From Pseudomonadota bacterium (GTDB lineage Bacteria; Pseudomonadota; Alphaproteobacteria; Micavibrionales; UBA2020): a stretch of DNA of 64,000 bases. This document shows, one piece after another, positions 1 to 64,000 of the stretch (position 1 is the stretch's first letter; every line of letters starts with the position of its first letter). The stretch spans positions 1-64,000 of the forward strand of contig JAJZVA010000013.1 of assembly GCA_021845905.1 (NCBI GenBank), written 5' to 3'. The position numbers and the translations under genes are program-made. The notes beneath the pieces were generated by a model. That model was not told where the DNA came from, searched no databases, and saw nothing but the letters and a program-made list of their open reading frames with translations.

Positions 1-125
1 CTCATGATCTGCGGCGTCAGACTGTTCGCCAAATCAGCCTTGTCAGGCAGAGGCAGGGGCTTGTATGTCGCGCACCCGGACAAAAATCCCACGGAGGCAA
101 TCGCCAGAAGAAGACGCGTTTTCAA
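1..125 (-). CDS. 5' end of a lipoprotein gene, truncated by the window edge; possibly a TolC-family outer-membrane lipoprotein
   Basis: Reverse complement from TTG at 125 reads (M)KTRLLLAIASVGFLSGCATYKPLPLPDKADLANSLTPQIM: signal peptide with lipobox LSGC, preceded by GAGAGGAAA. Only about 41 codons are visible, so the family is a guess. Confidence 0.6.
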   Translation of the reverse strand, partial: MKTRLLLAIASVGFLSGCATYKPLPLPDKADLANSLTPQIM

Positions 126-342
126 AAGATTTCCTCTCCGTTATTTTTCCGGATCGCGGCGCAAGTTAAGGATTTCATGATAAGCCTTTGGCGAATCAAG
201 ATGTACATGCAAAGCGTACATTTCTATAGCTTAAAAAAGCAACCTTACAAAAGCCTTAAAAAGCAGATAAAATATGCATATACGGCAATGTATTATGCCA
301 GTTATTTAAAAGAGTTGACGAAATATCTATGAAACGTGTCTT

Positions 343-1356
343 TTACCATGCCATTTTATAACGTGATGGCCCAGATCCTTTTATTTTTTTATCGCTAACG
401 ACGACGCCGTTGACGACAACCGCGCCATTGCCCTCGACCACGACGCGGCCGCCGTCGACGATGATCGTGCCGTTTTGCATGACGACGCGGCCGTTATATA
501 CAACTGTTGGAGCAGGGGCCGGCGGCATGACTTTGAAGGTCGTATCACATTCCCAGACACCTTCTTCATTGACGGCGGCGTAAAACGAGTAATCAACATC
601 AGATATTTGCTCAACATCTCTGCCATTCTCCAGCAGAACGAAATGTTCACGCTGACCTTCTTTGGCGATATTGACAAGCAAAACAGCGTGATCAATTCCA
701 CTATGGTTTTTGCCTTCTGCATTGACGAGCGTTATGTACATGCGGTTGTCGGGAATACCCATCGCCAGCAAGGTATAGTATTTCAAGATCGCATAATCCT
801 CGCAGTCGCCTTCATCGGAACTCAAGGTCTCGATGGCGGAATCCCAATAATCCTCTTTTCCGTCCTGGTCTTCATCAGGGGTATATGTGACGAGCTTGTT
901 GACGGCATGGTTAACAGACCAGACTTTTTGGTAGATGGAAGCGTTCTCGAGACCGTCGAACCGATCAACGAATTTCTGAAAAGCCGCTGCATCCTTCGGG
1001 TTCTTCATCAACATAGCTTCATGCGGTTCGACGACATACATAAAGCTTTTCCTTGCATATGCCGATATACGGCCATCCTCCGCAGGCGTGATTTTTGCAA
1101 AATAAGCATCGTTCCAAAAGAAAACGCCTTTTGGAGCAGGCGCGTTGTCTGAAAGCGTTATATCCGGCGCGATGCCCAGTCTCGCCGTACGATTGTTTGT
1201 CGCCGTACTGACGCTTTCAGCATTATTCTGTTGATACTCGTATGAAGAAAACCCACAAGCGGTGCCTATTGCGAACGCTGTGGATGCAATAAGGCACGTT
1301 GCGGTGACAGAGCTGGCTTTATTGAATATTTGACGCAAGGATATTTTTTTATTCAT
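343..1356 (-). CDS. Bacterial transglutaminase-like cysteine protease (BTLCP / LapG-like, Peptidase_C93)
   Basis: Motif YWDSAIETLSSDEGDCEDYAILKYYTLLAMGIPDNRMYITLV..HAVLLV (Cys-His-Asp layout) and an N-terminal signal sequence. Confidence 0.82.
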   Translation of the reverse strand: MNKKISLRQIFNKASSVTATCLIASTAFAIGTACGFSSYEYQQNNAESVSTATNNRTARLGIAPDITLSDNAPAPKGVFFWNDAYFAKITPAEDGRISAYARKSFMYVVEPHEAMLMKNPKDAAAFQKFVDRFDGLENASIYQKVWSVNHAVNKLVTYTPDEDQDGKEDYWDSAIETLSSDEGDCEDYAILKYYTLLAMGIPDNRMYITLVNAEGKNHSGIDHAVLLVNIAKEGQREHFVLLENGRDVEQISDVDYSFYAAVNEEGVWECDTTFKVMPPAPAPTVVYNGRVVMQNGTIIVDGGRVVVEGNGAVVVNGVVVSDKKIKGSGPSRYKMAW

Positions 1357-1503
1357 CTCGAATCTCTAATTTATGAAATATAATTACGGTAATTAAACTA
1401 TCACCGTTATAAAATTAAGTAAAGTAATTTTACGATTTTTATAGTATAAAAATGCACAGATATAGTAAAAATGAATATAGAAAATTAAGAAAGGTAACGT
1501 TCC

Positions 1504-1701
1504 ATGACTTCACAAAAAGCAAATAAAACCAAGCCCGCAGATGAATTTCGCATTAAATCAGTCGTCGTCTCGCGCAAAGGCGCGGCGCTTAGGGTCGTCC
1601 GCCTGGAACTGAGCGAAGAAATGAAGCGTCAGCTGACCGTATCGGACAGCGCCGCGCGTGGCTTCCTGCGCGAAACGTCCAAGATAGGCCGCCGCCGCTA
1701 A
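1504..1701 (+). CDS. Small basic hypothetical protein (65 aa)
   Basis: ATG ORF with upstream AAGGTAAC; follows an AT-rich promoter-like region. Confidence 0.55.
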   Translation: MTSQKANKTKPADEFRIKSVVVSRKGAALRVVRLELSEEMKRQLTVSDSAARGFLRETSKIGRRR

Positions 1702-2106
1702 ATCAGGATATATTTGATCATAGCCAGAGCATCGCTTAAGTGTGGTGCGCGTGTTGCTTCATGACTTTTTGCATGAGCATGGATTGCGTTGGGCATGTGC
1801 GGGGACAAGGCGTGCCTGAAAGCCGATTTTCTGAGCCTGATATAATTGTGTGATAATGTATATTATGGGAAATATAATATTACTAACATACTGTTTTATA
1901 TATATAAAAACAAAATAACATCACAATTAAAGCTTTCATCATATCACGTCAAATTGCAAAGTTTTTGCGTGTCTGCCTGATGCGCATCATCCCGCGTGTT
2001 TTGCGTGCCTGACAAAGGCTTTTTGCGCTTTGAAGGCGACTGGAAAAATGGTAAAAATAATCAGTTATTCCAAGAACATCGCCATGAGCCAACATAGGAT
2101 TCTCCC

Positions 2107-4809
2107 GTGACCGACAATACCCTCAAAAAGACCGATATCGCGCCCATCACGATCGAGTCCGAAATGCAGACGTCGTATCTCGCTTATGCGATGAGCGTGA
2201 TCGTCAGCCGCGCGTTGCCGGACGCGCGCGACGGCCTCAAGCCCGTCCACCGCCGCATTCTTTATGCGATGCGCGAAGGCGGCTATGACAGCGGCAAGCC
2301 ATACAAGAAATCCGCGCGTATCGTCGGTGACGTCATGGGTAAATATCACCCGCACGGCGACAGCGCGATCTATGACGCATTGGCGCGCATGGCGCAGGAT
2401 TTCTCGCTGCGCGTGATGCTGATCGACGGTCAGGGCAACTTCGGCTCGATGGATGGCGATCCGCCGGCCGCGATGCGTTATACCGAAGCGCGTCTCAATA
2501 AAGTCGCCGAGACGATGCTGGAGGATATCGACAAGGAGACCGTCGACTTTCAGCCCAACTACGATGAATCCGTTTTCGAACCGAGCGTGCTCCCTGCCCG
2601 TTTTCCGAATTTGCTGGTCAACGGCGCGGCAGGCATCGCCGTCGGCATGGCAACCAACATTCCGCCGCACAACCTCGGCGAAGTGCTGGACGGTTGCTGC
2701 GCTTACGTCGACAATCCCGACATCACGATCGACGAATTGATCGACATCATTCCCGGGCCTGATTTTCCGACCGGCGGTCAGGTCTTGGGCCGCAACGGCA
2801 TTCTCGGCACGTTCCACAACGGCCGCGGCTCGATCATCATGCGCGCCAAAACCTCAATCGAGGAAATCCGCAAGGACCGCATGGCGATCATCGTCCATGA
2901 AGTGCCATATCAGGTGAACAAGGCACGCTTGCTGGAGCGCATGGCCGAATGCGTACGCGAGAAGATCATCGAAGGCATTTCCGACCTCCGCGACGAGACA
3001 GACCGCGACGGCGTGCGCGTCGTCATCGAACTCAAAAAAGACGCCATGCCGGATGTCGTGCTGAACCAGCTTTTCAAGCACACGCCGCTGCAGACGTCCT
3101 TCGGCTCCAACATGCTGGCGCTGAACTACGGCCGTCCGCAGATGATGGACCTGAAGGAATTCATCGCCGCTTTCGTCAACTTCCGCGAGGAAGTCATCAC
3201 CCGCCGCACGATTTACGAGCTCGGCAAGGCGCGCGAGCGAGCGCACATCTTGGCGGGCTTGGCCGTCGCCGTCGCCAACATCGACGAAGTGATCGCCATG
3301 ATCCGCGGCGCCAGCGACCCCAACGACGCCCGCGAAAAGCTGACCGCGCGCGAATGGAACGTCGCCGACATCGCGCCGCTGATGAAGCTGATCGACGACC
3401 CGCAATATCCGGTCAGCGCAAAGAATACCTATAAAATGTCGGACATTCAGGCCAAAGCCATCCTCGATCTCCGCCTGCACCGCCTGACGGCGCTGGAACG
3501 CGACAAAATCGGCGAAGAGCTGAAAGAAGTCACCGACATGATCGCGGAATATCTTTCCATTCTCGCCAGCCGCGAAAAACTGATGAACCTTCTGCGCGAA
3601 GAGCTGGTGGACATCAAGACCCGCTTCGCCACGCCGCGCAAGACCGAACTGATCGCCGACGAGCACGAACAAGACGTCGAAGACCTGATCCAGAAGGAAG
3701 ACATGGTCGTGACCGTCACCAACACAGGTTACGTCAAGCGCGTGCCGCTCGCCACCTACCGCGCGCAAAAGCGCGGCGGCAAGGGCCGCACAGGCATGCA
3801 GACGAAGGAAGAGGATTTCGTGACCGATCTCTTCGTCGCCAATACGCACACGCCCATCCTCTTCTTCACCACCAAGGGCATCTGCCACAAGATGAAAGTC
3901 TACAAGTTGCCGCTCGGCACGCCGCAGGCGCGTGGCAAGGCCTTCATCAACCTTCTGCCGCTGGAACAGGGCGAGACGATTTCCGTCGTCATGCCGTTAC
4001 CGGAGGATGAAAGCACGTGGGACAAGCTCGACGTCATTTTCGCCACATCCCACGGCACAGTGCGCCGCAACAGCCTTGACGATTTCCGCAACGTCCGCGC
4101 CAACGGCCTGATCGCCATGAAGCTGGAAGGCGACGAAAAACTCATAGACGTGCGTACCTGCACGGATACGGACGATATCGTCCTGTCCTCGCGCAAAGGC
4201 AAGGCCATCCGCTTCCCCGTCGCGGATTTGCGCGTGTTCAAATCCCGCGCTTCCACGGGCATCCGCGGCATCCGGCTCATGGACGGCGACCATGTCGTCT
4301 CCATCTCCATCGTCCGCCACGTCGAGGCGACGCCGGAAGAACGCATGGCTTACTTGCGCAAAGCTTCCAAGCTCCGCAATCAGGTTGAGGACATGGAAAC
4401 CGAGGGCGGCGGCGATGATGAAGAAGAAACAGCCTCCGGCAACATCGAGCTTTCGCCCGCCCGCTTCGATGAAATGGCGCAGATGGAAGATTTCCTGCTC
4501 GCCGTCACCTCCAAAGGCTTCGGCAAACGCACCTCGGCCCACGAGTACCGCATCGCTGGACGCGGCGGTTCGGGCATCTGGAACATGAAGCTCGGCAAGC
4601 GCAACGGCGAAATGGTCGGCACGTTCAAGGTACTCGACAGCGATGAAATCATGCTCGTCACCAACGGCGGCCAAATCATCCGCATGGGCGTGAAGGACGT
4701 GCGCTTCGTCGGCCGCCAGACGCAGGGCGTCACCCTCTTCCGCATCGAAGACGGCGAGGAAGTCGTCTCCGCCGCGATCATCAGGGATGACGACAATGGC
4801 GAAGAATAA
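2107..4809 (+). CDS. gyrA: DNA gyrase subunit A
   Basis: GTG start. [62 protein letters not shown], and C-terminal pinwheel repeats. Confidence 0.97.
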
Positions 4810-5347
4810 GCCCGTTGCCGCGAACCCCCAAAACAAGAAAATAAAGTCGCAGCCGTTAGTGGGCGTTTATCCCGGCACGTTCGATCCCGTGACGCTCGGG
4901 CATCTCGACATCATCGAGCGGGCGATGAAAGTGGTCGACCATCTCGTCGTCGGTGTCGCCGACAGCCCGGCCAAGGGACCGCTTTTTCCCGTCAAAAAAC
5001 GCGTCGAACTGATGAAGATCGACGTCGCCAACAACCGCAAGCTCAAGGGAAAATCCATCGAAGTGGTTTCCTTCAACGAACTGCTGATGGATTTCGTCAC
5101 GCGGATGAATGCGCGCGTCATCGTCCGCGGCCTGCGCGCGGTATCGGATTTCGAATACGAATTCCAGATGGCGGGCATGAACTCCTACCTCAACGGCGAC
5201 ATCGAAACAATGTTCCTGATGGCGCAAGACAAGCATCAGTTCATCTCGTCGCGCTTCGTGAAGGAGATCGGCCGCCTCGGCGGGGACATAGCGCATTTCG
5301 TCACGCCCAACGTGGCGAAAGAGCTGAAGAAAAAATTCGGCAAATAA
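4787..5347 (+). CDS. coaD: Phosphopantetheine adenylyltransferase
   Basis: [21 protein letters not shown] and [10 protein letters not shown]; overlaps the gyrA end. The start could be 4796. Confidence 0.95.
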
Positions 5348-5360
5348 CAGGCCTTCAAAA

Positions 5361-8225
5361 TCAGGGCGTCAACGTCACAGGCAGGCCGTTATCCGGTTGC
5401 GTCACGCCGGGCGCCTGCATGTCGCGCAAAATCCCGTTTAGCGACGCCTGCCCGGGAACGGCAAGCGAGGATTTTCCCGCCGGCAAAACCGCCGGATCGT
5501 GCAGAGGTAGCGGCGGCGTGGCGGATATGTTCTTTTGCAAAGCCCCGCCATCGTTCAGCCGGTCGAGAATATCGTCGATCGGCTGATCCTTTGTTTGCCG
5601 TGATATGAATTTTTTGGCATTGTTTTTGAGCTTTTTCGCCACCACCGGCGGCGGGAGACGCTTGGCAATATAATCCTGCAGTGCTTTGCCGCCGCTTATT
5701 TTATAGTCGGATGCTGACGATGAGCGGCTTACCGTCAGCGCCGGGAAATCCTGCGGTTTCGTCATACGCAAGGCACCGGAAATATCGTAGCTTTTCGTTG
5801 CTGTATCCAGAGAACCCGTGAGACTCATTTTTTCCAAAGCATTTTCGGCACGCAGGTTTTCAATGGTGATTTTTCCATGATCAAGCTTGAATTTTCCCTG
5901 CGCGTTTTTAAAAACCGACGCACCGTCCTGATGCACGGCCTCGTTGACAAGCCTGTCGAGATCGACCGGCATCTTTTTGAGCTTGTCCAATCTTTCCGGA
6001 AGATGCTCGACGTTAAATCCGTCAACCTTCAGTTTTTCGGCGCTGAAAGAAATATCGCCTGTCGCGCTTTGCAACGCATTGTCAGCCGACGACAAGTTAA
6101 AAGCGATATCTCCCGCACCCAAGGCAAACCCTTTCAATCCGAGCTTTTTTTGCAAATCCGATAAATCCGCATTCACAACGCTACCTTTGAACGATGAGGC
6201 CCATGCGCCGGATTGCGCCGTCGCATCAAGCTCGCCCTTCAGCGTTCCGCCCCACACTTTTCCGGACGGCAAGGAGAGAGACACTGCGGACGGGGAGGAC
6301 GATTTCATGAAGAAAGACGGATGAGAAACGGTTTGCCCGTAAAGAACGATATCATCCGCCTGCCCTGCCGCCGTATAAGAATAGACACCTGACTGCGCTT
6401 CCGTGACCGCGCCTTTGATTGAAAAGCGCTTTCCTTGCAAAGGAGGCAGGGAAACGCCGAGGCTTTTTGCAATCTGCAACGCATCAGCCGCAGCGAGCGT
6501 ATAGGAAACGTTCAAGCCGGAAACAGGCGCAAGGTTCGCCACGCTACCCTTGACGCTGAAAGCATCGTTATCCGCAAGATTTCCGCTGAACTTGTCAATG
6601 GCCATTCCGTTTGCACCCGTCGCCGCATTAAAAGTTACGCCGGACATCGAAAGACCACCGGCGCTGAAGTTGTCGGCCGTGAGTTGCAAATCCGCATCGG
6701 ATTGCATGAGCGCGCCGAGAAAACCATCGGAAAAATCGGCACCGCTCCATCCGTCAAAATGCAGCACCGCGGTAAATTTCGGCTTCGCCACATGGCGGGC
6801 GACATTCAAAACGCCGGACAGTTTTTCTTTCTCCCCGAAAACGGCGCGCATGTTGTAAAAGCTCGCCTGAACAGGAGAGACTTCAACGCTGCCGTCCATT
6901 TGCATCTTCCTGAAAGGCGGATTGGCGCCGCTGAGCATGCTGAAGGCGCTTGTCGCATCGGGCGCGAAGGCATCGACCATTTTACCGAGATCATCGGTCA
7001 TGATTCGCACCTTCGTGTAAATTGCATTCCCGGAGCGTGGCATGATGCTACCGGAAAAATCTATCGCGCTCTTGCCCGGCAAGGTGATCTCTCCGGATTT
7101 GATGATCCAGTCGGTCTTTCTGGAATAAGCTGAAATATGAGCCGTTTCGAGGCGCTTGCCGTTCCACGTAACGTTATCACCCTTGAAATCCAGGCTTATC
7201 TTATAACCGTCGGGAACATCCGGATAACCCGAGGAAGAACCGCTCGTAACGATCAACCCCTTGGCTGAAAGATCGGCCCGCACGTCGCGCAGCCCTTGTT
7301 GAGGAAAGCGGACGGATATTTCGCCGCGCAGACGCCCGTGATGCCCGAAACGCGCATTTATATCCTGCACATCCAAGCTGTCCATTTTCAAAGTCATGGC
7401 GCCCGTCAGGTTGACGTCCGCGCCCCAGAAATCCAGCGCGCTCAGGGAAGGATTGTGGATCAGGCTTGCAAGGCTGCCGTTGGAAACGGAGAGCTCTCCG
7501 GCCAGGTTTATGCCGCTTTGCAGGCTGACAGTGCCGTTCATGCTGATTTGCGGCATGTTTTCGACCGGCGTGAAGGAAATTTTGACAGGCGCCGTCATGG
7601 TCCGGTCGAACACGCCCGTGTCGATTTCAATACCTGCGTTCGTCTGCTGATATTCCATGTTGCCTGAAACGGAATACGGCCCGAGCAGGGTATTCGCGCT
7701 CACGGTAAGCGTCAGATTGTCAAATGTCTTATGCGTTCCCGTTAAAAAGTTCGCGTAATGCAAGGTGCCGTCGGTAATGGTGACCTGGTTGAACTGCATG
7801 GCCTGCGCCGCCGCGCCAAGGTTGTCGGAAGGCGCGAGAAGCCCCGAAAAATTGGTTTTTCCTTCATCATTCACATCGAGGTTGAAAACCGGTTGCACCA
7901 GATCGACCGTATCCACCACGATCTTCCCCTGCAACAAAGGCGCAAGACTGACCTGCGCCTCGATGGACTTCAGCGTCATGAGCGGGTTTTTCATGGACCC
8001 GTCCGCATTTGCGACCGTCACGTTTTCAAGCAAAAGTTCCGGCTGCGGAAGGATCTGGAATGAAATATTGCCTGCGACGCTGATCTTGCGCTGAAAATAA
8101 GGCGATATCTGCGCCATAAGAGTGGATTTATGCCTGTTCCAGTTGATGAAACTCGGCGCAACAAGGCCGACGGCCAGCAATCCCAGACCGATGAAAAACA
8201 GGGTTTTGACGAGACGTGTCATCAT
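5361..8225 (-). CDS. AsmA family protein
   Basis: N-terminal TM segment followed by NRHKSTLMAQISPYFQRKISVAGNISFQILPQPELLLENVTVAN, the AsmA N-terminal pattern; long beta-rich body. Confidence 0.85.
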   Translation of the reverse strand: MMTRLVKTLFFIGLGLLAVGLVAPSFINWNRHKSTLMAQISPYFQRKISVAGNISFQILPQPELLLENVTVANADGSMKNPLMTLKSIEAQVSLAPLLQGKIVVDTVDLVQPVFNLDVNDEGKTNFSGLLAPSDNLGAAAQAMQFNQVTITDGTLHYANFLTGTHKTFDNLTLTVSANTLLGPYSVSGNMEYQQTNAGIEIDTGVFDRTMTAPVKISFTPVENMPQISMNGTVSLQSGINLAGELSVSNGSLASLIHNPSLSALDFWGADVNLTGAMTLKMDSLDVQDINARFGHHGRLRGEISVRFPQQGLRDVRADLSAKGLIVTSGSSSGYPDVPDGYKISLDFKGDNVTWNGKRLETAHISAYSRKTDWIIKSGEITLPGKSAIDFSGSIMPRSGNAIYTKVRIMTDDLGKMVDAFAPDATSAFSMLSGANPPFRKMQMDGSVEVSPVQASFYNMRAVFGEKEKLSGVLNVARHVAKPKFTAVLHFDGWSGADFSDGFLGALMQSDADLQLTADNFSAGGLSMSGVTFNAATGANGMAIDKFSGNLADNDAFSVKGSVANLAPVSGLNVSYTLAAADALQIAKSLGVSLPPLQGKRFSIKGAVTEAQSGVYSYTAAGQADDIVLYGQTVSHPSFFMKSSSPSAVSLSLPSGKVWGGTLKGELDATAQSGAWASSFKGSVVNADLSDLQKKLGLKGFALGAGDIAFNLSSADNALQSATGDISFSAEKLKVDGFNVEHLPERLDKLKKMPVDLDRLVNEAVHQDGASVFKNAQGKFKLDHGKITIENLRAENALEKMSLTGSLDTATKSYDISGALRMTKPQDFPALTVSRSSSASDYKISGGKALQDYIAKRLPPPVVAKKLKNNAKKFISRQTKDQPIDDILDRLNDGGALQKNISATPPLPLHDPAVLPAGKSSLAVPGQASLNGILRDMQAPGVTQPDNGLPVTLTP

Positions 8226-9400
8226 ATTGCGATTTCCCTTTTGCGGATAACGGATAATACTGCATCAGCGGCCTTGCGGCTGGGCGTTTCCGGATCGCCC
8301 AGCCCTATCATGATCAGCGCTTCGCGGAACCCGCGCAACTGCTCCGCGCGCGCGTCTTTGTTGTCGAGAATCTTGAACACTTCCTGCGTCATTTTTATAG
8401 ACTGGCATTGCTCCTGCAAAAGTTCGGGCACGAGCGGGCGGTTCAGCAGGATGTTCACCAGATTGACATAGGGCGTTTTGATCAGGCGCCGCGCAAACCA
8501 TGCCGTCACGGCATTGACGCGATAGGCGATGACGTGCGGCGTGTCCGCCAGCGCCAGCTCGAGAGAGACCGTGCCCGAGGCCGCCAGCGCGACGGCGCTC
8601 GCTGCGAAACAATCGAACTTGTCTTCTTCCCCGTCAATCACCAGCGGATTGATCCCTTTGCCGACGAAAAATTCCTGAATATGCGCCTTCAGATGCGGCA
8701 AGGTCGGCACGACGACCAGCATATCCGGCTTGTCGCGCAACAGCGTATCCGTCGCTTTCGTGAACCTCTCCAGAAGGCGGTTCAATTCGCCCATTCTGCT
8801 GCCCGGAAGGATGCAAAATATTTTTTGGGCCTCGTCGATATCGTATTTTTTGCGAAACCTGTCGCTGTCGCCGCGGCGGGACAACCTTTCCACAATGGGA
8901 TGCCCGACGAACGTGGCCGCAAGATCATGCTCCTCGAAATAAGGCGGCTCGAAAGGCAGCAGCGTCAGGATATGGTCGAGAAATCGCGCGACTTTCCTCG
9001 CGCGGCCAGGCCGCCATGCCCAGACGCTCGGCGCGACGTAATGGATGCAGGGGATCGCGTGCGATTTCGCCTTCACTTTTCTGACAACGCGAAAGCAAAA
9101 ATCCGGAGAATCTATCGTGACGACCGCATCCGGTTTCGATTTCAGGATCGTAGCCGCCGTTTGCCGGATGCGCTTGAGAATTTTAAACAGGCGCGGCAAA
9201 ACTTCCGCAAGCCCCATAACTGAAAGCTCTTCCATCGGAAAGAGACTTTCCAATCCTGCCTCTGCCATCAACCTGCCGCCAATGCCTGCGAACTCGACGC
9301 CTTCCGGATGTTTCGTGCGCAAGGCGCGCATCAGCGTGGCGCCGAGAAAGTCGCCGGAGGCTTCGCCCGCGATAAGAAATATGCGCAAAGGCCGGTTCAT
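8222..9400 (-). CDS. lpxB: Lipid-A-disaccharide synthase
   Basis: IFLIAGEASGDFLGATLMRAL, YVAPSVWAWRPGRA; ATGA overlap with the AsmA gene. Confidence 0.95.
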   Translation of the reverse strand: MNRPLRIFLIAGEASGDFLGATLMRALRTKHPEGVEFAGIGGRLMAEAGLESLFPMEELSVMGLAEVLPRLFKILKRIRQTAATILKSKPDAVVTIDSPDFCFRVVRKVKAKSHAIPCIHYVAPSVWAWRPGRARKVARFLDHILTLLPFEPPYFEEHDLAATFVGHPIVERLSRRGDSDRFRKKYDIDEAQKIFCILPGSRMGELNRLLERFTKATDTLLRDKPDMLVVVPTLPHLKAHIQEFFVGKGINPLVIDGEEDKFDCFAASAVALAASGTVSLELALADTPHVIAYRVNAVTAWFARRLIKTPYVNLVNILLNRPLVPELLQEQCQSIKMTQEVFKILDNKDARAEQLRGFREALIMIGLGDPETPSRKAADAVLSVIRKREIAI

Positions 9401-10212
9401 TCCGCCTTGTATCCTTTCAGGAAAATCCCGAATTTGTCCGCGGCGGCCACGGTCTCTTCACGATCGACGATCAACGACGCGCCCGCCTCGACGGCAATGC
9501 CTTCAAGCCCGGCCTCATACGCAAGCTGAACGGTGCGCAGGCCGACCGTCGGCAAATCGAGACGGTTGTCCTGTTGCGGCTTGCATCCTTTGACGAGCAC
9601 GCCGCCACGGCCTTTTTTGCGCAAATCCTTGCAGCGTTTCAAAAGCGCATCGGTTCCTTCCACGGCTTCGAGGCCCAGAACGACGCCTTGCTGCACGACG
9701 GCCGTCTGGCCGATATCAAGCGCACCGAGCGTTTTTGCCGCTTTTATCCCATAGCGCAAATCTTCTTCATTTTCCGGAGATGGTTTTTTTGCGGTCAGAA
9801 CGCCCTCCGTCGTGATCAACCCGGGATCGACTTCATGCGCGCCCAAAATCTGAAACCCTTCTTTTTCGATTTCCTCCGCCACGGCGCGGAGCAACGCGTC
9901 ATCGCCCAGCGCGGCGGGTCCAAGGCGTGCAAAAAGCTGCAATGTGCGCATGTCCGGCTTCATTTCCAGCACGTTCGGCCTGTGGACGGAGCCCGCCAGC
10001 ACAATCGTATCCACGTTTTCCGCCTTGAGAACGGCGATGGCTTCATTGGTCGCGCCAAGCTTGACGAAACGGTGCGGCAGGCCGTCAAGCGCCTCTTTAT
10101 CCGCCTGCCCTTGCAACGCGAGCACAAAAAAATCCTTCCGCGTGTTTTGGCAGGCGCGAATAAGCTTCAAGGGCAGGCTTCCGCCGCCCGCGATAATTCC
10201 AAGGCGTGACAT
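9397..10212 (-). CDS. lpxI: UDP-2,3-diacylglucosamine diphosphatase LpxI
   Basis: LGIIAGGGSLPLKLIRACQ and C-terminal GLEGIAVEAGASLIVDREETVAAADKFGIFLKGY; sits between lpxA and lpxB. Confidence 0.92.
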   Translation of the reverse strand: MSRLGIIAGGGSLPLKLIRACQNTRKDFFVLALQGQADKEALDGLPHRFVKLGATNEAIAVLKAENVDTIVLAGSVHRPNVLEMKPDMRTLQLFARLGPAALGDDALLRAVAEEIEKEGFQILGAHEVDPGLITTEGVLTAKKPSPENEEDLRYGIKAAKTLGALDIGQTAVVQQGVVLGLEAVEGTDALLKRCKDLRKKGRGGVLVKGCKPQQDNRLDLPTVGLRTVQLAYEAGLEGIAVEAGASLIVDREETVAAADKFGIFLKGYKAE

Positions 10213-10304
10213 GATGAATCATCATATACTTAAGGTATTGCTTTTTAAAGGTTTTTATTATTTTACAAAAAACCTAAAGAGATTTGAAAATGACCAAAGC
10301 GGAT

Positions 10305-11105
10305 TTAGCCTGCGGGTTTAGCCTGCAATATAGAACGTCCTTCTCGCGCGCGAATGAAATCGATGATGCGCATGACGGGCTCGTCGCCACTGAAAGTGTC
10401 CGCCGCCTTCTCCGTGCGCTCCGCCAGTGTATCGCTCGCATCCTCAAAGATCGACTTGAAAGCCTTGAGAAGCGCGCGGATCTGATCTTTGCTGAAACCG
10501 CGCCGTTCGAGACCCACATAATTCAATCCTGCGAGATGCGCCCTTTCGCCCTTGACCAGACCAAAGGGGATGACGTCGTTCTCCACGCCTGACATGCCGC
10601 CGATCATCGCATGCGCGCCAATGCGGACGAACTGGTGCACCGCCGAAAGACCGCCAAGGACGCAATAATCCCCGACATGCACATGCCCTGCCAGCGTCGC
10701 ATTGTTCGCCATGATGACGTTGTTTCCGATCACGCAGTCATGCGCGACATGCGAGGCCGTCATGAACAGGCAGTTGTCGCCTATGGCTGTTTTCAGCCCG
10801 CCGCCCGCCGTGCCGGGATTCATCGTCACATGCTCGCGGATGGTATTGCGCTTGCCGATGATGAGTTCCGATTTCTCGCCCGCGAACTTCAAATCCTGCG
10901 GCGCATGGCCGAGAGATGCGAAAGGGTAAACAACCGTTCCTTCACCGATGGTCGTGTAACCCGCGATGACGGCGTGGGATTTCAGATCCACCCCATCTCC
11001 AAGTTTCACGTTCGCTCCAACCACGCAATAAGGCCCGATTTTGACGTCCGCGCCCAACGCCGCGCCGTCTTCTATGACGGCTGTTGGATGAATGTTTTTC
11101 GTCAT
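10305..11105 (-). CDS. lpxA: UDP-N-acetylglucosamine acyltransferase
   Basis: Left-handed beta-helix hexapeptides; [38 protein letters not shown]. Start chosen at 11105 (ATGA overlap with fabZ) rather than the track's 11177. Confidence 0.95.
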
Positions 11106-11554
11106 GCCTCGCCGTCCATGATCATCGCCGTGACCTGCGCCTCGGCGGCCAGATCCGCGCCGACGCGCGCCTCGCACCTGAAGCGCCAGACGTTGCGGCG
11201 GTTTTGCTCTTTTTTCACATGAATATGCAGCGTATCGCCCGGCGTGACCGGCTTGCGGAACTTCGCGCCGTCGATCGCCATGAAATAAACCAGCTTGCCT
11301 TCAAGCGATTCCCCCGCCGAGTGCACGACAAGCGCGGCCGAAGTTTGCGCCATCGCCTCGATGATCAGCACGCCCGGCATGACCGGCGCGCCCGGAAAGT
11401 GGCCTTGAAAAAAATTCTCGTTGATCGTGACGTTCTTGAGACCGATGGCGCTTTCGTTCGGCACGATGTCCATCACCCTGTCGATCAGCAAAAGCGGATA
11501 ACGGTGCGGAATCATCTTCATGATCTGCCGGATATCTATGATTGCGTCGCTCAT
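11102..11554 (-). CDS. fabZ: 3-hydroxyacyl-ACP dehydratase
   Basis: [17 protein letters not shown] and [20 protein letters not shown]. Confidence 0.96.
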
Positions 11555-12582
11555 GCCTCGTCTCCTTTTTTTGCCGCCAGTTTGGCCAGTATGGCCGTCT
11601 GCTTCATGCTTTGCCGGATCGGCACGGCGGGTGAGCCCATGACCTCCGTGCGGTCGGGAACGTCACGCATCAATCCCGATTGCGCGGCGATCTTTACGCC
11701 GCTGCCAATCTTTATATGCCCGGCAAGCCCTGCCTGACCGCCGATCATCGTATAATCTCCCACTTGCGTCGAGCCTGAAATACCGACCTGCGCGACGATC
11801 ACGCAATATTTCCCGACCTTCACGTTATGCGCGATCTGCACGAGATTGTCGATCCGCGTGCCTTGTCCGATCACCGTATCCGGCCCCGCGCCGCGGTCCA
11901 CCGTCGTGTTGGCGCCGATCTCGACGTCGGATTCGATGATCACGCGGCCAAGTTGCGGCACGGCGGTAAATCCCGTCGCGGGATCGATGGCGAAGCCGAA
12001 GCCTTGCCGCCCAACGCAGACGCCGTGGTGCAGACGGACTTTATCCCCGATCAAAGCATGGCTGACCATGACATGCGGCCCGATGTCGCAATCGTCTCCG
12101 ATCTCGACGCCCTGCCTGATAACGGCATGCGCCTGAACGCGGCACCGCGCGCCGATTTGAACATGCGGCCCGATAACGACGCCATCCTCGATCGTGCAAT
12201 CCGCACCGATCTTCGCCGAAGCGTCGATGACGGCGGAAGACGCAATCCGCGCTTCCGGTTTTTCCGGCGGATAGAACATCCGCGCCGCGACGGCATAAGC
12301 CTTGTAAGGGTTTTTGTTCGTCAGGCATACGGTGCCCGAGGGCGCGTATTGCGCCAGCTCCGGCCGCACGAAACAGGCGCCCGCTTTGGTCGATTTGAAA
12401 ACGTCGGCGTATTTTTTATTGTCGAGAAAACTGAGCTGGTCTTTTTCCGCCGATTCCAGCGGCGCAACATCCGTCATCACGAGGCCGCCATGCGACGGGT
12501 CGGACAAGTCCGAACCCGTCGCTCTGGCAAGCTCGCTTAAAGGAAACGCGCCAGCAAGTGTAAAGAAACGCCGGTCAGCCAT
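11551..12582 (-). CDS. lpxD: UDP-3-O-acylglucosamine N-acyltransferase
   Basis: Hexapeptide repeats; [42 protein letters not shown]. Confidence 0.95.
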
Positions 12583-12605
12583 TCTCTTTTCTGCTCTGCG
12601 CAGGC

Positions 12606-13205
12606 TTATTTGCCGCCGGCACTGGCAGCCGCGGAAACGGCTTCGGCAGCCTTTTTCCAGTCAACGCGAATGCTTCTGTCTTTTTCGTTCATCTGCTTGA
12701 TGACCGCGTCCGTCATGTCCATATCGGGCGTCGACATCATCACCGCGTCATCGGTGAACACTGCTGAATAGTGCTTTTCCTTGGCGATGTGGGCGACGAT
12801 CTGCGCGGCGGAATGACGCAGTTCGTTCATGGCGTTGCTGAACGCCTGATCGAGTATCTGCCTGCGGTCCTGCACCATCTTCTGGCCGGAGATGACTTGT
12901 TCCTCTATGCCTTTTTGCTTGTCTTCAAAAGCGCTCTTGGAAAGGGTGTCTTTTTGCTTTTCGAGGGCTTCTTCGGAAGAACGGATCTTGTCTTCTTCCC
13001 TTGCGATCTCCGCCTGATAGCTCTTCCGCTTGGCATCCATCTGCTTGAAAATGCTCTTGGCCGCATCGGTTGTTTGCAGGACACGGTTCATGTCGACGAC
13101 GCCGAACGTCTGTCCGCTCATCGGAGCCGCCGCGAAAGCGGGAAGAGAAAGCGCCGTCATCGCCGTAACGCCCAGTACCATAACAGTCTTTGTAATCGTT
13201 TTCAT
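12606..13205 (-). CDS. skp: OmpH/Skp-family periplasmic chaperone
   Basis: Signal peptide, [41 protein letters not shown]; located between bamA and lpxD. Confidence 0.88.
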
Positions 13206-13239
13206 TTTTTCCTCATATGTTGCTTGGTTTGTGGATTGT

Positions 13240-15558
13240 TCAGAACCTCGTGCCGAAACTAAACCTGAACTGCTGAACCTTGTCGTAGCTTTCCTTCTTG
13301 ATCGGCCTGGCGAAATCGATGCTCATCGGCCCCATGGGAGACTGCCATGAAAAGCCGACGCCGACGGAAACGCGCGGACTACTTGAATTCTGTATGCCTG
13401 AGCCCGTTTCATTCAAGGACCAAAGGCTGCCAAAATCCGTGAAGGCATGCGCGGTCACGCCAAGATCCGGCGGCAATCCCGTCGGAAATTGGAGCTGGAC
13501 CGTGCCGCGGTAATATTTGTTGCCGCCGAGCGAATCCTCGCTGGCGAAGTCGCGCGGGCCGACGCCGGCATCGGCAAAACCGCGCAACGTATCGCCGCCG
13601 AGGAAGAAGCGCTCATTGATGCGCACCGTTTTTCCGCCCCATCCGTGGACGTAGCCCGCGTCGCCAAGGAAGCTCAAAACCCACTGGTGGGCGATCGGGT
13701 AATAATAAGTGCCGCCCGTATCGAATTTATAATAACGCGCGTTGCCGCCGGGAACCGCGACTTCTGTCATGAAGTGCGTGATAAAACCGGAGGTCGGCTC
13801 GATCTTGCTGTCGCGTGCGTCGTAGGTCAGTGTTTGCGAGATCGCGGCGGTCGTGTAGCGGCCCGCCTGCTCCTGAATGTAGATGGACGCGTTCGGGGCG
13901 ATGCCGCTGACATTGTCCGCCTCCCATCTCAGGCCCAGATCCTGCCGCAATCTTTCAGAGAGCGGATAGCCGAAGCGCAACCCCATGCCCGCCTTGCTGT
14001 AATTGTACGAGCTTTGAATTTGCAAATCCTGCGTGACGTTGAACAGGTCGATTCCCGCCGTCATGTTGCGGTCCATGAAATAAGGATCCGTGTAACTGAA
14101 ATCGAATTGCGTCATCTTCGCGGCCAGCATCGCCGACAGGGAAACCTGCCGCCCCGTGCCGAGAAAGTTGTTTTCCTTGATGGTGAAGTCGGCCAGCGGG
14201 CCGTCCGTCGTCGAATAACCGCCGCCCAGCGACAGCTCGCCGGTCGATTTTTCCGTGACGTTGACGTCGACGTTGGTTTCGTTCGGCGCCGTGCCTGGAA
14301 CGGCCTTGACCTTGACGTTGCCGAAGAAGCCGAGGTTCTTGATGCGCGTTTCGGATTCCTTGAGCTTGCTCTTGTTGAACGGATCGCCTTCGACCAACAG
14401 CATCTGGCGGCGGATGACGGAATCTTCGGTGCGCGTGTTGCCGCTGATGTTGATGTCGTGAACGAAGGTTTTCTGCCCTTCGTTGATGGTGAAGGTGATA
14501 GCGACCGTATGTGTCTGACGGTCGGGCACGACGCCCGGCTGGATATCGACGAAGGCGAACTGGTGATTGCCGAGGGAATCCGTCATCTTGATGACAGAAC
14601 GCTCGATCTCGTCCATTTTATACCAGTCGCCCGTATGGATGGTGACGACCTTGTTCAGAAAATCAGGATTGAGCCCGGCGATGTTGCTTTTGATATCGAC
14701 GGAGCCGACCTTGTAACGCTGGCCTTCATGGATCGAGAAGGTCAGGATGAAGCTTTTGCGGTCGGGCGAAAGCTGCGCCACGGCGGCGCGCACATGGAAC
14801 CCGGCATAGCCGTGATTGAGGTAAAAGCGACGCAACAGTTCCTGGTCATAGGCAAAGCGGTCCTGATCGTAGGTGTCGTCGTGGCTCCAGAACCTGTACC
14901 AGCGTTCCTCGCGGCTACGGATGATGGTTTTCAGCGCATCGGCGCTGAACCTTCTGTTGCCGATGAAATTGATGCGCGAGATGAGAGTCTCCGGCCCTTC
15001 GGTGATCTTGAAGATCAGGTTGACGCGGTTCTGGCTCAGCTTGATGATTTGCGGATCGATCACCGCGGAAAAGCGTCCGCTCAGACGGTAGATTTCCTGC
15101 AATCGCTCGACATCGGCCTGCACCTTGGTGCGCGTCAGCACCATGCGCGCCCGCAGCTGAATTTCGGATTTCAGGTCGTCGGTCTTGAGCTTTTTGTTGC
15201 CTTCGAAGCGGATCTCGTTGATCAGCGGATTTTCCGTGACCTTGATGACGAGATCATGCCCGTCCTGATGCATAGACACATCGGCGAACAAGCCCGTGGC
15301 ATAGAGGCTTTTCAGCGAACTGTCGATCAGCGACTGGTTGAATGGGTCGCCTTTCTGGATATTGATATAGGAAAGAACCGTCGAGGTTTCGATCCGCTGG
15401 TTGCCTTCCACCACGATGTTCTGGATGACGTTGGCGGACGCATGCGCCTTATGCGACGGCGCGGCGGCGGCGATTTGAAGGACGCCCGGAGCGCCCAGCC
15501 ATAAGACCGAGAGCGCCAGAGACATCAGAACACTTCTGAAAGACAAGAGTTTTTTCAT
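13240..15558 (-). CDS. bamA: Outer membrane protein assembly factor BamA
   Basis: POTRA repeats (IVVEGNQRIETSTVLSYINIQKGDPFN) and C-terminal barrel ending QFRFSFGTRF. Confidence 0.96.
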   Translation of the reverse strand: MKKLLSFRSVLMSLALSVLWLGAPGVLQIAAAAPSHKAHASANVIQNIVVEGNQRIETSTVLSYINIQKGDPFNQSLIDSSLKSLYATGLFADVSMHQDGHDLVIKVTENPLINEIRFEGNKKLKTDDLKSEIQLRARMVLTRTKVQADVERLQEIYRLSGRFSAVIDPQIIKLSQNRVNLIFKITEGPETLISRINFIGNRRFSADALKTIIRSREERWYRFWSHDDTYDQDRFAYDQELLRRFYLNHGYAGFHVRAAVAQLSPDRKSFILTFSIHEGQRYKVGSVDIKSNIAGLNPDFLNKVVTIHTGDWYKMDEIERSVIKMTDSLGNHQFAFVDIQPGVVPDRQTHTVAITFTINEGQKTFVHDINISGNTRTEDSVIRRQMLLVEGDPFNKSKLKESETRIKNLGFFGNVKVKAVPGTAPNETNVDVNVTEKSTGELSLGGGYSTTDGPLADFTIKENNFLGTGRQVSLSAMLAAKMTQFDFSYTDPYFMDRNMTAGIDLFNVTQDLQIQSSYNYSKAGMGLRFGYPLSERLRQDLGLRWEADNVSGIAPNASIYIQEQAGRYTTAAISQTLTYDARDSKIEPTSGFITHFMTEVAVPGGNARYYKFDTGGTYYYPIAHQWVLSFLGDAGYVHGWGGKTVRINERFFLGGDTLRGFADAGVGPRDFASEDSLGGNKYYRGTVQLQFPTGLPPDLGVTAHAFTDFGSLWSLNETGSGIQNSSSPRVSVGVGFSWQSPMGPMSIDFARPIKKESYDKVQQFRFSFGTRF

Positions 15559-15580
15559 TTATTCAATTATGGCTTCCGGT

Positions 15581-16777
15581 TCAGAAGATGTGATGTTTGA
15601 CGTATGAGATAATTTTCAGCTGAATCATGTCGTTCCATGTCGAGAACAGCATAATACCAAGTATAAACGTCAAGCCAACCCTTAAAGCGTATTCCTGAAA
15701 GCGTTCGCCCGGCGGCTTGCCTCTTATTTTTTCCATAGCGTAAAAGGCCAAATGCCCACCATCCAGCATCGGCACGGGCAGGAAATTGATAAGCCCGAGA
15801 TTGACGGACAACAGCGCGGCGAAAGAAATCAGAGAAATTATACCTTGCTGGGCGAAATCGCCCGCGTAAGCGCCAATGCGCAGAATGCCGCCCAGTTCAT
15901 CCGTGCTGCGCGTGCCGTCGATCATCTGCCAGATGGCCTTGAGCGTGTCTCTGGCAATGCCCCACACGTCCTCGTTCGCGGCGATGAAGGCTGAAACGAG
16001 CGTATGCTTTTTCATCGCAGACCCCTTGGGTGGCGCGTAGATACCCAGTTGCCCGCGCTCACTTTCGAAGCCGAAGCGGTCTTTCTCATGGATAAGCGCC
16101 GGCGTGACGCGCATCGTCACGACTTTTTTGCTCCACGCGTCCTTGCCGATGGAATGCACCAGACGGATGACGATCGGCTTGTCCAGATTCACGGAAACGA
16201 ACTGAACCATATCCTGAAAGCGGTATATCTTCGTGTCGTCGAGGTAGAGAATTTTGTCGTCCGGGCGGATGCCCGCCTTGTCGGCAGGCGAGCCGACCAT
16301 CAGCTTGCCGACGACCGGCGGCGTGTAAGGCTGACCGACGAAGGTATAAAGCCCCGTCAGGATGAAGATCGCGAAAATGAAATTGACCGTGGGGCCCGCC
16401 GCGACAATCGCCGAGCGCTTGCCGATCGGCTGGCTGTAAAACGCCACCTTCTTTTCTTCTTCGGTCAGCGGCGTCTTGTCTTCATCTTCATGCCGCGCGC
16501 TGGAAGGATCCATGTCGCCGAACATCTGCACATACCCGCCGAACGGTAGCCAGCTGATTTTCCAGCGGGTGCCGGCCTTGTTCGTCCAGCCGAAAATTTC
16601 CTTGCCGAAGCCGATGGAGAAGGTCTCGACCTTGACGCCGCACATCCGCGCGACGATGTAGTGACCCCATTCATGCACGAACACGAGGACGCTCAAAACG
16701 ATGACGAACGGGATGACATAAACTGTCACGAAATGTTCCGGCGCCGCCAGAAATTTATGATAGAGATCCATGAACAT
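15581..16777 (-). CDS. rseP: RIP metalloprotease RseP
   Basis: VFVHEWGHYIVARMCGVKVETFSIGFG (HExxH), PDZ segment and NFLPVPMLDGGHL. Confidence 0.94.
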   Translation of the reverse strand: MFMDLYHKFLAAPEHFVTVYVIPFVIVLSVLVFVHEWGHYIVARMCGVKVETFSIGFGKEIFGWTNKAGTRWKISWLPFGGYVQMFGDMDPSSARHEDEDKTPLTEEEKKVAFYSQPIGKRSAIVAAGPTVNFIFAIFILTGLYTFVGQPYTPPVVGKLMVGSPADKAGIRPDDKILYLDDTKIYRFQDMVQFVSVNLDKPIVIRLVHSIGKDAWSKKVVTMRVTPALIHEKDRFGFESERGQLGIYAPPKGSAMKKHTLVSAFIAANEDVWGIARDTLKAIWQMIDGTRSTDELGGILRIGAYAGDFAQQGIISLISFAALLSVNLGLINFLPVPMLDGGHLAFYAMEKIRGKPPGERFQEYALRVGLTFILGIMLFSTWNDMIQLKIISYVKHHIF

Positions 16778-16813
16778 TTTAACGTATAGGCTTCCCCCGC
16801 CGTTTTCAGTGGT

Positions 16814-17971
16814 TCAGTTTACTCTGGAGATAACCGTCTCCGCAATACGCCGCGCATCGGTATCTGTTTGAAATATCGCCTCAAGGGAAGATACAGAAGG
16901 AATATTCGCCGTTTGTAAAGTCTCCTCGACAACACTTTCTATTTCAGAAAATTTCAGCCGCCGTGCCAGAAACGCCGCCACCGCCGCCTCATTTGCGGCA
17001 TTGAAAACGGTCGATGCGGCGGGGGAATGAGCCCGAAGCACATCCCGTGCCATTTTTACAGCGGGAAATCTAATTATATCAATTTGTTCAAATGATAAAT
17101 TAATCTGATTTTCGAAGCTTAAAGCATTCCCCGTCGTTTGCATGCGGTCCGGCCACGCCAGCGCATTGGCGATTGGCGTGCGCATATCCGCCGCACCCAT
17201 TTGAGACAAGATAGATCCATCGATATATTCAACCATAGAGTGAACGATGGACTGCGGGTGGATGACAACGTCTATTTCTTCATTTTTTACATTAAATAAA
17301 TAATGCGCTTCTATGACTTCCAAAGATTTATTCATCATCGTAGCGCTATCGACGGAGATCTTCCGGCCCATCGCCCACGTCGGATGCCTCACCGCCTGCT
17401 CTGGCGTGATTGCGGAGAGCTCCGCGCGCTGCTTTCTTAAAAACGGGCCGCCCGATGCTGTCAAAATCAGCCGTTTTATACCCGCGCGCTGCAGCGGATT
17501 GAACACCTGAAAAATGGCATTATGTTCACTATCAACCGGCAACAACGTCGTGCCGTGCTTTTCGACCGCCGCCATCATGAACGGCCCGGCGCAGACCAGC
17601 GATTCTTTGTTGGCGAGAGCGACGGCCGTGCCTTGCTCGATGGCGCGCAAGGTCGAGGATACGCCCGCCGCGCCGACGATTGCCGCCATGATCCAGTCCG
17701 CCGGAATGCCCGCCGCGTCGACAACGGCCTGATGCCCTGCCGCCGCCCGTATCTGCGTTCCCGCCAGAGCCTGCTTTAGCTCGCTATAAAGGCTTTCATC
17801 GGCGATGACGGCATGTTCCGCATTCAAGACGCGCGCCTGCTCCGCCAGAAGCTTCACGTTGGTATTGGCCGTAAGGGCGATGACTTTGAATTTATCCGGC
17901 TGGCTTGCGACAAGATCGATCGTGTTGCGCCCGACGGAGCCGGTCGATCCCAAAATGCTGACTTTTTTCAC
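16814..17971 (-). CDS. dxr: 1-deoxy-D-xylulose 5-phosphate reductoisomerase
   Basis: KKVSILGSTGSVGRNTIDLV, LANKESLVCAG, LPVDSEHNAIFQ, ATMMNKSLEVIEAHYLF. Confidence 0.96.
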   Translation of the reverse strand: MKKVSILGSTGSVGRNTIDLVASQPDKFKVIALTANTNVKLLAEQARVLNAEHAVIADESLYSELKQALAGTQIRAAAGHQAVVDAAGIPADWIMAAIVGAAGVSSTLRAIEQGTAVALANKESLVCAGPFMMAAVEKHGTTLLPVDSEHNAIFQVFNPLQRAGIKRLILTASGGPFLRKQRAELSAITPEQAVRHPTWAMGRKISVDSATMMNKSLEVIEAHYLFNVKNEEIDVVIHPQSIVHSMVEYIDGSILSQMGAADMRTPIANALAWPDRMQTTGNALSFENQINLSFEQIDIIRFPAVKMARDVLRAHSPAASTVFNAANEAAVAAFLARRLKFSEIESVVEETLQTANIPSVSSLEAIFQTDTDARRIAETVISRVN

Positions 17972-18660
17972 AGCGCGAACCCCGCGATCAACCCGAAGAT
18001 CAATGCGACGAGCAATAGCGCATCGATGCGGTCGAGCACGCCTCCATGGCCGGGGATGATCGTGCCGGTGTCTTTGATGCCGCTACGGCGCTTGAAGAAG
18101 GAAATCAGCAAATCGCCCGCCTGCCCGCACATGGCGAGCGCGAATCCCATGAGAGCGTAAGTGTAGGGCGAGAAATGGCCTATTGTTTCAGCATGAAACT
18201 TCGCCAGTGTCGCGGGGCACGCAAGGCCGCCCGCGACAAGCCCTGCGCCGACGCTACTGCCGATGAAGCCCGCCCATGTCTTTTTGGGGCTGACTTTGGG
18301 CGCGAGCTTCGGCCCGCCGATGGCGCGTCCGGAAAAATAAGCCGAGATATCACTCGCCCAGACGATCAGCAACAAAGTGAGCATATTGTAAAGGCCGTAG
18401 GCCGTGCCCACGCGCAGCCAGATCATCACCGCGCAGGAAGCCGCTATGTAACAGATGCCGAGAAACAAAAATGACAGGCGATATTTTTCTTCGGCTTTGA
18501 TCATCTTCGTCCATTCGGAAATGCCGATCGCCGTCGCCGCGCCCATCAATAAAATAAAAGCCACGCCGCCGAGATAAAGCGCGCCCAGCACGATGAAACC
18601 GAACATCGCCGCGCCGTGGATACGCGTCTTCAACCCGCTGTCCATGACGCCGGTTTTCAT
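17968..18660 (-). CDS. cdsA: Phosphatidate cytidylyltransferase
   Basis: Multi-TM; SPKKTWAGFIGSSVGAG and GDLLISFFKRRSGIKDTGTIIPGHGGVLDRIDALL. Start set at 18660 (overlap with uppS). Confidence 0.93.
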   Translation of the reverse strand: MKTGVMDSGLKTRIHGAAMFGFIVLGALYLGGVAFILLMGAATAIGISEWTKMIKAEEKYRLSFLFLGICYIAASCAVMIWLRVGTAYGLYNMLTLLLIVWASDISAYFSGRAIGGPKLAPKVSPKKTWAGFIGSSVGAGLVAGGLACPATLAKFHAETIGHFSPYTYALMGFALAMCGQAGDLLISFFKRRSGIKDTGTIIPGHGGVLDRIDALLLVALIFGLIAGFAL

Positions 18661-19394
18661 CCTTGCACGCCATGCGATTGCGCTGAAATGCCGCCATAAC
18701 GGCGCTCGCGGCCGGCAAAAAACGCGACGGCCCGCTCGAGGTCTTTCTTCGAAAAATCCGGCCACAGCGTATCGGTGAAATAAAGCTCGGCATAGGCCAT
18801 CTGCCAGAGGAGAAAATTGCTGATCCGGCTTTCGCCGCTGGTGCGGATCATCAGATCCGGGTCGGGAATGTCGCCGGTCATCATATGGCGCGAAAAGCTG
18901 TTTTCATCGATGCGCGCGATATCCGTTTCGCCCGCTTTCACTTGCCGCGCCAGCTCTTTCGCGGCAAAGACGATATCCTGCCGCCCGCCGTAGTTGAGCG
19001 CCAGCACGACGGTGATTTTCGCGTTGTCGCGGGTGAGGCTCTCGGCGTTTTCGATCAGCTTGACGATATCGAGCGGCAAGGCCGCGCGGTCGCCGATCAC
19101 CCTGATACGTGCGCCGTTTTTATGCAGTTCGGCGGTTTCCTTCTTGAGATAATAGCGCAAGAGGCTCATCAGGTCGGACACTTCGTCCGCCGGACGGTTC
19201 CAGTTTTCCGAGGAAAAAGCGAACAGTGTCAGGTAGGGAATGCCCAGTTCCCCCGCAGAGGTGACGACATGCCGCGCGGCTTCGGCGCCTTTGCGGTGGC
19301 CTTCGGTGCGGCTGAGGCCACGCGCCGTCGCCCATCGGCCGTTTCCGTCCATGATAATGGCGACGTGCTGCGGAATGTTCTGCGCGGAGGTCAT
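18657..19394 (-). CDS. uppS: Isoprenyl (undecaprenyl) diphosphate synthase
   Basis: HVAIIMDGNGRWATARGLSRTEGHRKGAEA and PDLMIRTSGESRISNFLLWQMAYAELYF. Start at 19394 preferred over the track's 19418. Confidence 0.95.
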   Translation of the reverse strand: MTSAQNIPQHVAIIMDGNGRWATARGLSRTEGHRKGAEAARHVVTSAGELGIPYLTLFAFSSENWNRPADEVSDLMSLLRYYLKKETAELHKNGARIRVIGDRAALPLDIVKLIENAESLTRDNAKITVVLALNYGGRQDIVFAAKELARQVKAGETDIARIDENSFSRHMMTGDIPDPDLMIRTSGESRISNFLLWQMAYAELYFTDTLWPDFSKKDLERAVAFFAGRERRYGGISAQSHGVQG

Positions 19395-19398
19395 TTCC

Positions 19399-19950
19399 TC
19401 AGACCTGCTTGATCTCATGTTCCTTGTGCGCGAGGGCCTCTTCGACCTTCTTGATCCAGCCGTCGGTCATTTTCTGGATCCTGTCTTCGGCTTTTTTGAG
19501 CTCGTCTTCCGGCAGCTTGTTCTTCTTGGCCGTGTCCATGCCCTCGCGGCGGATGTTGCGCACGGCGATCTTGGCCTGTTCGGCGTATTTGGAGGCGACC
19601 TTGGCGAGTTCAAGACGGCGCTCTTCCGTCAGGCCAGGCAGCGGCACGCGGATCAGCGTTCCGGCCGGTTGCGGGTTGAGCCCAAGTCCTGAGGAAGAGA
19701 TCGCTTTTTCAACGGCCTTCGTGTTGCTCGCGTCCCAGACTTGTACGGTCAGCAGACGCGGCTCGGGCGCGCTGACGGTCGCCACCTGATTGATCGGCAT
19801 CTTGCTGCCGTAGACTTCGACGACAATATTGTCGAGCAGATTGGTGGAGGCGCGGCCCGTGCGCAAGCCTTGAAACTCCTTGTGCAAGGCGTCGACGGCA
19901 CCTTGCATGCGGCGTTCATAATCATTGAAATCCATCGTAGCATCAGGCAT
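19399..19950 (-). CDS. frr: Ribosome recycling factor
   Basis: [45 protein letters not shown]. Confidence 0.96.
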
Positions 19951-20680
19951 TTTTGACCTCTTTCTTTTCCATGACGACAGTGCATTCTCCCCGCCCCTGC
20001 ATCAGTTCGGCGAAAGCGCCGGGACGCTTGATGGAGAAGATGATGACGGGGATGTCGTTTTCCCGCGCCAGCGAAATGGCGGCCGCATCCATGACGCCCA
20101 GATCCTTCGAAAGGACGTCCATGTATGTCAGGTTGTCGAACTTCGTCGCCGTCGGCACCTTGACGGGATCGGCAGTATAGACGCCATCGACTTTGGTGCC
20201 CTTGAGCAGCGCGTCGCAGCCCATTTCCGACGCGCGCAACGCCGCCGCCGTGTCCGTCGTAAAGAACGGATTGCCCGTGCCCGCGGCGAATATCACCACG
20301 CGGCCTTTTTCCATGTGGTGCATGGCGCGGCGGCGGATATAAGGTTCGCAGACGGAAGACATCGGGATGGCGGACTGCACGCGGGTGATGACGCCTTGCT
20401 TTTCAAGCGCGTTTTGCAAGGCAAGAGAGTTGATGACCGTCGCCAGCATGCCCATGTAGTCGGCCGCCGCGCGATCCATTCCTTCCGCCGCGCCGGAGAC
20501 GCCGCGGAAGATGTTGCCGCCGCCGACAACGAGACAGACCTCGACGCCGAGGTCGACGACGTCCTTGATGTCGCCGGCGATGCGGTCAACCATGGCGGGT
20601 TCAATGCCGTATTCCCCGGTTCCCATCAGGGCTTCGCCCGATATCTTCAGCAGAACACGCTTGAACCGCGCTTTGGTCAT
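19943..20680 (-). CDS. pyrH: UMP kinase
   Basis: [40 protein letters not shown]. Confidence 0.96.
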
Positions 20681-20704
20681 GTTGGCAACTCCAGTCGTTT
20701 CAGA

Positions 20705-21628
20705 TCACCCCGCCGCCATCTTCGCGACTTCGGAAGCGAAATCATCTTCTTTTTTTTCGACGCCCTCGCCGAGTTCATAACGGATGTAACCGGTGAGCTT
20801 GACGGGCGCGCCGAAGTCCTTGGAAGCCTTTTCAAGAACGGCGGAGATTTTGGTCTGCCCGTCGATGACGAAGACCTGCTCCAGAAGCACGGCTTGCTCG
20901 TAGAACTTGCGCAAGCTGCCCTCGACCATCTTTTCGACGATTTCGGCGGGCTTGCCGCTTTGCTTGGCCTTGTCGGCATAGATGGCGCGTTCGCGCGCGA
21001 CGATGTCCTTGTCGAGCGAAGCGACGTCCAGCGATTCAGGGCGCGTGGCGGCGATGTGCATAGCCAGCTGGCGTCCGAGTTCGTTCAGCTTGTCGGCTGG
21101 CGCGGAGGATTCCAGCCCGACCAGAACGCCGATCTTGCCGAGATTGGGCGCGAGGCTGTTGTGAACGTAGGTTGCGACCACGCCCTGCTTCACCGAGAGT
21201 GCCTTCACGCGACGGAGCGACATGTTCTCGCCGATCGAGGCGATCAGGTCGGTCAGCGTGTCGGCGACCGTCTTGGCGCCGAGGCTCATAGATTTGAGCT
21301 TCTCGACATCGTCGATCTTGTTCTTGAGCGCGAGTTCGGTCACTTTCGCGAGCATGGCCTGGAACTGGTCGTTGCGGGCGACGAAGTCCGTCTCCGCGTT
21401 CAGTTCCACGGCAACGGCGGACGTGCCTTCGGCGGCAACGCCGACAAGGCCGTCAGCCGCGGCGCGGCCGGATTTCTTGGCGGCGGAGGCGAGGCCTTTT
21501 TTGCGCAGATAGTCCATCGCCGCCTCCATATCGCCGTTGTGTTCGGTCAGAGCCTTTTTGCAGTCCATCATGCCCGCGCCGCTTTTTTCACGAAGATCCT
21601 TTACAAGGGATGCTGTGATCTCTGTCAT
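20705..21628 (-). CDS. tsf: Elongation factor Ts
   Basis: ITASLVKDLREKSGAGMMDCKKALTEHNGDMEAAMDYLRKKG. Confidence 0.97.
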   Translation of the reverse strand: MTEITASLVKDLREKSGAGMMDCKKALTEHNGDMEAAMDYLRKKGLASAAKKSGRAAADGLVGVAAEGTSAVAVELNAETDFVARNDQFQAMLAKVTELALKNKIDDVEKLKSMSLGAKTVADTLTDLIASIGENMSLRRVKALSVKQGVVATYVHNSLAPNLGKIGVLVGLESSAPADKLNELGRQLAMHIAATRPESLDVASLDKDIVARERAIYADKAKQSGKPAEIVEKMVEGSLRKFYEQAVLLEQVFVIDGQTKISAVLEKASKDFGAPVKLTGYIRYELGEGVEKKEDDFASEVAKMAAG

Positions 21629-21649
21629 TATCTTGTTCCTTTCGAGGTT

Positions 21650-22435
21650 TCAGCCGGCGGCTGCCGTCACTTTGAGTTCTTCCGATTCATCGAGATTTTC
21701 AGCATCGGGATTTTCCGCCGCGCCGATATCGATGCCCGAAGCCGTGACTTCGGCCTGCAGGCCGTCGAGAACCGCTTCCGAGAACAAATCACAGTAAAGG
21801 TTGATGGCGCGGGTCGCGTCGTCGTTGCCTGGGATGGGGAAATCGATGTTGTCGGGATCGCAGTTGGAGTCGACCACCGCGAACACCGGAATGCCCAGCT
21901 TGCGGGCTTCAAGGATGGCGTTGGCTTCCTTGTTGGTGTCGATGACGACCATCGCATCGGGCAGGCCGCCCATTTCCTTGATGCCGCCGAGGGCTTTTTC
22001 AAGCTTGTCTTTTTCGCGGGCAAGGCCGATTTGTTCTTTTTTAGTGAGGCCGTGCTTCACTTCTTCGTCCCCGAGCATTTTCTCGACTTCACGCAGACGC
22101 TTGATCGAGCCGGAGATCGTGCCCCAGTTGGTGAGCATGCCGCCGAGCCAGCGGTAGTTCACGTAGTACTGGCCGCAACGGGCAGCCGTTTCGGCGACTT
22201 TGTCGGCCGCCTGGCGTTTGGTGCCGACAAACAGAACGCGGCCGCCGTTTGCGGCGATGTCGCGCACGCCCTTCAGGGCGCTGTAAAGCATCGGCACGGT
22301 GAGTTCGAGGTTGATGATGTGGACTTTGTTGCGCTCGCCGAAGATGTAAGGTTTCATCTTGGGGTTCCAGCGGCGGGTGTGGTGGCCAAAGTGAACGCCG
22401 GCTTCAAGCAACTGGCGCATCGTGAAAGTAGGCAT
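21650..22435 (-). CDS. rpsB: 30S ribosomal protein S2
   Basis: [44 protein letters not shown]. Start at 22435 (or 22441); the track's 22528 start runs through a leader hairpin. Confidence 0.96.
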
Positions 22436-22471
22436 AGTCATAGCGTTTGTATCCTTCTCGGTTATACGTCT

Positions 22472-22514
22472 GCAAGCCTCTGGTCCCTCTTCAGGACACC
22501 GAAAAACGGCTTGC
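22472..22514 (-). promoter_or_regulatory. Structured rpsB 5' leader hairpin (candidate autoregulatory RNA)
   Basis: Minus-strand RNA GCAAGCC-gtttttcggtgtcctgaagagggaccaga-GGCTTGC: perfect 7-bp closing stem with inner GGT/ACC and TCC/GGG pairing, about 35-40 nt upstream of the rpsB start. Confidence 0.5.
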
Positions 22515-22964
22515 ATGTGAATTAGCAATCTTTAAGAACCATTCAAAAAGCCTTGCTTGGCGTTGTTTTTATATGTATTCCCCGGTTTTTGCAAGGAAAA
22601 GCTTGGCTTTTATAGCATTTCATCCGCTTATAAACCGTTAAGTCCAGTCAGAAACAGCAGTTTAATCTTTGTTTTATATTATGTAAATAAAAAAGATTAC
22701 TTTATGCGTCATGTACCAACTTATTAACATATAAGTAAATATAGCCCATAAAAACATCATTACAAAAATATACAAGGAGTCTCGAAATATTTTCCAAGAA
22801 AAGCCGCCACCTTCGCCAAATTGCAAGAAGATCGGCGTGCGAAAGAGCAAGTTGCTTGCGCGCCCAAGGCTGGAAACAGCCCTGAAAGCGGACCGCAGGC
22901 GTACCCCAAACGCCTGTCTTCCTACCCGGATTTCAAAAACTTTTTCAACGATTAAAAATTCGTT

Positions 22965-23459
22965 TCAGTAATCTATCCGCGTGTTTTCAACCGCGACCTC
23001 GTCGCAGTTGTCATCCGGCGCGTAGCGATCGATGACTAGAAAATCCGAAACGCTGTCGAGCGCGAGGCTGTAATGGTGCCATGTGCCCGCATGATAATTG
23101 ACGCCCTGGTCCTGCGCGGCCAGAAACGCCCTGATATTGTCCGGATTAAAATCCCCCTTCGGCGCGACGACGACCATATAAGGCCGACCGCTCAGAGGAT
23201 AAAACGCCTGACTTGAAAGCGGATGCCGCTCCATGATTTTAATCTCGATCGGGCGCGGCACAGGCGTGGAGCGGAAAATGCTGACGATCGGCCTGCCTTC
23301 CCTCGCCGTCAGGTCCAGTTTCGCCAGATCGTGAAAACGCACGGTATTGCCGTAGTTGATGTCGCGTTTTTGCTGCGCCGCCGCAGAAGAGATCACATCT
23401 CCAAAGGGCGCGAAGGCGGCGGCGGTCAGCGGTTCGGGTTTTAAAACGCGTTGCTTCAT
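22965..23459 (-). CDS. allA: Ureidoglycolate lyase
   Basis: AAAFAPFGDVIS, HPLSSQAFYPLSGRPYMVVVAP, NYHAGTWHHYSLAL, FLVIDR, matching the AllA fold pattern. Confidence 0.9.
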   Translation of the reverse strand: MKQRVLKPEPLTAAAFAPFGDVISSAAAQQKRDINYGNTVRFHDLAKLDLTAREGRPIVSIFRSTPVPRPIEIKIMERHPLSSQAFYPLSGRPYMVVVAPKGDFNPDNIRAFLAAQDQGVNYHAGTWHHYSLALDSVSDFLVIDRYAPDDNCDEVAVENTRIDY

Positions 23460-23496
23460 GTTAGGCTATTTTACGCTTCAACAAGAAAGAAAATCA

Positions 23497-24555
23497 ATGC
23501 AAACCGCTCTCCCCGCGATCCTGATCTCTTACTCCGATTCCGCCTTCACCAACCCGCACGAAGTCGTCCTGCCGGACGAGCCGAAAGACTGCCGCGGCGA
23601 CTTCACCCACATGGGCGCGAAATACTGGGGCTTCGAATCGCAACGCCACAAGGCCACTTCGGTTCTGGCCGATGAACAGGCTTTTTCTTACGATCATGAC
23701 GCGCACGGCTGGCTTTTGATCGGCCTGAAAGAACGCGCGGAAATCGACCGCCTCACCATCAGCACGAAATGGTACACGGCCAATCAGGTGCGCGCCGTTT
23801 CCGTCTTTTTGAAGGACGGCATGACGGGAAAGAAAACGCAAGTACTGAACCGCGCGCCGCTCGCGCCGGACAGCGACCATGAATTTAAAATTCCCCCGAC
23901 CGTCGCCACGGAATGCTATGTCGAATGCTACTACGAAGGCGGCATCTCGCGCATCAACCTGTTCGGCGCGAAAACACCGGAGCAGCCGCCGACGTACAAA
24001 AGCCTCCTCGAAGGCGCGGAAATATCGCACATTTCCAACGCGCACTACGGCAATCCGGCGATGGCTGTCTCAGGCAATCGCGGAGAAATGCATATGCGCG
24101 GCTGGGAATCGGCGCGCACCGGTTGCGGCGAGCGGGCGTTGTTCCATTTAAAGAAACCCGCCCTCATCGAAGAAATCGTCGTGGATACTTACCTGCACCG
24201 CCTCAACGCGCCGCTCACCAGCCATGTTTTCGGCGTCAATGGTTTCGAAGAAGCGCATATGGCCGCTTTGCCGCGCTGGAAAATCGTCACACAGGCGGGC
24301 AAGGAGATCATCCCCGATGATTTTCAAACCTTCATGCTGGAGCAAAAGTATCTGCCGGAAAAAAAATTCAAGATAAAGCTGCATCTGCCGGAGAAAAGCC
24401 CGTGGCAACCCATCCTGCCGTTCGCGCCGCTCGCACCGGACACGTTTCATCGCTTCCATACGCTCGAAAAGCACGCGCCGGTCACGCATGTGCTGTACAT
24501 GCACTATCCGCACGGCGGCATACACGGACTGAAAGTTCTCGGCACGGAAGTTTGA
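23497..24555 (+). CDS. alc: Allantoicase
   Basis: Two internally similar halves (SDSAFTNPHEVVLPDEPKDCRGDFTHMGAKYWGFESQR.. and ISNAHYGNPAMAVSGNRGEMHMRGWESART..). Start set at 23497 after AAGAAAGAAA rather than the track's 23356. Confidence 0.87.
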   Translation: MQTALPAILISYSDSAFTNPHEVVLPDEPKDCRGDFTHMGAKYWGFESQRHKATSVLADEQAFSYDHDAHGWLLIGLKERAEIDRLTISTKWYTANQVRAVSVFLKDGMTGKKTQVLNRAPLAPDSDHEFKIPPTVATECYVECYYEGGISRINLFGAKTPEQPPTYKSLLEGAEISHISNAHYGNPAMAVSGNRGEMHMRGWESARTGCGERALFHLKKPALIEEIVVDTYLHRLNAPLTSHVFGVNGFEEAHMAALPRWKIVTQAGKEIIPDDFQTFMLEQKYLPEKKFKIKLHLPEKSPWQPILPFAPLAPDTFHRFHTLEKHAPVTHVLYMHYPHGGIHGLKVLGTEV

Positions 24556-24558
24556 AGT

Positions 24559-24933
24559 TTATTTTTTAGCAGGCGTTTTTTGCGGCGTGGAAGCAACCGG
24601 CGCGACGACCGGCTTCGAAGCGACAGGAGGCGCGACTTCTTGCAGCACTTTTCCCGCGTTGCCTGTCGCTACCGGAGCTCCATGCTCGCAGGCATCGAGA
24701 GCCATTGCCGTCGACGCTGCCTGCACGCAGGATTTTTCAATGCTCAGGCGGAAGATGGTATCCTTGACGTGCTGAACAAGCGCGGCCTTGCGCACGGCGA
24801 AATTCTCGTTCGACGTCTCCGGAATACCCTTGGCCAGCGGCGGCTGTTTTTCAAGATGAACCGCCGCAAAAGAAGAAGACGCCACGGTGAAGCACAACAT
24901 GCCCGTCACAACGATAAGAATCCGTTTCATCAT
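24559..24933 (-). CDS. Small secreted hypothetical protein
   Basis: Signal peptide MKRILIVVTGMLCFTVASSSFA, Pro/Val/Ala-rich C-terminus. Confidence 0.6.
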   Translation of the reverse strand: MMKRILIVVTGMLCFTVASSSFAAVHLEKQPPLAKGIPETSNENFAVRKAALVQHVKDTIFRLSIEKSCVQAASTAMALDACEHGAPVATGNAGKVLQEVAPPVASKPVVAPVASTPQKTPAKK

Positions 24934-25033
24934 CAATATGCTCCTGCCTCTATTCAAATGCGCATACATTATAGCCTTCAATCGGCTAAAAATTTAATAG
25001 AAAAGCACATTGACATATTTTTAAACCGATAAA

Positions 25034-25071
25034 CCGCGGGACACGACCCTTAAAAGATCGCGCCCCGCGGG
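25034..25071 (-). terminator. Putative rpoC-distal terminator
   Basis: Minus strand CCGCGGGGCGCGATC-ttttaag-GGTCGTGTCCCGCGG followed by TTTATCGGTTTAAAAA. Confidence 0.65.
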
Positions 25072-25096
25072 ATATTTCAGATTTTGCCGGAGAGAC

Positions 25097-29326
<4,230 letters not shown>

Positions 29327-29346
29327 TGTATGTTTTCTCCCGCTTC

Positions 29347-33573
<4,227 letters not shown>

Positions 33574-33740
33574 TTGCTCGTCCTTAATGTCGTCGTTCCA
33601 CACACACCGAAGGGGTTACCTTCGCAACGAAAGCCCGATACCAATGCACCCGAATATCGCGGCTTTTAAATCTCTGAAGTTCGTCTCGTTCCGGTAGTTC
33701 CAAAGTTCTATAGTCTTTGCAGTCCAAAACAACAGAAAGG

Positions 33741-33766
33741 GGCGATGGGAATTTCTCCCCATCGCC
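33741..33766 (-). terminator. rplL-rpoB intergenic hairpin (candidate attenuator)
   Basis: GGCGATGGG-(8 nt)-CCCATCGCC perfect 9-bp stem between rplL and rpoB; on the minus strand followed by CCTTTCTGTTGTTTT. Confidence 0.6.
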
Positions 33767-33789
33767 GGCCTTTTTGTTGCAAGCAGAAG

Positions 33790-34164
33790 TTACTTGAGCT
33801 CGACTTTGGCGCCGGCAGCTTCAAGCTTCTTCTTCATTTCTTCGGCTTCAGCCTTCGGCACGGCGGCCTTCAGCGGCTTCGGCGCGCCTTCGACCAGGTC
33901 CTTGGCTTCCTTCAGGCCGAGACCGGTGATGGTGCGGACTTCCTTAATGACTTCGATCTTCTTGTCGCCGGCGGCGGCAAGGATGACGTCAAATTCGGTC
34001 TTGGCTTCGGCAGCCGGAGCGGTAGCGCCGCCGGCAGCGGCAACAGCCACCGGAGCGGCGGCGGAAACGCCCCACTTTTCTTCCAGAAGCTTCGAGAGTT
34101 CAGCCGCTTCAAGGACGGTCAGGGCCGACAGGTCGTCGACGATTTTTGCGAGGTTAGCAGACAT
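33790..34164 (-). CDS. rplL: 50S ribosomal protein L7/L12
   Basis: [43 protein letters not shown]. Confidence 0.97.
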
Positions 34165-34194
34165 TGTTAGTTCTCCTTAAGGTTAACGGTTTGG

Positions 34195-34701
34195 TTATTT
34201 TTGCGAGTATGCCGAGATGACACGGGCCACTTGCGAGGCCGGCGCGGCGGCGAGTACGGCAAGGCGCTGTGCGGGCGTTTGTATCATGCCCACCAGTTTT
34301 GCGCGCAGTTCGTCGAGCGACGGAAGTTTCGACAAGGATTCAACGCCGGAAACGTCGAGCATTTTGTCCCCGAGGGCGCCGCCGATGATGACGAGCTTTT
34401 CATTGTCCTTCGAGAAGTTGTACGCGACTTTGGACGCGGCGACCGGGTCTTTCGAAGTAGCGAGGCCGACGGGTCCTTTCAGCATTGGGCCGATGCCTTC
34501 ATAGCGCGTGCCCTTGAGCGCCCGCAAAGCGAGGCGGTTCTTGGACACTTTGTAGCTGACGCCTTCAGCACGCATCTTTACGCGGAGTTCGGTGACTTGC
34601 GCCGCCGTCAGCCCGTCATTGCGGGTAACGACGATGGTCTCGACCTCCTCGAAAGTTGTGTGCAGCTCATCGACAGCCGCTGCTTTTTGTGCACGATCCA
34701 C
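34195..34701 (-). CDS. rplJ: 50S ribosomal protein L10
   Basis: MDRAQKAAAVDELHTTFEEVETIVVTRNDGLTAAQVTELRVKMR; located between rplA and rplL. Confidence 0.96.
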   Translation of the reverse strand: MDRAQKAAAVDELHTTFEEVETIVVTRNDGLTAAQVTELRVKMRAEGVSYKVSKNRLALRALKGTRYEGIGPMLKGPVGLATSKDPVAASKVAYNFSKDNEKLVIIGGALGDKMLDVSGVESLSKLPSLDELRAKLVGMIQTPAQRLAVLAAAPASQVARVISAYSQK

Positions 34702-34880
34702 GGATATCTCCGTTCTTTTCTAGTTATGGCGGGCTTTCCTTTTGAGGGGATCGCCCAACCGGGTTGCACTTTGGATAACCGGTATCCTGATTATCCGTTT
34801 CGTCCCATCCCGAAGTTCAAGCCATAAAGCGATACTTTTGCACGTGCGACATGCTCAGTCTGCTATAAACTCTACAACCT

Positions 34881-34943
34881 CGTCTGTACCGGCCTTTCGT
34901 TTACGCCCCCTTAGTTCGGAGGAACCAGTAGTCTCGGACAGGG
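34881..34943 (-). promoter_or_regulatory. Ribosomal protein L10 leader RNA
   Basis: Minus-strand RNA contains CUGU-CCGAGACU-ACUGG...CCGGU-ACAG-ACGAGG. CUGU/ACAG and ACUGG/CCGGU pair across a one-sided internal loop, the kink-turn layout of L10 leaders, upstream of rplJ. Confidence 0.75.
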
Positions 34944-34975
34944 TTTTCCGAAGGTTCCCCTTCGAAAAATTCTAT

Positions 34976-35716
34976 TTAGGCCGCCTTGCCCAAACTGGAC
35001 AGCTCCAGCTTGACGCCCGGGCCCATGGTCGAGGACAAGGACGCCTTTTTGAAGTAGTTGCCCTTGGTTCCCGACGGCTTCGCCTTCAATATCGCTTCGT
35101 AAAGAGCGCGGATATTTTCAACGAGTTTCTTTTCATCGAAGCTGGCCTTGCCCACGCCGACGTGGACGATGCCCGCCTTTTCAGCGCGGAATTCGACCGA
35201 CCCGCCCTTCGCGCCCTTGACCGCGCCGGTGACGTCCATCGTCACGGTGCCGAGTTTCGGGTTGGGCATCAGCCCCTTCGGGCCGAGGATCTGACCGAGA
35301 CGGCCGACAAGCGGCATCATGTCCGGCGTGGCGATGCAACGGTCGAAATTGATTTCGCCCTTCTGCACTTGCGCGGCGAGATCTTCATCGCCGACAACGT
35401 CCGCGCCGGCTTTTTTCGCTTCCTCGGCTTTCGGGCCCTTGGCGAACACGGCGACGCGCACGGTCTTGCCCGTGCCGTTCGGCAGGGAGCACATGCCGCG
35501 GACGTTCTGGTCCGTCTGCTTGGTGTCGATGCCGAGCGCGATGGCGATTTCGATGGTTTCATCGAACTTCGCGGTGGCGTTCTGCTTGATGAATTTCACA
35601 GCGTCTTCCAGACCCCAGACCTTGGCGCGGTCCTGCTCCGTGCGTGTGGCGCGCAGGCGTTTCGCGAAGCGTGATTTTTCAGCTGTTTTCTTGGCGGATT
35701 TTTTCTTCTCGGTCAT
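34976..35716 (-). CDS. rplA: 50S ribosomal protein L1
   Basis: [41 protein letters not shown]. Confidence 0.97.
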
Positions 35717-35719
35717 GGC

Positions 35720-36151
35720 TTAGCCCTCCACCGCAATGCCCATCGAGCGTGCAGTGCCGGCGATGCTCTTCATCGCGGCTTCGACGCTGGCGGCGTTCAT
35801 GTCTTGCAATTTCGCTTCGGCGATCTCGCGCAGTTGCTTTTGCGTGATCTTGCCGATGGTATCCGTCTTGCCGGACGTGCCCGAACCTTTTTCGAGCTTG
35901 GCCGCCTTGACGAGATAGTAGCTGGCGGGCGGGGTTTTCATCACGAACGTGAACGAGCGGTCCTGATAAACCGTGATCACGCAGGGAATGGGCATGCCCG
36001 CTTCCATCTTTTGCGTCTGGGCGTTGAAGCCCTTGCAGAATTCCATGATATTGACGCCGGCCTGGCCGAGCGCCGGGCCGATCGGCGGCGAAGGGTTCGC
36101 CTTGCCGGCCGGAACGACCAGCTTGATATAACCTTGTACTTTCTTTGCCAT
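35720..36151 (-). CDS. rplK: 50S ribosomal protein L11
   Basis: [46 protein letters not shown]. Start set to 36151, not the track's 36217. Confidence 0.97.
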
Positions 36152-36357
36152 TTCTGACTCCTGATAAATAGAGTTTTGTGGTGCGACTTTGCGATGGTCT
36201 TGGGCATCGTCTCCCACAGCTAACGCCCGGGCCTTAAGCCTGAGCGCGCGTCAATATATCGTCATTTCAAAGGAATGCAAGAGAATAATGTAATTTTATT
36301 GAAAAGAAATTTATAGCAGGCCGTCACCCAGGTTATAAATTTACATAACAATCAAAA

Positions 36358-36819
36358 TCAGGCGGATTTGCCGGATGGTTCAGACACTGACATCGCCTTG
36401 GCCATTTCCAGGATCTGCTTTTTCAGCTGCGGGCTTTTGATTTGCGAATATGCGCGCACCAGCTCCATCACATCGCGCTTGAGCAGAGGATCGGGCTCCA
36501 ATTCCTCTTGTTTTGTATCGGAAAAGCCTTTTATGGCAAGATTACGCGTTCCCGGCTTGTTTCCAATGCCGAAACTGCCCTCGAAGAAATAATCGACTTG
36601 AACTTTAAGCACCTTGCAGATATCAACAAGGCGGCTGACGCTGATCCGGTTGGTGCCGCGCTCGTACTTTTGCACCTGCTGGAACGTCAGGCCGATCGCC
36701 GTAGCCAGCTCTTCCTGACTGAGACCGAGCATGAGTCGCCGCGATTTAACCTTTGATCCGACGTATATATCTACCGGATTCGGGCCTTCTTCATCGTTTT
36801 TCGCGCGCGCCATCAACAT
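36358..36819 (-). CDS. XRE-family helix-turn-helix transcriptional regulator
   Basis: VKSRRLMLGLSQEELATAIGLTFQQVQKYERGTNRISVSRLVDICKVL. Confidence 0.88.
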   Translation of the reverse strand: MLMARAKNDEEGPNPVDIYVGSKVKSRRLMLGLSQEELATAIGLTFQQVQKYERGTNRISVSRLVDICKVLKVQVDYFFEGSFGIGNKPGTRNLAIKGFSDTKQEELEPDPLLKRDVMELVRAYSQIKSPQLKKQILEMAKAMSVSEPSGKSA

Positions 36820-36862
36820 TCCTCCAATTTACCACTCGCAATCTATATATACAATTCTACAT

Positions 36863-36893
36863 TGTCAACATACATCAGTATGCAATCTGATGT
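36863..36893 (-). promoter_or_regulatory. XRE-gene promoter -35 (TTGACA) with adjacent overlapping inverted repeats
   Basis: TGTCAA on + (TTGACA on -) at 36863-36868; CATAC-N4-GTATG at 36869-36882; ACATCAG-N8-CTGATGT at 36872-36893. Confidence 0.55.
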
Positions 36894-36976
36894 TACGGTC
36901 GCTCATACCCCGAAACACAAAGCCCTTTATTTTTAAAACTGCGCCGCTAGACTAGCCGCCAAACACGCAATGGAGC

Positions 36977-37456
36977 ATGACTATGGACAAGTTACTGAAA
37001 GTTTCCGTCACGCAACTTCCGCACGCCAAAGGGCTGGATCTGCCGCACTACGGCACGGAACATTCCGCAGGCATGGATCTGGCGGCGGCGGTCGATGCGC
37101 CGGTCGTCCTGAAACCGGGTGAGCGCACGCTGGTGCCGACAGGCCTCGCCATTGCCCTGCCCGCAGGGTTCGAGGCGCAAATCCGTCCGCGCTCCGGCCT
37201 TGCGGCGAAACACGGCGTGACGGTGCTCAACACGCCCGGCACGATCGACGCGGATTATCGCGGAGAGATCAAGATCATTCTCGTCAATCTCGGCGCTGAA
37301 GATTTCACGATAGAGCGCGGCATGCGCATTGCGCAGATGGTTGTCGCCGCATACAGCCGCGTGGAGTGGAATGCCGTCGCGACGCTGGATGAAACGGAAC
37401 GCGGCGCCGGCGGGTTTGGTTCGACCGGCCTGAAAAAAGTCTCCGGCAATGGCTGA
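36977..37456 (+). CDS. dut: dUTP diphosphatase
   Basis: [39 protein letters not shown], and C-terminal [10 protein letters not shown]. Confidence 0.96.
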
Positions 37457-38027
37457 AAAAAAACGTTGCCACTGGGTCGGAAAAGGCAAAGACTTTTACG
37501 ACGCCTATCACGATGAAGAATGGGGCGTGCCCATCCATGACGACCGCACGCACTTCGAATTCCTGATCCTTGAAGGCGCGCAGGCGGGATTGAGCTGGGA
37601 GACGATTTTGAAGCGCCGCGCGGCCTACCGCAAAGCCTTTAAAAACTTCGATCCCGTGAAGGTTTCGCGCATGACGGACGCGGAACTGGAGAAACTGATG
37701 AAAGACGAGAGCATCATCCGCAACCGGCTGAAGATATTCGCCGCGCGGAAAAACGCCCGCGCATTTCTTGCGATACAAAAAGAATTCGGTTCGTTCGACA
37801 AATACGTCTGGGCCTTCGTTGGCGACAAGCCGATTGTGAACAAGCGCAAGGGCGGCGACATTCCCGCCACGACAAAAGAAAGCGACGCGCTCTCGAAAGA
37901 CCTTAAAAAACGCGGCATGACGTTCGTCGGTTCGACCATCGTCTACGCGCACATGCAGGCGACGGGACTGGTCAACGACCATCTTGTCGACTGCTTTCGC
38001 CATGCGCCCTGCAAGAGGATGAAATGA
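37449..38027 (+). CDS. tag: DNA-3-methyladenine glycosylase I
   Basis: [54 protein letters not shown]. Confidence 0.95.
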
Positions 38028-38959
38028 AAATATACGACCATATCTGGCAGACGATCGGCAACACGCCTTTGGTGCGCGTTCCAAAGCTCTCGGAAGAACA
38101 CGCTGTCAAAGCCGATATCCTGCTGAAGCTGGAATTTTTCAATCCGCTTTCCAGCGTCAAGGACCGGCTCGCGCAGGCATTGATCGAAGCCGGGGAGCGC
38201 GACGGAAAAATCAAACAGGATACCGTCATCATCGAGCCGACATCGGGCAACACCGGCATCGGCCTTGCCTTCATATGCGCGGCGAAAGGCTACCGGCTTA
38301 TTCTCGTCATGCCCGAGAGCATGTCTTACGAGCGGCGCAAGATGCTGCGGTTGTTCGGCGCGGAACTCGTCCTGACGCCCGCAGATCAGGGTATGAAAGG
38401 CGCGCTCGGCAAGGCGGCGGAGCTTTTGCATGAACACCCCAAAAGCTTCATGCCGCAACAGTTCGACAATCCGGCCAATCCCGCCATCCACCGCGCCACG
38501 ACGGCGGAGGAAATCTGGCGCGATACGGACGGCAAGGTCGACGCGCTGGTCGCGGGCGTCGGCACCGGCGGCACACTGACAGGCGTTGCGCAAGCCCTCA
38601 AACCGCGCAAACAAGATTTCAAAGCCATCGCCGTCGAACCGGCGGAAAGCCCGGTTCTGTCCGGCGGTCAGCCCGGCGCGCACAAAATTCAAGGCATAGG
38701 CGCGGGATTTATTCCGGAGATCGTCGATACGGCGCTGATCGACGAAATTTTAAAAGTCAGCAGCGAAGACGCCATCGCCATGTGCCGCCATACCGCCAGA
38801 ACCGAGGGCATTCCGGTGGGCATATCCTCCGGCGCGGCGATCCATGCGGCGCTGGAGATCGGCAAAAGGCCGGACATGGCCGGAAAGACCATCGTCGCCA
38901 TCATCCCCAGCATGGCCGAGCGCTACCTCTCCCTGCCAGCCTTCAAGGATCTGGAATAA
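38024..38959 (+). CDS. cysK: Cysteine synthase A (O-acetylserine sulfhydrylase)
   Basis: [43 protein letters not shown]. Confidence 0.94.
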
Positions 38960-38973
38960 TTGAACAATCCCCC

Positions 38974-38988
38974 TTAAGGGTTTATTAA
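38974..38988 (+). promoter_or_regulatory. Candidate CtrA site TTAA-N7-TTAA
   Basis: TTAA GGGTTTA TTAA upstream of the small ORF at 39052. Confidence 0.4.
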
Positions 38989-39051
38989 TGCGCCGCTGAT
39001 ATCATGAAATTAGTGGAAGTTTATCTTTAATGATTCGTGGAGGGATCAAAA

Positions 39052-39267
39052 ATGGTGAACGGACCGAACGTCGCCTATCAGCCCGCGGTGGCTTATCAGG
39101 GCGGCACCGTGAACACACCGCATCAGGAACCGAAAACAGACCAGACGCAGCCCAAACAGGCGCCTGCGGCGAGTACGCAACACGGCGACGGCAAACATAC
39201 ATCGAAAAACAGCGGCAACGGCGGCGGTCAGCAAGGCCGTGGACAGTTGCTCAACGTATCGGCTTAA
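39052..39267 (+). CDS. Small Q/G/N/P-rich hypothetical protein (about 71 aa)
   Basis: MVNGPNVAYQPAVAYQGGTVNTPHQEPKTDQTQPKQAPAAS..; GGAGG upstream at about 39039 and a downstream terminator. Confidence 0.55.
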   Translation: MVNGPNVAYQPAVAYQGGTVNTPHQEPKTDQTQPKQAPAASTQHGDGKHTSKNSGNGGGQQGRGQLLNVSA

Positions 39268-39318
39268 CGGGTTTTACTTTCCGCTGTGGCGAAACACACA
39301 TGACGTGGCATGCGTAGT

Positions 39319-39344
39319 CATCTCCCCTTCGGGGAGATTTTTTA
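39319..39344 (+). terminator. Rho-independent terminator
   Basis: ATCTCCCC-TTC-GGGGAGAT followed by TTTTT. Confidence 0.85.
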
Positions 39345-39426
39345 TGCTCCCGCCTCTTCACCGTGATCGCGCCTCTTAAGGTTGCCGGAGGTCGTGATCT
39401 GCACATAGTCGGCTAATCATCTCTTT

Positions 39427-40938
39427 CTACTGAAACGCCACTTCGTCGAAACTGCGTAGCTTGCGGCTGTGCACGCGGCCATAGCCGAGCGCGCGGATTT
39501 TGCTCATCGCCATGAGGCCGATTTTAAGGTGCTGGTCCACCTGCTCGCGGTAGAACTTGTCCGCCATGCCGGGAAGCTTGAGCTGGCCGTGCAATGGTTT
39601 GTCGGAGACGCAGAGCAATGTTCCATACGGCACGCGGAAACGGAAACCGTTGGCGGCGATGGTGGCGGATTCCATGTCGAGCGCGATGGCGCGGCACTGG
39701 CTGAGACGCTTGATGGGCACGCTTTGCTCCCACAACTCCCAGTTCCGGTCGCTGACCGTGGCGACGGTGCCGGTGCGCATGATCTTCTTTTTCTCGTAGT
39801 CATCGAGGCCCGTCACTTCCGAGACGGCCTGCTCGAGCGCGATCTGGACTTCAGACAGCGCGGGGATAGGCACCCACAGCGGAACGGCGTGGTCGAGCAC
39901 GTTGTCGTCGCGCACATAAGCGTGCGCCAGCGCGTAATCGCCGAGCTTTTGCGAGTTGCGCAGGCCCGCGCAATGTCCCAGCATCAGCCAGGTGTGCGAG
40001 CGCAGGACGGCGATATGGTCGGTGATCGTCTTGGCGTTGGAAGGGCCGATGCCGATGTTGATCAGCGTGATGCCGGTGCCGTCGGCGCGCTTGAGGTGAT
40101 AGGCGGGCATTTGCGGCGCGCGCGCCTGGCGTTCGCCTTCCGTCTTTGCGTTGACGTCGAGGTTGGCGTTATGCATGACGAAATTGCCCGGCTCGACGAA
40201 AGCCGTATATTGCTTTCTCTCTTCCGCGCCCCCGGCATTGTCCGCGCGCGTCATCATCTCATGGCCGAGGCGGATGAACTCGTCGACGTAGAACGGATAG
40301 TTTGTGAACATGACGAATTTCTGAAAGTGGTTCCCCGTCGTGCCCGTATAGTGCTTCAGCCGTTGCAGGCTTAAATCCACGCGCGGCGCGTTGAACAAAG
40401 CCAGCGGTTTCGGCTGCCCCGGCCCGACTTCGTAAGTGCCGCTGGGGATGGTGTCGTCCATCACCGCGAGATTGGGCTGGCTGAAAAACTCCGGCAGACG
40501 CTGGAGCTGTTCCTGCGTCAGGCTGCCCTCGAGGTAGAAATTTTCGCCGAGCGCGAAATGCAGCGGGATCGGCAGGTCGCTGACGCCGATGCGCAAGTCC
40601 GCTTCCGGATGGTTTTTCAGCAGCAGGTCGAATTGTTCGAGATAATAATCGTGATAAAGGTCGGGGCGCGTCAGCGTCGTGCCGTAGGTGCCGGGGCGCG
40701 ACAAAAACCCGAACGACAGGCGGCTGTCCATGACCGGCGCTTTTTTGGTGGTGATGCCGAGATAGGGATAATGCGCAATGACGCGTCCGTCCGGCCATTT
40801 GCCTTTGGAGTAGTCGTCGAAAGCGTCGCGCAAATACGCGGTGTTGGTGTCGTAGATTTCCCTGATCCAGGCGAGCGCCTTCTCCGCGTCGCGGAAGCTC
40901 TTGGTGGTCATCAGGCCGTCTTTAATCGGTGCGGGCAT
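39427..40938 (-). CDS. amn: AMP nucleosidase
   Basis: Length and DFDDYSKGKWPDGRVIAHYPYLGI, GIGPSNAKTITDHIAVLRSHTWLMLGHCAGLRNSQKLGDYALAHAYVRDD, ALDMESATIAANGFRFRVPYGTLLCVSDKPLHG. Confidence 0.93.
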   Translation of the reverse strand: MPAPIKDGLMTTKSFRDAEKALAWIREIYDTNTAYLRDAFDDYSKGKWPDGRVIAHYPYLGITTKKAPVMDSRLSFGFLSRPGTYGTTLTRPDLYHDYYLEQFDLLLKNHPEADLRIGVSDLPIPLHFALGENFYLEGSLTQEQLQRLPEFFSQPNLAVMDDTIPSGTYEVGPGQPKPLALFNAPRVDLSLQRLKHYTGTTGNHFQKFVMFTNYPFYVDEFIRLGHEMMTRADNAGGAEERKQYTAFVEPGNFVMHNANLDVNAKTEGERQARAPQMPAYHLKRADGTGITLINIGIGPSNAKTITDHIAVLRSHTWLMLGHCAGLRNSQKLGDYALAHAYVRDDNVLDHAVPLWVPIPALSEVQIALEQAVSEVTGLDDYEKKKIMRTGTVATVSDRNWELWEQSVPIKRLSQCRAIALDMESATIAANGFRFRVPYGTLLCVSDKPLHGQLKLPGMADKFYREQVDQHLKIGLMAMSKIRALGYGRVHSRKLRSFDEVAFQ

Positions 40939-41926
40939 ATTCTTCTTCTAGTCCTGTTAATCCGAGGGCGAAATCGCGTGCCGTGAAGGGCCGCAAATCA
41001 TCCACTCCCTCACCTATACCTATAGCATAAACAGGTAAAGCAAACCTTTCCGCGAGGCCAACGAGCACGCCGCCTTTGGCCGTTCCGTCGAGTTTTGTGA
41101 CAATAATACCGCTTATGTTAACTATTTCTTTGAATAATTCCGCTTGGGAATGAGCATTCTGACCAACCGTGGCATCCAGCACGAGAATGGTCGCATGCGG
41201 CGCTTCGGGGATTTTCTTCTTGATGACGCGGTTGATTTTCTCCAGCTCCGCCATCAGGTCGGATTTGTTTTGCAAACGTCCCGCGGTGTCGATGAACAGC
41301 ACGTCCGCGTTTTCGGCTTGCGCGCGCTCGATCGCTTCATAAGCCAATGACGCGGCATCCGCGCCGGTTTCTTTGGCGATGACGGGGCAGCCGTTGCGTG
41401 CGCCCCAAACCTTGAGCTGCTCCACCGCCGCCGCGCGGAACGTATCGCCCGCCGCAAGCATGACGTTTTTGCCGTCGGCTTTGAGATGATGCGCGAGCTT
41501 GCCGATGGTCGTGGTTTTGCCCGTGCCGTTGACGCCGACCATGAGGACGACGAACGGCTTGGCGGCGTTTGTATCGAGCGGCTTTTCGACGGGCTTCAGA
41601 ATGTTTTCGATTTCATCGGCCAGCGCCTGTTTGATTTCTTCTGGCGCGATTTCCTTGTCGAAACGGTTTTTGCCGACAGCCTGCGCAAGTTTTGCCGCAG
41701 TTGCAGGGCCGAGGTCCGCCGTGATCAGCAGTTCTTCCAGTTGTTCCAGCGTTGCGGCGTCGAGCTTTTTCTTGGTGAAGATGTCGGAAATGCCGGTGGA
41801 AATCTTCCCCGACGATTTGCTGAGGCCCTCGCTGAGTTTTTTGAAGAAGCCTTTTTTTTCTTCGGCGGGCTGTGCTTGCGGCTGCTCTTTCGCTTCAGGC
41901 TCTTTTTTCTTCCAGAAACCGATCAT
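40922..41926 (-). CDS. ftsY: Signal recognition particle receptor FtsY
   Basis: VNGTGKTTTIGKLAHHLKADGKNVMLAAGDTFRAAAVEQLKVWG, DTAGRLQNKSDLMAELEK, TKLDGTAKGG. Confidence 0.96.
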   Translation of the reverse strand: MIGFWKKKEPEAKEQPQAQPAEEKKGFFKKLSEGLSKSSGKISTGISDIFTKKKLDAATLEQLEELLITADLGPATAAKLAQAVGKNRFDKEIAPEEIKQALADEIENILKPVEKPLDTNAAKPFVVLMVGVNGTGKTTTIGKLAHHLKADGKNVMLAAGDTFRAAAVEQLKVWGARNGCPVIAKETGADAASLAYEAIERAQAENADVLFIDTAGRLQNKSDLMAELEKINRVIKKKIPEAPHATILVLDATVGQNAHSQAELFKEIVNISGIIVTKLDGTAKGGVLVGLAERFALPVYAIGIGEGVDDLRPFTARDFALGLTGLEEEYARTD

Positions 41927-43293
41927 GCCGCCACGCGCCCCTTAATCACTTCGCCTTCGATATCGTCCAGCTCCGCCATCACGATCTGCCCAAGCGGCAT
42001 CTGTTTATCCAGCCGGACTTCGCTGAAATATTCCGTGCGGCTCACCATATTCCTTTCGGCGAGGACGGGCAATGTTTTCCCGATCAGGCCGGACAAATGC
42101 CGCTTCACATGTTCCGCGCCGAGTTCGCGCAAGAGGCGCGCGCGCTCTTTGCGCACATCGCCTTTCACTTGCGGCATGCGCGCGGCGGGCGTGCCGATGC
42201 GCGCGGAATAAGGGAAAACGTGCAAAAACGTCACATCACAGTCTTTCAGCGCGTTATAGGTGTTTTGGAACATCTCGTCGGTTTCGGTCGGGAAGCCCGC
42301 GATGATGTCCGCGCCGAAAACGATATCGGGGCGGAGGCTCCGCGCCTTCTCGCAAACTTCATATAAATCTTTCCGCAAATGGCGGCGCTTCATGCGTTTC
42401 AAGACCATATCGTCACCCGCCTGCATGCTGAGGTGCAGATGCGGCATCATGCGCGGATCTTCAGCGATTAATCGCCACAAATCATCGTCGATCTCCACGG
42501 GGTCGAGCGAGGAAAGACGCAGCCGTTTGATCTCCGGCACAAGGCCAAGTAAACGCCGCACCATCTGCCCCAGCGACGGCTCTCCGGGCAGGTCCGCGCC
42601 GTAGGATGTGATGTCCACGCCGGTAAGAACAATCTCATTATATCCGCCCGCGACGAGCTTTCTTACCTGATCGACGATCTCGCCCATCGCGACCGAGCGG
42701 GAATTGCCGCGGCCATAAGGAATAATGCAAAAAGTGCAGCGATGGTCGCAGCCGTTTTGCACCTGCACGAAGGCGCGGGCATGATGATCGAACCCCGCGA
42801 TCAAATGCCCCGCAGTATCGCGCACCTGCATGATGTCCCCCACGCGAATGCGTGCGGTGCCATATTTATCGCGCACGCGCTCGATCAGCGCCGGATTCCG
42901 CAGCTTTGCTGCATCAGACCATATTTCCGCCGTGAGTTTGATATCGTTGCCGATCACCTGATCGACTTCCTCCATCGCGGCGAAGCTCTCGCTATGCACC
43001 TGCGCCGCGCAGCCGGTGACGATGATCTTCGCATCCGGATTTTCGCGCCGCGCCCTGCGGATCGCCTGCCGCGCCTGCCGCTCCGCCTCGCCCGTCACCG
43101 CGCAGGTATTGACGATCACGGCGTTTTCCATCCCCGCATTTTTGGCGTGGGTTTTCATGACTTCGGATTCATAGGTATTCAGGCGGCAGCCGAAGGTGAT
43201 GATCTTCAGGCCGTTTTCCGACGCTTCCTCGCGCGGAGGCAGGACGTCTTCTGGCTCCTCGCGAAGGCGAGTAATTTCGATTTTTTCGCTCAT
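41923..43293 (-). CDS. mtaB: MiaB-like tRNA methylthiotransferase (MtaB type)
   Basis: FGCRLNTYESEVM, VNTCAVTGEAERQARQAIR, radical-SAM VQNGCDHRCTFCIIPYGRGNSRS. Start set to MSEKIEITR at 43293 (ATGA overlap with dapF). Confidence 0.92.
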   Translation of the reverse strand: MSEKIEITRLREEPEDVLPPREEASENGLKIITFGCRLNTYESEVMKTHAKNAGMENAVIVNTCAVTGEAERQARQAIRRARRENPDAKIIVTGCAAQVHSESFAAMEEVDQVIGNDIKLTAEIWSDAAKLRNPALIERVRDKYGTARIRVGDIMQVRDTAGHLIAGFDHHARAFVQVQNGCDHRCTFCIIPYGRGNSRSVAMGEIVDQVRKLVAGGYNEIVLTGVDITSYGADLPGEPSLGQMVRRLLGLVPEIKRLRLSSLDPVEIDDDLWRLIAEDPRMMPHLHLSMQAGDDMVLKRMKRRHLRKDLYEVCEKARSLRPDIVFGADIIAGFPTETDEMFQNTYNALKDCDVTFLHVFPYSARIGTPAARMPQVKGDVRKERARLLRELGAEHVKRHLSGLIGKTLPVLAERNMVSRTEYFSEVRLDKQMPLGQIVMAELDDIEGEVIKGRVAA

Positions 43294-44108
43294 ATCTCGA
43301 CCGTCCCCCGATAAACCTCGACCGCATCGCCGGTCATCAGCACATGCCCGTCGCTTTCCCGCCATTCGATGTCCAGTGTTCCACCGTCGAGAACGATCGT
43401 CACTTTCCGCTCCGTCAGCCCGCGCCGCACCCCCGCCACAGCCGTGGCGCAGGCGCCGGTGCCGCAAGCCTGCGTGATCCCTGCGCCGCGCTCCCACACG
43501 CGCATGCGGATTTTGGTTGGAGAAAGCACCTGTGCGATTTCCACGTTTGTATGCTCCGGAAACAAAGGATGGCTCTCGATTTTCGGCCCGAGAAATTCCA
43601 GCGGCACCATGGCGACGTCGTCCACAAAGAAAACCGCATGCGGATTTCCCATGTTCACAGCCACGGGATATTTCAAAACACCCTCATTGATTGGCAAAGA
43701 TTCTGTTTTTTCTTCATTACTTAATGGAATTTCTTCATGTCTTAGTTTAGCTTTGGACATATCGACGCAAACAAGGTCGCCCGCCATTTTCGCCGTCAGC
43801 CGCGCGGCGCTTGTCTCCAGCACGATTTCCGGCTTTTTCAGCTCCGCCATCAGCAGCTTGCCGACGCACCGCGTGGCATTGCCGCAGGCGCCGACTTCAC
43901 TGCCGTCTGCATTGTAAATCCTTAAAAAAACATCTGATTCCGGTGATTTCGGCGTGTCGATCACCACCATCTGGTCAAAGCCTATGCCGAAGTGGCGGTT
44001 GGCCAGTTTCCGAATCTGATCCGGCGAAAAATGCAGACTTTCCTTGCGACTATCGAAAATCGCGAAATCATTCCCCAGACCGTGCATTTTTATGAAGTTT
44101 TTTGCCAT
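43290..44108 (-). CDS. dapF: Diaminopimelate epimerase
   Basis: MHGLGNDFAIFDSR, NADGSEVGACGNATRCV, ACGTGACATAVAGVRRG. Confidence 0.96.
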   Translation of the reverse strand: MAKNFIKMHGLGNDFAIFDSRKESLHFSPDQIRKLANRHFGIGFDQMVVIDTPKSPESDVFLRIYNADGSEVGACGNATRCVGKLLMAELKKPEIVLETSAARLTAKMAGDLVCVDMSKAKLRHEEIPLSNEEKTESLPINEGVLKYPVAVNMGNPHAVFFVDDVAMVPLEFLGPKIESHPLFPEHTNVEIAQVLSPTKIRMRVWERGAGITQACGTGACATAVAGVRRGLTERKVTIVLDGGTLDIEWRESDGHVLMTGDAVEVYRGTVEI

Positions 44109-44296
44109 AGAATTTTTATAAACCCATTTCTTTTTTTATACAATATCTTAAGGGGGATATTTCACGCGAAACATTTAATGAATTCACAAAAATATGCCCA
44201 TAAGTCATTAAGTTATGTTGATTTTTGCCTTTTGAGAAGTCTATAATCTCCGCAGATTCTAAACAAAAACTGATCGAAAGCGAAGGAACAACCGTC

Positions 44297-45043
44297 ATGT
44301 TGAACATCGGCAAGCGTCTGTCTATTTCCGTCTGCACTCTTGTTATTTTGGGTGCATTTACAATATTTCTGTCAAATATGTCCATAGCGCAGGCCGCCGC
44401 AACCGCGACTAAAGCCGCACCCGCGGCAGCAACCGCGCCGCAGGAAACGAAAATCCCCGCCGGCAGCAGCCTTCTCGCCGCGCCGAAAAGCCTCGGCATA
44501 GACGTGACCGCCGCCATGCAGGATCGCGTGCTCGGCAACCCGAAAGCTCCTGTGACGATCATCGAATACGCCTCGCTCACCTGCCCGCACTGCGCGCACT
44601 TTGATAAGGAGATCCTGCCGCAGGTCAAAAAACAACTGATCGATACCGGCAAGGCCAAGCTGGTCTTCCGCGACTTCCCGCTCGACAAATTCGCCCTCAA
44701 GGCGGCGATGATGGCGCGTTGCGTGTCGCCCCTGAAGTATTTCGACATGATCGACGTGCTCTTTCAAAACCAGCAACGCTGGATCAAGGCCAAGGACCCG
44801 ATGGCGGCGCTGGCCCAGCTCGGCAGCCTCGCCGGCATGGATGGTAGCCAGTTCAACGCCTGCATGCAAAGCAAAGGGCTGGAATCCGACATCATCATGA
44901 ACATGAAGAAGGCGGAAAGCCAGTATAAGGTCGACGCCACGCCGACGTTCATCTTCAACAACGGCGCGGCGCAGTTCGCGGGCGCTTATCCCGTCACGAA
45001 GTTTGAGGAAATCGTCGCCAGCCTCACGCCCAAAGGAAAATAA
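44297..45043 (+). CDS. DsbA-family periplasmic thiol oxidoreductase
   Basis: Signal sequence; VTIIEYASLTCPHCAHFDKEILPQVKKQLIDTGKAKLVFRDFPLD; CPHC active site. Confidence 0.9.
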   Translation: MLNIGKRLSISVCTLVILGAFTIFLSNMSIAQAAATATKAAPAAATAPQETKIPAGSSLLAAPKSLGIDVTAAMQDRVLGNPKAPVTIIEYASLTCPHCAHFDKEILPQVKKQLIDTGKAKLVFRDFPLDKFALKAAMMARCVSPLKYFDMIDVLFQNQQRWIKAKDPMAALAQLGSLAGMDGSQFNACMQSKGLESDIIMNMKKAESQYKVDATPTFIFNNGAAQFAGAYPVTKFEEIVASLTPKGK

Positions 45044-45049
45044 GCGCAC

Positions 45050-48000
45050 ATGGTCCAGTTTAACAGGCTCAGGCTCACCGGGTTCAAATCCTTCGTCGAG
45101 CACACGGAACTTGAAATCGGCAAAGGCCTCACCGGTATCATCGGCCCCAACGGTTGCGGCAAGTCCAACATCGTCGAAGCGATCCGCTGGGCGATGGGCG
45201 AAAACTCGCCCAAGCGCATGCGCTCGAGCGACATGGACGACGTGATCTTCGCGGGTACGGAGCGCCGCCCCGCCCGCAACACGGCGGAAGTCACTCTTTT
45301 GCTGGACAATTCCGACCGCACCGCACCTGCCGAACTGAACGATTCCGACGAGCTTGAAATCTCCCGCAAGATCGAGCGCGACGTCGGCTCCACATACAAA
45401 GTGAACGGCAAGAATGTCCGCATGCGCGACGTGCAACTGCTGTTCGCCGATTCATCGGTCGGCGCGCACTCGCCCGCGCTGGTGAGCCAGGGCCGCGTCT
45501 CCGACATGATCAACGCCAAGCCGACCCAGCGCCGCATGGTGCTGGAAGAAGCCGCGGGCATCTCGGGCCTGCACGCCCGCCGTCACGAGGCGGAACTGAA
45601 ACTCCGCGCCGCAGAAACCAACCTCACCCGCGTCGAGGACGTGCTCGGCTCGATGAACGTCCAGCTTGAATCCCTGAAGAAGCAGGCGCGTCAGGCATCC
45701 CGCTACCGCAATCTCAGCGGCCATATCCAGACGGCGGAAGGCGGACTGCTCTATCTGCGCTGGATGGAAAGCGCCACCGCCGTCACCGCCGCGCTCGCCG
45801 CGTTCGAGGAAGCGGAAAATATCGTCCGCGAGAAAACCCTCGCCGTCACCGAACTCACCACCAAACAGACGGAAGCCGCCGCGCAACTGCCCGATCTGCG
45901 CCAGAGCGAAGCCGAAGCCGCCGCCGCGTTGCAACGCCTGAAGCTGGCTTACGGCACGCTGGAAGGTGAAGAGCGTCAGGTCGCGGAAGAACGCGCCAAA
46001 TCCGAACAGATGATCGCGCAATACAATGCCGACGTCGCGCACGAAACCGCGCAAAAAACCGAAGCCGCGCAAACCATCGAGCGTCTCGCGCTTGAAAACG
46101 CCGAACTGACCGCCGCTGCGCTGGCGCAAACGGACAGCGAAGAGGAAGCGCGCCTGCTCGCCGAAGAGCAGCAGAACGCCGTCGAAAAACTTGAATTCGC
46201 GCTGACGGAACTGACCGAGGAAACCGCCGCGCAGGAAGCCGAACGCGCGTCCGCCGAGCGCCGTATCGCCGATTTCGTCCGCCGCCATGAACAGCTTGAA
46301 GCGCGCAAGGCAGGCTTTGAATCCGAGCATGCGGATCTGATCGCCAACACCCCCGCGAAGACCGAACTGGATGAAATCACCGCCGCGCTGTCCTCCGCCG
46401 AAGAAGAAACGCAAAAGGCCGCCGCAGAAATCGAAAGCGCGGAAGGCGCGCGCAACGCCGTTGAAACGGCGCTGCAGGGAGCGACGGAAAAATTCCAGGA
46501 ACAGCAGAAAATTTCCAGCCAGCTGAACGCCGAGGCGGAAGCCTTGCGCCGGGTTTTGCGCACCGAGCAGACGGATTTCGAACCCGTGCTCGATCAGCTG
46601 ACCGTCTCCTCCGGCCTTGAACGCGCCCTTGCCGTCGCGCTGGGCGACGACCTGCAAGCCGCGCTCGACGGCGCCGCGCCGATCTACTGGCGCGACCTGC
46701 CCGACTTCGCTTCGGCGACCGCTCTGCCTTCCGCCGCCAAGCCGCTGTCGGAATGCGTCACAGGACCGCATGCGTTAAGCCGCGTTCTTTCGCAAATCGG
46801 CATCGTCGAAAACCGCGAAACTGCCGAACAACTGATGGCGCAACTGCAACCCGGCCAGTGCCTCGTCACGGCCGACGGCGGCGCGTGGCGCTGGGACGGG
46901 CTCGTCGTTTCGCCCGATGCGGAGAATGCCGCCGCGATCCGCCTGCAGCAGAAAAACCGCCTTGCCGAACTCGAAACCGAAATCACGGGCGCTCAGGAAC
47001 AGCTTGAATCCGCCCGCGCCGCGCTCGAAAGCGTCAGGGAAGAGCGCGCCCGCGTGACCGAGCGCGTCAACGCCGCGCGTCAGGCCGCGCGCACGGCGGG
47101 CGAAAACCTGAACACGCTCCGCCGCCGCCACGCGCAACTGACCAACCAGCTGGCGGAAGTCACGGCGCGTCTTGCCAGCCTTGCGACCTCGATCGAAAAC
47201 GCCGCGCAGGAAATCGACGCCCTCGCGACGCAAATCTCCGAGGCGCGCGAAGCTTTCGCCGCCCTGCCCGACACGGCGGAGAGCCGCGAAAGAATCGCCG
47301 CGATGAAAACGGATCTCGGCGCGCAGCGCCAGACGCTCGTCGAGCGTCAGACCGCCTATGCGGAAATCCGCCGCGCCGGAGAAGCCCGCGCCCGCCGCAT
47401 GGGGCAGGTCAATGACGAAATGTCGAACTGGAACGCACGCGTGGAGCGCATTGTCTTGCGTCTTGCCGAACTCGCCGAGCGCATCCAGCTTGCCGAGGAA
47501 ACCTTGAGCCGTCTTGCCGAGCGCCCCGCGCAGATCGAGCAGGAAAAACAGGCGCTGATGACGCACATTACGACCGCCGAAGAAAAACGCCAGCACGCCG
47601 CCGACGCGCTTGTTTCAGCGGAAAACGTCGCCAATGAAACGCAACGCGAACTCCGCGCCGCCGACAACGCCCTTTCCGACGCGCGCGAGGCGCGGGCGAT
47701 GGCGCAGGCGGGCGTCAATACCTCGCAACATACGCAAAGCGGCATCGAAGCGCAGATACAGGAAAAATTCGCCTGCGTGCCCGAGCAAATGGTGACAAAG
47801 CTGGAGCTCATCGTGGAAGATCTTCCCTCCATCGACGAGCTGCACGGCAAGCTGGAGCGCCTTGTCCGCGAACGCGACAACATGGGGCCGGTCAACCTCC
47901 GCGCCGAAGTCGAAAGCCAGGAAATCACCGACCAGATGACGGGCATGCAGACCGAGCGCGACGACCTCGTCGCCGCGATCGAAAAGCTCCGCGAGGGCAT

Positions 48001-48514
48001 CAACAAACTCAACAAGGAAGCGCGCGACCGCCTGCTTAGCGCGTTCGACACGGTCAATGCGCACTTCCAGTCTCTGTTCACCCGCCTCTTCAACGGCGGC
48101 GCGGCCTATCTCAAATTGATCGAGGCAGATGATCCGTTGCAGTCCGGCCTTGAAATCTACGCCCAGCCGCCGGGCAAAAAGACCTCCGTCCTGTCGTTGC
48201 TTTCCGGCGGTGAACAGACGCTGACCTCCATCGCTCTCATCTTCGCGATGTTCCTGACGAACCCTGCGCCGATCTGCGTGCTGGACGAAGTCGACGCCCC
48301 GCTGGACGAAAGCAACGTCGACCGCTACTGCATGTTGCTGGAAAAGATTTCCGAGGAATGCGACACGCGCTTTCTCGTCATCACCCACCACCGCATGACG
48401 ATGGCGCGGATGGACCGCCTCTACGGAGTGACGATGAGCGAAAAAGGCGTCTCGCAGCTTGTCTCGGTCGATCTCAAGCAGCACGCGCTGGATCTTGAAG
48501 ATCAGGCCGCCTGA
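45050..48514 (+). CDS. smc: Chromosome segregation protein SMC
   Basis: LTGFKSFVEHTELEIGKGLTGIIGPNGCGKSNIVEAIRWAMGE, long coiled coils, LSLLSGGEQTLTSIALIFAMFLTNPAPICVLDEVDAPLDESNVDR. Confidence 0.97.
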   Translation: MVQFNRLRLTGFKSFVEHTELEIGKGLTGIIGPNGCGKSNIVEAIRWAMGENSPKRMRSSDMDDVIFAGTERRPARNTAEVTLLLDNSDRTAPAELNDSDELEISRKIERDVGSTYKVNGKNVRMRDVQLLFADSSVGAHSPALVSQGRVSDMINAKPTQRRMVLEEAAGISGLHARRHEAELKLRAAETNLTRVEDVLGSMNVQLESLKKQARQASRYRNLSGHIQTAEGGLLYLRWMESATAVTAALAAFEEAENIVREKTLAVTELTTKQTEAAAQLPDLRQSEAEAAAALQRLKLAYGTLEGEERQVAEERAKSEQMIAQYNADVAHETAQKTEAAQTIERLALENAELTAAALAQTDSEEEARLLAEEQQNAVEKLEFALTELTEETAAQEAERASAERRIADFVRRHEQLEARKAGFESEHADLIANTPAKTELDEITAALSSAEEETQKAAAEIESAEGARNAVETALQGATEKFQEQQKISSQLNAEAEALRRVLRTEQTDFEPVLDQLTVSSGLERALAVALGDDLQAALDGAAPIYWRDLPDFASATALPSAAKPLSECVTGPHALSRVLSQIGIVENRETAEQLMAQLQPGQCLVTADGGAWRWDGLVVSPDAENAAAIRLQQKNRLAELETEITGAQEQLESARAALESVREERARVTERVNAARQAARTAGENLNTLRRRHAQLTNQLAEVTARLASLATSIENAAQEIDALATQISEAREAFAALPDTAESRERIAAMKTDLGAQRQTLVERQTAYAEIRRAGEARARRMGQVNDEMSNWNARVERIVLRLAELAERIQLAEETLSRLAERPAQIEQEKQALMTHITTAEEKRQHAADALVSAENVANETQRELRAADNALSDAREARAMAQAGVNTSQHTQSGIEAQIQEKFACVPEQMVTKLELIVEDLPSIDELHGKLERLVRERDNMGPVNLRAEVESQEITDQMTGMQTERDDLVAAIEKLREGINKLNKEARDRLLSAFDTVNAHFQSLFTRLFNGGAAYLKLIEADDPLQSGLEIYAQPPGKKTSVLSLLSGGEQTLTSIALIFAMFLTNPAPICVLDEVDAPLDESNVDRYCMLLEKISEECDTRFLVITHHRMTMARMDRLYGVTMSEKGVSQLVSVDLKQHALDLEDQAA

Positions 48515-48612
48515 ACGCAACGTTTCAGAACATAGGTTGGAAGCATCAGGCCCATGCCATCGTGCTCTGAGCGCTTGTATCATGCCTCTGCATTCCATTG
48601 TTATATAATACG

Positions 48613-48627
48613 TTAATGATATATTAA
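48613..48627 (+). promoter_or_regulatory. Candidate CtrA site TTAA-N7-TTAA
   Basis: TTAA TGATATA TTAA, 45 bp upstream of the 518-aa ORF; AT-rich surroundings. Confidence 0.3.
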
Positions 48628-48671
48628 TTATATATGTATATCATGGCCTTATTAAAGAATGAGGTCAGCAC

Positions 48672-50228
48672 ATGTCAGAGCAAGTTCCAGTCATCGAATC
48701 CACCGCTCCGGAACAACTAAAAGTTTTTTCAGACTTTGTAACGGCTCTGCGTGAAGACAACGTGGCCGCGGCCATCAACGAAGCCGAGCGACTGACGCCT
48801 TACTTCAGCGCTTTATCCAAACAGCTCGACCTTGATGCGGCGATCAACCCTCAAAAAGCCGCCGCGGTGCGCGATTTGACAAGCCCGGGCGCGCTCAAGA
48901 GCGTTTTCAACGCCGTCGCCGCGCGCACCAAAAACACGATTTTGTCGGAGATCGCGATCATCCCGGAAGCTGTTCTGCGATTTGAAACCGCAAATGAGAC
49001 GCAATATTCCGGGCCGCTGAATTATAAAGGCAAAAACTTTATCAACTTCGGCTTCATACAGGTTTTTAACGCCAACAGGACAAGCGGCACCAGCTTTCCC
49101 ATTCTTGCGTTCAACGACAGCCTCATGAAAACAATCGCGCCGCACCGGCCGAAAGCCATGCTCGAAGCGTTGCAAACGGTCGCGACGGCGGGCAATCACG
49201 ACATGCTCCATCATTATACCAACACCATCCTGAACCCCAATATTTCCTGCACGAGGATGGACAAAAAAGACTTTCCCGATCCTGTAATGGAGGTAAGAGA
49301 TTGGCAGAAAACGCATTTCAATGGCTATATAAGCGATCGTTCCGAGGATAGTTTCGAAAGCTGGCTGATGCTGAACCATATGCGCGTGCGCGAATTGATG
49401 AAAGACACGCATGAGGAAGAAGCCTTGAAACAATCCTGCGATACGTTCTTCGACGAGCTGGGACGGATTGGCGGGGAAATATCCACCGCGACATCCGCCA
49501 AGCAAGCGCATGAAACGGTTGATCGTTTCGGCATCGCCTTGCTTTTCACGATGATGCGCTATCTACCGCTCGATCACCCGCTGATCGATCACGCCATTGA
49601 ACGCTTTCAGCAGGTTGATCCCGATCCCCGCTCTCTGGAATTGGAAAGATCCGCTCTCGTAAGACAATCACAGTCCCAAATGGAGCACTGGGTCGTTCAA
49701 ACCCTGGCGAACTACAGAGCGAAGGGCGTGGAGTTACTGCCCGAAAATCCCGACTATGCCGCCTTGAGAAAGCTCCAGCTCATCCAGATAGAACCGGCGA
49801 TCGTGCATCTTTTAAGCCCGGCCCAACCCGGCACTTTTTTGGAGAAGATAAAGAAGAACAACCGCCTCGGCGAAATCAACCTCGACATGATCAGCACTTC
49901 TGCCGCTGGAATCTGGTTCGACCTCGCGGACGGCAAGCACACTTTCGTCAAGCCGGACGGAACAACAGTTGAGGCCTGGATCAAGGACGGAAAATACCAC
50001 CGCGGCAATGAACCCGCGCGCATCACGACGTGGCCGGACGGAACGATGGAACAATTCTGGTACAAAAATGGAAGCATGTTCCGCTCATCCTCGGTGAAAC
50101 CCGGTGGAAAGGCCGAAGTACACGACTATGAAGCGGCAGAAGAGCCGGAATCCTTGGAAAAGTATTTAGAAAGATATTGGTCGCAAGCCCCCAGAAAAAC
50201 AAAACCGGGAACCCCATCCAGTTCATAA
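48672..50228 (+). CDS. Uncharacterised 518-aa protein with a C-terminal 'DGKYHR..PA' repeat-like segment
   Basis: Long ORF with ATG; no family recognised in the N-terminal ~400 aa; C-terminus ..VEAWIKDGKYHRGNEPARITTWPDGTMEQFWYKNGSMFR. Confidence 0.85.
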   Translation: MSEQVPVIESTAPEQLKVFSDFVTALREDNVAAAINEAERLTPYFSALSKQLDLDAAINPQKAAAVRDLTSPGALKSVFNAVAARTKNTILSEIAIIPEAVLRFETANETQYSGPLNYKGKNFINFGFIQVFNANRTSGTSFPILAFNDSLMKTIAPHRPKAMLEALQTVATAGNHDMLHHYTNTILNPNISCTRMDKKDFPDPVMEVRDWQKTHFNGYISDRSEDSFESWLMLNHMRVRELMKDTHEEEALKQSCDTFFDELGRIGGEISTATSAKQAHETVDRFGIALLFTMMRYLPLDHPLIDHAIERFQQVDPDPRSLELERSALVRQSQSQMEHWVVQTLANYRAKGVELLPENPDYAALRKLQLIQIEPAIVHLLSPAQPGTFLEKIKKNNRLGEINLDMISTSAAGIWFDLADGKHTFVKPDGTTVEAWIKDGKYHRGNEPARITTWPDGTMEQFWYKNGSMFRSSSVKPGGKAEVHDYEAAEEPESLEKYLERYWSQAPRKTKPGTPSSS

Positions 50229-50235
50229 AGCATCT

Positions 50236-51168
50236 TCAGCTCTGTTTCGCCAGTTCCGTTTCCTTTTTCGCCGGAGCGGGCTCGCGGCGCAGGTTCATGT
50301 AGAGCAGGATCGGCGACGCGACGAAGATCGATGAATAGGTGCCGACGACGATCCCCACCAGCATCGCGTACGTGAAGCCGCGGATGACCTCCGGCCCGAA
50401 GATCAGCAACGCCAGCATGGCGAGGAAGGTCATCATGCTGGTCATCATCGTGCGCGAGAGCGTCTGGTTGACCGAAAGGTTGAAGACGTCCGGCAGAGGC
50501 ATCTTGCGGAATTTACGCAGGTTCTCGCGGATGCGGTCGAAGACGACGACGGTATCGTTGATCGAATAGCCCGCGACCAGCAAAACGGCAGCGACGGTCG
50601 AGAGGTCGAATTCATACTGCGTGAGGGTGAAGAAGAGCAACGTCGCGCAGACGTCGTGCGCCAGCGCGATACAGCCTGTGATGCCGAACTGCCACTCGAA
50701 CCGCACCCAGATATAAAGCAAAATGCCGATCATCGAATAAATGAAAGCCTTGATGCCGACCATGATCAGCTCATGCCCGACCTGCGGCCCGACGTATTCC
50801 GCTCGGCGGAACTCGACCTTGTTGTGCAAAAGCGTGCTGATTTCGGCATAGAGCTCCTTGCGCGTCACATGCGCGGCTTCCTTGCCGGGGATTTTGACCA
50901 TCACCTCGCCGTTGCCGAATTCCTGAATGGTCGGCGCGCCGGTGCTGAGCTTGGACAGCGCTTCGCGCACCTCTCCGATATGCACGGCCATCGGCGTCTT
51001 GATTTCAACCAGCAAGCCGCCGGTGAAGTCGATCCCGAGGTTAAGCCCGCGGGTAAAAAGCAGCACGACGGATAACACCATCATCGCCCCCGAAAGGAAG
51101 AGCGCGAGCTTGTGAATGCTCATGAATTTGACTTTGGTGTCGTCCTTGACGATTCTGAAACGGAGCAT
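50236..51168 (-). CDS. secF: Protein translocase subunit SecF
   Basis: GLNLGIDFTGGLLVEIKTP, GYSINDTVVVFDRIRENLRK. Confidence 0.96.
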   Translation of the reverse strand: MLRFRIVKDDTKVKFMSIHKLALFLSGAMMVLSVVLLFTRGLNLGIDFTGGLLVEIKTPMAVHIGEVREALSKLSTGAPTIQEFGNGEVMVKIPGKEAAHVTRKELYAEISTLLHNKVEFRRAEYVGPQVGHELIMVGIKAFIYSMIGILLYIWVRFEWQFGITGCIALAHDVCATLLFFTLTQYEFDLSTVAAVLLVAGYSINDTVVVFDRIRENLRKFRKMPLPDVFNLSVNQTLSRTMMTSMMTFLAMLALLIFGPEVIRGFTYAMLVGIVVGTYSSIFVASPILLYMNLRREPAPAKKETELAKQS

Positions 51169-51183
51169 GTCGGATACCCTTTG

Positions 51184-52746
51184 CTAAATCTCGAGTTTGG
51201 TGGGGCGTGTTTTGCGCAGCCACGTAATGACCATCAGGCGCGTCAGCATCAGGGCGGCGAAGAGCGAGGTGATGATCCCGATGCTCATGGAAACCGCGAA
51301 GCCCTTGACCGGCCCCGTGCCGAAAGAGAACAGGATCACGGCGACGGTGAGCGTGGTGATGTTGGAGTCGATGATCGTCGCCTTGGCGTGCACATAACCC
51401 GCGTCTACCGCCGCGAGAACGGAGCGCCCGGCGCGCAGTTCCTCCCGAATACGTTCGTAAACCAGCACGTTGGCGTCCACGGCGATGCCGATGGTGAGGA
51501 TGATGCCGGCGATGCCGGGCAGCGTCAGCGTCGCCTGCAGCATGGAGAGCAACGCGAAGATGAAGATCATGTTGAGGATCAGCGCGATGTCGGCGAAGAT
51601 GCCGAACAGCCCGTAAGACGCCGCCATCAGGACAAGAACGGCGACCATCGCGACGGATGCGGCCACTTTGCCCGCCGCGACGGAGTCCGAACCGAGCGAC
51701 GGGCCGACGCTGCGCTCTTCCATCACGTGCAATGGCGCGGGCAGCGCGCCGGAACGCAGCAACAGAGACAGATCCTGCGCCTGCTTGACGGTGAAGCCGC
51801 CGGTGATGACGCCGCTGCCGCCGCAAATCGGCTCGTTGATGCGCGGATCGCTGATCACCTTCCTGTCAAGGACGATGGCGAAAGGCTTGCCGGTATTGTT
51901 GCGCGTCACGTCGCAGAAGCGGCTGGCGCCGATGGAGTTGAAGCGGAAACTGACGACGGGCTGGCCTTCCTCGAAGGTTGGCTGCGATCCAACCAGCATG
52001 TCGCCGGTCAGGACGGCATGTTCGCGGATAACGACGAACTGGTGCGGATCGTTCTGCATCGGCAGACGGATGTCGCCGGGCAGCGGCTGGCCGTCGGTCG
52101 CGTTGAGATCGACGAGATGAAAGGACATTTTCGCGGTTTTGCCGAGCAGTTTCTTGACATGGTCGGGATTGGCGACGCCGGGCAGTTCCACGACGATGCG
52201 GTTCGCCCCCTGCTGTTCGATGACAGGCTCCTTGGTGCCGGTTTCGTCGATGCGGCGACGGACGATTTCGATCGACTGCTGGATGACCTGCGCGTTGATG
52301 GACTTGAGCGCGTCCTCGCCAAGCGTCACGGTCACGAGCCCGGCATCGGTGATGTTGACGACCGCCTTGTCTTCGAGATTGTTGGCTATTTTGTAGGCCG
52401 CGTCATGATCCAGCGCGGGATGGCGGAGCTTGAAGGAAATGCCGTCCTTCGTCGCCGTCAGGTCGAGATAGCCGATGTTTTTTGCGCGCAGCTTGCTCCG
52501 CGCCGCGTCTTCCATCGAGTTGACCCTGTCCCTGACGACGCTGCCGATGTCCGCCTGCAGCAGAAGGTGCGAACCGCCCTGCAAGTCAAGCCCGAGGTTG
52601 ATGGTGCCGGAGGGCAGCCACGACGGCATGTTTTTGGCGAGCCAGGCCTGCGCCTTGGGCGGCGCGACGTCCGGCGCGGCGTAAAGGATGCCCATCAGCG
52701 TCAGGAACAGAACAAGGACGACTTTCCATCTTTCAAACTGCAACAT
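51184..52746 (-). CDS. secD: Protein translocase subunit SecD
   Basis: NLGLDLQGGSHLLLQ, LTLPGIAGIILTIGIAVDANVLVYERIREEL. Confidence 0.97.
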   Translation of the reverse strand: MLQFERWKVVLVLFLTLMGILYAAPDVAPPKAQAWLAKNMPSWLPSGTINLGLDLQGGSHLLLQADIGSVVRDRVNSMEDAARSKLRAKNIGYLDLTATKDGISFKLRHPALDHDAAYKIANNLEDKAVVNITDAGLVTVTLGEDALKSINAQVIQQSIEIVRRRIDETGTKEPVIEQQGANRIVVELPGVANPDHVKKLLGKTAKMSFHLVDLNATDGQPLPGDIRLPMQNDPHQFVVIREHAVLTGDMLVGSQPTFEEGQPVVSFRFNSIGASRFCDVTRNNTGKPFAIVLDRKVISDPRINEPICGGSGVITGGFTVKQAQDLSLLLRSGALPAPLHVMEERSVGPSLGSDSVAAGKVAASVAMVAVLVLMAASYGLFGIFADIALILNMIFIFALLSMLQATLTLPGIAGIILTIGIAVDANVLVYERIREELRAGRSVLAAVDAGYVHAKATIIDSNITTLTVAVILFSFGTGPVKGFAVSMSIGIITSLFAALMLTRLMVITWLRKTRPTKLEI

Positions 52747-52800
52747 ATTTCAATCTTTCCCCACCGGCTTTGCCGGCCAGTCTTTATTTATCTTCGCCGG

Positions 52801-53139
52801 TTAATTCTTCTTCGTCATGATCGTCGCGCGGGCGACATGGACATGCACGTTTTCAGCCAGTTCGACCAGCACCTCCTCGTCGCTGACGACTTTTTTGACG
52901 GTGCCGATCAGGCCGCCGCCGGTGATGATCTTGTCGCCCTTCTCGAGTTCTTTGACCATCTTGCGGTGCTGGGCGGCGCGCTGGTTTTGCGGGCGGATGA
53001 CCATCAGGTAAAAAACCATGAACACCAGGATCAGCGGCACGACAGGAGTCTGGAGCATGGCATCCAGACCGGCAGGCGCATGCGCGGCGGCGGTTGCGGC
53101 TTGCGCGGAAGTGTCCGCAAAGGCTGGCGTGATAAACAT
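52801..53139 (-). CDS. yajC: Preprotein translocase subunit YajC
   Basis: FYLMVIRPQNQRAAQHRKMVKELEKGDKIITGGGLIGTVKKV. Confidence 0.94.
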   Translation of the reverse strand: MFITPAFADTSAQAATAAAHAPAGLDAMLQTPVVPLILVFMVFYLMVIRPQNQRAAQHRKMVKELEKGDKIITGGGLIGTVKKVVSDEEVLVELAENVHVHVARATIMTKKN

Positions 53140-53269
53140 AGTGATTTGCTCCGTTTTGAAATGGCGATGTTCTATATTGCTGAATACGCTTGAAATGACA
53201 AGGGAAAACAGATTTTTAAGCGCGCCATTGTAAAAAATTATTCATTATACATATTTTCAATATATCGAT

Positions 53270-54709
53270 TTACTCGGAAGCCGCAGGCATGGCCGCCAAA
53301 GTGATCGCCTGTTCCGGCCCTTCCGCGTGCTTCTCCGCGTGGGGTTGTTCATGCGGGCGGGATTTTTTCGTCTCCTGCAACGCGCGTCCGACATATTGGT
53401 GGGCGAGCGCGTGATAGAGCGATACGGGGCAAAACACCTGCGAAACGGCTGAGGCCAGCACCGCGATGGCGATCAGCGGCGCGGGCATGAAAGAATTGCC
53501 GGTAATTTCAAGCACGATGATGGCGGACGTGATCGGCGCCTGAGTCACGCCGGAAAGATAGGCGACCATCGACATGACGACGATGACCTGCTCCGCCGTA
53601 TGCTTGAAAAACGGCAGCATGGAAGCGCCCATCGACGCGCCGATCGAAAGGCTGGGCGAAAAAATGCCGCCCGGAATGTTGCAGATCGACGACAGCGCCG
53701 TGGCCAGCAGCTTGGCGATCGCGCATCCCCAGGAAACCAGATGCCTGCCGTGCAGCAAGTCGTTGGCAAGGCCGTATCCCGTGCCGTAAGTGTCGCCGTC
53801 AGTCATCAGGCCGAGAACGGCGACGAGCAAGCCGCAGGCCGCCGCGAACAGCGCCGGGTTTTTCAATGGTGTTTTGTTGGTGAATTTTTTCAGCACCATA
53901 AGCCCGTGCGTCAGCATCCAGGTGAACAGCGCGCCGCCGAGGCCGCCAAAAACGCCGATGACCAGCAGCGGAATCCAGTCCGTCGACGGCACGAAATCCT
54001 TGGTCGTCACGCCAAAATAGTTGTAACTGCCGAGAATGGTCATCGAAGCCGCGCCGGAAAGGACGATGGACATCAAAATCAGCGTGCTGTTGCGGCGGTG
54101 AAAGCCGCGCGCCATTTCCTCGATGGCGAAGACGATCCCCGCGATCGGCGTGTTGAAGGCGGCGGCGATGCCGCTCGCCGCGCCCGCGAGGATGAGACTG
54201 CGGTCGGTGTTGAGCACCTTGAAGGCAGCGCACATCATGAGCAAGGCCGCGCCGACCTGCACCGTCGGCCCCTCGCGCCCGATCGACGCGCCGGACATCA
54301 GGCACAGCACCGTGAGAAAAATCTTGCCGAAAATGCTCCGCGCGCCGAGCAACCACTGGCGCGCCTGCTTGTCGTGCAGCTCCCGCGCCGCGATGGCCTG
54401 CGGGATGCCGCTGCCGGGAATGCTCGGAAACCATTTGACGGTCGCGCCTGCGGCAAGCGCGAAAATCGCAGGCGTCATCACCAGCGGAATGAAGCGGTTT
54501 ATATGCACGATGCTCATGAAGACGGCCTGAGACTTGTCGGCGATCATGCTGAAGGCGGCCGCCAGCAGGCCGATGAGAATGCCGCAGGCCCACACCAGAA
54601 GCCGTTGCCGCCACATCAGCGGAGAAAAAGTCCGCGCGACCATTTTCCGCACCCGCCAGAGCACCGGGATCGAGCTTTTGAAATCATCCTTGAATTTTAC
54701 GTGCAACAT
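53270..54709 (-). CDS. ClC-family chloride channel / H+-Cl- antiporter
   Basis: IPGSGIPQ, SGASIGREGPTVQVGAALL, NIPGGIFSPSLSIGASMG. Confidence 0.92.
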   Translation of the reverse strand: MLHVKFKDDFKSSIPVLWRVRKMVARTFSPLMWRQRLLVWACGILIGLLAAAFSMIADKSQAVFMSIVHINRFIPLVMTPAIFALAAGATVKWFPSIPGSGIPQAIAARELHDKQARQWLLGARSIFGKIFLTVLCLMSGASIGREGPTVQVGAALLMMCAAFKVLNTDRSLILAGAASGIAAAFNTPIAGIVFAIEEMARGFHRRNSTLILMSIVLSGAASMTILGSYNYFGVTTKDFVPSTDWIPLLVIGVFGGLGGALFTWMLTHGLMVLKKFTNKTPLKNPALFAAACGLLVAVLGLMTDGDTYGTGYGLANDLLHGRHLVSWGCAIAKLLATALSSICNIPGGIFSPSLSIGASMGASMLPFFKHTAEQVIVVMSMVAYLSGVTQAPITSAIIVLEITGNSFMPAPLIAIAVLASAVSQVFCPVSLYHALAHQYVGRALQETKKSRPHEQPHAEKHAEGPEQAITLAAMPAASE

Positions 54710-54849
54710 GGCTGGTCTGTCTGGCGGTGTCGGTTGGCTCCCGCGCGCGTTTCTGGCTGGAGTCGGCTTGCGACATGATACGCCTTGTTTAGAAATTCTT
54801 CAGGGAAAAATTGAAAATAATCCGGCCTGCGTTTTCAATTTACGTAAAA

Positions 54850-56304
54850 TTAGCGCGCGAGAATGTTCTTGAACTGCCACGGGTCCGTCTCGTCGATATC
54901 CTCGGGGAAAAAGCCGAGCCGGCTGTCCAGCGGCGTCCAGTCCGTATAGTAGCCGCGCACCGGGCCAAGATAAGCGCTTTGCAGCTCAAGGCACCGTTTG
55001 AAATCCATCTCGTCCGGCTCGACGATGCCGCGCATCGGGTTTTCCAGCGCCCAGACGATCCCCGCCAGCACGCCGGAAGAGACTTGCAGCCCCGTGGCGT
55101 TTTGCATTGGCACAAGCTTGCGCGTTTCCTCTATCGAGAGCTGCGAGCCGTACCAATACGCGTTTTTCGCGTGGCCGTAGAGCAAAACGCCGAGTTCGTT
55201 CATGCCTTCGACGATCTCGTCCGGCGCGAGCAGATGCTGGTCTTCCTGCATGTCGCCGCCGCCGAACAGCTCGTGCAGCGACAACACGGCATGGTTGCAA
55301 GGGCGGTAGGCGTAATTGCAGGTCGGGCGGTATTCCGGCGCGGACGGATCGCCGACGGTGTAATAATCGGCCATCGAAATCGCCTCGTTGTGCGAAACCA
55401 GAAAGCCGTATTGCGGCCCCGGCGTCGGGCACCAGGAATGGACGCGCGTGTTCGCGCCCGGCTGCATCATGTAAATCGACGAGCGGCAGCCGTCCTTGTG
55501 CTTGCGGGCATTGGGCGGCATCCATTTTTCATGCGTGCCTCAGCCCAGTTCCGCGGGCTGCACGCCCTCCTCGATCATGCCGTTGACCAACCATGTGTTG
55601 AAAAAGCATTTGCCCTTTTTGACGCGGTTGGTCTTTTGCGTGTCGCGCTCGGCGATATGAATGCCCCTGACGCCGGATTTTTGCATCAGCCGCGCCCAGT
55701 CTTCGCGCGTTTGCGGCGCGTCGAAGTCAAGCTTCAAATCGGCGGCGAGGTTCAAAAGCGCCTGTTTGGTCAGCCACGACACCATGCCGGGGTTGGCGCC
55801 GCAACAGGAAACCGCCGTTGTGCCGCCGGGGCTGCCGCGCTTTTCCGCCAGCAGCATTTCGCGCATGACATAGTTTGTGCGGCTGGCGGGATCGGCGTTC
55901 GGGTCGGTAAAAACGCCCGGCCACGGCTCGATCGACGAGTCTATATAAAGTGCGCCCAGCTCGCGGCAGAGGCGCATGACCTCGATAGAGCAGACATCTA
56001 TCGAGAGGTTGATGCAAAACCCCGGCCCTCCGCCATCGGCGAGCAACGGCGCGAGAACGGCGCGGAGATTTTCCCCGGTGAACGCCGTATCGAGACGCCG
56101 CGCGCCGTAATGATCGAGTATCTCTTTGTTATTGCCTGCCGGGTCGATGACCGTAAGCCGTTCGGGATCGTGCGCGACATGGCGCTTGAGAAGCGGGAGT
56201 ATTCCGGAGGCAATGGACCCGAAACCGATGATCACAACCGGCCCGCTGATGCGCCCGTATACGGCGACGTCGCCCGACGCTGTATTAGGTATAATGCGAG
56301 ACAT
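54850..56304 (-). pseudogene. hss: Homospermidine synthase, interrupted by in-frame TGA at 55540-55542
   Basis: ORFs 55540-56304 and 54850-55521 are in the same frame. Reading through gives ..VQPAELG-*-GTHEKWMPPNARKHKDGCRSSIYMMQPGANTRV.., one continuous Hss-like protein of about 484 aa. Confidence 0.85.
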
Positions 56305-56400
56305 GTTTGTATGTTAAGAAAAATTAACGGCTGTTACAATGATAAAATCCCCAGAAAATTATTCTTTACATAATTTATACAAGTGTGTATATTTTCCGCC

Positions 56401-57216
56401 ATGCAAAAACACATCGATAAACTCCTCGAAATCATGACCTTCCTGCGCACCAGCCCCGACGGTTGCGCGTGGACGAAGGAACAGACGCATAAATCGCTGA
56501 CGCCCTATCTCATCGAAGAAGCGTATGAAACCGTCGACGCGATCGATCAGGGCAAAACCGGCACCGACCTGCGCGACGAACTCGGCGACCTTTTGTTGCA
56601 AATCGCTTTTCATGCCGAAATCGCGGCGGAACGCGGTGCCTTCACCTTCGACGACGTGGCGAAGGCGATTGCCGACAAGCTGGAGCGGCGCTACCCCACC
56701 ATCCTCGGCCCTGAAGCCAACACGCTGAAGACGCCGGAGGAAATCGACCGCCGCTGGGAGGAAGTCAAAGCCGAAGAACGCAAGGCCAAGGGATTGGACG
56801 GGCCAAACGCCAGCGTCCTCGATGAAATTTCGCACGGACTGCCCGCCCTCGTCCGCGCCGCGAAGCTCAAGGGCCGCGCCGCGAAAGCGGGCTGGGAGTG
56901 GCCGGACGTCGGCATGCAAATGGACAAGCTCGAAGAAGAACTGGGCGAACTCCGCGCCGAGGTCGAAGCCGCGCATCCGGACAAGGAACGCATCGCCGCC
57001 GAACTGGGCGATTTGATGTTCGTTCTGGTCGATTGCGCGCGCTGGCACGGCATCGACGCCGAGGACGCATTGCGCACCACCAACAACCGCGTCGAGCGCC
57101 GCTTCCGCCATCTGGAGCAAGGGCTGAAACGCATGGGCAAAGACATCAGAAACTCCACGCTCGAAGAACGCCGCGCGCTCTGGGATGAAGCCAAACGGGC
57201 GGAGAAAAAAGCATGA
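56401..57216 (+). CDS. mazG: Nucleoside triphosphate pyrophosphohydrolase MazG
   Basis: DGCAWTKEQTHKSLTPYLIEEAYETVDAID..DLRDELGDLLLQIAFHAEIA. Start set at 56401. Confidence 0.95.
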   Translation: MQKHIDKLLEIMTFLRTSPDGCAWTKEQTHKSLTPYLIEEAYETVDAIDQGKTGTDLRDELGDLLLQIAFHAEIAAERGAFTFDDVAKAIADKLERRYPTILGPEANTLKTPEEIDRRWEEVKAEERKAKGLDGPNASVLDEISHGLPALVRAAKLKGRAAKAGWEWPDVGMQMDKLEEELGELRAEVEAAHPDKERIAAELGDLMFVLVDCARWHGIDAEDALRTTNNRVERRFRHLEQGLKRMGKDIRNSTLEERRALWDEAKRAEKKA

Positions 57217-57677
57217 CGAAGAAACAGACGGTATGGCGCGTGCAAAACGAGTTCGGCGCCGGCCCATACAGAGGGCGCGGCAATATCGGCGCGACCTTGT
57301 CAGGCATCTTCCGGGCGGGCAGAATCAGGAAGGACAGATGGCGCACGCCATTGAAGGACGAAACGCTGAAGGAAAAGTTCAACGGCAGCGCCGGTCCCGA
57401 CCCCAACGCGGCCTGCGCCTTTAAAGACCTCGAACAGTACCGCCGCTGGTTCCATACGCGGGAATTGCGAGAGCTGCTGCATTATGCGGGATTTTTCCTC
57501 GCCAAGTACGAAGTCGAAACGTCCGTCTTGCACGGCGCGACGCAATCCCTGTTTTTGCCGGAAGGCGCGAAACTGGTCGCCGTCAGGGCCTGCAATGATC
57601 CGGGCATCGCGCCCGTTGAAACGGCGAAACTCAAAGCCGCGAAGCGTTTTGCCAAACAGGCGCGGCAAAAAACCTGA
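57213..57677 (+). CDS. Hypothetical protein (154 aa), translationally coupled to mazG
   Basis: ATGA overlap with mazG; WRVQNEFGAGPYRGRG.., CAFKDLEQYRRWFHTRELRELLHYAGFFLAKYEVE. Confidence 0.75.
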   Translation: MTKKQTVWRVQNEFGAGPYRGRGNIGATLSGIFRAGRIRKDRWRTPLKDETLKEKFNGSAGPDPNAACAFKDLEQYRRWFHTRELRELLHYAGFFLAKYEVETSVLHGATQSLFLPEGAKLVAVRACNDPGIAPVETAKLKAAKRFAKQARQKT

Positions 57678-57679
57678 AA

Positions 57680-58092
57680 TCAATAAAGCTTCAGCGTCGA
57701 TCCGTAATGATGACGCGCATATATCATGGCTTCTTCGTCATCCAGAAAATGCCGCGGAATAAATGAAACGGAAGGCAGTATCCTCACTTTGTCGCGATAT
57801 CTGCCGACGAGCGGCGTCAGGAGTTTCGTGCCGACGATCTGATAGGCCTGCCATGCCCATGAAGAATTTCATAACGCATGATATCCGCGACGCCGCACCA
57901 TTCGCCGCGTTTCCTGAACAGCTCCATCTGTTTTGCGCATGTCCATTGGTTTTGCGCGAGATCTGCATTGCCCCACAGCCTGAACTCCCAGTCCGGGTGC
58001 TTCTCACGCCATGTATTCATCCAGACATCAGGCCGTTTGCTCTCGTCGCCGATCCAGATCATATGGAGTTTTTTTGGAATTTTCGTTGTCAT
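57680..58092 (-). pseudogene. Internally deleted glycosyltransferase (Gly_transf_sug / DXD type)
   Basis: N-terminal piece IPKKLHMIWIGDESKRPDVWMNTWREKHPDWEFRLW..GVADIMRYEILHGHG; C-terminal piece in another frame AWQAYQIVGTKLLTPLVGRYRDKVRILPSVSFIPRHFLDDEEAMIYARHHYGSTLKLY*. The expected central DXD segment is missing. Confidence 0.8.
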
Positions 58093-58107
58093 AATTTTAT
58101 CATTTTA

Positions 58108-58121
58108 GTGAATATATTCAC
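58108..58121. promoter_or_regulatory. Perfect 14-bp palindrome GTGAATATATTCAC upstream of an XRE gene
   Basis: Self-complementary sequence 26 bp before the XRE ORF. Confidence 0.5.
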
Positions 58122-58146
58122 CTATATTTATATCGTCAAGCAAATA

Positions 58147-58401
58147 ATGATTGCGGGTATGCAGGACGATTTGCCGCACGCCATTATTGCTTCCGTCGTT
58201 GCCCAGCTGACATTGATCAGGAGGCAAAAAGGATTCACTCACGAAAAAGTCGCGCAACTGAGCGGACTTCACCGCTCCAGCATCAGCTTGATAGAATCGG
58301 GAAAAATGCAGGCGACGCTGCTCACGCTGCTCAAGGTTTGCGCCGCGCTGGAATGCGATCTCAGCCGTCTGCTCTCCAAAGCCGAAAAAGAATGCAAATA
58401 A
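58147..58401 (+). CDS. Small XRE-family HTH regulator (about 84 aa)
   Basis: IRRQKGFTHEKVAQLSGLHRSSISLIESGKMQATLLTLLKVCAALECDLSRLL. Start set to 58147; the track's extension to 57763 runs antisense through the pseudogene. Confidence 0.82.
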   Translation: MIAGMQDDLPHAIIASVVAQLTLIRRQKGFTHEKVAQLSGLHRSSISLIESGKMQATLLTLLKVCAALECDLSRLLSKAEKECK

Positions 58402-58419
58402 CGGCTCCGGCGTTCAACC

Positions 58420-59121
58420 TTATAGCGTCACGCCGCGGCTTTCAAACGCGTCGATGATCATTTGCGCGTAAGCCGGCGCGTCATAGTGATGATCGAGCGG
58501 ATCGGAATTGATCAACTCTCCGCGCACCAGCCCCTGCCCGTCCAGAGACGCCGCATCGAGCGATATATAAGCGATGCCGTGCGCCGCGCAGAACGCTTCC
58601 ATTTCCGCATTGAAATGACGGGTCAGCACGGTGCGCTCCGCGCGGCTCGCCTTGACTTCTTTTCTGGCGTTGGCAACCTCGCCCCAATCCTGCCCGTCGC
58701 CGATCGTCGGGTAAGGCGTGCTGACGCAAATGACCTTGCGGGTCGCGGCAATCTCCAGTAGCAGTTTTTGGTAGCTGTCGAGCGCCTGCCGCTCCATCTC
58801 CGCGACGGGCACGCCGTATTTTTCCGCGCGGTACCAGATCACGAACCCCACGTCCACTTCGCCCATCAGCGTGATGACGGTTTTCGCCCGCGATTTGCGC
58901 GCGGCTTTTCTGAACAACGGCAGCGCCTGCGTTTTTGAATTGGGGTTTCGCAGTCCGGAAACCGTGGCGGCTGAAATGGCGGCGACATCGAAGAAAATAT
59001 CCCCGTACCGCGTATCGAACAAGGCATGATTGAAAACGCCCGCGTGCGAATCGCCGAGCACGAGCACGTCCCTGCGGCCGCGGCGTTTTTTCCAGCGCAT
59101 AAATGCTTCGCGCGGCCTCAC
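58420..59121 (-). CDS. SGNH/GDSL-like hydrolase-fold protein
   Basis: VLVLGDSHAGVFNHAL near the N-terminus; ..NSDPLDHHYDAPAYAQMIIDAF near the C-terminus. Confidence 0.65.
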   Translation of the reverse strand: MRPREAFMRWKKRRGRRDVLVLGDSHAGVFNHALFDTRYGDIFFDVAAISAATVSGLRNPNSKTQALPLFRKAARKSRAKTVITLMGEVDVGFVIWYRAEKYGVPVAEMERQALDSYQKLLLEIAATRKVICVSTPYPTIGDGQDWGEVANARKEVKASRAERTVLTRHFNAEMEAFCAAHGIAYISLDAASLDGQGLVRGELINSDPLDHHYDAPAYAQMIIDAFESRGVTL

Positions 59122-59122
59122 A

Positions 59123-60433
59123 TTACGCCTCCACCCTGCGCTCCGTTTCAGCGCCCTCGCCGTTTTCCGGCACCGGCGTGACGCGCACGAGGCTGATCTG
59201 GTTTTTCTGTTTCTTGAGAATCTCGAAGCGGAAGCCGAAGAAGGTGAAAGTCTGCCCGACGCTCGGCACGCGGCGGCTTTCGAACAAAATCAGCCCGGCG
59301 AGCGTCGCGTATTCCTCGTCCGGCAGGCCCCAGTCGAATTCGCGGTTAAGATCGCGGATGGTGACTTTTCCGTCGATGATGTAAGAGCCGTCGGTCTGCG
59401 GGCGCACGCCGGTGACGGCGACGTCGTGCTCGTCGCTGATCTCGCCGACGATTTCCTCGAGAATGTCCTCCAGCGACACGACGCCCATCAGCGCGCCGTA
59501 TTCGTCGACCATGATGGAGAAATGCTCGCGCCGCTTGCGGAAGGCCTGCAACTGGTCGAACAGCGTCGTCTGCTCCGGGATGAACCACGGCTCCATCATC
59601 GCGTTCATGATGTTGAGCTTCGAAATGTCGCCCTTGCAGTTGATCAGCGCGTTCAAAAGCAGCTTGGTGTGGATGACGCCGATGATGTTGTCCTGGTTGT
59701 CCTTCCACACCGGCAGGCGGGTGAAGGAACTGTGCAGCACTTCGTCGACGATGCGCGCTGGCGGCAGGTCGGCGTTGATCATGCGCACGTTCTTGCGGTG
59801 GACCATGATTTCGGAGACTTCGACCTCGGCGAGATCCATGATCGAGCGCAGCATCGCGCCGCGCTCCTGATCCTCCTCGATGCTCATGGTTTCCTTGAAA
59901 AGGTCGATGGCGCCGCGCAGCTCCTCCTCGTATTCGTCCTCGTCATCGATCCGCGGCTTGACGCCGAAGGCGCGAAAACAGCCTTCGACCAGCTTGTTGA
60001 CGCTGAAGGTGATCGGCCGGAACAGCACCACCGCGATGGCGACGGCGGGCGCAAGCCACAAAGACAGGCGTTCGGAATTGAGCAGCGCATAGGTTTTCGG
60101 CAGCACTTCCGCGAAAATCAGCACCATCACCGTGACGCCGATCGTCGCGTAAAGGATGCCTTTCTCGCCGAACATTTGCAGCAAAAGCGCGGTGGCGAGC
60201 GAGGACAGCAGAATATTCATGATCGTATTGCCGAACAAAAGCGTGCCGATCATGCGGTCTTTGTGCTGACGCAGCCTGTTGATCAGCCGCGCGCGGGCGT
60301 TGCCGTCGTTCTCCAGCGCATGCATGCGCGCGCGCGAGGCCGCCGTCAGCGCCGTCTCCGAGGCCGAAAAAAACGCCCCGCCGAGCAATAGCGCGAACAA
60401 TCCCGCAATATCCAGCCAGATGTCATGATCCAT
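59123..60433 (-). CDS. CNNM (DUF21)-CBS-CorC_HlyC domain protein (hemolysin C/CorC family)
   Basis: FFSASETALTAASRARMHAL, VMVHRKNVRMINAD-type CBS region, MVDEYGALMGVVSLEDILEEIVGEISDEHD. Confidence 0.92.
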   Translation of the reverse strand: MDHDIWLDIAGLFALLLGGAFFSASETALTAASRARMHALENDGNARARLINRLRQHKDRMIGTLLFGNTIMNILLSSLATALLLQMFGEKGILYATIGVTVMVLIFAEVLPKTYALLNSERLSLWLAPAVAIAVVLFRPITFSVNKLVEGCFRAFGVKPRIDDEDEYEEELRGAIDLFKETMSIEEDQERGAMLRSIMDLAEVEVSEIMVHRKNVRMINADLPPARIVDEVLHSSFTRLPVWKDNQDNIIGVIHTKLLLNALINCKGDISKLNIMNAMMEPWFIPEQTTLFDQLQAFRKRREHFSIMVDEYGALMGVVSLEDILEEIVGEISDEHDVAVTGVRPQTDGSYIIDGKVTIRDLNREFDWGLPDEEYATLAGLILFESRRVPSVGQTFTFFGFRFEILKKQKNQISLVRVTPVPENGEGAETERRVEA

Positions 60434-60436
60434 TTT

Positions 60437-61615
60437 TCAAGCTCCAAATTTATTTTTTAAAAAATCCCGCACGTCCGCGCCGTCGACGTCGCGCGCGACG
60501 AACGCGCCGCCGATCCGCCTGGCGAGGACGAGGACGATTCGCCCGTCCCTGTTCTTCTTGTCGGACTGCATGCGGGCGAACATGTCTTCGGCGGAAACAT
60601 CGAACGGCGGCGCGGTCATCAGACCGGTTTTTTGCAAATGGGCGCGCAGACGTTCCACGTCCTTTTCCGGACACAAGCCCCGCGCACGCGAAAACTCAAG
60701 CGCCAGCAGACAGCCGATGCCGACCGCCTCGCCGTGCAAAATGCGCCCGTCATAATTTCCGATTGCTTCCAGCGCGTGACCGAAGCTGTGACCGAGGTTC
60801 AGAAGCGCGCGGATGTCTTTTTTCTCGTCCGCGTCCGCCGCGACGATCGCAGCTTTGGCGCGGCAGCTCTTTTCGATGGCGTATTTTTGCGCCGCCGCGT
60901 CGCCTTTGAGCAGTTTCTCGCCGTTTTCTTCCAGCCAGCCGAAAAAGGCCGGATCGTCGATCAGCGCGTATTTGAGAATTTCCGCATATCCGGCCTTCAA
61001 TTCGCGCGGCGGCAGCGTTTTCAGAACGTCGGTGTCGATCAGCACGATTTTCGGATGGTAGAAAGCGCCGGCGAGATTCTTCCCCGCCGCGGTATTGATG
61101 CCCGTCTTGCCGCCGACGGAACTGTCCACCTGCGCGAGTAGCGTCGTCGGAATCTGCACGAAACCCGTGCCGCGCATCATGACGGCGGCGGCGAACCCCG
61201 CGATATCACCCACCACCCCGCCGCCGAACGCAACAAGCGTGGAATTTCTATCTAATTTATAACTTAAACATTTATTTATAATGTATTCGAGTTGTTTGAA
61301 GTTTTTCGTTTCCTCTCCGGGCGGAAGAATGACCGGCGGACAGGCCTTGAACTCCGCCGCATCAAGCGCCCGCATCAGCGGCACGAGATATGATCCGGCG
61401 ACCGTTTCATCAGTCACCACGCAAATCTTCCGCGACGGCAAGAGACCGGCAAGACGCTCTCCCGCCTCCGCCAAAAGCCCGGAGCCGATCAGGATGTCAT
61501 ATGATTTGGCGCTTTCGCGGATATCGAGGCCAACGCGGACGATATTTTCCGAAGCGGCGTTTTCAGACGCGGTCAGAGCTTTGTCTCTCCAGAGTGTTTG
61601 TTTCTCAGACGTCAT
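60437..61615 (-). CDS. aroB: 3-dehydroquinate synthase
   Basis: GGGVVGDIAGFAAAVMMRGTGFVQIPTTLLAQVDSSVGGKTGIN, NLGHSFGHALE. Start MTSEK at 61615. Confidence 0.96.
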   Translation of the reverse strand: MTSEKQTLWRDKALTASENAASENIVRVGLDIRESAKSYDILIGSGLLAEAGERLAGLLPSRKICVVTDETVAGSYLVPLMRALDAAEFKACPPVILPPGEETKNFKQLEYIINKCLSYKLDRNSTLVAFGGGVVGDIAGFAAAVMMRGTGFVQIPTTLLAQVDSSVGGKTGINTAAGKNLAGAFYHPKIVLIDTDVLKTLPPRELKAGYAEILKYALIDDPAFFGWLEENGEKLLKGDAAAQKYAIEKSCRAKAAIVAADADEKKDIRALLNLGHSFGHALEAIGNYDGRILHGEAVGIGCLLALEFSRARGLCPEKDVERLRAHLQKTGLMTAPPFDVSAEDMFARMQSDKKNRDGRIVLVLARRIGGAFVARDVDGADVRDFLKNKFGA

Positions 61616-62150
61616 TTCCCTTTTCGCGGGCGGCCCACAGGGCAAGCTCCGCTTTTATAAGCCTCGCGCTATTTTGCGGCGTTTGATCGTCCGTGACAAT
61701 GCTTATATCGGCCTGCGCATATAATGGCGCACGCGCGGCAAGAAGCTGCTCCAGTTTCCGGCGGATATCCACGCCCTGCAGCAAAGGCCTGCGCTTATTG
61801 CGCGACAGCCTTTCAACCAGAACATCAATATCCGCGTGTAACCATACTGAAATTGCTTTTTGTTTTATAGTTTTTCTGATTTGATCTTGGATAAACGCGC
61901 CGCCGCCTGATGCCAGAACGCAAGGCGCGTCGTCGAGCAACCTCAACATCACCTTTTTTTCCATGCGACGGAATTCCGCCTCGCCATATTTGGCAAATAT
62001 CTCGGAAACATTATGGTTGGCGATACGTTCGATTTCCTGATCCGAATCAATAAATGGCATTCCCAGAAGGCGCGCCAGAATCGCCCCTGTTTTTGTCTTG
62101 CCCGCCCCCATAATTCCGACGAGAACGATGATTTTTTTGTCCAAAGTCAT
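61605..62150 (-). CDS. aroK: Shikimate kinase
   Basis: VLVGIMGAGKTKTGAILARLLGMPFIDSDQEIE, FRRMEKKVMLRLLD, LASGGGAF. Confidence 0.95.
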   Translation of the reverse strand: MTLDKKIIVLVGIMGAGKTKTGAILARLLGMPFIDSDQEIERIANHNVSEIFAKYGEAEFRRMEKKVMLRLLDDAPCVLASGGGAFIQDQIRKTIKQKAISVWLHADIDVLVERLSRNKRRPLLQGVDIRRKLEQLLAARAPLYAQADISIVTDDQTPQNSARLIKAELALWAAREKGNDV

Positions 62151-62237
62151 GATAAAAAATATCGTTTTTCCAAGGCTATTGCAAATTAATTATTTAAAAT
62201 CAAAGGGATAATAATAATATCGTTATGAAAAAAAATA

Positions 62238-62266
62238 TTGACACGCCATGGTGTATTATGTAATAA
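62238..62266 (+). promoter_or_regulatory. Sigma70-like promoter
   Basis: TTGACA - 17 bp - TAATAA, about 70 bp upstream of the small ORF at 62336. Confidence 0.6.
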
Positions 62267-62335
62267 ATTAATCACTAAGGATTACAGTCCATAACAACGC
62301 TCCGAAAGCGGAAGGAAAGGAAGGAAGCAAACGAA

Positions 62336-62488
62336 ATGATAAGAAAACTGCTTACCCTTCTTGTGTTTCTGGTTTTCGTGGGCGTTGTCGGCGGCTTTAT
62401 CGTGCTGTCGGCGTGGAATGTACCCATACAAAAGAAGCAGATCGTGCAATCTGTCGACGCCTCGCAATTTCTGCAAACGAAATCGTGA
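62336..62488 (+). CDS. Small membrane protein (50 aa), absent from the ORF track
   Basis: MIRKLLTLLVFLVFVGVVGGFIVLSAWNVPIQKKQIVQSVDASQFLQTKS*; one TM helix, GGAAAGGAAGGAAG Shine-Dalgarno region and upstream promoter. Confidence 0.75.
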   Translation: MIRKLLTLLVFLVFVGVVGGFIVLSAWNVPIQKKQIVQSVDASQFLQTKS

Positions 62489-62536
62489 GCGCTTCAGTCG
62501 GCAAGGGCCGGTCGGCTTTATGAGCGGTTTTTCGGG

Positions 62537-62580
62537 AATGTTCCGAATCGGCAAAATGATTTTTGCCGTTCCGGAACATT
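62537..62580. repeat. Near-perfect 20-bp inverted repeat with 4-nt loop
   Basis: AATGTTCCGAATCGGCAAAA-TGAT-TTTTGCCGTTCCGGAACATT, 18/20 paired. Confidence 0.8.
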
Positions 62581-62899
62581 CCAGGAGGACTAAAACGATA
62601 AAAATAAACTAGAAAATGCTTTAAGAAGTGTTTTTTAGGAAACTTTGGAAAGGACATAAAAACCGGAATTTGGAATATGAGAAAAGCAATAAAATTCATG
62701 ATCTTTGATGTTTTTTTGAACTATAACATTAAGATAGTGAAATAATAAAAATAAATTTTCACATATTTCCCCCTTGCGTTTCCTGTTGGGATACGGTTTT
62801 ATGTCACTGTTACGGAGGTAATGCGCTTTTAGGTTGCTTTGTGAAAGAGTTAGTAAGCAGCCGGGGTGCGTTAGGTAATTTTAAAAAGGAGAAAAAACT

Positions 62900-63889
62900 A
62901 TGGCACGTCCAGGTCGTCCTAAAATGCCCAAAGCCCCTCTGCCGGGTACAGTCGAGGCATTTCTTGATATGCTCATCGCGGAACGCGGTGCGGCCCTCAA
63001 CACGCGTCACGCTTACGAGCGTGACCTCGCCGACGTCTGCGCTTTCCTCAAGAAGCAAAGCAAGGACATCAATTCGGCGACAACCGTCGATCTCAAGGCT
63101 TATCTGACCGAGCTGAGCGCGCGTGAAAACGCGAAGAGCAAAGGCGGCGGAAAAACGGCTGTGCGCACGATCGCCCGCCGCATTTCGGCCCTGCGCCAGT
63201 TCTTCGGCTTCCTCGTTTCCGAAGGCACGCGCTCGGATGATCCGACGTCGACCATCGAAAGCCCCAAGCAAACCCGCACCCTGCCGAAAATCCTGAGCGA
63301 AGAGGAAGTCTCCGTTCTCATCGGCACGGCGCAAAAACAAGGCGGCCCGGAAAGCGTCCGTCTCGTCGCGTTGCTTGAAATCCTTTATGCCACCGGTCTG
63401 CGCGTTTCCGAACTCGTCGGGCTGCCGCTGTCGGCCATCGGCCCTGAAAGCCGTTACCTGACGGTTGAAGGCAAAGGCGGTCGCGAGCGCATGGCGCCGC
63501 TGTCCGAACCCGCGCAAAAGGCGATGAAGAACTACATGGACATCCGCGCCAAGTTCCTCATGTCCGACCGCAACGAATCGCAAGGCAAGTGGCTGTTCCC
63601 GTCGCGCACGTCTGAATCGGGCCACCTGACCCGCCAGCGTTTCGCGCAACTGCTGAAGGAACTGTCGCGCAACGCCGGCATCGATCCGGAACGCGTCAGC
63701 CCGCACGTTTTGCGTCACGCTTTCGCGACCCACCTTCTGAAGCACGGCGCGGATCTGCGCTCGGTGCAGAAGATGCTGGGCCACGCCGATATCGCCACGA
63801 CCCAAATCTACACGCAAGTGGTCGGCGATCAGGCGAAAGCCGCGGTGGAAGAAAACCATCCGCTCGCCAAAGAAGCGAACGGCAACTAA
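62900..63889 (+). CDS. xerD: XerC/XerD-type tyrosine recombinase
   Basis: YATGLRVSELVGLPLSAIG, SPHVLRHAFATHLLKHGADLRSVQKMLGHADIATTQIYTQV (R..HxxR..H..Y). D versus C subtype inferred. Confidence 0.9.
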   Translation: MARPGRPKMPKAPLPGTVEAFLDMLIAERGAALNTRHAYERDLADVCAFLKKQSKDINSATTVDLKAYLTELSARENAKSKGGGKTAVRTIARRISALRQFFGFLVSEGTRSDDPTSTIESPKQTRTLPKILSEEEVSVLIGTAQKQGGPESVRLVALLEILYATGLRVSELVGLPLSAIGPESRYLTVEGKGGRERMAPLSEPAQKAMKNYMDIRAKFLMSDRNESQGKWLFPSRTSESGHLTRQRFAQLLKELSRNAGIDPERVSPHVLRHAFATHLLKHGADLRSVQKMLGHADIATTQIYTQVVGDQAKAAVEENHPLAKEANGN

Positions 63890-63916
63890 TCGCCGTCTGA
63901 ATCTATGATCTGGAAT

Positions 63917-63949
63917 AAAGGGGGCTTTTGCAAAAAAGCTCCCTTTTTC
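63917..63949 (+). terminator. Rho-independent terminator after xerD
   Basis: AAAGGGGGCTTTTgcaaaAAAGCTCCCTTTTTCT. Confidence 0.8.
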
Positions 63950-64000
63950 TTTCTGCCGTTTTCGGCTAGGGTAGCGCCGTAAGCGTTTGTTTTATAGAGC

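Follow-up and report, generated by a model that had tools for sequence, protein, structure and literature searches.

The 518-residue protein encoded at positions 48672–50228 of the window, the 64,000-nucleotide stretch of DNA that was analysed, belongs to a previously unnamed family that is patchily distributed within one alphaproteobacterial order, lies outside Pfam, NCBIfam, PHROGs and PADLOC, and is under purifying selection. It is a real, selected, undescribed and lineage-restricted family with a probable metal site. Our main reading, to which we assign a probability of roughly 45%, is that the N-terminal domain of this undescribed family is a metal-dependent enzyme, with a hydrolase as the first candidate, that the C-terminal repeats are an optional binding appendage, and that the protein is soluble and encoded by a stand-alone accessory gene.

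The open reading frame is real and intact, running from an ATG at 48672 to a TAA at 50228 on the + strand, and the following features were assigned to it and to the region upstream.

48515–48671, + strand: probable promoter of a monocistronic gene, an AT-rich intergenic region (38.9% GC) with sigma-70-like matches, which are consensus matches only
48672–50228, + strand: whole protein, member of an undescribed, order-restricted family (family profile searches)
48672–49910, + strand: N-terminal family domain, residues ~1–413, mixed alpha/beta in models, no known fold match (AlphaFold models, Foldseek)
49194–49214, + strand: N175-H176-D177-M178-L179-H180-H181, predicted metal site (H176, D177 and H180 in 23/23 members)
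49356–49358, + strand: E229, predicted fourth site residue, where a long helix begins (23/23), with H236 seven residues further on (18/23)
49914–50111, + strand: beta-rich C-terminal tail, residues ~415–480, MORN-like (model, repeat HMM, Foldseek)
49977–50045, + strand: clear DG-HR-GPA repeat, residues 436–458 (repeat HMM)

The smc gene (45050–48514, + strand) ends 157 bp upstream of this frame on the shared strand, and secF (50236–51168, − strand) is convergent with it. Because secF lies on the opposite strand and converges, the gene has no operon partner, as a preliminary description made from the DNA sequence had supposed. That description also proposed a separate AT-rich promoter region, and the gap after smc fits this: its GC content is 38.9% compared to 57.1% for the window, and it contains all five sigma-70-like matches found in the 2 kb scanned, where 1.1 would be expected by shuffling. 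GC3 was 0.63 for the 518-residue gene compared to 0.78 for smc and 0.83 for secF; lower values of this kind are often seen in genes that are accessory or acquired. As an accessory gene it stands alone in the smc–secF gap. At the same junction, genomes G004 and G005 carry an unrelated 367-residue ORF on the opposite strand with a HAD-type look, and G007 carries a HIT-like ORF of 125 residues (both named by eye), and the junction may be a site tolerant of accessory genes; components of mobile elements were not noticed in the sequence read. The variable junction corresponds to 48515–50235 in the window and to loci L056, L058 and L062 in congeners. When the ORFs surrounding 20 loci of the family, in stretches of up to 17 kb, were clustered, neighbours proved to be conserved within genera only, which rules against a conserved operon partner. 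These neighbours are housekeeping genes (lon, pgsA, murD) or unrelated ORFs, again named by eye, and no genomic partner hinting at a substrate emerged across the 20 loci clustered.

To place the protein among known families, we compared it with sequence, profile and defence-system collections. It had no match above noise in Pfam, PHROGs or NCBIfam and none among PDB sequences; five family members matched no PADLOC model; a profile of 21 members found nothing credible in the PDB; and members scanned singly against Pfam gave only scattered sub-threshold matches. The weak Pfam matches (HEPN_MAE_28990, SnoaL_2, CFSR and Peptidase_S28) were below cut-off, mostly confined to single members and inconsistent, and were treated as chance. 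A literature search returned nothing on DUF6745 or the HDxxH motif. The statement that the first ~400 residues match no recognisable family was thus upheld, and no strong full-length match to a characterised family was found. The label "orphan" holds with respect to known families, yet the protein is no singleton, as 22 other members were found.

Profile searches over 142 genomes of the order, which identified the family in 16 genomes initially and in 17 with a broader profile, recovered 23 proteins in these 17 genomes, representing 10 of 54 genera. When genome contigs were searched with a single sequence no match was returned, and an alignment query was needed to find members. Among 55 relatives searched, G007, which belongs to the same genus, contained one copy 57% identical to the window protein and two more copies, and G021, G017 and G052 contained single copies. 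The window protein groups with the three G007 copies in a tree (support 100/99), and two of the eight genomes of the window's genus carry the family. In wider samples, the sole genome that the family profile matched was the window's own, both among 385 genomes sampled from the class (four listed as the same order) and among 399 sampled from the phylum, the two samples overlapping. The phylogenetic spread proposed for checking therefore exists within the order, and the class and phylum samples gave no relative beyond it. Searches of viral contigs (IMG/VR), phages and plasmids found no relative of the N-terminal domain, one Bordetella plasmid matching the repeat only, and a viral or mobile origin was rejected on these grounds.

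Exactly six residues, A83, F128, H176, D177, H180 and E229, are invariant in all 23 members, and they are retained even by the most distant ones, which are ~17–20% identical to the window protein. Near-invariant positions include F79 and G127 (22/23), N175 (21/23), H236 (18/23) and H181 (16/23). The stretch GNHDMLHHYTNTILNP (residues 174–189) had been singled out earlier as a histidine motif that could bind metal, and three of its residues, H176, D177 and H180, proved to be among the invariant six; its GNHDMLHHYTN motif includes H-D-x-x-H, and the spacing in the window protein is H-D-x-x-H-x(48)-E. Invariance at only six positions is what one would expect if they served metal binding or catalysis, and not if the protein were a mere scaffold. 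With invariant H, D, H and E amid freely diverging sequence, a metal site is the simplest reading, and H176, D177, H180 and E229 are predicted, by sequence conservation, to form one putative site. Signatures of neutral evolution, which the preliminary description had asked about, were not found: these four residues never vary, and dN/dS was 0.06 for the G052/G085 orthologues, the closest orthologue pair, synonymous sites in other pairs being saturated or nearly so. In the G126/G125 pair the family protein is 64% identical compared to 91% for the neighbouring murD product, and the family protein is therefore fast-evolving outside its conserved core. Comparison of distant halves of the family with each other by hhalign gave a probability of 100%.

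We also modelled two members with AlphaFold2, using a six-sequence alignment for each. The model of the window protein had a pLDDT of 77 and a pTM of 0.77, and that of a repeat-free homologue with ~32% identity had a pLDDT of 73 and a pTM of 0.78. Both models share the same order of secondary structure: helices, a small sheet, two helices, the motif, a stretch that is only loosely predicted, and then long helices. In both, the HDMLHH motif falls at a helix break, with E229 in the first of the long helices that follow. Foldseek searches of the PDB with the two models, a check that had been suggested at the outset, returned no similar solved fold (best E values of 0.14 and 0.82).

The C-terminus is of the DG-HR-GPA repeat type, as the preliminary description had recognised. 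A repeat HMM built from a 953-residue copy in G007 and a repeat-only protein at L022 scored 24.1 bits on the window protein compared to a best score of 4.2 bits in 500 shuffles, which makes the repeat more than a chance resemblance, and the protein contains one full copy and a partial copy at residues 463–468. Repeat number varies widely in the family: 17 members have no repeat, three have one, and two others have about six (the G021 copy) and about 17. The last of these, the 953-residue G007 protein (L017:9428–12289), carries its ~17 units in tandem with a 27–28-residue period, and the two other G007 copies have one unit each. With numbers from 0 to about 17, the repeats are therefore an optional, expandable tail. 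When the window model was compared with viral predicted structures, the best Foldseek matches were mostly MORN-repeat proteins aligned over ~70 residues, with probabilities up to 1.00 and weak E values (0.06–0.3); the C-terminal beta tail is likely to be the part matched. Like proteins of the MORN_2 (PF07661) and DUF6745 (PF20530) type, the window protein has the DG-HR-GPA repeat, and the same unit occurs within the order at L022:5746–7203 (G049), which encodes a 485-residue protein that lacks the N-terminal domain, is made up nearly throughout of DG-HR-DGPA repeats and passes the PF20530 cut-off at one place. Unlike them, the window protein has only one to two copies, and most family members are repeat-free. 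The window protein matched neither PF07661 nor PF20530 in Pfam, and a relative at L019 scored 18.6 bits with PF07661, for which the cut-off is 29.6. A PF07661 search of the window's own genome is uninformative on absence, as no control genome gave a match either.

Several other explanations bear on the conserved residues. One is a zincin-like metalloprotease in which the glutamate of HExxH has become aspartate (HDxxH) and E229, 49 residues downstream, serves as the third zinc ligand. The family resembles gluzincins (Peptidase_M48, PF01435) in having two invariant histidines spaced three residues apart and, further downstream, an invariant glutamate, an H-x(3)-H plus E layout with H176, D177, H180 and E229 present in 23/23 members, but it differs in having aspartate in place of the catalytic glutamate in every member, so that HExxH is absent in 23/23. 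Moreover, no Pfam peptidase exceeded its cut-off, the top Foldseek matches included no zincin, the models place the motif at a helix break and not in one continuous helix, and hhalign against M48 proteins from relatives gave a probability of 0.1%; we consider this explanation quite unlikely, and assignment to the known zincin/M48 proteins was rejected. HD-domain phosphohydrolases (PF01966) share the invariant H-D pair, with the two residues side by side in a region that is mostly helical, whereas the family has no invariant upstream histidine or later aspartate (D284 occurs in 10/23). This assignment was rejected as well, the other ligands being absent, Pfam giving no match and hhalign a probability of 0.1%. 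Both hhalign values, obtained with M48 and HD profiles built from small samples of proteins of related genomes in which some loci yielded no sequence that could be used, were about the same as for a column-shuffled control. For M13 peptidases, no members were present among 16 sampled relatives for comparison.

The conserved residues might instead make up a structural site, for a metal or for hydrogen bonds, in a protein that has no catalytic role and serves for binding or as a scaffold, with the repeat tail as its working part. Strong variation in repeat number and divergence to ~17–20% identity between the invariant residues are what such a protein could show, but the 17 repeat-free members keep all four residues, which argues for a conserved function of the N-terminal domain, and this alternative falls on the unlikely side. 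A metal-dependent effector that enters other cells, be they prey, competitors or hosts, and binds its target through the repeats would fit an accessory, patchy, duplicated and fast-evolving gene and the occurrence of MORN-like repeats in giant-virus proteins. Such an effector is nonetheless unlikely: inspection by eye shows no signal peptide, the loci clustered have no conserved neighbour for secretion or immunity, and no toxin family matched. Very improbable, finally, is a defence protein that acts alone, against phages or otherwise. The gene is patchy and congeners carry different genes at the variable smc–secF junction, as might be expected of one, but the five members compared with PADLOC went unmatched, there were no defence genes among the neighbours read, and no relative was found on the phage side.

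The metal-dependent enzyme reading accommodates the N-terminal domain as the functional core, because members without repeats keep all four site residues. The ~410-residue domain would hold divalent metal, either one ion or two, by way of H176, D177, H180 and E229 and would use it for catalysis, our first guess for the enzyme being a hydrolase; profile, sequence and fold comparisons linked it to no enzyme. The MORN-like DG-HR-DGPA repeats, variable in number and often absent, would decide which partner, surface or substrate is met. The protein, having no evident signal peptide, would be made in soluble form from its own promoter, and its stand-alone accessory gene would have been gained, duplicated and lost within the order. 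A more tentative version of this proposal, which we regard as possible, is that the N-terminal domain constitutes a new, order-confined family of enzymes, perhaps also new in fold, that is organised around an H-D-x-x-H...E metal site and in which a MORN-like tail of 0 to about 17 copies sets the target. If it is a true enzyme with a new fold, it would add an entry to the metal-dependent chemistries from a poorly studied lineage. The natural repeat-free and repeat-rich versions, together with mutagenesis of H176, D177, H180 and E229, make these roles directly testable.

The family is multi-copy in some genomes. The loci concerned are L085:7653–10106, L088:7215–8198 and L089:6646–9929. Tandem or near-tandem copies occur in G128 (L085) and G139 (L089), and an ORF of ~2,480 residues with the look of a large adhesin adjoins family copies in G128 and G129.
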